DNA from: a bacterium
GTDB lineage: Bacteria; Electryoneota; Electryoneia; Electryoneales; Electryoneaceae
Assembly: GCA_020444265.1 (NCBI GenBank)
Contig: JAHLLH010000001.1
Coordinates: forward strand, 682,001 to 746,000
DNA length: 64,000 bases
Direction of reading: 5' to 3'
Below, piece after piece: positions 1 to 64,000 of the stretch (position 1 is the stretch's first letter; every line of letters starts with the position of its first letter). The notes under the pieces were generated by a model that was not told the DNA's origin, did no database searches, and was given only the letters and a program-made list of their open reading frames with translations. The position numbers were made by a program, and so were the translations under genes.

Positions 1-236
1 GGATATTCAGCAGGCCAGGCAAGCTTTTCACGAGGATCCCAACCAGTCTCTTCGAAGTATTCGGGTCCGACTATGTGCGGCACTTCAGCAGAGGAAACTG
101 TAGTAAACGTTACCCCATCCTGGCGGAACCGTCCCTTAGGCTTGTAGAGATCCTCTTCCCAGCGCTTACGGTCTTCCACGAAGCTTTTCCCTCCGCGATG
201 GCCATTCCCGTTGGAACCCTTCTTATCGCCGCTCAT
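1..236 (-). CDS. Methylmalonyl-CoA mutase large subunit, N-terminal part (cut by window edge)
   Basis: Only the first 78 codons lie in the window; the gene runs off the left edge. The peptide starts MSGDKKGSNGNGHRGG, then has a charged segment (VEDRKRWEEDLYKPKG) and continues WDPREKLAWPAEYP. That resembles the start of the catalytic domain of B12-dependent methylmalonyl-CoA mutases, where a 'lgyPGeyPftRG' segment follows. The family interconverts methylmalonyl-CoA and succinyl-CoA. The ATG lies inside the last codons of meaB (14-bp overlap), so the two are translationally coupled. meaB being the mutase's dedicated chaperone makes the assignment much stronger. The B12-binding domain cannot be seen. 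Confidence 0.72.
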   Translation of the reverse strand, partial: MSGDKKGSNGNGHRGGKSFVEDRKRWEEDLYKPKGRFRQDGVTFTTVSSAEVPHIVGPEYFEETGWDPREKLAWPAEY

Positions 237-1182
237 GGCGTATCTCCTCGTAAAAATCGTCAATCAACTGTTCACCCAGCTCGTAGGGGCTGGACGCAGA
301 AGCTAAACCTTTCACCCGACGCGTATTCCGATCCTCATTCCAAAGCTTTTTACGGATTCCATCTTCGACAAAACGTTTTGTCTTTGCGGCAATACGCGCA
401 TGCCTCCGCTCTTCGAGCGAACCGGAGTCAATGATGTGCTGACGATGCTCCTGAATCGCTTTGAGCACCTCATCCAGCCCCTCCCCCTTCTCAGCAACTG
501 TACGAAGGACCGGCGGGCGCCAGCCATCTTCCGGGGCTTTTAGACTAACTGTGCTGACCAGTTCACGGAACGCATGGTCCGCACCATCCCGGTCACACTT
601 ATTTAATATATATAGATCAGCAATTTCCATCAGTCCGGCTTTCATCGCTTGAATCGCATCTCCGGACTGAGGGACGAGTACCACGATGGTCGTATCCGCC
701 GAATTTGCCACTTCAAGCTCCGACTGGCCAACACCAACCGTTTCGATGATGATCCGTTCCTTGCCGAATGCATCCATCAGGTCGCATGCCTCGTCCACAC
801 CCACCGACAATCCACCTAAATGACCGCGTGTTGCCATGCTGCGAATGAAGACACCAGGATCCTGCGAGACCGTTTCCATCCGGACACGATCCCCGAGCAG
901 CGCACCGCCGGTAAAAGGACTGGTCGGATCGAAGGCGATGACGCCGACTGGAAGTTCTTTTTTCCGATAGGAGCCGACAAGCCGATTAACGAGGGTGCTC
1001 TTGCCAGCACCTGGAGGGCCTGTTACTCCCAGACGCCAAGCATCACCAGTTCTCGGGTAGAGGGTATCGAGGATTTCCGGTACGGATGGATCCCTGTTTT
1101 CGATCCGAGTCAGTAGTCGGGACAGTGACCGTCGATCCCCTTCACGAAAACGCTCCAGCAGTGTCTGATCCAGGTTTTCCAT
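223..1182 (-). CDS. meaB: MeaB/ArgK-type G3E GTPase, methylmalonyl-CoA mutase chaperone
   Basis: A P-loop GTPase that guards and reloads adenosylcobalamin in methylmalonyl-CoA mutase in the cytoplasm. Visible motifs, counted from the ATG at 1182: Walker A GPPGAGKST near residues 55-63, the ETVGVGQSE switch segment, and LNKCD (NKxD base-recognition motif). Length, about 319 residues, is normal for the family. I prefer the ATG at 1182, which has GGAG three bases upstream, over an in-frame TTG at 1200 that has no ribosome-binding site. The 3' end overlaps the mutase start by 14 bp, as expected for a chaperone-client pair. Confidence 0.93.
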   Translation of the reverse strand: MENLDQTLLERFREGDRRSLSRLLTRIENRDPSVPEILDTLYPRTGDAWRLGVTGPPGAGKSTLVNRLVGSYRKKELPVGVIAFDPTSPFTGGALLGDRVRMETVSQDPGVFIRSMATRGHLGGLSVGVDEACDLMDAFGKERIIIETVGVGQSELEVANSADTTIVVLVPQSGDAIQAMKAGLMEIADLYILNKCDRDGADHAFRELVSTVSLKAPEDGWRPPVLRTVAEKGEGLDEVLKAIQEHRQHIIDSGSLEERRHARIAAKTKRFVEDGIRKKLWNEDRNTRRVKGLASASSPYELGEQLIDDFYEEIRHERR

Positions 1183-1295
1183 GAGCTCCAGGCGTGTCAA
1201 AACATGCAGTCAAGCGGTAAATGAGATATCCCCGGCGACGAGCAGGTTCACCCTGGACATCGATGCCGGGGATGTCGTTCAAGGTCCTGTAACAG

Positions 1296-1997
1296 TTACG
1301 AGAACAGCCGTTTGAACTGATTGAACTCGTTGAAGACCAGGCTGTTTTCCACCTTCACCAGCACACCCTCGTCTTCGAACTTTTTAATGACTCGGCTGAT
1401 GGTTTCTCTGCTGGTACCGGCGATATTCGCCAGGTCGCGTTGGAGTGGTAATTCCGCGATTACCACCTTGCCACCACGGATGATGCCTATATCTTCGGCA
1501 AGGCGGACCAGGGTGGCACCGACACGTCCACGGGCATCCTTCAAGGAAAGACTCTTGATCTGGAGGTCTGAACGACGGATGCGACGCGCCATCTCTTTCA
1601 AAAGAGTAATCGCAATCTGAGGGTATTTCTGCAGCATCTCGAGGAAGTCACCGCGATTCAACACCCAGAGCTCGACATCGTCCATACTTGTGACAGTCGC
1701 GCTACGTGGGAGGCCATCGATGATTGACAGTTCCCCGAAGAACTCACCTTCGCCAAGGATGGAGAAAATCGCTTCACCACCCTCATTTGAAATGCCACTA
1801 ATCTTCACCCGACCGTTCTTGATGATGAACATGTTACGGCCGAGATCTTCCTCAAAGATGATGAGGTTGTTTTTTCTGTACCGCTTGCTCACCATGAGAT
1901 CAGCGATACGCTGAAGATCCTCGTCGTCCAATTCACTGAACAACGGTATGTTCTTCAGGAGTTGCGCCTCGCGGCTGGGTTCCCCGTGAAAGCTCAT
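1296..1997 (-). CDS. Crp/Fnr family transcriptional regulator
   Basis: Two-domain regulator of about 233 residues. The N-terminal cyclic-nucleotide-binding barrel includes the phosphate-binding-cassette-like stretch FGELSIIDGLPRSATV. The C-terminal winged helix has the recognition helix TSRETISRVIKKFEDEG. The PRSAT segment keeps the Arg that contacts the cyclic phosphate in CRP, so nucleotide binding is possible. There is no Fnr-type cysteine cluster. The start is the ATG at 1997, with a strong GGGAGGGG site; an in-frame TTG at 2018 lacks one. It follows the small protein at 2025-2279. Targets are unknown. Confidence 0.9.
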   Translation of the reverse strand: MSFHGEPSREAQLLKNIPLFSELDDEDLQRIADLMVSKRYRKNNLIIFEEDLGRNMFIIKNGRVKISGISNEGGEAIFSILGEGEFFGELSIIDGLPRSATVTSMDDVELWVLNRGDFLEMLQKYPQIAITLLKEMARRIRRSDLQIKSLSLKDARGRVGATLVRLAEDIGIIRGGKVVIAELPLQRDLANIAGTSRETISRVIKKFEDEGVLVKVENSLVFNEFNQFKRLFS

Positions 1998-2024
1998 ATC
2001 CCCTCCCGGCTCCCTCAATATGTT

Positions 2025-2279
2025 TCAGCGTTCGCTGTAACGTTCAATCGCATCACGTATGGCAGGCAACAAATATTGTTCATCAAGGTTCATGTCCGCC
2101 AATGTGTTTGCTATAAGTTTCAGATTTGTATCGAGCCCGACTGACTTGTTGAGGATCAGGCAACGTTCCCCTCGGATCACGCAAGGTCCACCTTGAAAAT
2201 CCCCCGCCCCCATCTCAACTCGGTCAAACAGGGATCGGGCTGTATCAAGCAGGCGATCATATACTTCCGTTCTCTTCAT
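2025..2279 (-). CDS. Small conserved hypothetical protein (84 aa)
   Basis: An 84-residue soluble protein with no signal peptide or membrane segment. It carries a Cys-containing core GGPCVIRGERCLILNKS followed by a helical tail ending in AIRDAIERYSER. It resembles unnamed small proteins I recall from FCB and Gemmatimonadota genomes with a 'GGxCxxRGExxLIxNK' core, but I know no function. The ATG overlaps the TGA of the mannose-1-phosphate guanylyltransferase gene (ATGA), so it is co-translated with it. The Crp/Fnr gene starts 27 bp downstream. The two cysteines could bind metal or be redox-active; that is a guess. Confidence 0.75.
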   Translation of the reverse strand: MKRTEVYDRLLDTARSLFDRVEMGAGDFQGGPCVIRGERCLILNKSVGLDTNLKLIANTLADMNLDEQYLLPAIRDAIERYSER

Positions 2280-3346
2280 GATCGAGAGCCGAGGGCTTTG
2301 TCACGCTGGACAGCTTGGGAGGCCTCTTTCACTTCCTGCACCCGGTCACGCGGGCAGATCAGAGTTCCTTCAGCAGTCTGAACTACAACAACATCCTGCA
2401 TGCCGATCACTGCCACTGGAAGTTTGGTCTCGTTGGCAATGTACGAGCCATGTGAGTCAAGCGCCACAACGGCTCCAGTTGTCACATTGCGATTGTCGTC
2501 CTTCTCAGTGATCCGATAGACCTCATCCCAACTCCCCACATCGCTCCAGCCGAAATCCCCAGGTACAACGTAGGCATTGTGGGTTCGTTCCATCACACCA
2601 TAATCAATAGATATTGGTTTAATGCTCTGGTACGCTCGCTTGATCCGTTCATCAGGATCGGGGTCATCCAAGGCACTGTTGATTTCCATCAAGGCTGCGT
2701 AGAGTTCAGGAAGATAATCCTCAATCTCGGACAGAATACGTTGTGCCGACCAGACAAAGATGCCGCTGTTCCATAGAAATTCCCCCGACTCGATGAACCG
2801 AAGAGCCGTATCACGATTGGGTTTTTCCGCGAACGTCCGAACACGGTGAACCCCTTCACGCATCGGTTCGGGTTCATACTGGATATAGCCGTAGCCCGTT
2901 TCCGGACGTGTCGGCTCAACACCTATCGTCACCAGGCTATCCGTTTCCAACACAAAATCGATGGCCTGCTTCAAGGTTTCACGGAAGCTGTCACTGTCCA
3001 TGATACGGTGGTCGGCGGGTAGCACAACCATGATGGCGTCCGGGTCCTGACGAAACAATTCAACAGCGGCCAGACCAATGCAGGGACCTGTGTTTTTTGC
3101 AAGTGGTTCAAGAATGAAGGCAGACGATTCCAGGTTGGCGACTTCTTTTGCGATACTGTCGAACAGGTCGGAAACAGTTACAATCCGGATATTCTGTGTG
3201 TCAATGAGAGGGGTGATACGATCGACAGTGTGACGAAGCATGGAATGTTCATCGAACAATCGCAACAATTGCTTTGGGCGTTCGGGTGTGGAGACAGGCC
3301 AGAATCGGCTCCCTTGTCCTCCCGCCATGATTGTTGCGTAAACCAT
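2276..3346 (-). CDS. manC: Mannose-1-phosphate guanylyltransferase
   Basis: Makes GDP-mannose from mannose-1-phosphate and GTP for surface glycans. The N-terminus has the nucleotidyltransferase signature AGGQGSRFWPVS and a conserved Lys in TPERPKQLL. Further on are VVLPADHRI, FAEKPN and NSGIFVWSA, all typical of ManC-type GMPs. Length is about 356 residues, so there is no fused isomerase domain. The start at 3346 follows GGAGGAGGA; an upstream in-frame extension adds a non-conserved tail and is rejected. A phosphomannomutase that could supply its substrate is at 9633-10988. Confidence 0.93.
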   Translation of the reverse strand: MVYATIMAGGQGSRFWPVSTPERPKQLLRLFDEHSMLRHTVDRITPLIDTQNIRIVTVSDLFDSIAKEVANLESSAFILEPLAKNTGPCIGLAAVELFRQDPDAIMVVLPADHRIMDSDSFRETLKQAIDFVLETDSLVTIGVEPTRPETGYGYIQYEPEPMREGVHRVRTFAEKPNRDTALRFIESGEFLWNSGIFVWSAQRILSEIEDYLPELYAALMEINSALDDPDPDERIKRAYQSIKPISIDYGVMERTHNAYVVPGDFGWSDVGSWDEVYRITEKDDNRNVTTGAVVALDSHGSYIANETKLPVAVIGMQDVVVVQTAEGTLICPRDRVQEVKEASQAVQRDKALGSRS

Positions 3347-3391
3347 TCCTCCTCCAGTCACCAGCAAAAATGGGACAAAACGTCCCAATCG

Positions 3392-5110
3392 TCAAGGGAA
3401 TATAATTTCCACACCACCGCTTTCCCAACGCGCTCGCACCCAGACCGTATCCGGGTGGACCACATAGGGATCAGCCGGCTCAAAGGGAACGGCCATGCCT
3501 GCGAAGAAGCGATCACTCCGGTTTCTGTCCATCCACCCCTCAACCAACCACCCCCCGGCCGGGATCGCAGTCAGATTAAAGGTACCTTCACCTGGTAATA
3601 CCTTCGTGAAGGGTTGTTGCCGTCCACTTATCGAGCGGAATGCCAGGTGGATTCGCGTTCGTTCATATGGTGCTGCAACCGACCCGGTTACCTTCCCCAG
3701 CGAGTCTTCCGGTAAATAGATATAGTTGTAACTAAGCAGACTATCCTTAAGGGCGTTTCCGGCTGCATCCTTGATAAACTCACCAAATAACATCAGCAAG
3801 TAGGCCCCACCAGCTGGAACATCTGGCATCGGAACAATCAACTGCTCGGGACGATTCCAGGTATGTGGCGCATCGACCGTATCCTGATCAGGAGTAATCA
3901 GTTTAAGCCCAGCGCCAACATCGCTATTCATCGCCTCGCTGAACAAGAGGTCTACGGATGGTTGCCCGCGATGCAATCTCCCGCCTGCCTCGGGAGTAAT
4001 CCGTACCAGGGTCGGCGGGAAAGTATCGACATCTGATACGTTTCTCAGGTCCACGGTAAAGGTCGAATCGTAGGTCCCATCCTGGTCACCGTAAGCCCCC
4101 TGGATACGCAACCAGATAATATCTCCGACCGGTTTTGAAGCAAGCTGCAACTGGACGATGGTCGAGTCACCTGGTTTGAAGCTGCGTGAGGTGAACCGGA
4201 TATCTTCGTCCTCCATAAGCCACGTGGCCGACGTATCCAGTTCGACATCCTTCGGTTTCGGTTCGAGGGAAAAGAGCCCCTGGATTTTCTCCAGTGCAGG
4301 ATCAAACTTGACATTGAGCTGGTCGCGTAGTGGCGCACTAACCCGAACCGGAGTCGGGCGAACTCTGGGTGGTGCTGCAACAAGAACAACATCTCGACCA
4401 ACAAAGCTGCTGTCTTCCGAGGCTTCTACATCGTAGGGAGGTACAGCGAGGGATTCGAGCCACGGGGTATGAAGACGATCCCGATCCTGATCTTTATAGG
4501 CAAAGATACGCCATGTTCCTGAACGAAGATTGGACAGAATCCAACCACCATCTGCACCCGCCTGGGTAGTCGCGTCCGGCAGATCCCTGGCTGGATTCGG
4601 TTCCCACGCGGTTGTATCGGAAATCTCAGGCTTGAGGTACCCGATCACATTCCAACCCTGCGAACCGCCTTCCGTCTTCAACACACCCTTCACTGTCGCC
4701 TGATCCAGCTTCTCCCCTGTTGAAAAAGCGAGCCGGATCGCATCTTCAAGCTTATTACCCCGCATATCACTGAGATCGGTCCCCAGGGTCAGGACATAGG
4801 TCCGATCAAGTGCGAGCGGCGGATCAAAGTTGAGCGTCAGCACATCCCCTTTCCATTTGGAACGAACTCGTCCCGGGGGTGGCGGCGAGAGGCTGAATGC
4901 TCCCTGTAAAGATTCACGTCGCACTTCTTCATTGAAGGTGATCACGACCGGCAGCGAACCATCGACGTGAGTTGTGTCTGCAGGAGGAATCGTAGAAAGA
5001 ACCTCAGGTGGTCGTCTATCGACAGGACCACCAGAGGGAGGGCCCATTTTCGCGCAACCAAGCGCAGTCAGGCCTGCGAGCAGCAAGAGTAGGGGCAGCA
5101 ATCTTCTCAT
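3392..5110 (-). CDS. Ig-like (Big_5/SbsA-type) domain lipoprotein
   Basis: About 572 residues. The start MRRLLPLLLLLAGLTALGC gives a hydrophobic signal with a loose lipobox (ALGC). It is followed by the KMGPPSGGPVDRRPP stretch and ITFNEEV, a pattern seen in Ig-like lipoproteins of the Bacteroidota and relatives. A second Ig-like segment (PTLVRITPEAGGRL ... LLFSEAMN) lies in the C-terminal half. This suggests an envelope-attached protein, probably on the periplasmic or outer-membrane face; no enzyme motif is seen. The ATG at 5110 is used rather than the adjacent GTG at 5113. Function unknown. Confidence 0.8.
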   Translation of the reverse strand: MRRLLPLLLLLAGLTALGCAKMGPPSGGPVDRRPPEVLSTIPPADTTHVDGSLPVVITFNEEVRRESLQGAFSLSPPPPGRVRSKWKGDVLTLNFDPPLALDRTYVLTLGTDLSDMRGNKLEDAIRLAFSTGEKLDQATVKGVLKTEGGSQGWNVIGYLKPEISDTTAWEPNPARDLPDATTQAGADGGWILSNLRSGTWRIFAYKDQDRDRLHTPWLESLAVPPYDVEASEDSSFVGRDVVLVAAPPRVRPTPVRVSAPLRDQLNVKFDPALEKIQGLFSLEPKPKDVELDTSATWLMEDEDIRFTSRSFKPGDSTIVQLQLASKPVGDIIWLRIQGAYGDQDGTYDSTFTVDLRNVSDVDTFPPTLVRITPEAGGRLHRGQPSVDLLFSEAMNSDVGAGLKLITPDQDTVDAPHTWNRPEQLIVPMPDVPAGGAYLLMLFGEFIKDAAGNALKDSLLSYNYIYLPEDSLGKVTGSVAAPYERTRIHLAFRSISGRQQPFTKVLPGEGTFNLTAIPAGGWLVEGWMDRNRSDRFFAGMAVPFEPADPYVVHPDTVWVRARWESGGVEIIFP

Positions 5111-5231
5111 CACGCAGAAGGTACATCACCACCAGTGCGGGTTCAATGGGAATCGGATCAACCTGGGGCATCGTATCCTTCCTTGATCACTCTAGCAACC
5201 ACCGCTAACTTTCCAAGCGAAAGGAGCAGGG

Positions 5232-6002
5232 ATGCAAAAGTCTGGACACCATGACCACGAGTGGTTTGAGGAATGGTTTGACGACACCTACCTCGCCCTC
5301 TATCGACACCGAAATACGGAAGAAGCACGTCAACTCGTGCGTCTGCTCGCAACCCGTTTCTCAAAGGAAGCCGCGAATGGTGTGGTGGACCTCGCTTGTG
5401 GTGCTGGACGTCACTCGTGGACAATGACAGAAGAATTTGGGTGGCGAGTGGTTGGCCTTGATCTATCGCCCGTGATGTTGAACCGTGCTCGAGACCACTG
5501 CCCCTGCCCAGCATGTCCCCAATTTGTTCGCGGTGACCTGCGTATGCTCCCCTTTCGCGCGAACCAATTCGGGCTCGCGGTAAACCTCTTCACAAGTTTC
5601 GGCTATTTCGAAGATGAGGATGAAAATCTCACGGCTCTTCACGAGATGAGGCGCATCCTCCTCGACTCTGGCACCCTGATCATCGACTTGATGAATCCTG
5701 AACATGCAATCGATACTCTCGTTCCCATTGACAAGGGGTTTGTCGGCCAACTAGAGGTGGAACAGCATCGTACGTTTGATCGTTCAGCTCAGCGACTCAA
5801 AAAGAGGATCACTATCCACTATCCCAATGGGCAGACACGAGATGTGCTGGAATCGGTCCGTCTATTTTCACCTGACGAGATCGAATCCCTGCTCAATGCA
5901 GCAGGTTTTTCAGTGATCGACAAGTTCGGAGAATACGATGGTTCACAGTTTAAAGTTGGGGAGAGTCAACGCATGATACTTGTAGCAGGTGCGAAACGAT
6001 GA
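5232..6002 (+). CDS. Class I SAM-dependent methyltransferase
   Basis: A 256-residue Rossmann-type methyltransferase with motif I VVDLACGAGRHSW and the acidic strand VVGLDLSPVML. Substrate not identifiable. The ATG follows AAAGGAGCAGGG. The stop overlaps the bshC start as ATGA, so it is the first cistron of the bacillithiol operon. A second, similar-sized methyltransferase with a comparable fold is at 23731-24501. A role in bacillithiol metabolism is possible but rests only on position. Confidence 0.9.
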   Translation: MQKSGHHDHEWFEEWFDDTYLALYRHRNTEEARQLVRLLATRFSKEAANGVVDLACGAGRHSWTMTEEFGWRVVGLDLSPVMLNRARDHCPCPACPQFVRGDLRMLPFRANQFGLAVNLFTSFGYFEDEDENLTALHEMRRILLDSGTLIIDLMNPEHAIDTLVPIDKGFVGQLEVEQHRTFDRSAQRLKKRITIHYPNGQTRDVLESVRLFSPDEIESLLNAAGFSVIDKFGEYDGSQFKVGESQRMILVAGAKR

Positions 6003-7630
6003 AAACTCTTCCCCTTTCCCATCTCTCCTCCACGCCTGAGCTGGTTGCTGACGTTATGAGCGGTTCAGCGCGCGTCGATTTTGGGTTCCAGGTCCGCGCA
6101 GAATCAGATCACTGGACCAGGAAGCTCGAAGAGGAACGTCAGGTGGATCGACCACGTGACGAAGTCGCCGCTGCACTGCTGAGGGATGCAGATGGTATTG
6201 AACTACCCGAAGCGGCGCGAAACAACATTGAAGCGCTACGCTCCCCTGATACTCTCGCCGTGATTACCGGCCAGCAAGTCGGACTTGCAGGGGGGCCGTT
6301 GCTCACACTTTATAAAGCGCTGACAACGATTGAGGTCGCTCGACGGATGGAAGAGAAAACCGGGATTCGTACGGTACCCCTTTTCTGGATGGCGACCAGC
6401 GATCATAACCTCCCGGAAGCGGCCCAGATCCACTGGATCAATAAGGATAACAGTCTCGCCAGTTACCGTGCCCCGGGACAAGATAACCGTGTCCCAGTTG
6501 GGCAACTCAAACTGGGCCAGATGGCCACCGATATGGTGCAGGCGATGGAACGTGACCTGCCGGATACGGATTTTCGTGATGACATCCTTCCTCATCTGCG
6601 CGAATGTTACACCCCTGAAGCAACGTTTGCTGAAGCATTTCGCCAATTGGGTTACCGGCTGCTCGGTTCACGCGGCCTCGTGATGTTCGATCCGGAAAGC
6701 CCCGCGGTCAAAACCGCCACCTCGCCTTTCTGGGTTCGTGCGGTCGATGATGTAGACCACCGTCTAAGCTTGATGGCAGATCGCTCACGCCAACTGCGGG
6801 ATGCCGGATATAACGTGCAGGCACCTGTCGAATCGGGACGACCGGCCATATTCTACCACGAAGACGGCTTGCGCAGGAAGGTGGTGCTCGAGGGAAAAGC
6901 AAGGCGTGCACGTAGCGACATGATCTTCTCACGCGAAGAATTGAGTAGAATCGCCCGGACTACGCCTGAACGGTTATCCGCAGGTGTCACCCTGCGACCG
7001 CATCTCCAGGGATTCCTCTTCCCTACTGCTGCATACATTGCAGGGCCGCATGAAATGGCTTATTGGTCGCAGTTGGCAGGATCATTCGAGGGCTTCGGGT
7101 TGACATCTCCCGCAGTCATTCCACGCGCCAGCATGACCATCATCGAGTCCAAAATTCAGAAGAAGCTTGATAAACTAGACCTTAAACCGGAAGACATTTT
7201 CCGTGATTTGCAGGAATTGACCGAACAACTACTGCAAAGCAGCCGTGATGATCGTGCCGAGTCACTTTTCAGCGATATTGAGGAAACTGTTCGAAAAACT
7301 GAGGAAGCTGTCTTGATCCTTGCGAACGAACCCGAGTTTGCCGGCCTGAGCACTGCAGTGGATAATGCCTACCGTAAAATCGGGTATCATCTTGACAAAC
7401 TGCACGGACAGTTCACCGACAAGATCCGACGTCAGAACAGCGATCTTGTCGCCCATCTTGATAAGCTCGCGATCCATCTCAGGCCAGCTGGACGACCACA
7501 AGAACGAGTTTTAACACCCTTCTACTACTTCATTCGCTATGGTCTGGAGCTTCGGGATAAATTGGCAACATTGGCTGGGGATACGATTGGTGACCACACC
7601 TTTGTCACCGCTGAGGAGTTACTCTCATGA
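5999..7630 (+). CDS. bshC: Bacillithiol biosynthesis cysteine-adding enzyme BshC
   Basis: Catalyses the last step of bacillithiol synthesis, adding cysteine to GlcN-malate. Signature blocks are ITGQQVGLAGGP (residues about 89-100), TLYKALTT, and FWMATSDHNLPEA (129-141), which corresponds to the usual FWxxxEDHDFxE with changes. The C-terminal coiled-coil region ends RPQERVLTPFYYFIRYG. Length of 543 residues is normal. It overlaps its neighbours on both sides by 4 bp (ATGA). The presence of all three bsh genes in one operon makes the call firm. Confidence 0.95.
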   Translation: MKTLPLSHLSSTPELVADVMSGSARVDFGFQVRAESDHWTRKLEEERQVDRPRDEVAAALLRDADGIELPEAARNNIEALRSPDTLAVITGQQVGLAGGPLLTLYKALTTIEVARRMEEKTGIRTVPLFWMATSDHNLPEAAQIHWINKDNSLASYRAPGQDNRVPVGQLKLGQMATDMVQAMERDLPDTDFRDDILPHLRECYTPEATFAEAFRQLGYRLLGSRGLVMFDPESPAVKTATSPFWVRAVDDVDHRLSLMADRSRQLRDAGYNVQAPVESGRPAIFYHEDGLRRKVVLEGKARRARSDMIFSREELSRIARTTPERLSAGVTLRPHLQGFLFPTAAYIAGPHEMAYWSQLAGSFEGFGLTSPAVIPRASMTIIESKIQKKLDKLDLKPEDIFRDLQELTEQLLQSSRDDRAESLFSDIEETVRKTEEAVLILANEPEFAGLSTAVDNAYRKIGYHLDKLHGQFTDKIRRQNSDLVAHLDKLAIHLRPAGRPQERVLTPFYYFIRYGLELRDKLATLAGDTIGDHTFVTAEELLS

Positions 7631-8358
7631 GTGTTGATGTCCTGGCGTTCGGTCCACATCCGGACGATGTAGAATTGTTCTGCGGGGGGACTGTCGCCAA
7701 GCTAGTCAACCAGGGGTATCGTGTCGGGATGATCGACATGACCCGCGGCGAACTGGGCACTCGCGGCAGTGCTGAAGAACGTGCAGCTGAAGCCGAGGAC
7801 GCAGCGAAAATCCTTGGTGTACACCTGCGAGAGAACCTCGGCATGCCGGATGGTGGTCTCAACTCTCGCGACGTGGAGCAGAAATCGCTGATTGTTGATA
7901 CCATTCGCAGGCACAAACCGGATCTGATCCTTGGGCCCGCAGCGAAAGACCGTCACCCGGACCATTTGCAGGGCGCCACGCTTGTCGAAGAGGCGGTTTT
8001 CTTCGCCTATGTCGGGAAATACCCCAGCGAGCTGGAACGTCATAAAGTGAGCGCCTTGATGCGTTACCCGATGTGGTGGCACGCGGATGCTGACCTGATT
8101 GTCGATGTCAGCGAAACGTGGGAGCAGCGAATGGCCGCCGCGAAAGCGTACAAAACCCAGTTTTATACGCCTGGAGTGGATGGGCCTAAAACCTTCCTTG
8201 CGTCGGAACAGTTTGTTGAATGGGTCGAGGGGCGAGGCTCCCATTATGGTGCGATTGTCGGTGTCAAACGTGGCGAGCCTTACCTGCTTCGCAACCCGGT
8301 TCCGGTTGACGATCCGATCCAGCTCCTTGTCAACGGTGCAGGGACGGTGAATGTATGA
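7627..8358 (+). CDS. bshB1: Bacillithiol biosynthesis deacetylase BshB1
   Basis: LmbE/PIG-L type zinc deacetylase that removes acetyl from GlcNAc-malate. It has the metal-binding HPDD at residues 11-14 (LAFGPHPDDVELFCGG), MTRGELGTRGS, and HPDH at 110-113. Length is 243 residues, as in BshB1. The start overlaps the bshC stop and the stop overlaps the bshA start, both as ATGA. The gene order C-B-A is compact and indicates a single transcript. Confidence 0.95.
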   Translation: MSVDVLAFGPHPDDVELFCGGTVAKLVNQGYRVGMIDMTRGELGTRGSAEERAAEAEDAAKILGVHLRENLGMPDGGLNSRDVEQKSLIVDTIRRHKPDLILGPAAKDRHPDHLQGATLVEEAVFFAYVGKYPSELERHKVSALMRYPMWWHADADLIVDVSETWEQRMAAAKAYKTQFYTPGVDGPKTFLASEQFVEWVEGRGSHYGAIVGVKRGEPYLLRNPVPVDDPIQLLVNGAGTVNV

Positions 8359-9560
8359 CTGAAACGCAGAAACCGATGAGGATCGGTATAGTCTGCTACC
8401 CGACTCCGGGCGGCAGTGGTGTGGTGGCGGTGGAAGTGGCTCATGCTTTAGCGAAACGAGGGCATGAGGTGCATGTGGTCAGCTATGAGGTTCCGCACCG
8501 CCTAAATACACTTCTGAAAAACATTTACTTCCACAAAGTGGATGTTCCGCAGTACCCTTTGTTTGACTATCCACCTTACAGCCTGGCCCTGGCGACTCAC
8601 CTCGCTGAAGCGATCTGCAGGTTTGACCTCGAAGTCCTCCACATGCACTACGCCATCCCTCACGCTATTTCCGGGTGGCTGGCGAGGAAGATCAGCGGCA
8701 GAAACGACCTTGCCGTGGTCACAACCCTGCACGGTACAGACATCACCATCATCGGGAATGATCCCTCTTACTTGCCTGTGACACGTTTTTCTCTGGACAT
8801 GTGCGATGCGGTCACAGCAGTCTCCAACTGGCTTGAGGGTCGGGTTCACGATGTGCTCGGCTGTACCTGCTGCACGGACATTGTCTACAATTTCGTGGAC
8901 AGTACAGTCTACCGTCCGCACACAACCGAGCTTGGGCAATGGGTACACAACGGGTCAGACGATCCTGTGCTGCTTCATATGTCCAATTTCCGTCCTGTTA
9001 AAAGAGTTCAAGATGTGGTTGAGGTATTCCTGAAGGTCCGCGAGAAGAAACGGGTGAAGCTGCTCATGGTCGGTGATGGCCCTGAACTGCCTGAAGCTCG
9101 GCGACGGATTGAACAATCTCCCTGGGGGGAAGATGTCCGATTCTTGGGAGCACAACCGAATAGTGAGGAGATATTCCCGGCTGCCGACCTCTTCCTCATG
9201 CCTTCTAACGCAGAAAGCTTCGGTCTTGCTGCTCTTGAAGCCCTCGCTTCAGGTGTGCCTGTAATCGGTGCAAATGTCGGTGGATTAACTGAAGTCGTAA
9301 AAGACGGCGAAACTGGCCGGTTATTGCCCGTTGGGGACACCGCTGGCATGGCAGCTGCAGCCCTCGAACTGCTTAACGACCGCCAAACCCTCGAGCAGTA
9401 CTCGAAAGCTGGTCGTGCCGACGCCATCGCTCGATTTTCTCCCGAAGGAACGATCAAGCGGTACGAGGCCATTTACACCAGGGCGCTGAAACGAGTCCTT
9501 GAAGAGGGCCCAAAAGAGAATCCTCCGCATCCGATGAAACCCTGCGAGTCGTTTCTATAG
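8355..9560 (+). CDS. bshA: N-acetyl-alpha-D-glucosaminyl L-malate synthase BshA
   Basis: GT4-family glycosyltransferase joining UDP-GlcNAc to L-malate, the first step in bacillithiol synthesis. It shows the N-terminal loop YPTPGGSGVVAVEVAHAL, the acceptor region VVSYEVPHRL, TTLHGTDITIIG, and the C-terminal donor site AESFGLAALEALASGVPVI with the Ex7E motif. The length of 401 residues carries a short non-conserved tail. It is the last bsh gene; the phosphohexomutase gene starts 72 bp downstream. Confidence 0.95.
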   Translation: MTETQKPMRIGIVCYPTPGGSGVVAVEVAHALAKRGHEVHVVSYEVPHRLNTLLKNIYFHKVDVPQYPLFDYPPYSLALATHLAEAICRFDLEVLHMHYAIPHAISGWLARKISGRNDLAVVTTLHGTDITIIGNDPSYLPVTRFSLDMCDAVTAVSNWLEGRVHDVLGCTCCTDIVYNFVDSTVYRPHTTELGQWVHNGSDDPVLLHMSNFRPVKRVQDVVEVFLKVREKKRVKLLMVGDGPELPEARRRIEQSPWGEDVRFLGAQPNSEEIFPAADLFLMPSNAESFGLAALEALASGVPVIGANVGGLTEVVKDGETGRLLPVGDTAGMAAAALELLNDRQTLEQYSKAGRADAIARFSPEGTIKRYEAIYTRALKRVLEEGPKENPPHPMKPCESFL

Positions 9561-9632
9561 GGCATACAATTCACTGATCCAGGTGCTACCTTCCCGGATA
9601 GCGAGAAGACAACCAAGCAACGAGAGACGTAG

Positions 9633-10988
9633 ATGAACAGCCACATTTTCCGCCAGTATGACATCCGTGGAGTCGTCGAAGAGGATCTGACTCCGGATGT
9701 GGTCGAATTGATTGGTCGTGGTTTCGGGTCCTGGGTACGTGACGAAGGTGGGAGCTCCCTCGCCCTTGGCAGGGATGGCCGTCTGACTGGCCCACAGCTT
9801 CGCGACGCTTTTGTCAAGGGAGCACGGTCCGCTGGAATTGATGTGATCGACGTCGGCATGGTACCAACCCCCGTTCTCTACTTTGCCCTCTACCATCTCA
9901 AGCCCGATGCTGCTGTGCAGATCACCGGTAGCCACAACCCACCTGAATTCAACGGCTTCAAGATGATGATGGGTAAGAATACCGTCTTCGGTGACATGAT
10001 CCAGGACCTTTACAAACGGATTGAGGCTGAGAATTTCACTGATGGCGAGGGTGGGTATAAAGAAGTGCATGTGGTTTCCGACTACATCAACTACATCACC
10101 TCAAACATCACGCTGAAGCGGCCTGTTAACCTCGCACTCGACAGCGGCAATGGGATTGCCGGTGCGGTGGCACCGGACCTCTTTCGCGCATTGGGTTGCA
10201 AACCTGTAGAGCTTTTCAGTGAGGTGGATGGCCTTTTCCCCAACCATCATCCAGACCCGACTGTCGAAGAAAATCTTGTTGACCTGCACAAGGCAGTAAC
10301 CGAGCAGAAGCTCGAATGTGGCGTTGCATTCGATGGTGATGGAGACCGGATTGGCGTGATTGACGATATGGGCACTGTCCTCTGGGGGGATCGCCTCCTC
10401 GCCCTCTTCAGCCGTTATGTGCTTAAAGACTTCCCTGGTGCCACAGTCATCGGCGAAGTAAAGTGCTCAAAAGCGTTGTATGACGATGTCGCCAAGCATG
10501 GTGGCAACCCGCTGATGTGGAAGACAGGCCATTCCTTCCTCAAGGCTAAGCTGCGCGAGACCGATGCAAAGATTGCAGGTGAGATGAGCGGCCACATGTT
10601 CTTCAACGACCGCTATTTCGGCTATGACGATGCGATGTATGCTGCCGTACGTCTTGCTGAAATCATTGCCGATGAGGGACGTCCCCTCTCCGAACTACTC
10701 GCCGACCTTCCGGTTCTTCCGGTCACCCCGGAAATGCGTGTCGATTGCCCGGACGAAATTAAGTTCGATGTGGTCGAAGAGGTGGCGAAGTATTTCAAAA
10801 GTCGCTATGACGTTGTGGACATCGACGGGGTCCGTGTCAACTTCGACAAGGGTTGGGGCCTCGTTCGCGCCAGCAACACCCAGCCGGTTCTTGTAATGCG
10901 TTTTGAAGCCGAAGAGGAAAGCCTGCTCAACGAGTATCGAAACGAAGTCGAGAATGTCGTAGCAGACGTACGGTCCCGTCTCGGTTAA
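9633..10988 (+). CDS. Phosphomannomutase/phosphoglucomutase
   Basis: Alpha-D-phosphohexomutase that interconverts hexose 6- and 1-phosphates. Ser100 in QITGSHNPPEFNG is the phosphorylated catalytic serine. The metal-binding loop DGDGDR is at residues 234-239, the sugar-binding segment GEMSGHMFF follows, and the C-terminal phosphate loop is ASNTQP. Length of 451 residues fits the AlgC/ManB type. It would feed the guanylyltransferase at 2276-3346. hpnC begins 12 bp after its stop, so it is likely co-transcribed with hpnCD. Confidence 0.92.
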   Translation: MNSHIFRQYDIRGVVEEDLTPDVVELIGRGFGSWVRDEGGSSLALGRDGRLTGPQLRDAFVKGARSAGIDVIDVGMVPTPVLYFALYHLKPDAAVQITGSHNPPEFNGFKMMMGKNTVFGDMIQDLYKRIEAENFTDGEGGYKEVHVVSDYINYITSNITLKRPVNLALDSGNGIAGAVAPDLFRALGCKPVELFSEVDGLFPNHHPDPTVEENLVDLHKAVTEQKLECGVAFDGDGDRIGVIDDMGTVLWGDRLLALFSRYVLKDFPGATVIGEVKCSKALYDDVAKHGGNPLMWKTGHSFLKAKLRETDAKIAGEMSGHMFFNDRYFGYDDAMYAAVRLAEIIADEGRPLSELLADLPVLPVTPEMRVDCPDEIKFDVVEEVAKYFKSRYDVVDIDGVRVNFDKGWGLVRASNTQPVLVMRFEAEEESLLNEYRNEVENVVADVRSRLG

Positions 10989-11000
10989 CCGGACTAGGTA

Positions 11001-11858
11001 ATGACTCTCGCTGAAGCCCAGGACTGGTGCAGAACCTACGCGGCCTCGAAACTTGAAAACTTCGAGGTCGTGTCGTTGTTTCTCCCGCGGAATAAACGCA
11101 GCGAGTACCTCGCGCTTTATGCCTTTGCCCGTGGTGCGGATGATCGTGCCGATGATCCGCACCAATCCCTTGAGGATCGTCTTGATGCCCTCCAGAAGTG
11201 GAGAAGCTTCCTTACCGAGCTGTACGATGGTCACTCTCCTACTCATCCCGCCTTCATTGCCCTCAGGCCTGTGATCGAAAAGTATTCCATCGAGCGGGAG
11301 CTGTTTGACAGGATGATCACCGCTTTCGAACAAGACCAGAGCACGATGCGCTACTCCTCTTGGCAGGAGGTTCTGGGCTACACGAGAGGTTCCGCAGACC
11401 CGGTCGGTCGTTGGGTTCTGCGTCTCTACGGCCATTCAGACCCGGAGCTGGATGAGCTATCCGACAAGATTTGTACGGGTCTGCAATTAACCAACTTTAT
11501 TCAGGATGTTTCAGAAGATTATCGCGATCGGGATCGTATCTACCTTCCTCAGCAGGATCTAGAGTTGTTCGACGTCCAGGAGAAGGACTTCGGCAAACCC
11601 GACACACCGGAGAGACTTCGACGACTTCTCGCCTATGAATCCGAACGAGCGGAGCACCTGTTGGACCAGGGCAAAGCTTTGATCGAGAGGGTGCATCCCT
11701 CCTTCCGTCGGCAATTGAGTTTGTTTCACGGAGGAGGCAGGCTGGCCTTGCAGGCCGTTCGTTCTGCACATTACAATGTTGCGTCTGAACCTGTGCATGT
11801 ACGGCCGCTGCATAGAATTGCCTTATTGCTACGTGTCCTTCGAGGGAGAACCCTGTGA
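11001..11858 (+). CDS. hpnC: Squalene synthase HpnC-type (squalene/phytoene synthase family)
   Basis: All-alpha trans-prenyltransferase of 285 residues. HpnC-like features are KLENFEVVSLFLPR near the start, a first Asp-rich motif DDRADD (47-52), and a second D169-VSE-D173 motif inside TNFIQDVSEDY. In HpnCDE pathways HpnC converts presqualene diphosphate to hydroxysqualene. The stop overlaps the hpnD GTG start (GTGA), so the two form a pair. The third gene, the HpnE oxidoreductase, does not follow here. Confidence 0.87.
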   Translation: MTLAEAQDWCRTYAASKLENFEVVSLFLPRNKRSEYLALYAFARGADDRADDPHQSLEDRLDALQKWRSFLTELYDGHSPTHPAFIALRPVIEKYSIERELFDRMITAFEQDQSTMRYSSWQEVLGYTRGSADPVGRWVLRLYGHSDPELDELSDKICTGLQLTNFIQDVSEDYRDRDRIYLPQQDLELFDVQEKDFGKPDTPERLRRLLAYESERAEHLLDQGKALIERVHPSFRRQLSLFHGGGRLALQAVRSAHYNVASEPVHVRPLHRIALLLRVLRGRTL

Positions 11859-12703
11859 GGCATCTGGGGAGTGCATACGGTTACTGTAAGGAAGTGGTGA
11901 AACGGTCTGCTGGAAACTTCTTCCTCGCCTTTCAGCTGCTCCCTCGAACAAAGCGATACGCGATCTACGCGGTCTACGCCTTTTGCCGTGCCGCAGACGA
12001 TGCTGTCGATGAACTCCCTGAACCTTCCCTTCGACGTGCCGCACTCAACATGGTCAAGACCAACCTTGAGCGCGTATATCGTGGCGACCCACGTACCCCA
12101 CTCGAACTTGCATTAGCAGATACTGTTGGACGATACCGTTTAACCAAACGATATTTTGACGACTTGATACTCGGGATGGAAGGTGACATCGGTCCGGTCG
12201 CACTTGACAAAATGAGCGAACTGGACGAGTACTGTTACCGTGCGGCCGGCACAGTAGGCTTGCTCTGCCTCGAAGTCTTTGGTGTGGCGGGAGATGCTGC
12301 ACACAAGTATGGCCTGGCACTTGGCCGAGCGCTTCAATTGACAAATGTGATTCGTGACCTGCGAACCGATGCCTTGATGGGACGCTGCTATGTCCCGCGT
12401 GAGCTACTTGAAGAACATGGGATTACGCGTGAAGACATCGCTGAGGGGCGTGGCGGAAGCGCCTTCGACAAACTTGTCCATTCCCTTATCGCATTGGCAA
12501 AAGCGGCCTACGAGGAGGCGGAACGTCATCGCCCACGCAGCGCAGCAGCTCGTCTCCTGACCAGCGAAGCGATGCGTCGGGTCTACCATGCCTTGCTGCT
12601 GAAAATCGAAGAGGACCCAACCCAGGTTCTCGTCCGTCGTGTCTCGCTGTCACCCTGGCGAAAAGCAGGTGAAGTGATGGCGGCCATCGCCATCGTGCGC
12701 TGA
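11855..12703 (+). CDS. hpnD: Presqualene diphosphate synthase HpnD-type
   Basis: A 282-residue squalene/phytoene synthase family member that condenses two farnesyl diphosphates. It has AGNFFLAFQLLP, the first Asp-rich motif DDAVD (48-52), and the second D168-LRT-D172 followed by ALMGRCYVPRELL, which fits HpnD better than HpnC. The start is GTG, overlapping the hpnC stop. It converges on the DUF554 gene with only 2 bp between stops. It could in principle be a phytoene synthase, but the pairing with HpnC favours squalene or hopanoid synthesis. Confidence 0.87.
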   Translation: MRHLGSAYGYCKEVVKRSAGNFFLAFQLLPRTKRYAIYAVYAFCRAADDAVDELPEPSLRRAALNMVKTNLERVYRGDPRTPLELALADTVGRYRLTKRYFDDLILGMEGDIGPVALDKMSELDEYCYRAAGTVGLLCLEVFGVAGDAAHKYGLALGRALQLTNVIRDLRTDALMGRCYVPRELLEEHGITREDIAEGRGGSAFDKLVHSLIALAKAAYEEAERHRPRSAAARLLTSEAMRRVYHALLLKIEEDPTQVLVRRVSLSPWRKAGEVMAAIAIVR

Positions 12704-12705
12704 TC

Positions 12706-13398
12706 CTACCCGATCCCGATCCACTGGAACAGGTACCAATATCCCACTGCAAACAGCAGGGCGGGCAGGAAATTCAACAGCCTGATCTGTTTGATATCCA
12801 AAAGCTTCAGCGACAATCCTAGCAGCAAGATCCCTCCAACAGCGCTGATCTCATCCACAACGGGTGTCGAGAGGTTGGACGCGACAAATACCCCAACAAA
12901 GGTCCATCCTCCCTGGTAGATCAGGAGCGGTAGCACGCTGAAAAGCACACCCATTCCGAGGGTTGCTGCCAGGGCAACCGAGGCGAAGGCGTCGAGCGCC
13001 GATTTCGCGAGGAGAAGCTCCATCCCTTGCCCCATTCCCTCCTCCATCGCCCCCAAGATGGTTAACGGTCCCATGCAGTAGACAAGAAATGCGGTAACCA
13101 TCCCTTCGGAGAATCGACCATCCCGTATGGAGAAGAGGGCTTTAACACGATCCGCACCACGCTCCACCCAATCCTCAAGCTTGAGAGTTTCTCCCACAAG
13201 GGCCCCGGTCAACACGCTCAAAATCAGGATGAGCGCATTGTGACTTTTTAAAGCCATGCTAACGCCGATGTAGAGAGTGACCAGTCCTAATCCCTGGAAA
13301 GCAATCCGTTGGTGACGTTCCGGCAGGCGACTGTGAATCAGCAGGCCAATAAACCCGCCGATAATCACAGCTGCCGCATTGATCCACGTTCCTGTCAT
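12706..13398 (-). CDS. DUF554 family membrane protein (YqgA-like)
   Basis: About 230 residues, almost entirely hydrophobic, with six or seven predicted membrane spans. It begins MTGTWINAAAVIIGGFIGLLI and contains LSVLTGALVGETLKLEDWVE and TAFLVYCMGPLTILGAMEEG, which are DUF554 landmarks. This family is widespread and lacks a firm function. The ATG at 13398 is preceded by GAGGAG; an upstream in-frame extension (MVVRRRCE) is not conserved and is rejected. It is convergent with hpnD, and its start region faces the phosphatase gene. Confidence 0.88.
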   Translation of the reverse strand: MTGTWINAAAVIIGGFIGLLIHSRLPERHQRIAFQGLGLVTLYIGVSMALKSHNALILILSVLTGALVGETLKLEDWVERGADRVKALFSIRDGRFSEGMVTAFLVYCMGPLTILGAMEEGMGQGMELLLAKSALDAFASVALAATLGMGVLFSVLPLLIYQGGWTFVGVFVASNLSTPVVDEISAVGGILLLGLSLKLLDIKQIRLLNFLPALLFAVGYWYLFQWIGIG

Positions 13399-13526
13399 TT
13401 CACATCTTCTCCTCACCACCAAACGTGCGAAGAAGAAAGTACAACAACGGAGCCCATCTTGCAGGAGATCATGTCAACTTCGTACCCTTTCGCACGAGAC
13501 CATTCTTCACGAGGGCAAATTCGGGC

Positions 13527-14036
13527 ATGGGTTTGTTTCGTCGCACCAGACCACTTGTCGTGATTGTCTGCACGGCAAACATCACTCGCAGCCCCTATTT
13601 CGCAGGGCGGCTTCGTCAGGAGCTGTTGGATGCCGGCATTCCCAAGCGAAACATCCCCGAAATCACCTCAGCGGGAGTTTCTGCTACTGACGGTGTCGCC
13701 GCGCATCCTGTGATGCAAACCGTCGCCCACTTACATGGTTTCAGTCTCGGAGCGCACCAGGCGAAACGATTCGACGAACAACTTGTTCAGGAAGCTGTAC
13801 TCATACTGACGATGGAGCAGGCTCACGCGGATCGAATTCGTTTCGAATATCCCGAGCATGCGGAAAAGGTTTTCACTTTGCTCGAATTTGGAAGAGAGGG
13901 TGAATGGGAAGGACCGTGGGATGTTGAGGATCCGACAGGAGGTGAGGTTGAAGATTTCCAGCAATACGCCAACCTGGCAGATGCGCAGGCGCAACGCATT
14001 CGTCGCTATATCCGCAAGCATGGCAGCCTGATCTAA
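13527..14036 (+). CDS. Low-molecular-weight protein-tyrosine-phosphatase family protein
   Basis: The P-loop CTANITRSP (C-x5-R-S) near residue 14 of the chosen start is the LMW phosphatase / arsenate reductase signature, though the usual CxGNICRS is changed at G and C. Downstream is ILTMEQAHADRI, and the C-terminal DVEDPTGG matches the conserved DP acid region. The ATG at 13527 gives about 169 residues, close to the family norm; a GTG at 13425 would add a non-conserved basic tail. It probably dephosphorylates tyrosine on exopolysaccharide kinases or other proteins; the substrate is unknown. Confidence 0.85.
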   Translation: MGLFRRTRPLVVIVCTANITRSPYFAGRLRQELLDAGIPKRNIPEITSAGVSATDGVAAHPVMQTVAHLHGFSLGAHQAKRFDEQLVQEAVLILTMEQAHADRIRFEYPEHAEKVFTLLEFGREGEWEGPWDVEDPTGGEVEDFQQYANLADAQAQRIRRYIRKHGSLI

Positions 14037-14044
14037 ACAAAACA

Positions 14045-14070
14045 CCCCGGAAACCGCTTCCCGGGGCAAA
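14045..14070 (-). terminator. Rho-independent terminator (for the acyltransferase gene)
   Basis: CCCCGG (14045-14050) pairs with CCGGGG (14061-14066). On the minus strand the hairpin is followed by TGTTTTGTTT. It lies between two convergent genes and suits the minus-strand gene at 14091 best. Confidence 0.65.
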
Positions 14071-14090
14071 GGTATCAGCCAGTCAACCGA

Positions 14091-14948
14091 TCACTTCTCA
14101 GCATCTTCCGGCTTTACTTTTTCCGTTTTTGGTTCAGGAATCGGATGAATGCCATGTCCACTTGCATGCAATTCATCACGTAACGCCCGAATCGCATCGA
14201 CCATCCGTGTCGCGATCTGCTGATAAATATCACGGCTGTCGTTCTGATCATAGAGATCGGTGAGATCCAGTGGTTCGCCAACGATCACTTCGACCCGTTT
14301 CCCGACCCTCAAACGATGTGATCCGATCGGGAGCAAATCCTGGGTGCCCTCATGGTAAACGGGCAGCACTTTCGCCCGCGACTGATACGCAAGCCGACCA
14401 ACCCCAACCTGCCCTTTGCCGATATCGCCGGAACGAGACCGTGTCCCCTCAGGGTAAATATGGACGATGGCATCATCTTGCAGCAGTTCTTTCAAACGGG
14501 TCATCCCCGGCTGAAAGACACCATGACCTCGTGTTAAGGGAATGCACTGAGCCTTTTGCATGAAGAAGCCAATCACCGGCCCGAGGAAAAAGTTTTTCTC
14601 CTCCGGTGCATGCCATGGAAAATTGCGGATGTCAGTGAAGGCATACGGCAGGTACAACAACGAGTCGATGAAGAAATCATCGAACATTGTCAGGTGATTG
14701 CTGACGTACATGTAGGGTCGAGTGGTGCTCTTCAGACGTTCACGGTGGTGGACACGAGTTTTGTTAAAAATCCGCATGTACACCGTGGTAAAGATGGCGA
14801 CCCCCAACTGCACAAGCCAGGAGATCGCCTTGTTGAAGGGACCCTTTGTCCAGCGGCGCATTTTCTGCAGACGAGCTTCTACCTCTTCTGCTGTACGTGC
14901 GAGACGAGGACTACGACCCATCTTTTTAATCGCTGAAAATTTCAGCAT
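14091..14948 (-). CDS. 1-acyl-sn-glycerol-3-phosphate acyltransferase (PlsC family)
   Basis: Membrane-bound acyltransferase of 285 residues in phospholipid synthesis. It has the catalytic NHx4D motif in VSNHLTMFDDFF, and the substrate motif YPEGTRSRSGDIGKG with the EGTR core. A hydrophobic stretch around WLVQLGVAIFTTVYM is the membrane anchor. The C-terminus is charged (EPKTEKVKPEDAEK). Acyl donor and exact acceptor cannot be told; related enzymes also acylate ornithine lipids or other lipids. The ATG has only a weak upstream AGGGAAG. Confidence 0.9.
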   Translation of the reverse strand: MLKFSAIKKMGRSPRLARTAEEVEARLQKMRRWTKGPFNKAISWLVQLGVAIFTTVYMRIFNKTRVHHRERLKSTTRPYMYVSNHLTMFDDFFIDSLLYLPYAFTDIRNFPWHAPEEKNFFLGPVIGFFMQKAQCIPLTRGHGVFQPGMTRLKELLQDDAIVHIYPEGTRSRSGDIGKGQVGVGRLAYQSRAKVLPVYHEGTQDLLPIGSHRLRVGKRVEVIVGEPLDLTDLYDQNDSRDIYQQIATRMVDAIRALRDELHASGHGIHPIPEPKTEKVKPEDAEK

Positions 14949-15014
14949 GGTCCAATCACTTCCCTAATCCCCTGAAGTCCACTTCTTCCCCGTAACCTGC
15001 CGGGCACCCCAATG

Positions 15015-16604
15015 TTACCGAGTCACAATCGAGGCAGATGGATAATAGTGCATTAAGAGGCGTTCGGCATTCCAACCTCGAGCCGCGAGAGCCGCTGCCC
15101 CCAGCTGACAGAGACCTACTCCATGACCCCATCCAATGCCTTCCAGAAGCAGCGTCCCATCCTCGTCGAAGGTGGCTCGAAAGGCGCTGCTTGGCAGGTG
15201 TGAATCAGACAGGAGGCGACGTATTGCAAGTTCTTTACCGACAACGACTTCACCGTCCACGCCAACTACCCGCAGGTAACGAATCCGTCCAGACACTCCT
15301 CGTTCGAGAGGAAGTAGTTGCTTAACAGTTCCGAGTTTACGACCCGTTCGGCGCTCAACCAAGGATTGAAGCTGATTCGGATCAATTCGTCGATTCCAGC
15401 GGTAGAGTTCCTCCATCTCCTTGCAAGATGGAGGGTAAACCTCCGCCGCCGGGTTGCATGCAGCCCACCCCGGCGGGTGATCCAGAAGTTCGTGAATCAG
15501 TTTCTCGGGATCTTTTTTCATCAAGCTTATGGTCGGTTGCTGCTCACCATCCAGGGGCCCGCAAAAGACAGGCTGCATGTAGGAGATGTCTTCCTCGTCC
15601 CAAGCCACATGGTAGTGGTCCGCAATGCCGCCACAGCTTTTGGCATAACGTGCATCGGCAACTCGTCCATCCTTGACCAGCAGTTGCCCACGTACCTTTT
15701 CGAGGGCAGCGCGTGAAGTTTCGCTCTCCCTGCTTGCTCCCTGGTAACACTGGCAATGGTCGTCATGGCAGAGGTCGAATGCTTCACCGTAGTGGTGACG
15801 TCCCCGTGTCGCGAGCACGGTGGATCTCGCTGCGACCGCCTGCGCTGCTAAAGCTTCCACCGGCCAATCGGAACGCATCTCGCTTCCCAGAACTGAAGCC
15901 AGGTACTCATCCAGTTCGAGATCGTTAACGGCTGTCACACCTTCCCCATCGGCAACCAGATCAAGCTGACCACGGAATGGAAGTGTTTCAGTATGATCCC
16001 AATGGAAATCTATTCCGATCCGAATTTCAGCTAGTTCAAAACGAGATGACAGTTGCCTTGGGATACACTGAACCGGAGAAGCGGCTTCGAAAGATTTGCC
16101 AGTTGCATCTGTCAAACGGAGCACGCCCCCAACTGGCCGTTCGAGACGAATCGGATCGGGCCAGAGAAGCTGGTCGGCGAACCGTTTCCATCCTGCCGGT
16201 TTCGCCTCATCGGCCAACAGCGTCTCAAAGAATGCTCGTGCCTGTAGTACGGCTGTCTCACTATCAGATGCCTTCCCGGTAACCACCGACCAACTTTCGG
16301 TTGACAGTTCCCCAACTTCCCCCCAGTTGGCAGGACGTCCAAGCTGAACGAGTTCGCAGGAGAGGCCGTTTGCAGCATATTCTGCGAGAAGTTCCTCTGC
16401 GGCGGTTCGTGTGGAAAAGGTCTGGAGTCTCTGGCCAAAACGTGGCTCACCCGCAGCGACTTCACAGGTGACGGTGTACTCACCTGATTCGACCTGCTGC
16501 CTGGTACCATCTGCGGCACGCAACTCGAACCCACCAGTCAGACGGGTGACGACGGAGGGGCGACAAATCGCCAATCCAATACGGACTCGCTCATCACGGC
16601 TCAT
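15015..16604 (-). CDS. SpoIID/LytB domain protein
   Basis: About 529 residues. The SpoIID domain is clear in the C-terminal two-thirds: VEALAAQAVAARSTVLATRG, a Cys-rich stretch DLCHDDHCQCYQG, and the final GWGHGVGLCQLGA. In Bacillus SpoIID is a lytic transglycosylase; homologues in non-sporulating bacteria are called LytB or amidase enhancers. No signal peptide is visible at the chosen start. The ATG overlaps the upstream protease stop by one base (TGATG), so the two are coupled. No sporulation genes are nearby, so a cell-wall role unrelated to sporulation is likely. Confidence 0.87.
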   Translation of the reverse strand: MSRDERVRIGLAICRPSVVTRLTGGFELRAADGTRQQVESGEYTVTCEVAAGEPRFGQRLQTFSTRTAAEELLAEYAANGLSCELVQLGRPANWGEVGELSTESWSVVTGKASDSETAVLQARAFFETLLADEAKPAGWKRFADQLLWPDPIRLERPVGGVLRLTDATGKSFEAASPVQCIPRQLSSRFELAEIRIGIDFHWDHTETLPFRGQLDLVADGEGVTAVNDLELDEYLASVLGSEMRSDWPVEALAAQAVAARSTVLATRGRHHYGEAFDLCHDDHCQCYQGASRESETSRAALEKVRGQLLVKDGRVADARYAKSCGGIADHYHVAWDEEDISYMQPVFCGPLDGEQQPTISLMKKDPEKLIHELLDHPPGWAACNPAAEVYPPSCKEMEELYRWNRRIDPNQLQSLVERRTGRKLGTVKQLLPLERGVSGRIRYLRVVGVDGEVVVGKELAIRRLLSDSHLPSSAFRATFDEDGTLLLEGIGWGHGVGLCQLGAAALAARGWNAERLLMHYYPSASIVTR

Positions 16605-17569
16605 CAAATGACCTCATTCACTCGAGTCCCAACATCTCCATGCGGGCCATGCCCTCCCAGGCCGAGTCGTTCAGCCTGCCTAAAAAATGACCTCAAGAAT
16701 AGGACCAGCAGGATGATCGCCGGTAACAGGATCAACGGTGAGACATGGTCCCCCATCGAATACCAGCTTGGTTCATCCGTCATCAGGTTTGCAGCAACCA
16801 GGCTTGCAGTATTGTTTGTCGCATGCACAACAATCGAGGGTAAGATTGATTCCGTCCGCCAGGCCATTGCTCCCATGACGGTTGCCATCAAGAGGATAGG
16901 GATCAGCCAGTACACGTTGAAGTGGTAGGCAGCAAAAATCGCACTCGCGGTGAGCACACCGGACGTGACACCTCGTTTCGCTTCGAAGTAACGTTGGAAA
17001 AAACCACGGAACAGCAGTTCTTCTCCGATGGGCGCAATCAAGGCGACCGTCAGCCCCATGGTGAGTACGTCGCCCACACTATTTAATTGGACAAGTTGCT
17101 CGATACCGAGCAGCATATCTTCCGGCATCGGAAGGAACATGTTGACGATTCGGCTGATCTCATCACCGATGATCCCGATTGTCACCCCTACCCCAATCGA
17201 AAGCATCCATAGATTCGTGGGGACAGGATGAATACGGAGATAGGTTCGGATCGAAAGGTCTCTTTTCCTCAGGAAATAGACGGCTGGTACAACCAGCAAC
17301 GCTTGAACCACCATCGCAAGTGCTTTTAACCCAAAAGGCAACGAAGCCAATCCACCTTCCGCCATCGTGGTCAATTCTTCTTCTGTGGGCGGAGTGCCAT
17401 CTGCAGCCATGTACATGTAGCCAACAATCGAAACAACCACAAAGCCTGCAAACAGGATCAGCAACGTCGCCGCGATAACCCGTATCACATCCATCCCACT
17501 AATCGGGTAATGGAGGCCATATGGTTTTTCCTGATTCGACTGATTCGGATCGTTTTGGTCAAACATCAT
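16604..17569 (-). CDS. CPBP family intramembrane metalloprotease
   Basis: A 321-residue membrane protein of the CAAX protease/bacteriocin-processing (Abi) family. The active-site motif EELLFRGFF is at residues 183-191, a later F-x3-H (FAAYHF) carries the second histidine, and HATNN carries the third conserved position. There are several membrane spans before and after. Two adjacent ATGs (17569 and 17566) follow GGGGAG. The start overlaps the RNA methylase stop, and the stop overlaps the SpoIID gene start, making a tight three-gene unit. Substrate unknown. Confidence 0.9.
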   Translation of the reverse strand: MMFDQNDPNQSNQEKPYGLHYPISGMDVIRVIAATLLILFAGFVVVSIVGYMYMAADGTPPTEEELTTMAEGGLASLPFGLKALAMVVQALLVVPAVYFLRKRDLSIRTYLRIHPVPTNLWMLSIGVGVTIGIIGDEISRIVNMFLPMPEDMLLGIEQLVQLNSVGDVLTMGLTVALIAPIGEELLFRGFFQRYFEAKRGVTSGVLTASAIFAAYHFNVYWLIPILLMATVMGAMAWRTESILPSIVVHATNNTASLVAANLMTDEPSWYSMGDHVSPLILLPAIILLVLFLRSFFRQAERLGLGGHGPHGDVGTRVNEVI

Positions 17570-18369
17570 GCTCCCCTGGTGGGGTGTGAAAGGTAACGGT
17601 CGAGAAAAACGGTTCCCGCCATGGCAACGTTCAGCGAATCTACCGGGCCAATTCGTTCAATCGCAACGGGCCTGTCGGCCATTTCTACATACTCCTGCTG
17701 GATGCCATGCGGCTCGTTCCCCAACACCAGTATCACCGGAGTATCCGGCTGATTCCGTACCACCTCGGTTGAACCGTCGACGACGGCGACATGCACCTGG
17801 GCACCCTGTTTTTGGGCATGTTTAAACGCCTGCCCAAGGTCGACCGGTTGGCAGACCTTCAGGTGGAGATGAGCTGCCATTGCAGCACGCAGCACTTTTG
17901 GGTTGTACAGTTCTGCTGTACCCTCACCCAGCCACACCTCACGAACGCCATAAAATGCGGCAGCACGCAATAAAGTACCGACATTCCCAGGATCTGCCAC
18001 CTGATCGAGAGCGAGAACCAAAGGATCTGCAAGCGGAATGGTTGGTTGAGCCGACCCTTCAGCCACCATCACAGCAATCACGGGGGGTGGTGTGTGCTGG
18101 TCACTGAGTCGCTTGTAGTCTGCGGCATTCAGAGCTGTAAGCGGAATGCCTGCCTCACGCATCTCCTCAACCAGGGCGTGCTCAGTAACCCTTTCCTCGA
18201 CGCGAGCATCGTGGACGACACCGAGAACCTGACCACCCTGCTTCCACGCATCATGAACTGCAGCTGTCCCCTCCAACAAGTACAAGCCGAGCTGCTGGCG
18301 GTACTTTTTCGATGTCAGCTTGTGCAAGGTGGACTTGCCAAGCGGCCAGGAAGGCAGGGATGGGGTCAC
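17566..18369 (-). CDS. TrmH/SpoU family RNA 2'-O-methyltransferase
   Basis: SPOUT-fold RNA ribose methylase of 267 residues. The three SpoU motifs are all present: DPGNVGTLLRAAAFYG (motif 1), ILVLGNEPHGI (motif 2) and DSLNVAMAGTVFLDRYL (motif 3). The N-terminal 'LTSKKYRQQLGLYLLEG' segment is typical of the SpoU_sub_bind region that presents the RNA. The start is a GTG at 18369 downstream of AAGGAA. Target (23S rRNA or tRNA) cannot be told from sequence. Confidence 0.92.
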   Translation of the reverse strand: MTPSLPSWPLGKSTLHKLTSKKYRQQLGLYLLEGTAAVHDAWKQGGQVLGVVHDARVEERVTEHALVEEMREAGIPLTALNAADYKRLSDQHTPPPVIAVMVAEGSAQPTIPLADPLVLALDQVADPGNVGTLLRAAAFYGVREVWLGEGTAELYNPKVLRAAMAAHLHLKVCQPVDLGQAFKHAQKQGAQVHVAVVDGSTEVVRNQPDTPVILVLGNEPHGIQQEYVEMADRPVAIERIGPVDSLNVAMAGTVFLDRYLSHPTRGA

Positions 18370-18540
18370 GGTTAGGTTTCCTTACTTAGCGATTCTTCAC
18401 ACACCCGGGCAAGGTACTGGATTTCCAAGGCGGGAAAAACAAGAAACCATCACAAATGCAAGGCTCGCAGGCGGACCCTCCGGCCCGTATCATTCTTCGG
18501 CTTCTCATTTGCTCTTCCGACCTGAACAGAATACGTTCCG

Positions 18541-19341
18541 TTGCCGGTTCAGGTTTCAAGGAGACAGACCATCCAGCTGTTACAGGACCTCGTCACCCCC
18601 CTGGCAATCCTGGTCGGACTCCTGATTGCCAATCGTCTCAGCAGCCTCACTCTGCCTGCGGCAGGCGTGGCCTGGCTTCTTGCAGTGTTGCTCTTGCTGG
18701 CAGCAGGGTTGAAACTGGTACTGATCGCATTCCTTTTCCTTGCCACCAGTTCTCTGTTTACACGTTGGCCTGGAAGGTCTTCTCAGCGCGACCATCCCAG
18801 ACGGACCCGGCAAGTTATTGCGAACGGCATTGTCGCAGGAATTTGCGCTCTTCTCGCCATTTTGCTGGACGAATCATTAATACTCCGTGGAATGATCGTG
18901 GGCTCTTTTGCCGCCGCCACTGCAGACACCTGGGCATCCGAATGGGGTGCAGGACTGGGAGGCCGTCCCCTTTCGCTCAGGAGCTTCAAGCTGACCAGGG
19001 CAGGAGAATCAGGTGCGATTTCGGTGACTGGAACGATTGCCACCCTCGCCGGCTCGGCTCTGATTGCTGCATCAGCGAAAGTTCTCGGGCTGATTCCGAC
19101 GGCTCATGTGCCTATCATCACCGTTGCAGGGTTCGCTGGCAGTCTGCTGGACAGCATGGCTGGCGCATGGTTACAGGCAGCCTGGAAAACAGCGGATGGC
19201 CAGGCCACGGAATCCCGTCCTGAATCAGGAGTTCTGATACGCGGGATTGGATGGATCGACAACGACATTGTAAATGTGATCGCAACCCTGACTGGTGCCC
19301 TTGTTGCGGGATCATTGATTGCCTATGTTCCGGTCGGTTAA
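18541..19341 (+). CDS. DUF92 family membrane protein
   Basis: About 256-266 residues with six or more membrane spans. Landmarks include VGSFAAATADTWASEWGAGL, ITVAGFAGSLLDSMAGAWLQ and GWIDNDIVNVIATLTGAL, matching the DUF92 family, which includes plant phytyl-phosphate kinase VTE6. The start is ambiguous. A TTG at 18541 has no good ribosome-binding site. An AAGGAG at 18558-18563 sits seven bases before an in-frame ATC at 18571, which would be a rare initiation codon. The M1-like peptidase follows 20 bp after the stop. Confidence 0.85.
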   Translation: MPVQVSRRQTIQLLQDLVTPLAILVGLLIANRLSSLTLPAAGVAWLLAVLLLLAAGLKLVLIAFLFLATSSLFTRWPGRSSQRDHPRRTRQVIANGIVAGICALLAILLDESLILRGMIVGSFAAATADTWASEWGAGLGGRPLSLRSFKLTRAGESGAISVTGTIATLAGSALIAASAKVLGLIPTAHVPIITVAGFAGSLLDSMAGAWLQAAWKTADGQATESRPESGVLIRGIGWIDNDIVNVIATLTGALVAGSLIAYVPVG

Positions 19342-19361
19342 TCAAGGAAGAGGAGACAGCC

Positions 19362-21515
19362 ATGGTGAGGAAGCTGGAGAGCTTCGCAGCGGTTGCAATA
19401 CTGACAGCTATGCTTTTGTTCACGGTCGGTTGTGGATCAGCCTCAGATGCGAACCGTTTGCCTTTCGGAACCATTGACACTGTCGAGATGGATCATATTC
19501 TTGATCCTGAAACCCACATCCTGACCTCCAAAGTCAGTCTCAGTTGGACCGATTCACCATCCGATACCTTCTTCTTCCTGCTGAACCGTCACCTTCTCAT
19601 CGAAGACTTTGACGTCGAGGGTGGAACTGCTGCTGAGCTATTGCAGTTGGGGGAAGGGGATCTGATTGGGCCCCGCCTCCTCTCACATACCGTCGATTCG
19701 CTGCATACGGATGACTACGGTCACCTTGCACTCCTCGCCCTGCCTATTTCAGGACGGAGTGACACTGTTAAAATTTCGATGTCCTATGCGGGTGAGATTT
19801 ACGATGACATTGAAGTACCCGAGTTTTCACGTTGGGCGATCGCCGATGAGACCACTGGTCTGATCGGTGAAAAGGGCGCCTTCCTGACACCAATGACAGG
19901 CTACTACCCTTCCACACCTGGAAAAGCACCACTCAGTATATTTACCACCACGATCCACTACCCGGAGAACTGGGAAGCCCTTGTCGAGGGAAACATTCTC
20001 AATAAGGGTGATGGAACCATCACCTTCGAAAGTGGACAGCGGATCGATGGTAGCTACCTGGTTGCCGGACCCTATGATTTGAATACGGTGGATGCGGACG
20101 GAATCGAAATAGCGATGTACTCCTACCCGCAGTCCGCAGACCTTGTTGACAAGTACCTGCAGTTTTCTACCCGCTACATATCGATGTATCAGGAGATGCT
20201 CGGTCCTTATGCTTTCGACAGGTTCAGCGTTGTGGAAAACTGGTTCCCCACCGGGTACGGTATGCCCAGCTTCACCCTGCTTGGGACCGATGTCCTCCGC
20301 CTCCCCTTCATCGTCTACACCAGCCTTGGGCATGAAATATGCCACAATTGGTGGGGGAACGGTGTGCTGGTCGATTATGAGACAGGAAACTGGTGCGAAG
20401 GTTTGACCACGTATTGCGCGGACTACCATTACAAAGTGCAGCGTGGGCCGGACGAAGCAAAGCAGTATCGTCTCGATGTTCTGCGTGATTACTCGGATTA
20501 TGTGATCCGTGGGGATGAACAGGACTTCCCTGTTCGCGACTTCACCTCCCGCACCACTGCGGGGACGCGTACCATCGGGTACGGCAAGGTGATGATGATC
20601 TTCCACATGATGGAAGAACGAATTGGCGAGGAAGCCTTCTGGACCAGCCTGCGTGACATCTACAATGAAAAGATGTTCCAGCGTGCGGACTGGACCGACT
20701 TTATGGATATGTTCGCCAAGCAGTCCGGAGAACGGTTCGATTGGTATGAGCGGCAGTGGGTGGACCGTGCTGGTGCCCCCCAGCTAGTGATCGAGAACCC
20801 GATGAAGTCGATGCGTGACGGTGGTCAGACTGCGATGATCGAGTTCGACCTCCGCCAGACCCAGGAAAGCGATCCCTTCGTGCTGGATGTCCCCATCCGG
20901 GTGCACTTTGCGAGTGATTCAGTCGCGGAGCACGTCTTGCGCGATGTACGAGGGAAGATGTACCATGCGCGCGTCGAGGTGGAAGGACAGCCAACCCGCG
21001 TCGAGGTCGATCCTGACTTCCATCTCTTCCGTGTCCTTGACATACGTGAAGCTCCAGCAACCTTGTCCGGCTTCTTCGCCGACGAGACACCTGTGGCTGT
21101 CGTTCCGTCAGGATCAAATGGAGCCATGTACCGAGCGTTCACGGAACAATTCCTGTCTCGCACAGGTGTTGAATATGTCGATGAAGCTGACTTCGATCCA
21201 TCAGCCCATGAGGGGCACGCGATCATTCGATTTGGGATGACAACCCAGATCGCGAATGCAAAAGTCGACATGGAATCGAACGGAGTCGACTTCAGTGGCG
21301 GAAACAGCGCGATAGTTGCCGCACACCGAAACAGCGAAACACCTGATCTAGTTCATCTGGATGTATATGGGGTGTCCGCGGAAGCATTGGCACCGATCGC
21401 ACGGAAATTGCCGCACTACGGAAAATACAGTTACCTGGCCTTCACGGCAGGTCAAAATATCGGGAAGGGCCAGTGGACAGTTACAAATTCACCGCTGGCA
21501 ATTGATCTTCCCTGA
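19362..21515 (+). CDS. M1-like metallopeptidase lipoprotein
   Basis: About 717 residues. The start MVRKLESFAAVAILTAML ends at a lipobox (TVGC), so it is a lipoprotein on the cell envelope. The zinc site is HEICHNWWGN at residues 324-333, with the third ligand Glu346 in NWCEGLTTY. The spacing after HExxH is 17 residues rather than the usual 18 of M1 aminopeptidases. The usual GAMEN exopeptidase motif is not obvious; GMPSF lies in the corresponding region. A beta-rich N-terminal domain precedes the protease. The ATG at 19362 follows GGAAGAGGAG. Confidence 0.87.
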   Translation: MVRKLESFAAVAILTAMLLFTVGCGSASDANRLPFGTIDTVEMDHILDPETHILTSKVSLSWTDSPSDTFFFLLNRHLLIEDFDVEGGTAAELLQLGEGDLIGPRLLSHTVDSLHTDDYGHLALLALPISGRSDTVKISMSYAGEIYDDIEVPEFSRWAIADETTGLIGEKGAFLTPMTGYYPSTPGKAPLSIFTTTIHYPENWEALVEGNILNKGDGTITFESGQRIDGSYLVAGPYDLNTVDADGIEIAMYSYPQSADLVDKYLQFSTRYISMYQEMLGPYAFDRFSVVENWFPTGYGMPSFTLLGTDVLRLPFIVYTSLGHEICHNWWGNGVLVDYETGNWCEGLTTYCADYHYKVQRGPDEAKQYRLDVLRDYSDYVIRGDEQDFPVRDFTSRTTAGTRTIGYGKVMMIFHMMEERIGEEAFWTSLRDIYNEKMFQRADWTDFMDMFAKQSGERFDWYERQWVDRAGAPQLVIENPMKSMRDGGQTAMIEFDLRQTQESDPFVLDVPIRVHFASDSVAEHVLRDVRGKMYHARVEVEGQPTRVEVDPDFHLFRVLDIREAPATLSGFFADETPVAVVPSGSNGAMYRAFTEQFLSRTGVEYVDEADFDPSAHEGHAIIRFGMTTQIANAKVDMESNGVDFSGGNSAIVAAHRNSETPDLVHLDVYGVSAEALAPIARKLPHYGKYSYLAFTAGQNIGKGQWTVTNSPLAIDLP

Positions 21516-21554
21516 CCAACTTGTAGGCTAAAACAGTTAGGTTTCGGAGTCTGG

Positions 21555-21929
21555 ATGAGGTACTGCCCGATCGATCTGATCGACTTCGATGATGAAGTTG
21601 ATGAGTGCACAGAATGTGGTGGACCGCTTGTCGAGGGGTCTGCACGTGAATCGTTCGAGGATGTCGGCGAGGAAGAATGGGTCGAACTGGATCCTCTTCC
21701 CGGGCTGGCCTATGCCAAGCTTGTAAAGGAAGCCCTCGAAGGAGAAGAAATCCCCTGCTACATTGAAGCCCTCCTTGCTGGTGGCGGCCTTGAAGCCGGG
21801 TACTACGGTACGCAGGCAACTGTGATGGTCCAGGACAGCAAGTTCGACGAGGCGCTGGAAATCCAGCAGGGCATGGCACCGCCGGATGATGATGATCTTC
21901 TGATCGATCCGGACGCTGATGACTTTTAA
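21555..21929 (+). CDS. Zinc-ribbon-like / DUF2007 domain protein
   Basis: A 124-residue acidic soluble protein. The first 22 residues hold a degenerate metal-binding pattern (CPIDLIDFDDEVDECTECGG). The following segment LAYAKLVKEALEGEEIPCYIE ... TQATVMVQDSKFDEALEIQQ matches the DUF2007 'putative signal transducing protein' fold. The tail DDDDLLIDPDADDF is very acidic. No catalytic motif. It sits between the M1-like peptidase and enolase with its own weak ribosome-binding site; function unknown. Confidence 0.78.
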   Translation: MRYCPIDLIDFDDEVDECTECGGPLVEGSARESFEDVGEEEWVELDPLPGLAYAKLVKEALEGEEIPCYIEALLAGGGLEAGYYGTQATVMVQDSKFDEALEIQQGMAPPDDDDLLIDPDADDF

Positions 21930-22054
21930 CGATCATCTGCTCCTGTCGGACTTATCCGGTGGGGTCAGATTTGTCGTACTTGAGATTACTCCGCCACTTT
22001 AAATGGTGGTGAACACAGTGTAAGTCTGCCCCGGTTAGCTGGGGTTATCGTTAG

Positions 22055-23341
<1,287 letters not shown>

Positions 23342-23344
23342 CAC

Positions 23345-23728
23345 TTGGCTTCGTCACACCATGACAGCTCGTTTGGTTCAAACTTGATCAACCGTCTCCG
23401 GCATCTCTTGATGCCGGGGCTTTTGTTGTTGTTTCTTGGGTTGTCGGTGTATTTGGTTTTTAATCGAGACAGTGGTCTTCTGCTCATCCTCGACCTGAAA
23501 GATGAACGTGACAGGCTGCAGCATGAAGTCGAACGGTTAAAGACAGAAAAAACAGAACTCGAACACCAGATTCAACGGTTGGAAGCGGTGGATCCAATGG
23601 TGATCGAGGAAGAAGCCCGCAGAAAAGGAATGGTACGTGAAGGCGAAGAAGTCTACCGCCTCAAGTACCAGGAACTGCCTGATTCGGGCAAGGTTGATAA
23701 ACGACCCCAAACACTTGAGGGCCGCTGA
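23345..23728 (+). CDS. FtsB/DivIC-like septum formation initiator
   Basis: A 127-residue bitopic membrane protein. One membrane span (LLMPGLLLLFLGLSVYLVF) is followed by a coiled coil (DERDRLQHEVERLKTEKTEL) and the short conserved tail segment EEEARRKGMVREGEEVYRL, as in FtsB/DivIC divisome proteins. The TTG start lies 3 bp after the enolase stop, and the next gene's ATG is 2 bp after its stop. Location next to eno is the classical ftsB position. Confidence 0.88.
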   Translation: MASSHHDSSFGSNLINRLRHLLMPGLLLLFLGLSVYLVFNRDSGLLLILDLKDERDRLQHEVERLKTEKTELEHQIQRLEAVDPMVIEEEARRKGMVREGEEVYRLKYQELPDSGKVDKRPQTLEGR

Positions 23729-23730
23729 CG

Positions 23731-24501
23731 ATGTCGTTTTACGATGAGCTCGGTGACAAGTACGACATGATGGTACGTTGGAAAACCCGCCTTGAACGAG
23801 AGGCGCCCTTCTTTCAGCGACTCTTTGTCGAAAACCGGATCAATCGTGTGCTGGACCTCGGCTGCGGCACGGGCCATCACTCTGAAATGTTCCACAAATG
23901 GGGATGCGAGGTTGTGGGTGTTGATTCTTCCCCGATGATGCTGGAAAAAGCCCAGGAACTTGTGGGCGAAGAGGATGATGGAACCTTGAGCTTTGTCCAG
24001 TCTGATTTCACCGATTTTCAACACCATGTCGAAGGGCAGTTTGATGCCATTATCTCGCTGGGCAACACTCTTCCCCATTTAAGCGGTGATGGTGATCTGG
24101 ACGCTGTTTTTCAGGCCATTCATCAGACCTTGCGTCCCGGTGGTGTCTTCGTATTCCAAGGTCGAAATTACGACCGCCTGCTGCAGACGCGTGAACGCTT
24201 CCTCCTCCCGACTACCCATCGACAGGCGGATAGCGAACAGATCTTTTTCCGTTTCAATGATTTTGAAGGTGATACTGTTCGCTTCAATGTGGTCCATTTT
24301 ACCAGAGTTGGCGAAGGTTGGATTCACGAAGTTTTCTCGACCGACCTTCGTCCCTGGAAACGAGACCAGATCAGCAACACACTGAAGAAGGTCGGTTTCC
24401 ATTCTCAAGATTTTTACGGCGATTTTTCTGGGACGCCGTTTGATGCGGAAACTTCGAGCGACCTGGTTGGTCTCGCCAGGAAGGCTCAGACAAAAGCCTG
24501 A
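23731..24501 (+). CDS. Class I SAM-dependent methyltransferase
   Basis: A 256-residue methyltransferase with motif I RVLDLGCGTGHHSEMF and the acidic residue in VVGVDSSPMMLEKA. The mid-region DAIISLGNTLPHL corresponds to motif IV. Substrate not identifiable. It is the last cistron of the enolase unit, before a strong terminator. It is the same length as the methyltransferase at 5232-6002 but clearly diverged from it. Confidence 0.9.
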   Translation: MSFYDELGDKYDMMVRWKTRLEREAPFFQRLFVENRINRVLDLGCGTGHHSEMFHKWGCEVVGVDSSPMMLEKAQELVGEEDDGTLSFVQSDFTDFQHHVEGQFDAIISLGNTLPHLSGDGDLDAVFQAIHQTLRPGGVFVFQGRNYDRLLQTRERFLLPTTHRQADSEQIFFRFNDFEGDTVRFNVVHFTRVGEGWIHEVFSTDLRPWKRDQISNTLKKVGFHSQDFYGDFSGTPFDAETSSDLVGLARKAQTKA

Positions 24502-24524
24502 GTGATCTTCACCAAGTAAATAAC

Positions 24525-24556
24525 AAAGCTCAGCAGATCTCTGCTGAGCTTTTTCT
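24525..24556. terminator. Strong bidirectional rho-independent terminator
   Basis: AAAGCTCAGCAG (24525-24536), loop ATCT, CTGCTGAGCTTT (24541-24552), running into TTTTTC on the plus strand. The A-run on the left arm makes it usable by the convergent minus-strand peptidase gene ending at 24576. Confidence 0.9.
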
Positions 24557-24575
24557 ATGAGGTTTGCTACAATCC

Positions 24576-25928
24576 TTAGCTTTGGAGGCTTTCCAACCCT
24601 TCTTCATCCGCCTGGACAACCACACTTCCGGGCAATGGCAACGGTGGTCCATAAAACTTATCCGAGGGGATGGAACCAGGGCGATTCATTGTTTTTGTCC
24701 AGGGTTCATACCACTCCTCGATGAAGCTGGCAAGCTGGGTGTCATCCAGCTTCTTCACCGGTGAGGTCTTGATGCTCTTGGGGTTGACTCGGCGGCCATT
24801 GGAGAAGACTTCGTAGTGCAAGTGGGGTCCGGTTGCATATCCGGTCATCCCCACTTCACCAATTTTCTGGCCCTGTTTGACACGTAAGCCTACTCGCATG
24901 CCGCTTGCGAAACGACGCATGTGGCCATAACGGGTCTCGTAGCCGTTCGGGTGGCGAATCTGGATCCAGTTGCCGTACCCCGGGTGGTTCCGCGCCACCT
25001 TGGTGATGACCCCATCGCCTGCTGCGAGAATCGGAGTGCCCATCGGTGCAGCGAGGTCCATGCCATTATGTTTGCGCCACTTCCCTGAAATGGGATGATA
25101 GCGGTTGCCGTAATTGCTGGTAACACGAACCGCGACACGATCCTCAAAGGGAATTTGCATCAGCGCGCGTCGATATGAAAAACCTTCCACATCAAAGAAA
25201 TCACCACCGGAGTGTGTTCCCTCAAGCGGTCCCCAAACCGCGGTAAACTCCCCGCGTTGCCCGAGGTATTCCGCCACCATCACTCTTCCATATCCTACCG
25301 CGCGGCCTTCATGCTGAATCTCTTCAACAATCATCCTGTAGCGGTCGCCAATCCGAGTTTCGGAATTGAAGTAGAACACATCACGGAAGACTGAGTAAAA
25401 GATCGCAGCGAGTTCCACCGACCCACCATTGTCAATGCAGGTCTGATAGAAAGAATTCTGAATGGTGCCTTCGTAGCGAACCAACAAGGTATCGAGTTGA
25501 GGTCTCTCAACCTGTGCAACAAAAAGCATCGGGCCGGTGCGATAAAGGGCTACCGACTCGAGCTTGGATGGTTCTTGAATAACCAACCTGGCCAAGCCAC
25601 GACGATCCAGCTCGAGATGCAGCCGTGTCCCAACCTGAATTCGGTCGAGGTCGACAAGGTGGCGAGCCACACCGGTGACCGCATTGACCTCGTCACGCGT
25701 CGCCCCCATATCGAGCAGTTTTGATGCGAGGTTGTCGCCCCAGGTCAACTGGCCAGTGCGCGAATCGTAGATAGTGAAGGTTGAATCTGCTGCATGAAGG
25801 GTGTCCGATAGATCAGACAGAGAAGATTCCGGGGCAGCACCGGATGGTCCCCCCTGGAGAGCAACAAACGAAAGTGTCGCCAGGGCCAGAAATATGGCGG
25901 CGACGAAAGTAAAATGCCGTCGTCTCAT
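24576..25928 (-). CDS. M23 family metallopeptidase (murein endopeptidase type)
   Basis: A 450-residue periplasmic cell-wall hydrolase. The N-terminus RRRHFTFVAAIFLALATLSF is a signal anchor or signal peptide. The middle holds an OapA/CsgB-like beta region (residues about 120-260). The C-terminal lysostaphin-type domain has H287 and D291 (KHNGMDLAAPMG) and the H369-L-H371 metal site in YATGPHLHYEVF. Domain order resembles MepM-type peptidoglycan DD-endopeptidases. It ends facing the shared terminator at 24525. Confidence 0.92.
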   Translation of the reverse strand: MRRRHFTFVAAIFLALATLSFVALQGGPSGAAPESSLSDLSDTLHAADSTFTIYDSRTGQLTWGDNLASKLLDMGATRDEVNAVTGVARHLVDLDRIQVGTRLHLELDRRGLARLVIQEPSKLESVALYRTGPMLFVAQVERPQLDTLLVRYEGTIQNSFYQTCIDNGGSVELAAIFYSVFRDVFYFNSETRIGDRYRMIVEEIQHEGRAVGYGRVMVAEYLGQRGEFTAVWGPLEGTHSGGDFFDVEGFSYRRALMQIPFEDRVAVRVTSNYGNRYHPISGKWRKHNGMDLAAPMGTPILAAGDGVITKVARNHPGYGNWIQIRHPNGYETRYGHMRRFASGMRVGLRVKQGQKIGEVGMTGYATGPHLHYEVFSNGRRVNPKSIKTSPVKKLDDTQLASFIEEWYEPWTKTMNRPGSIPSDKFYGPPLPLPGSVVVQADEEGLESLQS

Positions 25929-26151
25929 CGCGACATGGGTTCCTGTCTAAACTCCTGTGCTCGAGTTTTTGCGGCATTTCCTCCGGCCCGTGCGGGGCTT
26001 ACGGAGCGTCCTGTCCAACAATTCAATCGATTGATCCGGTAGTTCAAGTCGTTCACTCTTCAGGAGCTGATGTTTCCAGTTCAATCCGCACCAATATACC
26101 GATATCATCAAACGATATCCACAACATCACAAAAGAATCAATGTTTCAGGG

Positions 26152-26703
26152 TTACTCAACAACAATTACCCGATCCGGTACAACCCAAGCACCCCGGAAA
26201 CCCATTGCTTTGGCTTCCCCGGCCGCACGGTCTGCATCGGAACGGCGGGTGAAATCTCCCGCACGAACTTTGTAGTTAGGTGAATGGAAGGTAATGTAGA
26301 TGTTTTCAAATAGGGGCTTGGCCCTCAGTTCGATAGATCTAGCCTGTTCTTCGCTCATCACATTGGCGAGCTGTACACGGAACCCCTGGGTCCGTCGCGT
26401 ACGCCGAATCTCACCGGTGGCAGAATCAGCACTCGTGGTGGTCCTGGAGGGCTGGTAACGCGTCCCAATATCAAAGGTCGCAGGCATGGGTGGCTCAGGG
26501 GACCAGACGGGGATCCAGTCATCCGACGAGGTACGGTAGAGGTTAACATATTCCTGCTCTCGACCACGCTCGGATCGTGCTTTCCGACCACTCTCCTTTT
26601 TCACAGGAATGAGGACCGGAACTTGTGCACCAGCACTGTTCTGCCCCAGCCCGGGCAGAAGAAAGGACAGCACCAACAGCAGGATGAAAGAACGCGACTT
26701 CAA
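26152..26703 (-). CDS. SPOR domain-containing secreted protein
   Basis: A 183-residue protein with a signal peptide (FILLLVLSFLLPGLGQNSAGA), a basic low-complexity linker (ESGRKARSERGREQEY), and a C-terminal SPOR domain (about residues 104-183: GFRVQLANVMSEEQA ... NYKVRAGDFTRRSDAD). SPOR domains bind denuded septal peptidoglycan, so a cell-division or wall-remodelling location is likely. It starts 29 bp after the stop of the secreted metalloprotease gene and may be co-transcribed with it. Confidence 0.85.
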   Translation of the reverse strand: MKSRSFILLLVLSFLLPGLGQNSAGAQVPVLIPVKKESGRKARSERGREQEYVNLYRTSSDDWIPVWSPEPPMPATFDIGTRYQPSRTTTSADSATGEIRRTRRTQGFRVQLANVMSEEQARSIELRAKPLFENIYITFHSPNYKVRAGDFTRRSDADRAAGEAKAMGFRGAWVVPDRVIVVE

Positions 26704-26732
26704 GATGAAGACCTCAACTGTTTACCTCAACC

Positions 26733-28223
26733 TCATCGAATCAATATAATCCGTTGAGCAGCAGATGCTTTTCCCGCAACGGCCCGTAATATATACATAC
26801 CGGATGAGGATGCGCTCCCCGATATGTCCTGGCCATCCCATGAGAGCCGAGCGGTCCGTCCCGTACCTGTTGATACATCCCAGGTCGCCACTGCCTGCCC
26901 GAGAAGGTTGTAGATCGTTGCCTGCACCACCCCGGGACGATCCAGTTTCAGTGTCCAGTTGAAAACGCCATTCGACGGATTTGGCCATGCCGATTCCAGA
27001 GAAATCTGAGCTGGATCACCCGCACGTTCCGGTATTGCTTTCATGGTAACCGCTTGCCCGCTGGCATCAAGTGCGATTGCAGCCACCGCTGCCCAGGTTC
27101 CATTTACCACAGAGGTGTCGCCCTGTGGAAGTAACGACACAGTACTCCCGGAACGAACCATGCTAACCTGGGTAAACAAACCGGTTGAGCTGGTGGTCAC
27201 CTCCACCCGACCCTGCACCCCCCCCGGCAATACACCTGGAAGAATCCCCCACTCGCCAACCATTCCGCACCAACTCAAATCCCCACAGTTCCCCTCCGTC
27301 AAACCGAGTTCAGGGAACCATCGAGCATCCTCGAATCCAAATCCGGACACAGCGTTTCTCCCTGTCGCGATAAGTCGTGCCGCAAATTCTTGAGCGAGCA
27401 CTTCTGGCGTGTAGCCTACTTCGTTTGCCACTACGAGAAGGGTCTGGAAGGGATCCACATTCGTAGCAGCGAAACGGACCCATGCTTCGTGAATGACCGC
27501 ATCACCTGCCAGGTCGCTTATCGTAAGTGGAAGAATCGCGGAAGCGTATTCCCGCAAACCATTGAAGGTTCGAATGGAAAACTCAGGTGTATCAAAAAAG
27601 GCTGGCAAATAGTAGAGATAGTCATTGATCTCGGGGTAAACCTGCTCCTCCATCCAAGTGGAACTCCATTCATAAAAGTAGAGATGGAACGGGTTTAATC
27701 GCATGGCAAAATGGATCAGGTGAAAAAATTCATGCGCTGCTGTCACACGAAGACCGTTAATCCCGCGAGTAGCGTGTGCAGGATTGAAGTAGTCATTATC
27801 CAGTACGAGGTCAGCGTTTAATCCAATTCCAGACGCCGCAACTGGATCGGTATAACCGTAAAGTGCAGGCAGATCCATCAGGAAGACATGAACATAGCCA
27901 TCGACAGCTGGAACGGGTTCGGGATACCCCATGCTGTCCACTTCAATGGTCCAACAGTGGTCGAGAATGGCCTCCGCACTATCGAGAAATGTCTCGGTAA
28001 CTCGATCCTGACCATTTAAAGCATAGTGAAACATGAAGCGCCCCGATTGGGATGCACGAAGGAGAGGCAGGTCACGCGACACATGCTCCCCTTCTTTCCC
28101 TATCTGGATATGTTCCGATGTACCGCACTTTGCACCGAGAACATCGCCAGAAGGACGAAGCACAGCCATAAAAGCGATCAGAAGAAAAAGGTATTTGTGA
28201 AGCGGCTGTTTCACCGTGAGCAT
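26733..28223 (-). CDS. Secreted metalloprotease, MXAN_6640-like, with C-terminal sorting-type domain
   Basis: About 496 residues. The signal segment KYLFLLIAFMAVLRPSGDVLG is followed by a globular domain with a zinc-protease motif AAHEFFHLIHF (HEFFH at about 164-168) and a downstream STWMEEQVY glutamate. This pattern occurs in MXAN_6640-type putative metalloproteases. The C-terminal 85 residues (WPNPSNGVF ... ATIYNLLGQAVATWDVS ... MYILRAVAG) look like a FlgD/type IX secretion sorting domain. I chose the ATG at 28223, preceded by AGGGTGAA; an ATG at 28247 is also possible. Confidence 0.8.
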   Translation of the reverse strand: MLTVKQPLHKYLFLLIAFMAVLRPSGDVLGAKCGTSEHIQIGKEGEHVSRDLPLLRASQSGRFMFHYALNGQDRVTETFLDSAEAILDHCWTIEVDSMGYPEPVPAVDGYVHVFLMDLPALYGYTDPVAASGIGLNADLVLDNDYFNPAHATRGINGLRVTAAHEFFHLIHFAMRLNPFHLYFYEWSSTWMEEQVYPEINDYLYYLPAFFDTPEFSIRTFNGLREYASAILPLTISDLAGDAVIHEAWVRFAATNVDPFQTLLVVANEVGYTPEVLAQEFAARLIATGRNAVSGFGFEDARWFPELGLTEGNCGDLSWCGMVGEWGILPGVLPGGVQGRVEVTTSSTGLFTQVSMVRSGSTVSLLPQGDTSVVNGTWAAVAAIALDASGQAVTMKAIPERAGDPAQISLESAWPNPSNGVFNWTLKLDRPGVVQATIYNLLGQAVATWDVSTGTGRTARLSWDGQDISGSASSSGMYILRAVAGKASAAQRIILIR

Positions 28224-28423
28224 TTCACCCTGTTTAAAACCCCGCATAGATCCATCGATCTATCCAGATACGATTCGTTGCAAGAGTCGTACATGAGCAG
28301 AAATGAATCAGTCATTCTCCGGGAGACTAAGCTACCTGCAATCGAGCTGCACCAAGCTCATTATACTCACATTTTTACGGCAGATGCCCAAGGGACCACC
28401 CGAGGAGAGAAGGCGGACGATAG

Positions 28424-29458
28424 ATGAGTAACGTGCCTGAACAAGCTTGGTTCGATCGTCGTCCATTGGTTGCTCTCGCACCAATGGAAGCGGTGACCGA
28501 TATCGCATATCGTCCTGTGGTACGATCCATCGCACCCGAAGCCATTCTCTATACTGAATTTACCCCGGCCCGCGGCCTGATTCATCAGGCGAAACGTGTC
28601 TGGCAGATGGTCGAATTCAGCGAGATGGAACGGCCCCTTGTCGTGCAAATCTACGACAATGATGCCCCCTCCCTGGGAGACGCCGCGGGGTTGATTGTCA
28701 AACATCACCGTCCTGATGGTCTTGATCTGAACATGGGCTGCCCGGTACGTAAGGTAGCCAACCGTGGCGCAGGATGTGGCATGATGGCCTTCCCGGAAAA
28801 CGCAGCGGACAGCGTACGGCGTATCGTAGACCAGGCTGACGGAGTACCTGTTTCGATAAAAACCCGCCTCGGTATCAAGGACAAGCAGCAGGTGATTGAA
28901 GTTGCCCAGGCATGTGTGGAAGCCGGGGCGCAACAAGTGACAATTCACGCCCGACTCAAGGCTGACCGTCCTCGAGTACCGGCAGATTGGGATGCCCTGG
29001 CTCGTGTTGTCCCTGAGATCAACGCTCCTGTCATGGGAAATGGTGACATTTGGAGTGAAGAAGATGCGGTGCGCATGATCGACCAGACGGGTGTGATTGG
29101 AGTGATGATTGCCCGAGGTGGAATTGGCAACCCCTGGCTACTGAAGCGATGCCAGCAGGCTCTTTCCGGGCAAACAGTTGATGCTCTTCCAGACCGCGAG
29201 GAACGTGCAAGGGTTGCCATTGCCCACTTACAGGCGAATGTTGAGACTAAGGGAGAACGGCGTGGTGTCCTCGAGATGCGTAAAGTGATCCGCAATTACA
29301 TTAAGGGATTTCGAGACTCCAAGGCGACCTGGATGAAGATTATTGAGACGGAGACCGAATTGGAAACGGCTGCCATCCTCGAAGCATTTGGCAAACGAAC
29401 GGATTCTGGAACCTATGTAGAGTCCGATGATCACGACAGTGCCCCCACCGCCGGATAG
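28424..29458 (+). CDS. tRNA dihydrouridine synthase (Dus family)
   Basis: FMN-dependent TIM-barrel enzyme that reduces uridine in the tRNA D-loop. Conserved blocks: LAPMEAVTDIAYR, LDLNMGCPVRKV (residues about 101-112), catalytic Cys118 in RGAGCGMM, VSIKTRLGI, ARGGIGNPWLL. Length 344 residues. It resembles DusB most but has some DusA/C-like features, so no subtype is given. It is divergent from the metalloprotease gene and lies 79 bp before the stressosome operon. Confidence 0.92.
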   Translation: MSNVPEQAWFDRRPLVALAPMEAVTDIAYRPVVRSIAPEAILYTEFTPARGLIHQAKRVWQMVEFSEMERPLVVQIYDNDAPSLGDAAGLIVKHHRPDGLDLNMGCPVRKVANRGAGCGMMAFPENAADSVRRIVDQADGVPVSIKTRLGIKDKQQVIEVAQACVEAGAQQVTIHARLKADRPRVPADWDALARVVPEINAPVMGNGDIWSEEDAVRMIDQTGVIGVMIARGGIGNPWLLKRCQQALSGQTVDALPDREERARVAIAHLQANVETKGERRGVLEMRKVIRNYIKGFRDSKATWMKIIETETELETAAILEAFGKRTDSGTYVESDDHDSAPTAG

Positions 29459-29537
29459 ATTAGCAAAGCTCCCCCTTTGATTGCACCACTCCATGAATGT
29501 CCTTATTTTCCAGAAGGTTTCATTCTGGAGAGGACTG

Positions 29538-29900
29538 ATGGATTATCGTGTTCCGATTTTAAAAATTCGAGACGTACTGATCGTTCCGATCCAGATTGAT
29601 CTCGATGACAACACCGCTGCACGCCTGCAGCACGATATCCTTACACGCATTGAACAAACCGGCGCATCCGGTGTCATCATCGACATCTCTGTCCTCGATA
29701 TGGTCGACAGTTATCTGGGACGAATGCTGGGTGACACGGCGGTGATGGCAACGTTGATGGATGCAAGTGTGGTCCTGACAGGTATGCAGCCCCAAGTTGC
29801 ACTGACCCTCGTTGAACTTGGGCTGAAACTTGACACAATTCATACAGCTCTCGATATGGAAAGCGGCATTGAGCTGCTGGACGCGATGAAAAAAGCGTAG
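29538..29900 (+). CDS. RsbS-like stressosome scaffold (STAS domain)
   Basis: A single STAS domain of 120 residues. Ser58 in VLDMVDSYLGR sits at the place of the Ser59 that RsbT phosphorylates in Bacillus RsbS. The later GMQPQVALTLVELGL matches the STAS C-terminal half. The ATG at 29538 is preceded by GGAGAGG. It is first in a chain RsbS - RsbT - GAF-STAS - ATPase/SpoIIE - kinase fragment - receiver. In characterised systems RsbS and RsbR paralogues form the megadalton stressosome in the cytoplasm. Confidence 0.92.
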   Translation: MDYRVPILKIRDVLIVPIQIDLDDNTAARLQHDILTRIEQTGASGVIIDISVLDMVDSYLGRMLGDTAVMATLMDASVVLTGMQPQVALTLVELGLKLDTIHTALDMESGIELLDAMKKA

Positions 29901-29918
29901 GATGGGCCAACCCAATCC

Positions 29919-30329
29919 ATGAGTGTTCTGCGCGAAATAGCGATTACGACCGAGCATGATATTGTGCTGTGTCGTCGTGCCTGCCGCGAGGTTGCGAAGG
30001 AATACCACTTCAACCTCGTCGACCAGACACGGATCACAACCGCTGCCAGCGAGCTGGCTCGCAATATCTTCGAGTATGCCAAAACAGGAACTGTAACCAT
30101 CGTAATCCTGGATGGCCCCAACGGCGATGTTGGTTTGAAGGCAGTCTTTCAGGATAACGGTCCGGGTATTGAAGACATCGATTCTGCAATGCGTGAAGGC
30201 TGGACCTCCCACAAGGGGATGGGACTTGGCCTGCCAGGGTCACGCAAACTCGTAGACGATTTTGACATTCAATCGACCCTCGGAGAGGGCACGACTGTCA
30301 CGATCACCAAGTGGCGCAAACAGGGTTGA
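29919..30329 (+). CDS. RsbT-like serine/threonine kinase (anti-sigma factor type)
   Basis: A 136-residue GHKL ATPase-fold kinase. N-box TAASELARNIFEYAK (residues 41-55), G1 box QDNGPGIEDID (78-88) and the ATP lid GMGLGLPGSRKLVDDF (100-115) are all intact. RsbT phosphorylates RsbS and RsbR STAS domains and, when released, activates a downstream partner. The gene lies 18 bp after rsbS, as in known stressosome operons. Confidence 0.92.
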   Translation: MSVLREIAITTEHDIVLCRRACREVAKEYHFNLVDQTRITTAASELARNIFEYAKTGTVTIVILDGPNGDVGLKAVFQDNGPGIEDIDSAMREGWTSHKGMGLGLPGSRKLVDDFDIQSTLGEGTTVTITKWRKQG

Positions 30330-30342
30330 AGGAGTAGGTGAC

Positions 30343-31329
30343 ATGAGTGAGACAACATTGAACCGGCGTCAGCTATCTGACTTGATATCAATCAGCGCGG
30401 GAATGCTACGACTCAAGTCGATCGAGGGAGTTTGCCAGACGACTGCCGAGGCAATGGTTAAACATTCCGTTTTTGCACGCTGTGTCGTCTCCCTGCTCGA
30501 ACCGGATGACACCTTTGTCCGCTTAGGTTTTGGTGGGTTGAATGCTAAGGAAATATCCGCACTTCGTGACATGCCCAAAAGCACCCTTGAAAGCATGCAG
30601 GACCAGCTCGTTAAAAAATTCCTGATCGGTCGTTCCTACTACATGCCCCACGACCAGACAGATATGCAGGGATTGGAGAGCAGCAAGAAGGCCAAGGGAC
30701 GCAGTAAAACGGACAATCAATGGCATCCTGATGACTTTCTCTTCATCCCTTTGTACAATCCGGACAACCAGATTATTGGATTAATCTCGGTTGATGATCC
30801 GGCGGACGGTCTGCGTCCGACCGAAGAAATTCTCCTCCCCCTCGAACTTTTCGCCACCCAGACTGCTGCCGTGCTTGAAAACCTGCGCAACGTAGAACGT
30901 CAACAGGAAATGTACGAGCAGCTTCGCAACCAGCAAATGGTCGTTCTCGAGCTTTCAACGCCAGTTATCCAGGTGTGGGAGAAAGTTTTAGTCCTTCCCC
31001 TGATCGGCAGTGTTGATAGTGCTCGAGCGCAGCAGATCATGGAAAATGTTCTGGTCAAGATCAGTGAAACCAGCGCATCAGTGATCATTGTTGACATCAC
31101 CGGTGTACCAGTGATTGACACCTTGGTAGCAAGTCACCTGATTAAAACGGTCAGCGCGGCACGACTGCTGGGAACGAAAACGATTATAACCGGCATCAAT
31201 CCGGAAGTGGCGCAGACTCTTGTCCACCTGGGTGTTGAGCTTTCAGAAATCGCTACACGAAGCAACCTTGCTCGTGGAATCGCAGCCGCGCTGGAGATGA
31301 CTGGAAAGCAGATTGTTGACGTAGACTGA
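30343..31329 (+). CDS. RsbR-like stressosome sensor: GAF domain plus STAS domain
   Basis: A 328-residue protein. Residues about 20-185 look like a GAF sensor (FIPLYNPDNQIIGLISVDDP, then a helix LFATQTAAVLENLRNVERQQ). A linker helix leads into a C-terminal RsbR-type STAS (from about 202: VLELSTPVIQVWEKVLVLPL ... DITGVPVIDTLVASHLI ... INPEVAQTLVHLGVEL). T260 and S226 appear to align with the two RsbT target threonines (T205, T171) of Bacillus RsbRA; that alignment is from memory. The start at 30343 follows AAGGAGTAGGTGAC. The GAF ligand is unknown. Confidence 0.88.
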   Translation: MSETTLNRRQLSDLISISAGMLRLKSIEGVCQTTAEAMVKHSVFARCVVSLLEPDDTFVRLGFGGLNAKEISALRDMPKSTLESMQDQLVKKFLIGRSYYMPHDQTDMQGLESSKKAKGRSKTDNQWHPDDFLFIPLYNPDNQIIGLISVDDPADGLRPTEEILLPLELFATQTAAVLENLRNVERQQEMYEQLRNQQMVVLELSTPVIQVWEKVLVLPLIGSVDSARAQQIMENVLVKISETSASVIIVDITGVPVIDTLVASHLIKTVSAARLLGTKTIITGINPEVAQTLVHLGVELSEIATRSNLARGIAAALEMTGKQIVDVD

Positions 31330-31373
31330 CAACCTGGTATCCCCCAACTCGTTCCTATTCTTGATGAGATGGA

Positions 31374-32435
31374 ATGGCACTCGAAGGCGAACGACAGTTC
31401 TCGAAGAACGCCGAACCGATCGGTGTTGATCCGAAGACAATTCGGGTAGAGGATGAGTACGCCTTTTATTCCATCCGGAATGCAGCAATTGATCGAGGGA
31501 AGAGCATCGGCATGGGGGAACGCGACATTGCCGAAATCGACATTGTTATCCGTGAACTCCTTAATAATATCATTTCGCACGGTGGCAAAACAGGTCATGT
31601 GACGATCAGCCACCTCACAGAACATTCCTCCTCGTCGCTCGTGCTCGATGTGGTCGATCACGGCCCTGGATTCAAAGATTTTGACAATGCATTGCTTGAT
31701 GGTGTCAGCGGTACCGGCAGCATGGGGGGAGGATTGCCCTCGGTTCGAAGGTTTGCAGAACGAGTCGAACTTGTTCGCAGCGGGCCTGCTGGCAGTCATT
31801 TACGTGTCGTAAAACGTGCCGCATTCACTACAGAGCAGGAAAACAACTGGGTCTTTGCCCTGTTTACTCGCCCCCATCCCGGTGAATCCGAGTGCGGGGA
31901 TGCTGGTACGATGATCCGTCAGGACGACACAATTCTATTGGTGCTTGCAGACGGGCTCGGGCACGGACCCAAGGCTGCTGAAGCAAGCAGGAAAGCAGTC
32001 GAGGTGGCAAACAATAATCATCGACTCCCCCTCCCTGACCTGGTGAAAGTCCTGCACAGTGAATTAGCTCGTACTCGTGGCTCAGCTCTTTCATTGGCAC
32101 GGATCTACCCCGAACACTCCCGCATCGACTGGCTTGGCCTGGGGAATGTCAGCGGTTCACTTTTTAGACCCGGTGTTGATTCCTCTGAATCGCACCAGGT
32201 CTTCGCGAACTATAATGGGACCATAGGCGTTCAACTTGGAGCCTACCGTACGATTCAGTATACCTACCAGAAGGGTGATTGGCTCGTTCTGTCAACCGAT
32301 GGTCTCACACAACGATGGCAAGATGTTTTTTACTCGAGCCCGACGCGAACACCGCACACAATTGGACGCGAGGTTTTGCGGGTATCCTCCCGAAAAAACG
32401 ATGATTCTGCCATCCTGATCGGACGGTCCAGATGA
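31374..32435 (+). CDS. Fusion of a GHKL ATPase (RsbT-like) and a SpoIIE/RsbX-type phosphatase
   Basis: 353 residues with two domains. Residues about 20-150 are an anti-sigma-factor-type ATPase: VIRELLNNIISHGG (N-box), VVDHGPGF (G1), GSMGGGLPSVRRFAE (lid). Residues about 155-353 are a PP2C-like SpoIIE domain: LVLADGLGHGPKAAEA carries the metal-binding Asp, LSTDGL follows, and the domain ends NDDSAILIG. RsbX does this job in Bacillus by dephosphorylating the stressosome. The fusion puts a kinase-like and a phosphatase-like domain in one chain. It overlaps the next gene by 4 bp (ATGA). Confidence 0.88.
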   Translation: MALEGERQFSKNAEPIGVDPKTIRVEDEYAFYSIRNAAIDRGKSIGMGERDIAEIDIVIRELLNNIISHGGKTGHVTISHLTEHSSSSLVLDVVDHGPGFKDFDNALLDGVSGTGSMGGGLPSVRRFAERVELVRSGPAGSHLRVVKRAAFTTEQENNWVFALFTRPHPGESECGDAGTMIRQDDTILLVLADGLGHGPKAAEASRKAVEVANNNHRLPLPDLVKVLHSELARTRGSALSLARIYPEHSRIDWLGLGNVSGSLFRPGVDSSESHQVFANYNGTIGVQLGAYRTIQYTYQKGDWLVLSTDGLTQRWQDVFYSSPTRTPHTIGREVLRVSSRKNDDSAILIGRSR

Positions 32436-32971
32436 GCGCGCAGAATCAGAACCAGCATGAACCAGTCAATCCCCTGCAGCAACAGGTGGAGCAGCTCAAG
32501 AGAGAGCTGTCCGAGATGCGCGAGGAACTTGAAGACACCACTCGCGGTACCCTGGCTCTCTACAACGAAATCGAAAATAAAAATGCCGAATTGAAATCAC
32601 AGCAGAAGAAGCTGGAGGAGAAGAACAGCGAGCTGCAGAAAGCAATGGAAAACCTTCGTACGAGCGAAGAAGCACGAATTCGAGCAGCTCGAACTGCAGC
32701 AATTGGAAACATCGTTGTAACGTACAATCACGAGATTAACAATCCACTTGCGATCATCACAGCAAGTCTTGACTTATTAAAGATGGAGAAGAATATTTCC
32801 GATGAGGAGAGTACCTTACAACTTGCAAAAATTGAACGTGCCACAGATCGCGTGAAGGATGTGATAGCGAAGATCAAGCAATATGAAAACCTGCTCCCGA
32901 AGAGCTATATTAATTGGGATATGCTTGATCTTGAATCCGCGAAGGTGCATTACAAACGTTCAGAGCGTTAA
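32432..32971 (+). CDS. Histidine-kinase dimerisation (HisKA/DHp) protein lacking an ATPase domain
   Basis: A 179-residue protein. Residues about 10-85 are a long coiled coil (QQQVEQLKRELSEMREEL ... KNAELKSQQKKLEEKNSEL). Residues about 90-150 are a HisKA-like helical hairpin with an intact H-box, YNHEINNPLAIITASLDLL (His100). The protein ends soon after, so no N, G1 or G2 box is present. It cannot bind ATP by itself. It may act as a phosphotransfer protein or be phosphorylated in trans. A receiver domain gene follows. The gene is not obviously truncated: the stop is followed directly by a hairpin. Confidence 0.82.
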   Translation: MSAQNQNQHEPVNPLQQQVEQLKRELSEMREELEDTTRGTLALYNEIENKNAELKSQQKKLEEKNSELQKAMENLRTSEEARIRAARTAAIGNIVVTYNHEINNPLAIITASLDLLKMEKNISDEESTLQLAKIERATDRVKDVIAKIKQYENLLPKSYINWDMLDLESAKVHYKRSER

Positions 32972-32999
32972 CACAGCCATCAGTTGCTTGATGGCTGTG
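32972..32999 (+). promoter_or_regulatory. Perfect 11-bp intercistronic hairpin
   Basis: CACAGCCATCA (32972-32982), loop GTTGCT, TGATGGCTGTG (32989-32999). It sits directly after the stop of the DHp protein and before the receiver gene. No T-run follows, so it is not a standard terminator. It may stabilise or process the operon mRNA, or set the ratio of the two products. Confidence 0.55.
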
Positions 33000-33022
33000 C
33001 GCCAGGTGTCCAGGGGGTAGGC

Positions 33023-33421
33023 TTGGAAAGCAGAAAACCAACCGTACTGATTGCAGAAGACGAACCTGATCTCCTGGATTTGTACAGACAAGGTTTGGAA
33101 ATGATCGGCGCTACTGTCCTCAAGGCAGAGGATGGTGAGCGCGCGTGGGATGTTTTTCAGTCTAATGCGGATGCCGTCGATCTAGTCATCAGCGATATCT
33201 TCATGCCTGGCATGAACGGTGTCCAACTGATGAACAAAATCAAAGATCACTCCCCCAAGTTACCCGTTTTCCTCGTTACAGGCTATGCGCACCTTCGCAC
33301 ATTGGTTGAAGAATCTGCTTACGAACCCGACGCCTACCTGGAAAAACCCTTCAACCTGCGTGATCTGTTCAGCCGCGTAAAACAAGCCCTTCCACCGGAA
33401 ATGGATTTGCCCGATTTCTAG
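33023..33421 (+). CDS. Stand-alone response-regulator receiver domain
   Basis: A 132-residue CheY-like protein with all key residues: acidic pair in LIAEDEPD (E12, D13), phospho-acceptor D58 in VISDIFMPGMNG, switch T86 (LVTGYAH) and K108 in YLEKPF. No output domain. The TTG at 33023 is preceded by AGGGGG at a good distance; an upstream TTG inside the hairpin loop is less likely. It is the last gene of the stressosome operon and the natural partner of the DHp protein. Confidence 0.88.
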   Translation: MESRKPTVLIAEDEPDLLDLYRQGLEMIGATVLKAEDGERAWDVFQSNADAVDLVISDIFMPGMNGVQLMNKIKDHSPKLPVFLVTGYAHLRTLVEESAYEPDAYLEKPFNLRDLFSRVKQALPPEMDLPDF

Positions 33422-33748
33422 AGCGACAGATTGCATCGACGCACCAATCGTTCTCGCTCCTTGGGTGAAGAGCTCCCTGAAAGGCTTTCCTAACCCTCGC
33501 AGCCTTGTCCAAATCCATTTTCCACATTGCATTACGCAATTCTACATAAGCCATATCCTTCTCTTTGATCGTCTCTCGTCTACTTGATGTAGGTTATCAG
33601 TTTTCGCCCGTTTCTGATTTCCGCGCTTTATGGCATGTACTTTTCTATTTGTTGAGGAGATACGGAATTCCTTACTCCATCAACTCATAGAACTCTATCG
33701 ATTTAAACTTGCTCAACTTCCTATGCGTTGAGTAAGGGGGGGGAAACC
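33422..33748. other. Intergenic region between the stressosome operon and the ELWxxDGT gene
   Basis: About 327 bp. It contains a hairpin next to the downstream ribosome-binding site and, on the minus strand, a short reading frame that appears frameshifted (33554 down to 33418; see findings). No clear promoter elements or terminator were recognised. Confidence 0.5.
33708..33743 (+). promoter_or_regulatory. Hairpin abutting a G-rich ribosome-binding site
   Basis: CTTGCTCAAC (33708-33717) pairs with GTTGAGTAAG (33727-33736) with one G-U pair. The right arm runs straight into a run of eight G (33736-33743) that serves as the Shine-Dalgarno site for the ATG at 33749. Such a fold could modulate translation of the large secreted protein. 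Confidence 0.4.
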
Positions 33749-36556
33749 ATGCGTCTTCATGAGACGTTCTCATCTTTCGTACTCGTCCTGGTGCTCACTA
33801 CATCCACTTTAGCTGCCGGCCAAATTGAATTGAACACAAGTTACCAAGCCTCAACATCCTATGTGGCCTATGGGTGTGAGTATGGCAGCTACCTCTACCT
33901 GAGTGTGGCATTTTCTGGTGATTACGAACTATACAAGACGGATGGCACAGCAACCAACACCAGCCTCGTCAAGGATATCAACAGCTCAGGCAGCAGTTCA
34001 CCTGAGAACTTCATAGCAATGAATGGAACCCTCTACTTCGAGGCGACCGACGGAAGCAATGGGCGGGAGCTTTGGAAATCTGATGGTACCAGCGGTGGAA
34101 CATCCATGGTTGTCGACATCTATGACAGTGGCGATGGTGGGTTTGAAAACCCCTATGTCTGGAACAGCAAAATCTACTATGGTGGTGTCGGCTCATTTCT
34201 TTCCCAACAGGAACTTTGGGTATCCGATGGAACATCCGGAGGGACAGAACTGCTAAAGGAAATTCACACGAATAACTACAGCAGTGGGGCCCCGATGGAT
34301 TTCTGTGAGTTTGATGGAAGTCTTTACTTCTCCGCCAACTCATCATCAGGTCGAGAACTCTGGGTGACCGACGGGACCACTATTGGCACGTCCATTGTCA
34401 AAGACATCCGTAGCGGCAGTAGCAGCAGCTCCCCTGAACACCTGATTGATCTCGGCACCCTGCTCGTTTTTCGAGCTGCTGATGCGGACTCGGGAAAAGA
34501 AATCTGGCGAAGCGATGGCACAGAGATCGGCACGTACTGTGTTAAGGATATCAATTCTGGTTCGGGCAACGGGATCATCGATACTTCATACATGGCTTTG
34601 TTCGACAGCTTTATATACTTTGGAGCCTACACCCCTGATGACTCCACCGAGTTATGGCGGACGGATGGCACCTATTCCGGTACAACCCTGGTGAAAGAAA
34701 TCAATCCCAGCGGCAGCTCGTCACCGAACTCGTTTGTTGAAGCCAATGATCTTCTTTTCTTTGTCGCGACGGACGCAGATGGAAAGGAATTGTGGGTTAC
34801 TGACGGCACAGAAGGTGGCACCCAACAGGTGAAGGATATTAACACCTCAGGCGATTCGAGCCCGAAGTACTTGCGTGAAGTAAACGGCCTACTCTATTTC
34901 CAGGCGACGGATGCAGACGGTGACGTGCAGGTGTGGAGAAGTGACGGCACGGAAGCAGGCACCTATGCTATGTTTGATCTTAATTCACTCGGATCAGATG
35001 CCGCTAGACCTCTTGCATCGATTGATAACTACCTTCTTTTCAACGGTACGGACGAGACCAACGATTGCCTGCGAAGCACCTATGTCTCACCCACCCTCAA
35101 TATCGATCAGAACAGTTGGCAGATGATCGGGTTCCCCGTTGAGCTGGAAGGCGGAGTAGGAACTGCCTCCGATCTCTTTCTTGACGACTTTGGCGAAGCT
35201 CAGGATGGCACCAATTGGCGCATCAGCCGTTGGAATTCTGCACTGCAGACTTATGTGCGTTTCGATGAACTGGAGGGCGATGGCAGTGATCAGGGTGATC
35301 CTGATTCGTTCGCACCTGGGCTGGGCTATTGGGTAATCCAGGACATGGCATCCACCATTACGATGCGAATCGATGACGACCAGGTCAGTGGTGTTTTGTC
35401 GGAGGAAACACAAGAAAGTGTCAGTCTGGAGCTTGCATCAGATGGTGAATACCAGGGACAGACGATGCTTGCCAATCCATTCCCCTACACCCTCGACCTG
35501 TATGATTCAGAGATATCATCATCTGGGTATACCCATTCGACGACTTCTGCTGTCAGTAACAGCATCATCAGCCAATGGGTGTACACGTGGGATTCAATCG
35601 GCGAGATGTACAATGGTCAAGAGATAAATGCGGCAGACTGCAACATTAATCCTTACCAGGGTTTCTGGTTGGAATTGCTTGAGTACACGGATACCTGGTC
35701 CATCAAGTTTACCCCTCAGGGGTACATGCCAGCAAAGCGTGGAGTAGACGATCTATCAGAAAGAACCATCACGGACAATGATGCCGACTGGATGCTCGAT
35801 CTTCATCTCTCTTCAACGGATGGTCAGTATCGAGACTATTTCAACAAGATTGGGGTTGGGCCGGACCAGGAAGATGGATACAGTAACCTGGATGCATCCG
35901 AACTGACTCCTCCCCTTTCGAGGTTTGCCCAGCTCTACTTTGACCATCCTGAGTGGCAGGGTGCGGTCAAACGTCTGACAGTCGATCGTCGTTCTGACGA
36001 TTTTACCTCGGGCCCAAAGACGTGGGACATCACGATTCGTACATGGCGCACCCCAAATCGGGAGTTTGAACTGAGTTGGCCAAATCTTGCCGAGATCGAT
36101 CCCTCCTACTCCTTCACCATGAGCAATCTTGACGAGGGTGAACCGTTTGAAGTAGAAATGCGAGGACAGAATGGCATCCGTTTTACCACAGGACCTCACA
36201 CTGGCGATTACGAGTACCACAATTTCCGTATCACGATAACTCATGATGGAGATTGGGTAGCCATTAATCCAGAGATCTCACCGTTGCCCACAGCCTACTC
36301 CCTCCACCATGCCTATCCAAACCCCTTCAATCCAACGTCTCACATTCAGGTCGCCCTTCCTGAACATGGGAACTTGACACTTGCGGTCTATAATGTACTT
36401 GGTCAGGAAGTGGCCAGACTGGCAGATGGTAGCTATCAGGCTGGCTTCCACAAATTCTTGCTTGATGGATCCAACCTTGGTAGTGGCAACTACTTCATAC
36501 GCGCAACGGTCCCAGGAAAACTGGAACAAACAAGGAAAATTCAGCTGCTGAAATAA
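33749..36556 (+). CDS. Large secreted ELWxxDGT-repeat protein with C-terminal sorting domain
   Basis: 935 residues. The signal peptide (FSSFVLVLVLTTSTLAAGQ) is followed by about eight repeats of the form ELWxxDGTxxGT (for example ELWKSDGTSGGT, ELWVTDGTEGGT, QVWRSDGTEAGT) spaced 45-55 residues apart, covering roughly residues 40-420. This fits a beta-propeller-like region. A middle region of unknown fold follows. The last 90 residues (HAYPNPFNPTSHIQVALPEH ... LAVYNVLGQEVARLADG) form a type IX secretion-type sorting domain. The ATG at 33749 follows eight G's. Likely exported and surface-bound or released; function unknown. Confidence 0.85.
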   Translation: MRLHETFSSFVLVLVLTTSTLAAGQIELNTSYQASTSYVAYGCEYGSYLYLSVAFSGDYELYKTDGTATNTSLVKDINSSGSSSPENFIAMNGTLYFEATDGSNGRELWKSDGTSGGTSMVVDIYDSGDGGFENPYVWNSKIYYGGVGSFLSQQELWVSDGTSGGTELLKEIHTNNYSSGAPMDFCEFDGSLYFSANSSSGRELWVTDGTTIGTSIVKDIRSGSSSSSPEHLIDLGTLLVFRAADADSGKEIWRSDGTEIGTYCVKDINSGSGNGIIDTSYMALFDSFIYFGAYTPDDSTELWRTDGTYSGTTLVKEINPSGSSSPNSFVEANDLLFFVATDADGKELWVTDGTEGGTQQVKDINTSGDSSPKYLREVNGLLYFQATDADGDVQVWRSDGTEAGTYAMFDLNSLGSDAARPLASIDNYLLFNGTDETNDCLRSTYVSPTLNIDQNSWQMIGFPVELEGGVGTASDLFLDDFGEAQDGTNWRISRWNSALQTYVRFDELEGDGSDQGDPDSFAPGLGYWVIQDMASTITMRIDDDQVSGVLSEETQESVSLELASDGEYQGQTMLANPFPYTLDLYDSEISSSGYTHSTTSAVSNSIISQWVYTWDSIGEMYNGQEINAADCNINPYQGFWLELLEYTDTWSIKFTPQGYMPAKRGVDDLSERTITDNDADWMLDLHLSSTDGQYRDYFNKIGVGPDQEDGYSNLDASELTPPLSRFAQLYFDHPEWQGAVKRLTVDRRSDDFTSGPKTWDITIRTWRTPNREFELSWPNLAEIDPSYSFTMSNLDEGEPFEVEMRGQNGIRFTTGPHTGDYEYHNFRITITHDGDWVAINPEISPLPTAYSLHHAYPNPFNPTSHIQVALPEHGNLTLAVYNVLGQEVARLADGSYQAGFHKFLLDGSNLGSGNYFIRATVPGKLEQTRKIQLLK

Positions 36557-36586
36557 CATGGAATGGACGACTGTCCTGCTTGACAG

Positions 36587-36624
36587 AAAATCGCGCCAGG
36601 GAAGATCCTTGCGCGATTTTTTCT
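36587..36624 (+). terminator. Rho-independent terminator after the ELWxxDGT gene
   Basis: AAAATCGCGC (36587-36596) pairs with GCGCGATTTT (36611-36620), with an inner AGG/CCT pairing, then TTTTTTC. It lies 30 bp after the stop and separates this gene from acetyl-CoA synthetase. Confidence 0.88.
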
Positions 36625-36719
36625 TGCCATACAACGTAGTTCAGCTTGAACCAAGAAGCGTCCAGACCGTATCATACTTACACTTTCAAGTACAACCACA
36701 ACCCGCCAAGGAGGGATCA

Positions 36720-38633
36720 ATGCCACGCAAAAGTACCCCACCAGCCTCAACGTCCGAGAATCCCGATTTCTATTATCCTTCAAGGGATGTTGTCAGAAAG
36801 GCTCATGTAAAGGACTGGGAGAAACTGCGAAAAAAAGCATTGGACGACCCCCTGGCATTCTGGGAGGAACGGGCGAAGGAACTGGACTGGTACAAACCCT
36901 GGACCAAAGTACTTGAGGATTCCAAAGCTCCGTTCTACGAGTGGTTTGTCGGCGGAAAAACCAATGTCATCCTGAATGCCCTGGACCGTCACATGCGGGA
37001 CGCCCGGAAAAACAAACTCGCGTTGATCTGGGAGGGGGAAAATGGCGACCAGGTGACCATGAGCTACTACCGCCTGCGCCAGGAAGTGAACAAGTTTGCC
37101 AACGTGCTTAAAAGTATGGGCGTCCGAAAAGGGGATCGTGTCACCATCTACATGGGGCGTATCCCTGAATTGATCATTGCCATGCTTGCGACAGTGAAAA
37201 TCGGCGCAGTTCACAGCGTCGTTTACGGCGGCTTCTCAACAGAAGCGCTTGCGGAACGTATCGAAGATGCACGAAGCCGGGTGCTCGTCACCTGTGATGG
37301 AGCCTGGCTGCGTGGTAAAACGGTCAATCTGAAAGAGATCGCGAATGAGGCTGTGGGACGTTCCGGCTATGTGGAACATGTCATCACCGTCCAGCGAACT
37401 GGGCAGGACGTAGAGATGGTCACAGGCCGTGATTACTGGTACCACGACCTTATGGCCCTGCCGATCGCCAGCCCCAAGTGCGAGACAGAGCAGATGGACG
37501 CTGAGGATCCGATGTTCATCCTCTACACCTCCGGTACGACAGGCCGCCCAAAAGGCGTCCTCCACACACACGGTGGCTACCAGGTGCACATCTCAGCAAC
37601 CTTGAAGTATGTCTTTGATATGAAGGATGAGGATCGATGGTGGTGCGCTGCTGATCCGGGTTGGATTACAGGCCACAGCTACATCGTCTACGGTCCCTTG
37701 ATCCTTGGTGCAACGAGCTTCATGTACGAGGGTGGACCGGATTATCCCTATCCCGACCGTTGGTGGAAGATGGTTGAGGAGTACGGAATTACCATCATGT
37801 ATACCGCCCCAACCGCGATACGTGGCTTGATGCGTTTCGGTGAAAGCTGGCCGGAACGTCACGACATCTCCAGCCTGCGGCTCCTCGGAACAGTTGGCGA
37901 ACCGATCAACCCGGAAGCGTGGCGCTGGTACCATCGCGTGATTGGACGAGGAGAATGCCCAATCATGGACACCTGGTGGCAAACCGAAACGGGCGGCCAC
38001 ATGATTACCCCCCTCCCCTCCGCTCCGCTGAAACCAGGATCCGGCACCAAACCCTTCCCCGGTGTCGACATGGACGTCGTACGTGACGATGGTTCTTCCT
38101 GCGGTCCCAATGAGGAAGGCCGTCTCGTGATTAAAAATCCATGGCCTGGCATGCTGCGGACGGTTTATGGTGATCCGGACCGGTACATCGAGCAATACTG
38201 GTCCTTTTTCAAGGAACAGGGCTGGTACATGACCGGTGACAGCGCCAAGAAAGATGAGGATGGCTATTTCTGGATCATCGGCCGTCTCGACGATGTCATC
38301 AAGGTCGCGGGGTATCGTCTTGGGACTGCTGAGGTAGAGAGTGCCCTGGTCAGCCACCCGGCAGTGAGTGAAGCGGCGGTGATTGGTGTGCCAGATGAAG
38401 TCAAAGGCAATGTTATCCACGCCTTCTGCATCCTGACCGCAGGAGCGGGCAAGCCGGGTGAGGATGCCTTGAAAAAGCATGTCCGAAGCGAGATGGGGCC
38501 GATTGCGGTCCCAGCCCACATTGAGTTCGTGGACTCGTTACCCAAAACTCGATCCGGCAAAATCATGCGACGTGTCCTGCGTGCCCGAGCCATGGGCGAG
38601 GACGAGGGCGATTTGAGCACCCTGGCGGACTAA
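36720..38633 (+). CDS. acsA: Acetyl-CoA synthetase (acetate-CoA ligase, AMP-forming)
   Basis: ANL-family enzyme activating acetate (possibly also propionate) to the CoA ester. Motifs from the ATG at 36720: YTSGTTGRPKGVLHTHGGY near residue 269, DTWWQTETGGHM, YFWIIGRLDDVIKVAGYRL, and the catalytic/acetylation Lys614 in TRSGKIMRRVLRA. Length of 637 residues is typical. AAGGAGGGATCA gives a strong ribosome-binding site; a longer in-frame extension reads through the preceding terminator and is rejected. Confidence 0.96.
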   Translation: MPRKSTPPASTSENPDFYYPSRDVVRKAHVKDWEKLRKKALDDPLAFWEERAKELDWYKPWTKVLEDSKAPFYEWFVGGKTNVILNALDRHMRDARKNKLALIWEGENGDQVTMSYYRLRQEVNKFANVLKSMGVRKGDRVTIYMGRIPELIIAMLATVKIGAVHSVVYGGFSTEALAERIEDARSRVLVTCDGAWLRGKTVNLKEIANEAVGRSGYVEHVITVQRTGQDVEMVTGRDYWYHDLMALPIASPKCETEQMDAEDPMFILYTSGTTGRPKGVLHTHGGYQVHISATLKYVFDMKDEDRWWCAADPGWITGHSYIVYGPLILGATSFMYEGGPDYPYPDRWWKMVEEYGITIMYTAPTAIRGLMRFGESWPERHDISSLRLLGTVGEPINPEAWRWYHRVIGRGECPIMDTWWQTETGGHMITPLPSAPLKPGSGTKPFPGVDMDVVRDDGSSCGPNEEGRLVIKNPWPGMLRTVYGDPDRYIEQYWSFFKEQGWYMTGDSAKKDEDGYFWIIGRLDDVIKVAGYRLGTAEVESALVSHPAVSEAAVIGVPDEVKGNVIHAFCILTAGAGKPGEDALKKHVRSEMGPIAVPAHIEFVDSLPKTRSGKIMRRVLRARAMGEDEGDLSTLAD

Positions 38634-38650
38634 TGACCAAGTCACGAAAA

Positions 38651-38688
38651 AAAAAGCGGCTCGCAAAGGCGAGCCGCTTCTCTTTGAT
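38651..38688. terminator. Bidirectional terminator between acsA and the membrane protein gene
   Basis: AAGCGGCTCGC (38654-38664), loop AAAG, GCGAGCCGCTT (38669-38679), followed on the plus strand by CTCTTT. On the minus strand it is followed by a run of T (the plus-strand A-run just upstream), so it also ends the gene at 38701-39096. Confidence 0.9.
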
Positions 38689-38700
38689 CTAAACGATAGG

Positions 38701-39096
38701 TCACGGTCGAGCATACATCAAGTAGACAATTACAATAAGGCTGACCAGCAGCACCCAGCCCAGTGGTCTGGATGCAGCCTGGGTCTTTTCGTCATCCCTA
38801 GAGGCACGCTTGATGATAACACGCTGTAAGGGTTCCAGCGCCAGGTAGAGGACGAAGGCAACCCAGAACCAGGCTGCCTGCAGATAGCCCCAGCCGGTGA
38901 CGTACAAGAGGTAGATACCTGTCAACAGCATCAGCCCCATACTGGCGCTTGCCCAGCGAGATAACTGTTTCCCAACGTGGGCAACAAGCCCTCGCTCCGT
39001 TTTGCTCAGCGCCAGAACAGCAAGCGCCGCAAGCGGACCGATTCCGACAACAGCAACCAGTACATGAAGCATCAAGGTATGTTGATATCCAGCCAT
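38701..39096 (-). CDS. Small four-span membrane protein (CopD/DUF2269-like)
   Basis: 131 residues with four hydrophobic segments: TLMLHVLVAVVGIGPLAALA, ASMGLMLLTGIYLLYV, YLQAAWFWVAFVLYLAL and LGWVLLVSLIVIVYLMY. The His in the first span (LMLHVLVAVVG) recalls DUF2269/CopD-like integral membrane proteins, some of which may bind haem or copper. The assignment is weak beyond 'membrane protein'. The ATG at 39096 is preceded by GGAGGAG. Monocistronic, ending at the shared terminator. Confidence 0.72.
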   Translation of the reverse strand: MAGYQHTLMLHVLVAVVGIGPLAALAVLALSKTERGLVAHVGKQLSRWASASMGLMLLTGIYLLYVTGWGYLQAAWFWVAFVLYLALEPLQRVIIKRASRDDEKTQAASRPLGWVLLVSLIVIVYLMYARP

Positions 39097-39200
39097 CAAG
39101 AGACTCCTCCGTTCACTGCCCCCCAGTACCAGAAAAGATAGGGCTCACTTGTGCAGTGTGCCTGGAATGCCAGGCCTCTTCACGAGCTTCTCGCAGTAAA

Positions 39201-39233
39201 AAATAAACCGCCAGCTCTTTCGAGCTGGCGGTT
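39201..39233 (-). terminator. Rho-independent terminator for the first flagellin gene
   Basis: AACCGCCAGCTC (39206-39217), loop TTTC, GAGCTGGCGGTT (39222-39233). On the minus strand the stem is followed by TATTTTTTACTG. It lies 36 bp after the flagellin stop. Confidence 0.88.
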
Positions 39234-39269
39234 GGCAGTTTGTGGCAATGTGCAGCCACGGAGCCTCAC

Positions 39270-40109
39270 TTATCCGACAAGGCCAGCCACGATCTGGGGG
39301 ACCATGTTGGCCTGCGAGAGCATCGCAGTGCCGGTCTGCATCAGGATCTGAGCACGTGTGAAGTTGCTCATTTCCATCGCGATGTCGGCATCACGAATCT
39401 CAGATTCGGATGCAGTCGCATTCTCACGGCTGATCTGCAGGTTGATAATGGTATTCTGCAGACGCGAGACGTACGAACCGATCTGGGTTCGCTCGGTATC
39501 CTTCGCGTCAATGGCTGTATCGATCGAGCCAATGGCCGACTGAGCATTCAGAGTGTCCGTCAGACTGAGGGACGAAATGCCCAGGCCGGAAGCGGTCATG
39601 TCACCAATGTTGACATAGTAGTAATCCTGACCGCTGACGTTGTAGGTACCGATGTGGAACTTGATCCCGGTTGTTCCTGCGGAGAAATCTCCGTTGATCA
39701 GGTTCAAGCCGTTGTAGTTCGTCGTCGACGCAATACGCGAGATTTCAGAACGCAGCTGCACGAATTCAACATTCAGTGCATTGCGGTCTGTCGACTGGAG
39801 GGCGCCGTTGGACGCCTGAATCGCCAGTGCACGCATTCGGTTGAGCTTCTCGTCGATGACCGAGAGGGCGCCTTCCGCAGTAGCGAGCAAGTTGACATTG
39901 TAGTTCGCGTTTCGTTCCGCTTCGACCATAGAATCGATCTGCGCACGAAACCGCTCACTGACAGCCAGCCCTGCGGGGTCGTCCCACGCATAGTTGATCC
40001 GGAGACCCGAGGACAACCTGGTCAGCGCGCTGTCCAAGTCATTCTGGGTATTCCAGATGTTCCTCTGCGCCGTCATCGAGAGGACATTGTGGTTAATCCT
40101 GGTACTCAT
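39270..40109 (-). CDS. Flagellin (short type, copy 1)
   Basis: A 279-residue flagellin containing only the conserved D0/D1 helices: N-terminal MSTRINHNVLSM, LSSGLRINYAWDDPAGLAVS, and C-terminal ISRENATASESEIRDADIA and QANMVPQIVAGLVG. A short central insert (GIKFHIGTYN ... YYYVNIGDMTAS) replaces the usual variable D2/D3. It forms the flagellar filament after export. A GGAGG site precedes the ATG. It is closely similar to copy 2 at 40834-41691. No sigma-28 element was seen in its own leader. Confidence 0.95.
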   Translation of the reverse strand: MSTRINHNVLSMTAQRNIWNTQNDLDSALTRLSSGLRINYAWDDPAGLAVSERFRAQIDSMVEAERNANYNVNLLATAEGALSVIDEKLNRMRALAIQASNGALQSTDRNALNVEFVQLRSEISRIASTTNYNGLNLINGDFSAGTTGIKFHIGTYNVSGQDYYYVNIGDMTASGLGISSLSLTDTLNAQSAIGSIDTAIDAKDTERTQIGSYVSRLQNTIINLQISRENATASESEIRDADIAMEMSNFTRAQILMQTGTAMLSQANMVPQIVAGLVG

Positions 40110-40346
40110 GTGGTACCTCCTTCTTGGATGGGTGGTGCTGGTACACCTTGTGTGCCCTAAACCTTGAGTGTTGCCTGTTCGACATTACGTCCGCGAATGT
40201 TCTCCGCGATGGATAAAACGGTTTCGCGTGGACCGTAGGTTCAGTAGAACCAACGTGTGAGCGTGTGGTCTCCGACGATGGTCGATCAGGCTCGATTGTC
40301 AAAGAGCAGGGGCTACATCACCCACCGAATACGTGGTACTGCCTAC

Positions 40347-40375
40347 CCATGACTGACGGGGGGTCATGGGGTCCT
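40347..40375 (-). terminator. Possible hairpin after the MerR gene
   Basis: CCCATGAC and GTCATGGG flank a GC-rich loop in the 276-bp gap between the MerR gene and flagellin copy 1. There is no T-run, so it could be an attenuator, a processing site or a weak terminator. Confidence 0.35.
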
Positions 40376-40385
40376 GCAACCGGTC

Positions 40386-40769
40386 TCAGTTAGATGAATC
40401 CAACTTCGCCCGGGAAAACAACTTCTTCAGCAAATAGTCGGACATGGTTTCCGCGAGCTGGTGCAAGTGCTTCTCATCAATGCCGGGCAGTGCTGCTTCC
40501 GCTGCTTCCTTCGCAGCTTCCTCTGCCCCCAGTTTCTTGCGGGCGCCCTCGAGTGTGTATCCTTCCTTGTGAACGAGCTGATTGATGCGCTCAATCTTCT
40601 TGATAGTCGGCTCGTCGTACCGACGCTGGTTGCCCTGCGTACGGTGTGGGATTAGATAGCTCGAGAACTCTTTCTCCCAGAACCGCAGGGTCGGCTTCGG
40701 GATTCCCGTGATCGCGTGCACCTGCCCGATGCTGTACAGCTTTTGTCCTGGCGTTGTCGGCGTGCTCAT
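40386..40769 (-). CDS. MerR family transcriptional regulator
   Basis: About 127 residues. The N-terminal MerR winged helix is clear: LYSIGQVHAITGIPKPTLRF, WEKEF, then NQRRYDEPTIKKIERINQL and a helix EGYTLEGARKKL. The short C-terminal part (EEAAKEAAEAALPGIDEKH) has no ligand-binding domain or metal-binding Cys. The ATG at 40769 follows AAGGAGG. It is embedded between two flagellin genes, so regulation of flagellin expression is the natural hypothesis; no flagellar regulator of this type is known to me. Confidence 0.9.
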   Translation of the reverse strand: MSTPTTPGQKLYSIGQVHAITGIPKPTLRFWEKEFSSYLIPHRTQGNQRRYDEPTIKKIERINQLVHKEGYTLEGARKKLGAEEAAKEAAEAALPGIDEKHLHQLAETMSDYLLKKLFSRAKLDSSN

Positions 40770-40833
40770 GTAGCGAGCCTCCTTTCGATCCAAGAGTTCA
40801 TCAGGCGGTACTTCCTCTCACTCGAACGGTTGA

Positions 40834-41691
40834 TTAGCCGACCAACTGCGACACGACCTGCGGGATCATGTTTGCCTGAGCAAGCATGGACACACCAGTC
40901 TGCATCAGGATCTGGGCACGCGTGAACGCGCTCATTTCGGCTGCGATGTCCGCGTCACGAATCTGCGATTCGGACTGGGTTGCGTTCTCACGGCCGATCT
41001 GCAGATTGGCAATCGTGTTCTGGAGACGGTTGACGTAGCCACCAATCTGGGTACGTTCCGTATCCTTCAGCTCAATCGCCTGGTCGATGATCGTGATCGC
41101 GTTCTGAGCGTTCAGTGTGTCGGTCACGTCAACATTTGTCGCAGTCAACCCGAGTGCGCTGGCGGTCATGTCCCCGATCCGGACGTAGTAGTAGTCCTGG
41201 TTCTGGGTGTTGTAGGTGCCGATGTGGAACTTGATGCCACTATTGGTAACTCCAGGAGTGCCACTCAAGGAACCATCGAGCAGGCTCAAGTTGTTGTAGT
41301 TGACCGACTGTGCAATCCGGGTGATTTCCGAAACGAGCTGGGTGAATTCCGTGTTCAGCGCGTTCCTGTCTGTGCTTGTCAAAGCGCCGTTGGAAGCCTG
41401 AATCGCCAGCGAACGAAGACGAGTCAGCTGCGTATCAATGGTCTGCAGCGCGCCTTCTGCCGTCGCCAGCAGGTTGATGTTGTAGTTCGCGTTACGCTCG
41501 GCCTCTTCCATGGAAGAGATCTGCGCACGGAACCGTTCACTAATCGCCAACCCTGCGGGATCATCCCACGCATAGTTGACGCGCAATCCTGAACTGAGCC
41601 TTGTCAGCGCAGTGTCCAGGTCGTTTTGAGTCGTCCAGATGTTCCGCTGGGCGATCATGCTGAGGACGTTATGGTTAATCCTCGTACTCAT
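40834..41691 (-). CDS. Flagellin (short type, copy 2)
   Basis: A 285-residue flagellin with the same MSTRINHNVLSM start and WDDPAGLAIS block as copy 1, and a matching C-terminus (IGRENATQSESQIRDADIA, QANMIPQVVSQLVG). The central insert is six residues longer (SGTPGVTNSGIKFHIGTYN). It is preceded by GGAGGAG and, about 100 bp upstream, by a strong sigma-28 promoter. Two filament proteins of unequal regulation could allow a composite filament. Confidence 0.95.
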   Translation of the reverse strand: MSTRINHNVLSMIAQRNIWTTQNDLDTALTRLSSGLRVNYAWDDPAGLAISERFRAQISSMEEAERNANYNINLLATAEGALQTIDTQLTRLRSLAIQASNGALTSTDRNALNTEFTQLVSEITRIAQSVNYNNLSLLDGSLSGTPGVTNSGIKFHIGTYNTQNQDYYYVRIGDMTASALGLTATNVDVTDTLNAQNAITIIDQAIELKDTERTQIGGYVNRLQNTIANLQIGRENATQSESQIRDADIAAEMSAFTRAQILMQTGVSMLAQANMIPQVVSQLVG

Positions 41692-41794
41692 GGGCTCCTC
41701 CTTCCGGTCGGATAGGGGGTTCTTTCATGTCGAAGGCAAATCGGGTGGCGCCAGGGGAGGTTCCAATCCGATGCCAGTTATCTTTCTTCTCGTT

Positions 41795-41822
41795 TTATCG
41801 GAATCCTGCACCCGGAACTTTA
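41795..41822 (-). promoter_or_regulatory. Sigma-28 (FliA) promoter of flagellin copy 2
   Basis: On the minus strand: TAAAGTTC (complement of 41815-41822), 12 bases, TCCGATAA (complement of 41795-41802). The consensus is TAAAGTTT-N11-GCCGATAA, so 14 of 16 bases match with one extra spacer base. The ATG is about 100 bp downstream. Confidence 0.82.
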
Positions 41823-42098
41823 ACTATCGAGGAGAGACAGCTAGGCTATAAGCTGCAAGAGAGACGGTATTGCAACCGACAAAACTCTTTCTATGCCAAC
41901 GTTTTTCCGTGATACAGACCCTACCGACCAGAATGAGAGCCAACTTTAGAGTTCGCTCAATACTTCCAGTTCGCGAGATAAAATCTCAAAGAACGGATCA
42001 GATTCAGCACCACTATTCTGTTGGTGAAGTTTAGAAACAGGGTTATCCAGGCAGGGATTCTGGTTCGATGAAGAAATAGCTATCGAAATGGCGAGTCC

Positions 42099-42127
42099 TT
42101 GACCCGCATACTGAACATCTGTACATT
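42099..42127 (+). promoter_or_regulatory. Sigma-70-like promoter of the DinB-family gene
   Basis: TTGACC (42099-42104), 17-bp spacer, TACATT (42122-42127), 51 bp before the ATG at 42178. The -35 matches 5 of 6 and the -10 about 4 of 6. Confidence 0.5.
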
Positions 42128-42177
42128 ACCCGTAACTTTAGTTCCTCAAATCATTGGTACAAAAAGGAGATGTTGAT

Positions 42178-42660
42178 ATGTCAACACGGGACTACCTGCA
42201 TGAGGTGCATGAGCGGGTGCATCGTAACCTCGCCACCTTACTGGACCATTGTGATACTCTGGCTGATGGATCGATTGACAAGAAGATGGAAGGATTCGGC
42301 TATGAAACGATCCGTCTGCAAATTCACCATGTGCTCGGTGCGGAGGAATACTGGGTTGGGGTGATCAAGGGGAACTTCAATGCAGATGACGATGCCCACC
42401 TCTACCCCACCATCGAATCGCTCAAGCAGTACCGTGAACGGGTATTCCAGATAGGACGTGATTGGTTGGAGAGCGCGAGCGAGGATGAGTTGCTGTCGGC
42501 TCGTCCGATGGACACCTGGGGTAGCAAGCAAAAGGTGATGACCCCGGCACACATCTTCATGCGAACCCAGACCCACATGTACCATCACAAGGGCCAGGTG
42601 GTCGCCATGTGCCGTCTGCTTGGCCATCCCTGCAGCGGGACCGATTACCCAATTGAGTAA
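42178..42660 (+). CDS. DinB family protein
   Basis: A 160-residue four-helix-bundle protein. The metal-binding histidines of the DinB/YfiT fold are visible in RLQIHHVLGAEEYWV and in THMYHHKGQVVAM. DinB-fold proteins include thiol transferases, among them bacillithiol-dependent S-transferases (BstA), so a link with the bacillithiol operon at 5999-9560 is attractive but is inference. The ATG at 42178 is preceded by AAAGGAG. Confidence 0.88.
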   Translation: MSTRDYLHEVHERVHRNLATLLDHCDTLADGSIDKKMEGFGYETIRLQIHHVLGAEEYWVGVIKGNFNADDDAHLYPTIESLKQYRERVFQIGRDWLESASEDELLSARPMDTWGSKQKVMTPAHIFMRTQTHMYHHKGQVVAMCRLLGHPCSGTDYPIE

Positions 42661-42677
42661 GAGTTTCGGTTACATAC

Positions 42678-42709
42678 AGAAAGCCCTGCCGATTGGCAGG
42701 GCTTTCTTA
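42678..42709. terminator. Rho-independent terminator between DinB and SDR genes
   Basis: AGAAAGCCCTGCC (42678-42690), loop GATT, GGCAGGGCTTTCT (42695-42707). It serves two convergent genes. Confidence 0.85.
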
Positions 42710-42722
42710 TGGAAGGAGTACG

Positions 42723-43454
42723 TCAGGAGTGTCTGATCTTCCGTTCGATCACTCCGGGAAAAAAACGAGCCAGCCGTTTTGCTGTCCGGACAGGTCCGAT
42801 GTACACCTCCTCTTTGCCATGTTCAAGCGCGCGTATCATCTCTTCCGACACCATCTCCGCACTAATCTTCTTCGAGTCACGACCTCTTGTCATTGGCGTG
42901 TCCACAACAGGCGGTATTACTTCCAAGACTTGAACAATCGATTCTTCAAGCTGGTAGCGAAGCGATTTACTGAAGCTGCGCAACGCGGCTTTTGTCGCAC
43001 AATAGATCGCAGCATCCTGCTTGGGTACCTGTGCAAGGAACGATGTTACGTTCACAATCGCCGCACTGGGTTGCACCATCAGGTGAGGCAGCATCAGGGT
43101 TGTAAGCCGGACAGGAGCCAGAAAGTTGATCGTCGTTTCCAGTTCAATCTTCGAAAGCGGTGATGCCTCAGCCGGGAATTGATAGTTGAACTGTACTCCC
43201 GCGTTGTTCACAAGGATGTTCAGAGCGGAGTATTCCTTCTGTACACGCATCACTAGCATCTCGATGTCCGTCATGTCGGAAAGATCAGCACGAATGGCCT
43301 GAACATTCCGCACATCTGCAAGCTTATCTAACTGGCGCGGATCCCGTCCCACCGCAATGACCTGGTTCTGCAATGTTGCCAGCTTAAGCGTCAGTTCAAA
43401 TCCAATTCCGCTGGTTGCACCGGTGACTAGAACCGTCTGTCCACTCATTCTCAT
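42723..43454 (-). CDS. Short-chain dehydrogenase/reductase (SDR), DltE-like
   Basis: A 243-residue Rossmann oxidoreductase with TGATSGIG (11-18), NNAG (83-86), catalytic N110, S138, Y151 and K155 (AAIYCATKAAL). The C-terminal segment with GKEEVYIGPVRTAKRLARFF resembles DltE-like SDRs. Substrate unknown. The ATG, preceded by GGGAGGG, overlaps the stop of the outer-membrane protein gene (ATGA), so they are co-translated. Confidence 0.9.
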   Translation of the reverse strand: MRMSGQTVLVTGATSGIGFELTLKLATLQNQVIAVGRDPRQLDKLADVRNVQAIRADLSDMTDIEMLVMRVQKEYSALNILVNNAGVQFNYQFPAEASPLSKIELETTINFLAPVRLTTLMLPHLMVQPSAAIVNVTSFLAQVPKQDAAIYCATKAALRSFSKSLRYQLEESIVQVLEVIPPVVDTPMTRGRDSKKISAEMVSEEMIRALEHGKEEVYIGPVRTAKRLARFFPGVIERKIRHS

Positions 43455-44176
43455 TTGTCCCTCCCGAACCGGTAACTCAGGCCGAGGTTAAAGATGTGGT
43501 AGTTATTATGGCTGTTCGTCTTGTACTTGTCGAGGATTTGGTTTCGCAGGACCTTTTTATCCCCGCTCAAGATCGATTCGCCAACAATTTCTATGTCCGG
43601 AATGGGGGTGTCTCCCAAAAGGGCCATGGCGATACCAGCGTTGAGGTCGAGACGATCATTCAATTTGATGTCGTACCCGATTCCAAGCGCCGGTCCCCAT
43701 CCTGAGCGACGTGTCTGGACAATTTTCATCGCTGAATTGTAGCTGCCATCCCCAATTTGACGCTGACGGTTATCGAAGAGCATGCGTTCTATGTCCGTAC
43801 CATTGACCACCACTCCTGCGCTGAGATAGGGACTCCAGGATGCGAGACGATAATCCACGCCGAAGAAGAAGCGCATACCGGTCCGTTCCTTCGAACGAAG
43901 CAATCCGTCCAGTCCGGTATTCTGCGCGTTAAATGAGCTACCATCCCGTTGCAGGTGATCCTCGCTCTGCACGACCAACCGAACACGCACTTTCTCATTG
44001 AGTAGATAGCCAACTGTGAATCCCGGTTTGAAACTTTTCGCCATGATCGGAATCTCCCCGAAGGTCAATCCCATCTCCCATCGTCCATATTCCAAATGTC
44101 GATCCGCAGCGTACGCTGCCATCCCACCTAGACTGCTCAACAGGGCCAGTACAATCATTAGAAATCGCTTGGCCAT
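43451..44176 (-). CDS. Predicted outer-membrane beta-barrel protein
   Basis: About 241 residues. A signal peptide MAKRFLMIVLALLSSLGGMAAYA is followed by alternating amphipathic strands rich in Tyr, Gly and Arg (LEYGRWEMGLTFGE, GVDYRLASWSPYLSAGVVVNG, GWGPALGIGYDIKLNDRLDLNAG) and ends in the terminal strand NLGLSYRFGRDK. This looks like an OmpA/OprF-N or surface-barrel fold. Two adjacent ATGs follow AAGGAG; the second (44176) has better spacing. Function unknown. Confidence 0.8.
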   Translation of the reverse strand: MAKRFLMIVLALLSSLGGMAAYAADRHLEYGRWEMGLTFGEIPIMAKSFKPGFTVGYLLNEKVRVRLVVQSEDHLQRDGSSFNAQNTGLDGLLRSKERTGMRFFFGVDYRLASWSPYLSAGVVVNGTDIERMLFDNRQRQIGDGSYNSAMKIVQTRRSGWGPALGIGYDIKLNDRLDLNAGIAMALLGDTPIPDIEIVGESILSGDKKVLRNQILDKYKTNSHNNYHIFNLGLSYRFGRDK

Positions 44177-44293
44177 CATGGTCTCCTTTATGGTTGTCGA
44201 CGTGACAGCCAAAAGGAACCGCCGAACGGAGTTCGGGCTCATTAACATGGGTTAAGAGGGCTCCAGACGGGCTCTTCGTGAGTGACTTACGGA

Positions 44294-44881
44294 TCAGCGG
44301 CCCGCCATTTCAGCGCGGATACGGCTGAGGTGGATAGGGGTCACTCCCAGGTAGGATGCGATGTGGTACTGCGGGATTTCTTCTTCGAGGCCGGGATGAT
44401 CTGCGAGGAAGGTCTCGTAGCGAGATCGTGCAGTCTGTGTCACGAGGGCAATTTCTCGCTCCTCCTTTTTAGCCCATTCCTGCTGGATGACGATACGGAC
44501 GAGACGTTCCAATTCGGGGTAACGGTCATACAAACGGGTGAATTGGTCGTAGGGGAAAATCAGGAGTCTGGATGGGATTAGGGCCTGAAGGTTGATCTGG
44601 TTCTGTTTGCCACGGACCAGCGCGGTCAGCGGGGCGATAAACGATCCCGGCATGAAGAAGGTCTTGTTGTACTCATCCCCTCCCGAACTGCGATAAAACG
44701 CACGGAAGAGCCCTTCTGTCACAAAACCAATCGAATAGACCTGTTCCCCAGCCTCTGCGAAGTAGTCAAATTTAGCATACTCATGCTCTATGGCAAGGTT
44801 TCTGAGCTCAACACTGCATACTTCTGGAAGTGTATTTATCGAGTTAAAAACCTCTTTCAGGAATGGAAAACCTGCCTTCAT
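44294..44881 (-). CDS. Crp/Fnr family transcriptional regulator (Bacteroidota-like type)
   Basis: About 195 residues. The cyclic-nucleotide-binding-like domain (EAGEQVYSIGFVTEGLFRAFY, MPGSFIAPLTALV) lacks the canonical PRxAT cassette, and the wHTH ends IPQYHIASYLGVTPIHLSRIRAE. This arrangement is typical of small Crp-like regulators in Bacteroidota, most of which probably do not bind cAMP. The ATG at 44881 is preceded by AGGA. It lies 117 bp downstream of the OMP gene start on the same strand, so it may control the OMP-SDR pair. Confidence 0.87.
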   Translation of the reverse strand: MKAGFPFLKEVFNSINTLPEVCSVELRNLAIEHEYAKFDYFAEAGEQVYSIGFVTEGLFRAFYRSSGGDEYNKTFFMPGSFIAPLTALVRGKQNQINLQALIPSRLLIFPYDQFTRLYDRYPELERLVRIVIQQEWAKKEEREIALVTQTARSRYETFLADHPGLEEEIPQYHIASYLGVTPIHLSRIRAEMAGR

Positions 44882-45069
44882 AGGATATCCTGTTGTCAAG
44901 TTTGCACCCGGAAAAAGTAGGCGGTTATCTACCCTTCAACCAATCCCGGCTAGTCTGTTTTGCTGTTTGAAAGGAGGTACGAGATGGTACACTTGAGGGG
45001 CCGATGCGCGAGTGCGTACCATCCACTACCATCAAAAGGTGACGAGAAAACGACAAACCAGGAGCAGCA

Positions 45070-45954
45070 ATGCAGAAGCTTGCCTATCTCGGTCTTGGCA
45101 TCATGGGCGGCAACATGGCCGCAAACCTGATTCAGGCGGGATATGAGGTTATGGTCTGGAACCGGACTGCGGCGGCTTGTGGTCCTTTGAAGGAACAGAG
45201 TGCTGAGGTAGCAACTTCCCCGGCCGAGGCAGTCAGGCAAGCAGACGTCGTCCTCTACTGCCTGAGCAATGAAGAAGCGATTGAGGAAGTTGTCTTCGGT
45301 GATGAGGGGGTGTTGGCTGCGGCGAAAGCGGGCAAGATCATTGTGGACATGAGCACCGTCCACCCTGCGACCAGCCGTCATGAAGCGGTAGCGATTGAGG
45401 CAACGGGCGCCAAATTCCTCGATGCACCGGTCCTGGGTAGCCGAGACAAGGCAGAAGCAGGTACGTTGACCGTTGTCGCTGGAGGTTCGACTGAGGCCTT
45501 CGAAACGGTCCGTCCCATCCTCGAAGTGGTCGGTGGGCCTGTTTTCCACATGGGGGATCATGGCGCGGGCACAACGGCAAAACTGGCGGGCAACCTGCTG
45601 CTGACTGCCGAAGCTCAGCTCTTCAGCGAGGCGATGCTGCTGGCGTCGAAGAGCGGACTGAAGGTCGATGCAATGGCCGAGATGCTTCGCACCACTCCCC
45701 TTTGGCCACCCCTTTTTGAGCTGATGACTAAAACGGCGCAGTCACGAGACTTCGGAGTCAACTTCCCCTTGAAGCACGCCTACAAGGACACCAACCTGAT
45801 CACCGAGCTTGCCGCCGAGGTTGGTGCGCCAAGTGCCATAGGATCTGCCATTCGCGAGACACTGAAGGGCGCGGTCAACCAGGGTTGGGGCGACGAAAAC
45901 TTCACCGCCCTCTTGAAGATGTTGGAACTACAGGCCAGTCAGAAACTGAGTTAG
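45070..45954 (+). CDS. NAD(P)-dependent beta-hydroxyacid dehydrogenase (HIBADH/GLYR family)
   Basis: A 294-residue oxidoreductase. The nucleotide site is LGLGIMGGNMAANL, substrate loop LDAPVLGSRDKAEAGTLT, and catalytic Lys171 in GTTAKLAGNLLL. The GSRDKAEAG segment fits glyoxylate/succinic-semialdehyde reductases (GLYR) more than 3-hydroxyisobutyrate dehydrogenase proper, so the substrate is left open. A GGAGCAGCA site precedes the ATG. The stop overlaps the convergent symporter stop by 4 bp. A short upstream reading frame with a strong ribosome-binding site begins at 44984 (see findings). Confidence 0.9.
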   Translation: MQKLAYLGLGIMGGNMAANLIQAGYEVMVWNRTAAACGPLKEQSAEVATSPAEAVRQADVVLYCLSNEEAIEEVVFGDEGVLAAAKAGKIIVDMSTVHPATSRHEAVAIEATGAKFLDAPVLGSRDKAEAGTLTVVAGGSTEAFETVRPILEVVGGPVFHMGDHGAGTTAKLAGNLLLTAEAQLFSEAMLLASKSGLKVDAMAEMLRTTPLWPPLFELMTKTAQSRDFGVNFPLKHAYKDTNLITELAAEVGAPSAIGSAIRETLKGAVNQGWGDENFTALLKMLELQASQKLS

Positions 45955-47213
45955 TCGTCCCCACGATTTCTGGCGTAATAGATATCATCGTCAAACTCAC
46001 CCTCCCCCTTCGCGACAAGGGTCGTTGCCATCAGGTCGCCGGCGATATTGATTGCCGTGCGGGACATATCGAGTAGACGATCTACACCGAGGATGATGCC
46101 AATCCCTTCCAGGGGCAGTCCGATTTCGGTCAACACCATCGACAGCATAATCAGGCCGACACCCGGAACCCCGGCGGTACCAATGCTGGCGAGAGTGGCC
46201 ATCAGGACGACTTGCAGGAACTGCGATAGGTGGAGGTCAATGCCGTAGACATTGGCGATGAAGACGGTCGCAACCCCCTGCATGATGGCGGTGCCATCCA
46301 TGTTGATCGTGGCGCCGAGAGGCAGGGTAAACGCGTGAACCGACTCCTTGCTGCCAAGCCTCTTCTCAGCCACCTGCATCGTTACTGGCAGGGTGGCATT
46401 GGAGGAACTGGTTGAAAAGGCGACAATCATCGCCGGGTAGATATTTTTGAAAAACTGGATCGGGTTGAGACGTGTAAAAGCGACCAGGTAGGATGGATAG
46501 GTGATAAAGGCGTGCAGCAGCAGTGCACCGATGATGGTCAGCATGTATTTCATCAGCGGTATAAAAACGGCCAACCCTTCCCCCGCGATCACCTTCGCAA
46601 GCAGGCCGAAGACACCGATCGGGGCGAACATCATGATCATCTCAACCATCTTTTGGATCACAGCATCGACAGCCTCAAGGCCCTTGATGATCGGTTTACC
46701 CTTCTCGCCCACGGCTGTCAGCGCCAACCCGGACAACATGGCGAAAAAGATGATCTGCAACATCGACCCCTCCGCCATCGACTTGAAGGGGTTGGTCGGG
46801 ACGATGTTGACAAAGATGTCCATTATGAAGGGCTGTTCCGCCCCCTCAAACGTACTCTCGATGGGAATGCTGAGGTTGGCGCCGGGATGGACAAGGAAGG
46901 CAAGCGAAAAGCCGATGGTGATCGCGACTGCGGTCGTGGTCAGGTAAATCGCGACCGTCTTCCCGCCAATCCGGCCCAGCTTGCTCAGGTCGCCAATCCC
47001 CGCAGTGCCCAGTGTCAGAGAGACGAGGACAAGCGGCACGACCAGCAGACGGATGCCATTGAGGAAAATGCGTCCGATGGGATCATGGATGTACCGGATC
47101 AGGATCTCGTTGACATGTGCCGGCAGGACCAGGTACTGCAGCAAGCCAACAACCACACCCGCACCAAGCCCGATCAAAATCCACGCGGTCAGCCGTGCTG
47201 ATTTGTCCTTCAC
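45951..47213 (-). CDS. Dicarboxylate/amino acid:cation symporter (DAACS family)
   Basis: A 420-residue inner-membrane sodium- or proton-coupled transporter of the GltP/GltPh type. Characteristic segments: AFSTSSSNATLPVTM (hairpin HP1 serine-rich loop), PLGATINMDGTAIMQG (NMDGT motif of TM7), and the HP2 region IGTAGVPGVGLIMLSMVL. Multiple membrane spans. Substrate is likely glutamate, aspartate or C4-dicarboxylates; the exact one cannot be told. Confidence 0.93.
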   Translation of the reverse strand: MKDKSARLTAWILIGLGAGVVVGLLQYLVLPAHVNEILIRYIHDPIGRIFLNGIRLLVVPLVLVSLTLGTAGIGDLSKLGRIGGKTVAIYLTTTAVAITIGFSLAFLVHPGANLSIPIESTFEGAEQPFIMDIFVNIVPTNPFKSMAEGSMLQIIFFAMLSGLALTAVGEKGKPIIKGLEAVDAVIQKMVEMIMMFAPIGVFGLLAKVIAGEGLAVFIPLMKYMLTIIGALLLHAFITYPSYLVAFTRLNPIQFFKNIYPAMIVAFSTSSSNATLPVTMQVAEKRLGSKESVHAFTLPLGATINMDGTAIMQGVATVFIANVYGIDLHLSQFLQVVLMATLASIGTAGVPGVGLIMLSMVLTEIGLPLEGIGIILGVDRLLDMSRTAINIAGDLMATTLVAKGEGEFDDDIYYARNRGDD

Positions 47214-47250
47214 CCCATCCTCCGCTAGCGTTTATGAATGATCGTGCATC

Positions 47251-47631
47251 TTAGGCTTGAAAACTACCGATGGCAAGCAGCGCCCACCCCAGGAGGAAAC
47301 TGAGTCCACCCAGCGGTGTCACCGGACCGAGCCAGGAGGGGCCTCCCAGTGCAAGCCAATACAAACTGCCAGAGAAGAGGATGATCCCGATCAAGAAGGC
47401 CCAGCCCGCGAGACTCAGGAGACGGGAGGCTGGTTGACGAAGCAGCAAGCCGGTCCCGATCAGAGCGAGGGCGTGGATCATCTGGTAACGGACACCAGTC
47501 TCGAACGTGTTCAGGTGGGTGGCATCCAGGATCTCACGCAAACCGTGAGCCGCGAATGCACCCAATGCGACCGCGAGGAACCCGTTGACCGCACCGATTA
47601 GCAGGTAGAGTCGTGCACGTTTCTCGTTCAT
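47251..47631 (-). CDS. DUF423 family membrane protein
   Basis: A 126-residue membrane protein with four spans. It has YLLIGAVNGFLAVALGAFAA near the start, HGLREILDATHLNTFETGVR (loop with a conserved His), LFSGSLYWLAL and TPLGGLSFLLGWALLA, which match DUF423. Function unknown. The ATG at 47631 overlaps the upstream M61 peptidase stop by one base (TGATG), with GGAGAAG before it. Confidence 0.9.
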   Translation of the reverse strand: MNEKRARLYLLIGAVNGFLAVALGAFAAHGLREILDATHLNTFETGVRYQMIHALALIGTGLLLRQPASRLLSLAGWAFLIGIILFSGSLYWLALGGPSWLGPVTPLGGLSFLLGWALLAIGSFQA

Positions 47632-49511
47632 CACTTCTCCTCGGCGGGATGGGTCAGCCCGGACCACCGATTGAAGGCCTTTTTCTGTGCGCGAGATGGC
47701 TTCTCCATCGCCTTCAGCGGTCTCGTGGATTCGTTGATACCGAAGGTAAGTCTACGTTCCAGCAGTTTGCCTTCACGGGCGACCAGAACCACCACCTCAT
47801 CTCCTGGCTGGTAGCTCACGAGACGATTCTTCAGCGCTTCCACCTTGTTCGCCCCGTGCCCGGCGACACGCCAACCATCAATCGCCAGGAGTTCATCGCC
47901 GTTGCTCAACCCCGCATCCGCTGCGGGTCCACCTGTGAGAACGGTTTTCAGGTAGATACGGCTGCCCTTCTCATTCACCACTGCTCCATGCCAGGCAAGG
48001 CTGTCTGGTGCACCCAGTTCGAGCCCAACACGATCCAGCCACGGCGTCAGGTCGAGGGGGACCGTTCCGGTGACATAGTTATTGTAAATGTCGGAGACAT
48101 CAACTCCGGTCGCCTCCTTAATGATGGGACGCAACCCTTCACGGTCGTTAAAGCCCTTTCCATCCTCGCGGTATTTCTTCCAGAGGGCACGCCAGACATC
48201 ATCCAAACTCTGCTTGCCATCGGTCTCCTGACGAATCCGTGCATCAATCAACCCGGCCACCAGAAACCCTTTTCGATAGTAGCTGATCCCGACATTTGGA
48301 GTGTTTTCATCTTTGCGGTAATACTTGATCCAGGCATCGTAACTGGATTCACGCAGGTTTTGCACGTGACGCCCCGGCATCTCATGGTGCTGACGGATTT
48401 CACGTTCCAGCAGCTTGAAAAAGCTTCCGCGCCCATCCTCCGTATCAAGAGTAGCCAACGCACGACCGGTCAGCAGCAGATCATAGTAGCTGGTCATACC
48501 CTCCACTTCAAACAGAGTGCGTACGTAGTTTTCTTCCTGGTAGGTCGGCGCCACCAGCGGTTCCGGAGCGATGCGTCGCACGTTCCACAGGTGGAAGTAC
48601 TCATGGGCGCAGAGGGTTGCAAAGCGGATATGGTCATGCTCCGTGGCGAATCCCCACCTGTACCAGGCGAGGTGAGTGCCGCGGTCATGTTCGAGACCTC
48701 CACCCGAATCGCCAAGGCTGATCAGGATGGCGTATTCGGGTAGGGGCAACGCCGGGGAAGTGCCATCCTCCTTCAACGGCTCATCGCCACGGAAAAGCAT
48801 CTCGCCCTGTTCAAGGGTAGCAATGACAAGTGGGAGAAGTTCCTCGCGATTGTAGTTGCCGGGCCCATCGAAGACAATTCGGTGCGGACGACCACCCAGT
48901 TCAAAGTTCCATGTTACCAACGGCCCGGCGATCCCCACGGTATCGTAGAACGTGCGCAAGCCGCTCCCCTGCCAACGGCTCGGATGACCTGCATCCCTGT
49001 CGAGCAGCATGTCTGCGCTCCAGCCTTTTGGTAGGACCAGCTCGATGGTATAAGCTTCGTTCCAGTTCTCCATGGGGGTCACAAACAGCGATGTATTTTG
49101 CCATGAGGCACGGTTGCTGGTCAGGTAGGGTGTTCGGACGGTCAGCTCGCCACCATAGACCTCGTACTGTACGGTTATGGTTGCACCCGGCTCGTGTGTG
49201 ATTTGCCAACGATCCTTTGCGGTCTTCTCGATGGGCAAAGCGTTTCCCTGTTCGTCCATCGCGCTCATCTGTGGAATGTTTTTCGCATACTCACGCACAA
49301 GGTAAGAACCAGGAGACCAGACTGGCAGGCGAAGAACCGTCAAATTCCCGGGTCGATCCGGAAAGGTCGCCGTCACGGCGAACTGACGTGACGCATTATC
49401 GGTCAGGTCCAGCTGATAGACGGATGGTGCATCGCTGGAGAAAGCAGGAAAAGCAACCAGAAGTAAAAGGACAAGAAAGGGAGAAACAGGGGCAATACGC
49501 TGGGGTGTCAT
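47631..49511 (-). CDS. M61 family glycyl aminopeptidase-like protein with PDZ domain
   Basis: 626 residues. Signal peptide APVSPFLVLLLLVAFPAFSS, an N-terminal beta domain, then the M61 zinc site HEYFHLWNVRRIAP (HEYFH at 303-307), and a C-terminal PDZ domain (IYLKTVLTGGPAADAGLSNG, DELLAIDGWRV). The fold is that of the M61 family, related to M1, with a PDZ added. It is likely periplasmic. It is coupled to DUF423. Confidence 0.9.
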   Translation of the reverse strand: MTPQRIAPVSPFLVLLLLVAFPAFSSDAPSVYQLDLTDNASRQFAVTATFPDRPGNLTVLRLPVWSPGSYLVREYAKNIPQMSAMDEQGNALPIEKTAKDRWQITHEPGATITVQYEVYGGELTVRTPYLTSNRASWQNTSLFVTPMENWNEAYTIELVLPKGWSADMLLDRDAGHPSRWQGSGLRTFYDTVGIAGPLVTWNFELGGRPHRIVFDGPGNYNREELLPLVIATLEQGEMLFRGDEPLKEDGTSPALPLPEYAILISLGDSGGGLEHDRGTHLAWYRWGFATEHDHIRFATLCAHEYFHLWNVRRIAPEPLVAPTYQEENYVRTLFEVEGMTSYYDLLLTGRALATLDTEDGRGSFFKLLEREIRQHHEMPGRHVQNLRESSYDAWIKYYRKDENTPNVGISYYRKGFLVAGLIDARIRQETDGKQSLDDVWRALWKKYREDGKGFNDREGLRPIIKEATGVDVSDIYNNYVTGTVPLDLTPWLDRVGLELGAPDSLAWHGAVVNEKGSRIYLKTVLTGGPAADAGLSNGDELLAIDGWRVAGHGANKVEALKNRLVSYQPGDEVVVLVAREGKLLERRLTFGINESTRPLKAMEKPSRAQKKAFNRWSGLTHPAEEK

Positions 49512-49599
49512 GGGCAGTCCTCTGAAATGAATCTGCTTGGCTTGGCACTCAAATGTTAGTAGTAACTAATATTGAAGCTGACAGCCTGACAGACAAACG

Positions 49600-49630
49600 A
49601 AACCCGGACGCTTCGGGAGCCTCCGGGTTT
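49600..49630 (-). terminator. Rho-independent terminator for the GlmU-family gene
   Basis: AAACCCGGA (49600-49608) pairs with TCCGGGTTT (49622-49630). On the minus strand the stem is followed by CGTTTGTCTG. It lies about 30 bp beyond the GlmU-family stop at 49661. Confidence 0.7.
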
Positions 49631-49660
49631 TACGATGCGCCTATTGATGTTCCTGTTCTA

Positions 49661-50938
49661 TCAGAGGTTGCCCGTAACCGCCTCCTGATGGAGCTTGCGC
49701 AGCAGGGTAACCATCGCCGGGGTCAGTTCACGTTCCCGCCTTTGCATCACAACCCGTGCTGTATCAAGAAACTTCTCGAAATCATAGTATTCGAAGTCAA
49801 CCGGACCACCCCAACGGAAAGCACCGATCGTCTTCGGCGGAAACCCTGCTCCAAATACGTTGGTCCCCACTCCAACCACAGTGCCCGTATTCAACTGTGT
49901 GTTGATCGCGGTTTTTGCATGATCGCCCAGCAGGCAGCCAAAGAAGGTCTGACCTGTGTCGATCGTCTCGCCGTCAATCACCACGCTGACATTCGAATAG
50001 TTGTTCTTCAGGTCGCTATTGTTGGTATCCGCACCGAGATTGACCCACTCACCAACAATCGCATGGCCAAGGAAGCCCTCGTGCTGCTTGTTTGCGTACC
50101 CGAGGAAGAGGGAATCCTCAATCTCACCACCAAGCTTACAATGAGGGCCTGTGACCACCGGACCGTAAATCTTCGCCCCGGCTTTGATCGTCGAATTCTC
50201 CCCGATCACCACGGGTCCCATCAGGATAGCACCGGGCAGGATGACCGCCTTGTCCTTGATGATAACCGGCCCCTTGCTGGCGTCCAGGATCGCCCCTGCG
50301 CCCACCACAGCACCTTCAGAAACGTGGATGTTGGTCTCCTCGACCAGGATGGCACGGTGATCCACTTCCCCATCGATGTAGCCATCTCCGACACGACTCA
50401 ATGATTTGGCAATGGCTTCACCCTGCCGCTTCAACAGGTCCCAGGGCCACCACGCCAGTCCACCATGTACTTCATAGATCTGTACGCTGGGTGCCGTCTT
50501 CTCCTGTCCCCAGATCTCTAACAACCGTCTGGCAGAGTACTCCTCCGGGTTAAACGAGGGATGGGACAGCCATTTTTTTGCCACGGTGGCTGGCATCCGA
50601 ACAGCAACGACATCCGGGCCATCGGTCCAGAGGGTCCACGGACACTTGGGGTCCAGCCCATCCTTTGGGATCTGGGCTACGGATCGTCCGTTGACAAGGA
50701 AGACTTCGCCGCTGTCAGGCAAGTGACCGGCTCGATTGCCGCCCTTCACCTCACGAACGATTCCGAGCAAGTGCTGACGGGGGATGTAGCCATCTGGCTC
50801 ACGGTCCAGATGACGGCCAATTCGTTCATCAAGCGTCTCCAGACCAAGCCGCAGGTCCCACGTGGGGCGAACCGTGCAGATCGGGCCAAAGCGACGCCAT
50901 CCCGGATCTTCAAACAAGTAGAGCGGGATTTGACTCAT
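49661..50938 (-). CDS. GlmU-family protein: nucleotidyltransferase-like plus left-handed beta-helix
   Basis: 425 residues. The N-terminal part starts LYLFEDPGWRRFGPICTVRP, WDLRLGLETLDERI, as in the alternative GlmU-family proteins of Bacteroidota and relatives. From about residue 205 a hexapeptide-repeat beta-helix follows (VGAGAILDASKGPVIIKDKA, GAKIYGPVVTGPHCKLG, LGADTNNSDLKNNYSNV), as in acyltransferases. In classical GlmU the two domains make UDP-GlcNAc, which is also the BshA donor. Whether this one is active on GlcN-1-P cannot be settled from sequence. Confidence 0.87.
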   Translation of the reverse strand: MSQIPLYLFEDPGWRRFGPICTVRPTWDLRLGLETLDERIGRHLDREPDGYIPRQHLLGIVREVKGGNRAGHLPDSGEVFLVNGRSVAQIPKDGLDPKCPWTLWTDGPDVVAVRMPATVAKKWLSHPSFNPEEYSARRLLEIWGQEKTAPSVQIYEVHGGLAWWPWDLLKRQGEAIAKSLSRVGDGYIDGEVDHRAILVEETNIHVSEGAVVGAGAILDASKGPVIIKDKAVILPGAILMGPVVIGENSTIKAGAKIYGPVVTGPHCKLGGEIEDSLFLGYANKQHEGFLGHAIVGEWVNLGADTNNSDLKNNYSNVSVVIDGETIDTGQTFFGCLLGDHAKTAINTQLNTGTVVGVGTNVFGAGFPPKTIGAFRWGGPVDFEYYDFEKFLDTARVVMQRRERELTPAMVTLLRKLHQEAVTGNL

Positions 50939-51118
50939 AGAATCATCTCCTGGTTGAGTGCTGGAAAGTACAATTTCTTCCCCCCCGGTCCCAACCCGAT
51001 CGCAGCGAACGGAGCTCCTTTCTCCGGGAAGCTTGGTTCTTCACTTTACTTGGGTTATGGTGCCGATTAGATTTACAAGCGAAAAGTTCGACGAGCCTAA
51101 ACCTTGAAAGGTCCCCCC

Positions 51119-51454
51119 ATGAGTGATCGACCTCGGACGTATATTAAGAGAGACGTGGTTGAGCAGACAGCCCATAACACCGGTTTCGACCCGAAGGTCG
51201 TTGCACCCATCGTGGACGCGACTTTTTCAACGCTGCGCGAGATGATCGTGACCACCCCGGGTGAATGCAGGATTGAGATTCGTGATTTTGGCGTGCTGCA
51301 AGTGAAAAACACGGCACCCAAGCCGAAAGCCCGTAACCCTCGGAAACCAGGTGAAGAGATCTTTATTCCGGCTCGAAGGAAAACCCATTTCCGGCCGGGG
51401 CGCAAGATCAAGGAAGCCCTGCAAGTCCCGCTTGATGAACTGAAAAAATCCTGA
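51119..51454 (+). CDS. HU/IHF family DNA-binding protein
   Basis: A 111-residue histone-like protein. The helical N-terminal half TYIKRDVVEQTAHNTGFDPK, VVAPIVDATFSTLREMI is followed by the beta-arm region IEIRDFGVLQVKNTAPKPKA, RNPRKPGEEIFIPARRKTHF, RPGRKIKEAL. It dimerises and bends DNA. The ATG at 51119 is preceded by AAAGG; a TTG at 51104 is less likely. The selenoprotein ATG lies 16 bp after its stop, so the two are probably on one transcript. Confidence 0.93.
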   Translation: MSDRPRTYIKRDVVEQTAHNTGFDPKVVAPIVDATFSTLREMIVTTPGECRIEIRDFGVLQVKNTAPKPKARNPRKPGEEIFIPARRKTHFRPGRKIKEALQVPLDELKKS

Positions 51455-51470
51455 AAAGGGTTCGGAAGCG

Positions 51471-51698
51471 ATGGATATCCATATTGAGTACTGTGTTGTT
51501 TGAAACTATTACCCACATGCCGCCAGGTTGGCGGATGAACTCAAACAACAGATTCCCAACTGCACCATCCATCTTGTAAAAGGCTCGGGTGGCATCTTTG
51601 ATGTGCACGCAGATGGTGAGTTGGTCTATTCCAAATCCAGCACCTTTCGATTTCCCCTCCCCGGAGAAGTTGTTCAGAAACTCCAGAACCCCGGATAG
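51471..51698 (+). CDS. SelW/Rdx-family selenoprotein with in-frame TGA read as selenocysteine
   Basis: A 75-codon gene interrupted only by TGA at 51501-51503. The reading is MDIHIEYCVV-U-NYYPHAARL, then LADELKQQIPNCTIHLVKG, GSGGIFDVHADGELVYS, KSSTFRFPLPGEVVQKLQN. This matches the Rdx (SelW/SelT/SelH) family, with CxxU (C8, U11) exactly where SelW has its redox motif, followed by 'gGxFeVxxdGelvxsr' and 'rFP'. A hairpin at 51516-51537 fits a bacterial SECIS. The ATG follows GGAAG. It is likely a thioredoxin-fold oxidoreductase. A TGA-stopped annotation would miss it. The alternative is a pseudogene, but the downstream frame is fully conserved. Confidence 0.87.
51516..51537 (+). promoter_or_regulatory. 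Putative bacterial SECIS element
   Basis: CAT-g-CCGCC (51516-51524), loop AGGTT (51525-51529), GGCGG-ATG (51530-51537): eight base pairs with one bulged G. The apical loop begins 21 nt after the TGA (ending at 51503) and carries GGU, as in the E. coli fdhF loop AGGUCU. This spacing and loop fit what is known of bacterial SECIS hairpins, which SelB recognises. Confidence 0.78.
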
Positions 51699-51717
51699 AG
51701 AGTCCGGGGTTTTCTTC
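51687..51717 (+). terminator. Rho-independent terminator overlapping the selenoprotein stop codon
   Basis: AACCCCGGA (51687-51695), loop TAGAGAG, TCCGGGGTT (51703-51711), then TTTTCTTCT. The TAG stop (51696-51698) is the first part of the loop. It ends the HU-selenoprotein unit. Confidence 0.88.
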
Positions 51718-51767
51718 TACCTCCACTCCTTCGCATCTTCCTCTCAGATCACGACCACGAGGAGTCC

Positions 51768-52214
51768 ATGGCCAATCTTCCCACCCACCTTGTCTGCCCG
51801 CATTGCGGTCAGGAAATAGAAAAGTATCGTAACCCTTTCCCTACCGTTGACGTACTTATCCGTTACAGAGGGGGCATTGTCCTGATCGAACGAGGCAATC
51901 CACCCCATGGCTGGGCGATTCCTGGAGGCTTCATGGAGTATGGTGAATCCGCGGAAACGTGTGCGAGAAGGGAAATGATGGAAGAAACCGGGCTTGAACT
52001 TGACAACCTGGAGCTGTTTACCGTGCGATCTGAACCGGATCGTGACCCACGCTTCCACACAGTAACAATTGTCTTCACAGCAGATGGTCTTGGAGAACTT
52101 CAAGCCGGAGATGATGCAGACAATGCTCGGGTTTTCACTCCTGACAATGTGCCAGAACAGATGGCATTCGATCATGGTGATGTGCTGACTCTTTATAACA
52201 GCTCGGTCCGCTGA
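51768..52214 (+). CDS. Nudix hydrolase with N-terminal zinc-ribbon segment
   Basis: 148 residues. An N-terminal CPHCG segment suggests half a zinc ribbon. The Nudix box is intact: G54-x5-E60-x7-R68-E69-x2-E72-E73-x-G75 in GGFMEYGESAETCARREM and MEETGL. It hydrolyses a nucleoside diphosphate linked to some moiety; the arrangement 'RYRGGIVLIERGNPPHGWAIPGG' resembles ADP-ribose or NADH pyrophosphatase-like enzymes. Its ATG lies beyond the terminator of the selenoprotein unit. Confidence 0.92.
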   Translation: MANLPTHLVCPHCGQEIEKYRNPFPTVDVLIRYRGGIVLIERGNPPHGWAIPGGFMEYGESAETCARREMMEETGLELDNLELFTVRSEPDRDPRFHTVTIVFTADGLGELQAGDDADNARVFTPDNVPEQMAFDHGDVLTLYNSSVR

Positions 52215-52835
52215 CAGGACCGTATCGTGCAACAACTCACCTCAACAGGAACAATTATTTCAACCGTTATGAAAAAACCAGGGTGGCATTTTTTACCCAG
52301 CTGGAAAAGTTTGCCGAGTGCGCAATCTTGGGAAACGGCTACTATTTCCCATATTTCGCATCCAGCATCCATGATTCCATCATCGTTCTCCCTATTAAAT
52401 GGTTTGTTTACGCCAGTTTCGAGAGGTAAAGCATGAAGAAATGGGAAGCGTGGAACAGGGAGGCAAAAATCTCCTTTCTTCTTGGCGTACATGAGGCATT
52501 TTTTGCGAGACGCTTAACCCGTAATACTTATACTGTCTAAATATATATACATCAACTCTATATCCTTACTCATAATCAGGAGTTGCAGCATTTAGCGTAT
52601 TTAGCGTTTCCCGAAAGCCATCGAAACCCCAAAATCTGCCTCCCTGGTGTTGCTGTCAAGCTAGAATTTTTTTCGCTGCAATCTAGAGAGATCACCAGAG
52701 ATTAAACCCATTCACCAAGCACTCCATTTACTTTAATAGATACCATTTATGACAGTTCCAAACCAAGAGAAGAGCGGCACCCTTTTCCAAAGGTACCGCT
52801 CTTCGCAGTCAAGTTATCCACACGTGTGACCTGGG
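52215..52835. other. Intergenic region between the Nudix gene and pccB
   Basis: 621 bp. At 52770-52803 lies the pccB terminator. Around 52204-52436 one plus-strand frame is open for about 75 codons and reads protein-like (RYEKTRVAFFTQLEKFAECA, then ILGNGYYFPYFASSIHD) but has no ATG or ribosome-binding site. It may be a remnant. The stretch 52480-52760 is AT-rich and shows nothing I can assign. Confidence 0.5.
52770..52803 (-). terminator. Rho-independent terminator for pccB
   Basis: AAGAGCGG (52770-52777) pairs with CCGCTCTT (52796-52803), with further inner pairing CC/GG. On the minus strand the stem is followed by CTCTTGGTTTGG. It lies 33 bp beyond the pccB stop. Confidence 0.7.
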
Positions 52836-54389
52836 TCACAATGGTATGTTGCCGTGCTTCTTCTTCGGGTTGTGATCCACCTTGCTGTCCAACATTGCAA
52901 GTGCATTGATCAGCTTCGGACGAGTCTGATCGGGTTCGATCACCTCATCCACATAACCCCTCGCGGCCGCGATGTAGGGGTTTGCAAAGCGGTCACGGTA
53001 TTCTTCGATGTACTCGGCGATCTTCTTGGCCTGTTCATCAGGATCATCGATCTGCGCAAGTTCCTTCCGGAAGACGATCTCCACTGCCCCTTCGGCTCCC
53101 ATCACAGCAATTTCTGCGGAGGGCCAGGCGTAATTCAAGTCACCACGGATATGCTTCGAGTTCATCACGTCGTAGGCACCGCCGTAAGCCTTTCGTGTGA
53201 TGACGGTGATCTTCGGGACGGTTGCCTCGCTGTAAGCGTAGAGTAGCTTCGCGCCGTTGGAGATGATGCCGTTCCACTCTTGATCGGTCCCGGGCAAGAA
53301 GCCCGGTACATCCTCGAAGGTGACAATCGGGATGTTGAAGGCATCGCAGAAACGGATGAACCTCGCCCCTTTGCGGCTGGAGTTAATGTCCAGCACCCCT
53401 GCCAGTACGGACGGTTGGTTGGCGATGATCCCGACCGATCGTCCGCCAAGGCGTGCGAACCCGACAATGATGTTTTCCGCCCAGGTCTCGTGCACCTCGA
53501 ACAGATCGCTATCATCAACCACCCGTTTGATCAGCTCGCGCATATCGTAGGGCTTGTTCGGGTTGTCCGGGACGATGGTATTAAGTTCCGCATCCATGCG
53601 GTTGGTGGGATCGTCCGTCGGTTGAGACGGAGCATCTTCCATGTTGTTCTGCGGAATGAAGGAGACCAGTTTCCGCAGAGTGCTGATGGTCGCCATCTCA
53701 TCATCGCAGGCGAAATGGGCCACGCCTGATTTCATCGCATGGCTGTCCGCGCCGCCGAGTTCCTCGCTGCTGACATCCTCATGGGTCACTGTTTTAACGA
53801 CCTTCGGCCCGGTGACAAACATGTAGGAGGTGCCGCGTGTCATCACCACAAAGTCGGTGATCGCGGGGCTGTAGACCGCGCCGCCGGCGCAGGGCCCCAT
53901 GATCGCGGAGATTTGCGGGACGACACCACTCGCGAGAGTGTTGCGCAGGAAGATGTCGGCATAGGCACCGAGGCTGACCACGCCTTCCTGTACACGCGCC
54001 CCGCCGGAATCATTCAATCCGATCACCGGAGCGCCCACCTTCATCGCCATGTCCATGATCTTGCAGATCTTGGCACCGTGCGCTTCGGAAAGCGTCCCGC
54101 CGATGACGCCAAAGTCCTGGGAGTAGACAAAGACCACGCGTCCATCGACACGGCCATACCCGGTCACAACTCCATCCCCGAGGTATTCGGTCTGATGGAA
54201 GCCGCTGTCCGTCTTGCGCGGGCGGACGAGCATGTCCACTTCCTCGAAGGTGCCTGGATCCACCAGCAAGTCGATCCGCTCACGAGCCGTCAGCTTCCCC
54301 TTCTTATGCTGCGTCTCGATCCGCGCCTCGCCCCCACCCAGCAGCGCCTGCGCCTTCAAGTCTCTCAGGTTGTTTAGTTTGTCACTCAT
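52836..54389 (-). CDS. pccB: Acyl-CoA carboxylase beta subunit (propionyl-CoA carboxylase type)
   Basis: 517-residue carboxyltransferase subunit that moves CO2 from biotin to an acyl-CoA. It has [19 protein letters not shown], the oxyanion-hole block [38 protein letters not shown] and the second oxyanion block [17 protein letters not shown]. The residues suggest propionyl-CoA over acetyl-CoA. Its product methylmalonyl-CoA is the substrate of the mutase at 1-236. The biotin-carrying alpha subunit is not in the window. Confidence 0.93.
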
Positions 54390-54432
54390 GACACCTCGGG
54401 TCTTTCAGAACAGCTTTCCCATCGGCTGCAAA

Positions 54433-55494
54433 TTACAGACTCTCTATGATCTGCATGATATATTTATGCCTGATCATTCTTTCTCTCTTATTGTTAACTG
54501 CCTCTTTTGCAGCAATTGTATATTCCTCTGGCACCGATTTTTCGAACTCCAACAACTTCTCTCTTAATTTACCAAGCTTTTCAGTTTTTGCTTCATCGTC
54601 CCATTCATACAACACACACATTAGGCTAAACCAATTTGACTTGTTTCTCCAATATGATTTTTCTGGAAGTTTTAGGGCTTTATAGATTGCCGCTAGCAGC
54701 TCCAATACATCCACTATTACATCCTTATACTCAAAATCACTACTATATAACTCAAGATTTTTCTTTACGTTATCATTCCTATTATAATACCCACCTATTA
54801 TCGTCGACATCAAGTTCAGTGTAAACATTAAATGCACTTTTCTACTCAATTCATACGAAGTAAATATTTCATCATCTAGCATCAAACTTTTGTACGACTT
54901 TACTTTCTTCTTTTTAGCCCAAAGTTTAGACTCTTTCGGGACATTTGGATCCCATATCATAGGTTTATCTTCATCGTCGTTCAAGTTTAACTCACCACTA
55001 AGGAGTTTCGCGACGATCATAAACTCCGAAGGGGCAAATTCAGTGGCTAATTTTTCTATCATCGTCAGCGAAAAATATGTTCTGTTGAGTCTATTAAATA
55101 TATCAATTATCCTCTTATCATTATCATGCATGTCAAGTTCAATAATTGCCACTTTATATTTGAAAAAATCACCCTTCTCTTCTTCACTCATTTCCTCGTA
55201 AAACCGTCCTTCTACATCAAATTTATTCTCTATAAATTCCATTATACTACCTAGCCTTTGCTGGCCGTCAACCACACAATACGTCGCTTGCATAGTATTA
55301 ACGTCAATCGTCCCCCTTGATATGAATATCTGCGGGAAGGGATATCCCAAAAGAATTGTTTTTATAAATTCTTGTTTATGTAGGTCACGCCAAACCATAT
55401 TTCTCTGAAAATATGGAGATAGCACCAATTTTTCGTCTTTAATATCATTTATAATACTAAGAAGGCTATCCGACCTTACTTCATAGTTCAACAT
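54433..55494 (-). CDS. DUF262 family protein (ParB/GmrS-like N-domain, no HNH domain)
   Basis: 353 residues. DUF262 landmarks: VLSPYFQRNMVWRDLHKQEF (residues about 24-43), VVDGQQRLGSIMEFIE (74-89) and IFNRLNRTYFSLTMIEKLAT. DUF262 is the NTP-dependent domain of GmrSD and many anti-phage proteins. The usual C-terminal DUF1524 HNH nuclease is absent. The gene lies in a very AT-rich stretch (27% G+C at 54721-54780) unlike its flanks, which suggests recent transfer. AAGGAGGGG precedes the ATG. It follows the nucleotidyltransferase-like gene by 13 bp. Confidence 0.87.
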   Translation of the reverse strand: MLNYEVRSDSLLSIINDIKDEKLVLSPYFQRNMVWRDLHKQEFIKTILLGYPFPQIFISRGTIDVNTMQATYCVVDGQQRLGSIMEFIENKFDVEGRFYEEMSEEEKGDFFKYKVAIIELDMHDNDKRIIDIFNRLNRTYFSLTMIEKLATEFAPSEFMIVAKLLSGELNLNDDEDKPMIWDPNVPKESKLWAKKKKVKSYKSLMLDDEIFTSYELSRKVHLMFTLNLMSTIIGGYYNRNDNVKKNLELYSSDFEYKDVIVDVLELLAAIYKALKLPEKSYWRNKSNWFSLMCVLYEWDDEAKTEKLGKLREKLLEFEKSVPEEYTIAAKEAVNNKRERMIRHKYIMQIIESL

Positions 55495-55507
55495 CGCTTA
55501 CCCCTCC

Positions 55508-56065
55508 TTACGGAACAATCCTTTTTTGACTCTCTTCAAATAACTGATAAGAGGCGAATATTCCAATACTAATATGCGAAAACAAAGTAGAATGCCTTCT
55601 TGACAGGCTTGACATCTTCGTTTCCCAATACCGCTTTAAATTAGAAGTTGGAAGTAAATCAGGGCGCAACCAACCTCTTGCATGATACAACAAAAAGGAA
55701 TGAAAGAGAGAATCACCATTGTCTTTTCTCGGAAACTTGCTGGTATCACTAAGATATCGAGTATCCTTACAAATTTCCTGTGTGTAATTATTGTATAAGC
55801 GAGAATCAACAACTGCTAAATCCAGGTCGGACACTGCAGCTTCAAATTTTCTCTTTTTTGTTGGACTAACTCCGAAATGAGCAGATCCGATAATATAGAT
55901 AGAATAAATGTCGACTTCGAATATACTTGCTACATCTTGGAGTATAGAGTATATAACCGACTCATTTCCTGCTACTATTGATGAGGGAAGAACTTTGAAA
56001 GCTTTTTTTACAATCTGATCTTTAGCTAGTTTTTCATTAAGAACTGCTGAAATATCTTTAAGCAT
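55508..56065 (-). CDS. Nucleotidyltransferase-fold protein paired with DUF262
   Basis: 185 residues. A nucleotidyltransferase-like site is visible: IYIIGSAHFGVSPTKK (G60-S61), and SDLDLAVVD with D80 and D82, the hG[GS]...DhD signature of the MNT/Pol-beta superfamily. The spacing between GS and DxD (18 residues) is longer than usual. The rest (YHARGWLRPDLLPTSNLKRY, then FSHISIGIFASYQLFEESQK) is unassigned. It is AT-rich like the DUF262 gene and starts 18 bp after the VWA gene stop. A toxin, antitoxin or signalling role is conceivable; nothing is proven. Confidence 0.7.
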   Translation of the reverse strand: MLKDISAVLNEKLAKDQIVKKAFKVLPSSIVAGNESVIYSILQDVASIFEVDIYSIYIIGSAHFGVSPTKKRKFEAAVSDLDLAVVDSRLYNNYTQEICKDTRYLSDTSKFPRKDNGDSLFHSFLLYHARGWLRPDLLPTSNLKRYWETKMSSLSRRHSTLFSHISIGIFASYQLFEESQKRIVP

Positions 56066-56083
56066 TTCATCATCTCCAGATAC

Positions 56084-58207
56084 CTACACCATCCCAGTCC
56101 TCGTCCTGACAAGCCACTCAACGGCCAGCAGTCCCACCACGAGCAGCAAGGTAAGCCAGAGGCCGAAGGGACGCCATGTTCCGGCGATTTCTTCTACACC
56201 TTCTTCCAGGGGTAGACGCTCCGAAAGCGAGGCGACCTCGTCGGGCAGCAGGAACTCGCCGCCTGTGGCTTGGGCGATGCTGCGCAAACGGTCGGGACGC
56301 ATCCTCAATTCGGCGTGCTCGAGGTGGAAAGGATCGACCATGAACTCAGTATCCCGACGGATGGTCTGCCCGTCCATTTGCACATCGGCAGTCACCGTGT
56401 AGCGTCCTTCGCCCCACGGCGCGACCTCAGCACGGTAGCGTCCCCCACCCAGCCCACGGAACTCGACGGTCCGTTCGCTGCTACCATGCTTGACCTGCGC
56501 GGTAATTCGTGCGTTGTCGACCGGGCGGCGGGCTTCATCCCTCACCTGAACCTGCAACTCAGCAGCTGATCCACCAGAGATCAGGTCTCGTGAGGAAGCC
56601 AGGGAGACCTGTTCTTCCTGCTCAGAGGTGACCAGGAACCGGAGAATGCGGTCCAGCAGGGCACGGAATTGAGCGCCGGATGGGTCCTCGGTGCGCCGCC
56701 CCAGGTCCCACTTGAACAGACCGCCTGCGAACCATGCGAGGGTCCGTGGTGAGGAGGTGACCGATACGATCGCCCGTCCCTGCTCCTGCGGCCCACCATC
56801 AGCGAGGGTGATACCACGCTCCGTCTCAAAGGGCGGCAACCACAACGGTGGGGGAACATCGGCCGATTCAAACCAATTGCCATCGGTAGTAAGGATCGCG
56901 TGCGGCGCAGTCGGGAGAACGGGAACCGCATCCCGCAAAGGACGAGTTCGGACCCCACCAAGCCGTTGCTCGAGAATCGTCAGCGCTCGTCGATCCGGTT
57001 CACCGCCGGTTACAATCATCATCGGCAGGGTACTGTCCGTCAAACGTTGGACCAACTCTAGTCCAGCGCCCGAAAAGGGTTGCTGGCATAGTAGTACGGC
57101 GGCGTCAAAGGTCGAAAGATCAGCCGCCGAGTTGTAGGAACCCCGTACCGGGTTCCTGCGACGTCCCCCACCAATCAACACGGTCACATCGGTATCAGGG
57201 TCCCCCTCGAGGGCGCGAGCCAGCGCGCCGGCATCAGCATTGGGTGCACCAGCGTAGAGCAGCACAGAACGTCGTCGCTCCGCAGCACGCAGAGTTGTTC
57301 GGCGACGGTTGTTCGTTGTATCGACCTCGCCCGCAAGCTGTTCCACCTCAACCTGCCAGGCGTTGATGCCAGCACGTTCCGGGGTGACATCGAAATGGAC
57401 GGTCTGCTCGCTCCATGAACCCTCGAGGGTAACCGTTTTACTTTCGACTTGAACACCCAGCTCATTCAGCAGACGTACCCGAACCCTCTCCCCCTCCATC
57501 CCCGTCGCGCGCAGGGTGGCATCCAACGGCTGCGCTTCGCCGACATAACCCTCTCCAGTTCCGGCAAGGGTTGAAAGGACGAGATCACGAGGAGGCAGAG
57601 AATCACCGATTGCCACGGCATACACAGGAACAACCAGGTCGCGTGCTGCGGAAGCCGGTGCCTGTCCACGGTTCACCGCACCATCGCTGAACAGAAGCAC
57701 GGCATCCGGCAGACCTTCGGGCAGGGTGGCTAATTCACGCAGGGAACGGTCCAGATCAGTCACCGGACCGTCCAACTCTGGCAGTTGGCCTTCACCTATC
57801 GAGGCAAGGTTGCTGTCAAACCTGTACCACTGCCAATCGATACGATCTTTCAGCTCACTGAATGGCGTTTCATCCAGTGCCTTTTGAAGCTGGGCAGCCC
57901 GCTCCCCGCGTCCATCCTGAAGCCCCATCGATTCGCTGCCATCAACCAGGACCGCGATCCGTGTCTTGACAGGCCGTTCAAACGACCAGTGCATGGCGAA
58001 TTGAACAATCAGCAGCCATGTGGCGACCAGGGCGAGGGCACGCAGCACCGCGAGGGCGATACGTCCAGCGCGTGGCAGGGGTGGACGGGTGAAACGGTAG
58101 GAGAATAGCGCCAGGCCGACAAGCGCGAGGACTCCCAACCACACCCAACCCTGGCCGATCGAGCTTTGCAAACTGATGGCGAGGAGTGGGGAGTGCGGGA
58201 TTACCAT
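56084..58207 (-). CDS. VWA domain membrane protein
   Basis: 707 residues. Two or three N-terminal membrane spans (WVWLGVLALVGLALF, ALAVLRALALVATWLLIVQF) are followed by a VWA domain with an intact MIDAS (LVDGSESMGL, D89-x-S91-x-S93). A glutamine-amidotransferase-like segment (STFDAAVLLCQQPFSGAGLE, LPMMIVTGGEPD), a beta-rich region, and a C-terminal span (LWLTLLLVVGLLAVEWLVRT) complete it. Such proteins resemble BatA/BatB-like or 'glutamine amidotransferase' membrane proteins of unknown role. The ATG overlaps the tsaD stop by 7 bp. Confidence 0.83.
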   Translation of the reverse strand: MVIPHSPLLAISLQSSIGQGWVWLGVLALVGLALFSYRFTRPPLPRAGRIALAVLRALALVATWLLIVQFAMHWSFERPVKTRIAVLVDGSESMGLQDGRGERAAQLQKALDETPFSELKDRIDWQWYRFDSNLASIGEGQLPELDGPVTDLDRSLRELATLPEGLPDAVLLFSDGAVNRGQAPASAARDLVVPVYAVAIGDSLPPRDLVLSTLAGTGEGYVGEAQPLDATLRATGMEGERVRVRLLNELGVQVESKTVTLEGSWSEQTVHFDVTPERAGINAWQVEVEQLAGEVDTTNNRRRTTLRAAERRRSVLLYAGAPNADAGALARALEGDPDTDVTVLIGGGRRRNPVRGSYNSAADLSTFDAAVLLCQQPFSGAGLELVQRLTDSTLPMMIVTGGEPDRRALTILEQRLGGVRTRPLRDAVPVLPTAPHAILTTDGNWFESADVPPPLWLPPFETERGITLADGGPQEQGRAIVSVTSSPRTLAWFAGGLFKWDLGRRTEDPSGAQFRALLDRILRFLVTSEQEEQVSLASSRDLISGGSAAELQVQVRDEARRPVDNARITAQVKHGSSERTVEFRGLGGGRYRAEVAPWGEGRYTVTADVQMDGQTIRRDTEFMVDPFHLEHAELRMRPDRLRSIAQATGGEFLLPDEVASLSERLPLEEGVEEIAGTWRPFGLWLTLLLVVGLLAVEWLVRTRTGMV

Positions 58208-59214
58208 TCGGGAACCAGGCTTAGGTTGGGATCGGCTTCAATCTCGAGGGAGTCGGCTCCACGTTCCTGCAGCATACGATAGCCGACATAGGCAATCATC
58301 GCGGCGTTGTCCGTACAAAATTCAAAAGGAGGAACAAGCAGGGAAACATTGTGACGGCGTGCCAGCCCTTCAAGTCGCCTGCGCAGCAGCTTGTTCGCCG
58401 CCACACCGCCGCCAATCATCAGGCTACGGTAGCTGTCATTTTCAAGGGCGCGGTCGGCGCGAAGCAGCAGCTGAACGATGACCGCATCCTGGAAGGAGGC
58501 GGCGACATCGGCACGCCACTCCTCCCCATCTCGCTCCGTTTCCAATCGCTTGATCTCACGCATGGCAGCACTTTTCAGGCCTGAATAGCTGAAATCAAAG
58601 GGGGATTGGGTGGTTGCGACTGCGAAGGGATGCTTGGATGGATCCCCACCTTCGGCCAGCTTCGACAGCTTGGCACCTGCCGGATAAGGAATGCCGAGCA
58701 ATCCCCCGACCTTGTCGAAGGCTTCGCCAGCAGCATCATCCAACGTGCCACCGAGGTAGGTGTATTTTCCGAATCCATCGATCCGAATCAACTCCGTATG
58801 TCCACCGCTGACCAACAAGCCGAGCGCAGGGAGCGAAAGGGTTTCGCCACCCGCCTCCACCGCCCAGAGATGACCTTCGAGGTGGTTCACTCCGGCAAGC
58901 GGGATGTTGAGTGCGGTTGCAAGCCCCTTGGCATAGCTCAAGCCGACCAGCAGAGCACCGATCAGGCCGGGCCCTCGTGTCGCGGCAACGCCATCCAATT
59001 GCGACAAGGACCAACCCGCATCCGCGAGGGTCTCCTGGACCATCAACGACAAGGTTTTCTGATGGAGACGGCTGGCGAGTTCCGGGACAACTCCACCCCA
59101 ACGGGCGTGAATTTCCTGGGTGGCGACACGGTTGGAGACCAAACGGCCATCCTCAACGAGGGCAACCGCGGTTTCATCGCACGAACTTTCAATTCCTATC
59201 ACCCGAAAGGGCAT
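58201..59214 (-). CDS. tsaD: tRNA N6-adenosine threonylcarbamoyltransferase TsaD
   Basis: Makes the t6A modification of ANN-decoding tRNAs in complex with TsaB/TsaE. Signature blocks: GIESSCDETAVALVEDG, GGVVPELASRLH, VNHLEGHLWA (the metal-binding HxxxH), LVSGGHTELIRI and MIGGGVAANKLLR. 337 residues is the normal size. The stop overlaps the VWA gene start, and its first codon touches the stop of the upstream cdaR-like gene. TsaB and TsaE are not in the window. Confidence 0.96.
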   Translation of the reverse strand: MPFRVIGIESSCDETAVALVEDGRLVSNRVATQEIHARWGGVVPELASRLHQKTLSLMVQETLADAGWSLSQLDGVAATRGPGLIGALLVGLSYAKGLATALNIPLAGVNHLEGHLWAVEAGGETLSLPALGLLVSGGHTELIRIDGFGKYTYLGGTLDDAAGEAFDKVGGLLGIPYPAGAKLSKLAEGGDPSKHPFAVATTQSPFDFSYSGLKSAAMREIKRLETERDGEEWRADVAASFQDAVIVQLLLRADRALENDSYRSLMIGGGVAANKLLRRRLEGLARRHNVSLLVPPFEFCTDNAAMIAYVGYRMLQERGADSLEIEADPNLSLVPEW

Positions 59215-60158
59215 CAGGGCCCCTCCGTGCGTTCCAGACGGACTCGCACCAGGTCCGGATTCAGATCCTTCAGTTCAATCCCCAGAGGCAAGGCCACACC
59301 GGGCTCGTAATCACGTATCGAGGAACGCCAGCGACGCATATCGAGGTAGACGCTGATCGAATCCGCCGTCAACTGTGCCAAACGTTCGCTCGGACCCTGC
59401 ACACGAACATCCACGGTCGAGGGTTCCAGAATAGCGGAGCGACCAAAGGGAACCTGGCGGGCGCTGATTGGGACACGTTGTATCAAGCGCTCCCCGATCT
59501 TGTCAATGACAATCTGCGACCGGACCTGAGTCGGAGTAATACGCATCCGTTCATCAGGCACGATCACCGGGATTTCCTGCTCGGTGGATTCCTTTAACCC
59601 AACAAAGATTCGCTCTTCCGTCTCGATGCGTCGCAACCGCCGAACCAGGCTCTGCGGTCCGCTGACGGTCACACTTTCAGGCGAAGTAGAAACGGGCTTG
59701 CTCAGAATGTAGCCCGGCTCGGGTTGCACCTCGACGCGAGGGACTATCGGGAGACGCTGAACAAGCTTATCCTCGAGCCGAATATTGACCGTGTCCGGTC
59801 CGATGATGTACAACGGTTCAACTGCAATCCCGGGCGGCACAACGACATAGTCGGTTAAAATCGGGTAGTCGTAGAAGTAGTTGATCGTGTGAATATCGAG
59901 TTCCAGCCGTGCAGGCTGGATGTACTTCATGATGAGCAGGTCTTTCCCCGCCCCGGCAAAGCGCACGGATACTGCCCCAGGGACATCTGAGACAAGGATT
60001 TTATCCTCTTTCATGTCCACGATATCGAGGGGAACATCAATCCCGGTCTCGTAGGTCTGGTTGGTCACCACAAAAAACCAGAGCAAAATGGCGAGGAGGA
60101 ACATGTAGAGCTTCACCTGCCAGTTTCGCTTCAGTCTTTGAACGATGCGATTTTTCAT
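59214..60158 (-). CDS. CdaR/YbbR-like domain protein
   Basis: 314 residues. A single N-terminal membrane span (LYMFLLAILLWFFVVTNQTY) is followed by YbbR-type beta repeats (VPLDIVDMKEDKILVSDVPG, VSVRFAGAGKDLLIMKYIQP, VTVSGPQSLVRRLRRIETEE, VDVRVQGPSERLAQLTADSI). In Firmicutes CdaR sits beside the diadenylate cyclase CdaA and regulates it. Here cdaA is not adjacent, so that role is only suggested. The stop abuts the tsaD start. Confidence 0.9.
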   Translation of the reverse strand: MKNRIVQRLKRNWQVKLYMFLLAILLWFFVVTNQTYETGIDVPLDIVDMKEDKILVSDVPGAVSVRFAGAGKDLLIMKYIQPARLELDIHTINYFYDYPILTDYVVVPPGIAVEPLYIIGPDTVNIRLEDKLVQRLPIVPRVEVQPEPGYILSKPVSTSPESVTVSGPQSLVRRLRRIETEERIFVGLKESTEQEIPVIVPDERMRITPTQVRSQIVIDKIGERLIQRVPISARQVPFGRSAILEPSTVDVRVQGPSERLAQLTADSISVYLDMRRWRSSIRDYEPGVALPLGIELKDLNPDLVRVRLERTEGP

Positions 60159-60265
60159 CGGTTGGGTGCCTGCGGGATAGACGTTGACTCAGTTTCCATG
60201 TTCGCAATCTGCTGCTCAAGGTACAATGCAGACAACCAGCTTGCCAGTCACCTGCAATAGGTCAC

Positions 60266-61393
60266 TCAGGGTTGCTGAGACTGCATCGAGACCCTCTCCA
60301 TTTGTTCCTCAAGCCAGAGGACAAGATCGAGCACCATCTCATCGGACAATTCATGCTCCGCAGGATACATACGGAGGGTAACGTCTACCCCTGAGGTTTC
60401 GCACAATTCTTCGATGATCGACGCTTCCGACTTGGTCACCTCACGATCATTTGAACCGTGCCCGAGGAAAATGCTGGTACCTGCTTGCTTCAGTTGGTCA
60501 AATCGAACACGTTCACGGTGGGATTCGGGGAGATATCCCGCAATGGATGCAATCCCCTGCCAGGGAGCAGGATGTTCCAGCCCGGCCAGCAAAGCTGCCG
60601 CGCCGCCCTGCGCATAGCCGACCAAGTAGATATTCTCGGGGTCCACAGATTCGGTTTCCATCAGGGACTGAACGAGATCCGCATACCAATCGGCGGAGAG
60701 AGCGCGTGCATTGGTGGCAGCATCGGCAGCACCAGTTAAAGCGAGGTCGCGTGGCCAGTACTCAAACCCACCTCGCGCCTCCTCAACCGGATAAGGTGCA
60801 CGCGGAATCGCATAGAGCACATTTGGCACCGCCATCCTCTCTACCAGGTCACGCATGTCTTTTATGTCCTGGCCCCGGTCATGCAGCAGGACAATCAAAG
60901 GCACAGGCTTGTTCTCATCCGGAACGTATCCAGGTGATTTGACCACCATGCAGGGAGTCAGGGCCGATTGGCGTACGTATAAATATTCCTCCCGTTCAAC
61001 ACCACTCGCGATGTGTGCCGCAGCTGTTCCCATTCTTTTCAGGATGGCTTCGAATCGTTTGTGCGATCGCACCGCCTTCAAATCGGGATCACCAGCTGTC
61101 CAGGCTGAATCGGTCCAACCCGCAGTGCAGGCATTTTCCAGTGTCGCTAACGCTCCCAGGGTATCTCCCAGCAACGCTCGTGTGCAGGCAAAATTGTACC
61201 AGCTCACATAATCGGAGGGGTCAGCTTCCAACCACTGTTCAAAGAGATCCCGAGCCAGGGGAAGATCACCCGCGACAAGCGCACGTTCAGCGAGAGTCGC
61301 TTTGCTCGGATCGCCGGGACGAGCCATCAGACCTGTACAGAAGATCAGTACGAGCAGGGGGACAAGCACAATTGCGGTTCTCAATCGAGACAT
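60266..61393 (-). CDS. Secreted alpha/beta-hydrolase-like protein with tetratricopeptide-like region; nucleophile Ser replaced by Ala
   Basis: 375 residues from the ATG at 61393 (GGAG upstream). A signal peptide (IVLVPLLVLIFCTGLMA) is followed by a TPR-like part (SKATLAERALVAGDLPLARD, LFEQWLEADPSDYVSWYNFA) and a phospholipase/carboxylesterase-type alpha/beta domain. The nucleophile elbow reads LVGYAQGGAAA instead of the usual GxSxG: the codon at 60611-60613 is GCG (Ala261). The acid (D316, HGSNDREV) and base (H347, AEHELSDE) of the triad remain. This suggests a non-catalytic or altered protein. It leads the CdaR-tsaD operon. Confidence 0.8.
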   Translation of the reverse strand: MSRLRTAIVLVPLLVLIFCTGLMARPGDPSKATLAERALVAGDLPLARDLFEQWLEADPSDYVSWYNFACTRALLGDTLGALATLENACTAGWTDSAWTAGDPDLKAVRSHKRFEAILKRMGTAAAHIASGVEREEYLYVRQSALTPCMVVKSPGYVPDENKPVPLIVLLHDRGQDIKDMRDLVERMAVPNVLYAIPRAPYPVEEARGGFEYWPRDLALTGAADAATNARALSADWYADLVQSLMETESVDPENIYLVGYAQGGAAALLAGLEHPAPWQGIASIAGYLPESHRERVRFDQLKQAGTSIFLGHGSNDREVTKSEASIIEELCETSGVDVTLRMYPAEHELSDEMVLDLVLWLEEQMERVSMQSQQP

Positions 61394-61647
61394 GAACACT
61401 TCTCCGGAGATCAGCTGGGGGATTCGAGCCATCATTCGCAGTAAATCGTGCATGCAGAAACCAATGCTCTACAATCGGGAATATAGCCTGTTTCTCAACA
61501 AAGTGTCCCTTTCCACCTCTGCTTTCGAAAGAAAGCATTCCAGATGCCTTTCGGAAAGGAGATCATCGCTTGCTGAGGGCGTTTGGCATGATCTACTTTG
61601 AGCAATTCCGCTGACTCGTCAGCCAATCGCTCAAGGACATTGCCCGC

Positions 61648-63864
61648 ATGACTGCAAAGCTGGATACTCCCCTTCCACCAATCGAGCGCGCCTCCCTTGA
61701 CCGGGACAACCGTATCGTCCTTCTTTTCTCGCAGGCATTCCAGGGCACTCCCGAGCTGTCAAGGTTTTGTATTACGCCCGACGTTCCGCTAAAAACAGTC
61801 CGTCAGGACAGCCATCGCAGACTAACGCTGATCGGTGGCCCGTTCGACAGAAAGCAGCCCCACTTCATCAACATCGACAAGCAACAAGCAGTCCCAGTCC
61901 TCCCAGATGGGATCCTGGACAGTTGCACGACCGATGCTCCGATGGGCCTGACCTGGTCAAACAAGGGTGCGATCCTGCGTTTCTTTGCACCGCGTGCGCG
62001 GGAAGTCGATCTGCTTCTTTACACATCCACCACTGAGGATGCGATCACCACGCTGCCAATGACCGAGGAATCGACGACCGGTTGCTGGATAGCTGATACG
62101 GATCAGCTAAAGCCTGGCATGCTCTATGGGTACCGTGTACGGGGCACGAATCTTGAACAGGGTGTGGAAGAGCTGATTTTTGCAGATCCGTATGGCTGGG
62201 CCATCGCGAAAAAGGATGCCTGGCCCCGTCCCTCGCTAACTGTTGCCCATGACCCCGCCCTGCTTAGGCTGCCTCCAGCAACGCATGTCACTCATCCTTC
62301 TCGTCAACTGATCATCTATGAAGCTCATCTAAGGGATGCGACTCGTCTGGATGATCAGCTTGAAGCCACGCTGCGGGGTAGCTATCCGGGTGCAGCGGAT
62401 CCGGAACGTTCTCGATTTCTCAGCCACTTGAAACGTCTCGGTGCCAATACAGTTGAATGGCTGCCCTTGCAGGATTATGACTACCACGAACCGCCCTATA
62501 CTCCTACGGGCGGGATAAACGATTGGAACCCGACAGCCGTCAATCATTGGGGTTACATGCCCGCTTACTACTTTGCCCCCGAGGCGAGATATGCAAGCCG
62601 TGGTGGACAAGGGACAACCGCTGGTTGGATCGGTACGAATGCCCGTCAAATCCTTGAAACTCGGCAACTGGTGCAAGCCTGCCATAACCAAGGCATAGCA
62701 GTCATCCTCGATGTGGTCTACAATCATGTAGCTCAGTACGGAGAAAACCCGCTACGACAAATCGACCCCCACTATTTCCTGCGGCATGATGGAAAGGGTA
62801 ATCGTCTCGGGTACAGCGGCTGCGGAAACGATCTTGCTACAGAAAGACCGATGGTGCGCAGGCTGATCGTTGACTCCCTCAAACACTGGATGACCTTCTA
62901 CGGAATCGATGGCTTCCGCTTCGACCTGGCAGGGCTCATCGACGAGGGCACACTTGACTCGATCAGCAACGAACTGCGTGCCATCTACCCCGAGGTTCAC
63001 CTTATCGCAGAACCCTGGGGGGGCCTGTATGACAAGTCAAGATTCGTTCGACGCAACTGGGCAAGCTGGAACGACCATTTTCGTGATGGATTACGTGGGT
63101 TCGAACCGATCCACTCAAAAACATGGCTGTTCCAACAGGGATATTCCGACATTCTGCGGCACTTGAAAGGTGACCGTATTGAGGAGGGTGGGCCATTTAA
63201 GGAGGCATCACAAACTGTCAACTATCTCGCTTGCCATGACGGCTACACACTCCCTGATTTCATACGCTTGGCGAATGGCGATGCAAAACCCGGCGAGACC
63301 TTCTCAGATCAGGAGGATGTACCGCTAAGCAGCATGAGCCTCGCCACCCTCCGTCTCGCTTTCCTGCTACTTCTCACTTCGCGCGGAATGGTGATGATTC
63401 ACCAGGGAGACGAGTGGGCGCGTGCAAAACGGATCGATGGTCCGTCCGAAAAAGCAGGTATGCTGGACCATGACAGCTACAACCGGGATGACCGAACCAA
63501 TTGGATCGACTGGATTTCACTGGAAGAACACCCGGATCGTCAAGCGCTGGTGGATTATATCGGCCAGCTCGCCAGGATTCGCTTAAACCATCCCAGCCTC
63601 ACCACCAGTCGCCCCGAAAACCTCTCTCTGCTCCCGAGCCCCTCTCCACGAGCTTTTGGATACCGTACCACTGTCGCCTCGGATAGTTGTATTGTCCTCG
63701 CGAACTCGTTGCGCAGGGATGAGGTAACCTTCCCTTTGCCTGCGGGAAGCTGGAAAATCCTTGCAGGTGCAGAGACAGCGGATGCCAAAAGAGGTATCTC
63801 GGGTGTTCTGGAAAGAAAAATCAGCCTCCCACCTCAGTCCGGAATGATCCTCACAGCAGTCTGA
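61648..63864 (+). CDS. Glycogen debranching / isoamylase-type GH13 enzyme
   Basis: 738 residues. An N-terminal carbohydrate-binding-like region (about 100-200, GAILRFFAPRAREVDLLLY, YGYRVRGTN) precedes the TIM barrel. Catalytic residues are seen as D426 (GFRFDLAGLID), E455 (LIAEPWGG) and D531 (ACHDGYTLPDF). DVVYNHVAQYG is the first GH13 block. The layout fits pullulanase/GlgX/isoamylase enzymes that cut alpha-1,6 bonds in glycogen. No secretion signal is visible, so a cytoplasmic storage role is likely. Only 136 bp remain to its right in the window. Confidence 0.9.
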   Translation: MTAKLDTPLPPIERASLDRDNRIVLLFSQAFQGTPELSRFCITPDVPLKTVRQDSHRRLTLIGGPFDRKQPHFINIDKQQAVPVLPDGILDSCTTDAPMGLTWSNKGAILRFFAPRAREVDLLLYTSTTEDAITTLPMTEESTTGCWIADTDQLKPGMLYGYRVRGTNLEQGVEELIFADPYGWAIAKKDAWPRPSLTVAHDPALLRLPPATHVTHPSRQLIIYEAHLRDATRLDDQLEATLRGSYPGAADPERSRFLSHLKRLGANTVEWLPLQDYDYHEPPYTPTGGINDWNPTAVNHWGYMPAYYFAPEARYASRGGQGTTAGWIGTNARQILETRQLVQACHNQGIAVILDVVYNHVAQYGENPLRQIDPHYFLRHDGKGNRLGYSGCGNDLATERPMVRRLIVDSLKHWMTFYGIDGFRFDLAGLIDEGTLDSISNELRAIYPEVHLIAEPWGGLYDKSRFVRRNWASWNDHFRDGLRGFEPIHSKTWLFQQGYSDILRHLKGDRIEEGGPFKEASQTVNYLACHDGYTLPDFIRLANGDAKPGETFSDQEDVPLSSMSLATLRLAFLLLLTSRGMVMIHQGDEWARAKRIDGPSEKAGMLDHDSYNRDDRTNWIDWISLEEHPDRQALVDYIGQLARIRLNHPSLTTSRPENLSLLPSPSPRAFGYRTTVASDSCIVLANSLRRDEVTFPLPAGSWKILAGAETADAKRGISGVLERKISLPPQSGMILTAV

Positions 63865-64000
63865 TTCTTGCAGTTCTAACACTGCCGCATGCGTAAGACA
63901 ATTACGTGTAATTCTGTAATTTCATCTATTTGGTTTTATTTACCTTGCCAGTCAAAAACGTCTCCAACAAAACCCTAACAAGTTGACTTCGATGGCTTGC

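Follow-up and report, generated by a model that had tools for sequence, protein, structure and literature searches.

Genes and features at the locus

The window, as we call the whole 64,000-nucleotide stretch of DNA analysed here, contains a short reading frame between a gene for an HU/IHF-family DNA-binding protein and a Nudix gene, with a hairpin resembling an intrinsic terminator overlapping its stop codon (Table 1). The original prediction had placed at this position a SelW/Rdx-type selenoprotein gene whose frame is broken only by a TGA at codon 11. Translation reproduced that frame, with the TGA as its sole internal stop, and both neighbours were found to be real genes by their Pfam domains. 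With TGA read as selenocysteine (Sec, U) the product is MDIHIEYCVVUNYYPHAARLADELKQQIPNCTIHLVKGSGGIFDVHADGELVYSKSSTFRFPLPGEVVQKLQNPG*, which carries near its N-terminus the redox motif Cys8-Val-Val-Sec11 (CVVU), a C-x-x-U at the SelW/Rdx redox site, and downstream of it the GGIFDV, DGELVYS and FRFP segments that had also been pointed out. The expectation that standard gene callers would truncate the gene held for the mechanical open reading frame list, which starts it at TTG 51528, past the TGA, and so gives only a fragment (51528-51698) without the redox motif.

Table 1. Features of the selW locus in the window and selenocysteine genes of the host genome
Feature	Coordinates	Strand	Details
HU/IHF-family DNA-binding protein gene	about 51119..51454	+	PF00216; stops 16 nt before selW ATG
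Predicted selW-like (Rdx family) selenoprotein gene	51471..51698	+	75 aa; ATG 51471, TAG 51696-51698; read-through translation, profile matches, homologues with same frame and TGA
In-frame TGA, predicted selenocysteine codon	51501..51503	+	last position of C-x-x-U motif; TGA here in U-type homologues, Cys in Cys-type homologues
Bacterial SECIS hairpin	51520..51534	+	6-bp stem CCGCCA/UGGCGG, apical loop GGU 51526-51528; folding and covariation, n=39 homologues
Intrinsic-terminator-like hairpin	51685..51713	+	12 bp then T-rich, overlaps selW TAG; fold -19.3 kcal/mol
Nudix gene, downstream of selW	51768-52214		PF00293
selA	C9:52221-53573		541.7 bits, curated cut-off 267.9
selB	C12:162087-163949		331.5 bits, curated cut-off 242.25
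selC, tRNA-Sec	C9:373165-373256		anticodon TCA; 59.3, curated cut-off 47
selD	C4:219402-220331		362.4 bits, curated cut-off 125

Alignment of the read-through product to the Rdx and SelW families, proposed as a check of the original prediction, gave matches to three models. The Rdx profile PF10262 aligned with residues 3-72 (E=1e-20; profile positions 2-73 of 74) in a match that spans the TGA, NCBIfam NF041051 with residues 3-71 at 92.1 bits (cut-off 88), and TIGR02174 scored 61.2 bits (cut-off 34.2). NF041051, described as a SelT/SelW/SelH family (seleno)protein model, is named for Campylobacter but scores the present protein above its cut-off. Four solved Rdx proteins, namely Atu0228 (2FA8), SAV_2001 (3DEX), MIEN1/C17orf37 (2LJK) and mammalian selenoprotein W (2NPB), are homologous by sequence across most of residues 3-72, although the similarity is modest (E values from 2e-7 to 7e-3). 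MIEN1 and the bacterial solved Rdx proteins have Cys in place of Sec. A PHROGs search with selW returned zero matches, so nothing ties the gene to phage.

Conservation of the in-frame TGA among homologues

A survey of 193 genomes with PF10262 showed that 39 of 45 Rdx matches contain exactly one in-frame TGA, and in all 36 of these that were parsed (three of the 39 were not) the TGA falls at the U position of CxxU. The column of Sec11 holds either U or C across the homologues. A separate genome collection provided four further loci, three with U (L008-L010, from three named metagenome-assembled genomes, MAGs) and one with C. Loss of both TGA and Cys at codon 11 in close relatives, together with decay of the frame, had been named as evidence that would count against the gene; homologues within the host's own bacterial family and beyond it keep the TGA.

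The alternative that the TGA reflects a pseudogene or an error of sequencing, with codon 11 of a Cys-type Rdx gene changed from TGT or TGC to TGA, draws on the existence of full-length Cys-type Rdx proteins in five of the 193 genomes (G135, G108, G165, G171 and G086), and on the single-codon difference being the only defect. The Cys-type proteins have a longer C-terminal end reading LGH(S/T/V)D than the U-type, and one genome (G165) encodes both types. However, this reading is refuted by the recurrence of the same TGA in independent genomes of many genera and in the three named MAGs, and it is further opposed by constraint on the frame past the TGA, by the covariation of the hairpin and by the selenocysteine machinery in the genome (see below), which together leave it with a negligible share of the probability.

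It is just as improbable that the shorter protein starting at TTG 51528 is the real product and that the part upstream is untranslated. That fragment appears in the mechanical open reading frame list, but its product would have neither the redox motif nor the N-terminal stretch that is conserved, and the Pfam match begins at residue 3 of the longer product. The ten codons upstream of the TGA are kept as protein in homologues, following the pattern M-[KD]-[IFV]-x-I-x-Y-C, and substitution at the three codon positions among homologues is 0.21, 0.29 and 0.60 before the TGA and 0.33, 0.23 and 0.55 after it, alike on both sides and as in coding sequence.

A covarying SECIS hairpin downstream of the TGA

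The stem of the hairpin at 51520-51534 starts 16 nt past the UGA and its apical loop lies 22 nt past it, in agreement with each of the four constraints that the published model of bacterial SECIS elements (bSECIS) sets (PMC13188914); the minimum free energy of the segment 51501-51545 is -11.5 kcal/mol. When synonymous recodings of the window sequence were folded, 428 of 5000 folded as well as the native sequence and 102 of 5000 retained all six base pairs of the stem together with the loop G. Taken alone, the window sequence has a hairpin that stands out only moderately from what its protein would allow, and the case for a SECIS element rests on comparison.

In the 39 homologues 90.6% of stem cells are paired, compared with at most 47.4% after sliding of the partner strand; in 17 cells both sides of the stem have changed. 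The covariation score of the stem is 0.293 against 0.123 in shuffled alignments and at most 0.110 in slid ones. The clearest covarying pair is formed by the third bases of two Ala codons, which occur as GCC/GCG (17), GCG/GCC (9) and GCA/GCT (4). Both residues are Ala in 34 sequences, of which 31 are Watson-Crick at this pair where shuffling gives an expectation of 12.7, and 0 of 20,000 shuffles reached as high a count, these figures being guides rather than probabilities since the shuffles ignore relatedness. Both alanines stay the same under these synonymous exchanges, which therefore speak for selection acting at the RNA level and not at that of the protein. A Ser residue encoded on the loop uses an AGY codon in 24 of the 24 homologues that have it and never TCN, which fits a requirement for the loop G.

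A longer stem in the window that would pair the UGA itself (GUUGUUUGA with UCAAACAAC) is not kept in relatives and was therefore discarded as a component of the conserved SECIS. The Rfam SECIS_1 model (RF00031) found no match in the host genome but none in the control genomes either, and its result was accordingly given no weight; scanning 51000-52200 against Rfam at permissive settings also gave no hits.

Selenocysteine machinery in the host genome

The original prediction implied that the organism has SelA, SelB, SelC and SelD, and in the host assembly (4.33 Mb, 94% complete) each of the four genes was indeed recovered over its cut-off (Table 1). The host selD has an in-frame TGA of its own at the active site, giving CAGU within RCAGUASKLDP, which makes a predicted selenoprotein of SelD too, a situation already known; with selW and selD both carrying an in-frame TGA, Sec decoding would be needed for at least two genes. 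A search with TIGR01591 found no formate dehydrogenase alpha subunit. Across the survey selA scored over the cut-off in 37 of the 39 genomes with a UGA-containing selW versus 66 of the 154 others (Fisher p=1e-9, uncorrected for relatedness), and the two without detected selA are MAG-like assemblies that are 86-88% complete. One member of the family (G004, 80% complete) yielded neither a selW nor a real selA.

Any in-frame TGA could in principle be decoded as an amino acid other than Sec, through a reassigned code or near-cognate suppression. Nothing specific favours this here, and it is scarcely credible in a genome that holds selA, selB, selD and a tRNA-Sec with a UCA anticodon, that keeps a conserved SECIS hairpin, in which the further TGA-containing candidate recovered, SelD, has its TGA at a known Sec site, and that uses TGA as the ordinary stop of both the HU gene (51452-51454) and the Nudix gene (52212-52214).

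Gene neighbourhood and transcript

Upstream of the HU gene lies a divergent sugar-nucleotidyltransferase/hexapeptide gene. HU and selW are adjacent in four of the five other genomes of the family that have selW, and the order divergent gene, HU, selW is kept in these four (G001, G002, G005 and G006; loci L069, L070, L071 and L073); in G003 selW does not adjoin HU within the 13.8 kb read. The terminator-like hairpin at the selW stop codon was found by folding and is absent from the list produced by a consensus terminator scan. Together with the adjacency of HU and selW it suggests a transcript that ends at selW, and judging from this neighbourhood the two genes are probably co-transcribed. A bolder reading of the conserved pair, that the selenoprotein is expressed with the nucleoid protein and perhaps acts on it, is a long shot; if it were true, the organisation of the chromosome in the family would respond to selenium supply or to redox state.

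Elsewhere in the window, an island of about 1.6 kb on the reverse strand (54433-56065) has a G+C content of 35-37% against 46-63% around it. It carries a GmrSD_N (DUF262-type) gene (PF03235, E=6e-20) adjoining a 185-aa frame without a Pfam match, which are possibly an acquired defence-like pair.

Proposed function and relation to known selenoproteins

Judged from its sequence and those of its homologues, 51471-51698 has a probability of about 97% of being a functional selenoprotein gene of the bacterial selW-like kind. The SelW/Rdx-type selenoprotein reading is supported by the open frame and its motif, by a TGA that homologues keep, by a hairpin that covaries and by a full set of Sec genes, and the UGA at codon 11 is almost certainly read as selenocysteine. 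Ribosomes on the mRNA (probably an HU-selW transcript) would reach this UGA, where SelB with Sec-tRNA(Sec) would bind the SECIS hairpin, leading to placement of Sec rather than termination; SelA would make the Sec, with SelD as its source of selenophosphate. Translation would then continue to the TAG at 51696. The product would be a small protein, presumably with a thioredoxin-like fold, in which the Cys8/Sec11 pair could form a selenenylsulfide, and it most likely acts as a thiol oxidoreductase. At the sequence level the decoding step is strongly supported, and from there we infer Sec insertion, co-transcription, fold and redox activity.

Of the selenoprotein families known from bacteria, the SelW-like proteins are one of the most abundant. 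Reports of them from bacteria go back to 2005 or earlier (PMC1088965, PMC1794560, PMC2398784): a Sargasso Sea survey recorded 48 SelW-like genes (PMC1088965), a 2006 listing included them among the selenoproteins of bacterial genomes (PMC1794560) and the GOS survey recorded 427 (PMC2398784). Their function was called unclear, with the CxxU motif suggesting a redox role and an interaction with glutathione having been reported (PMC1088965). An earlier report describes selW genes that annotation had missed altogether (PMC4607533). As tested, the gene described here differs from the bacterial SelW-like selenoproteins of these reports (PMC1088965, PMC2398784, PMC1794560) only in its organism and in its neighbourhood, with HU upstream and a terminator-like hairpin on the stop codon. 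Given so well known a family the find is correct but ordinary, of a type that simple gene callers easily miss, and it offers a clean case of a gene truncated by simple open reading frame calling with loss of its active site. Existing knowledge of SelW-like proteins is left unchanged; what the find settles, as far as sequence can, is the annotation of one gene, and it marks the host's bacterial family as one predicted to decode selenocysteine.
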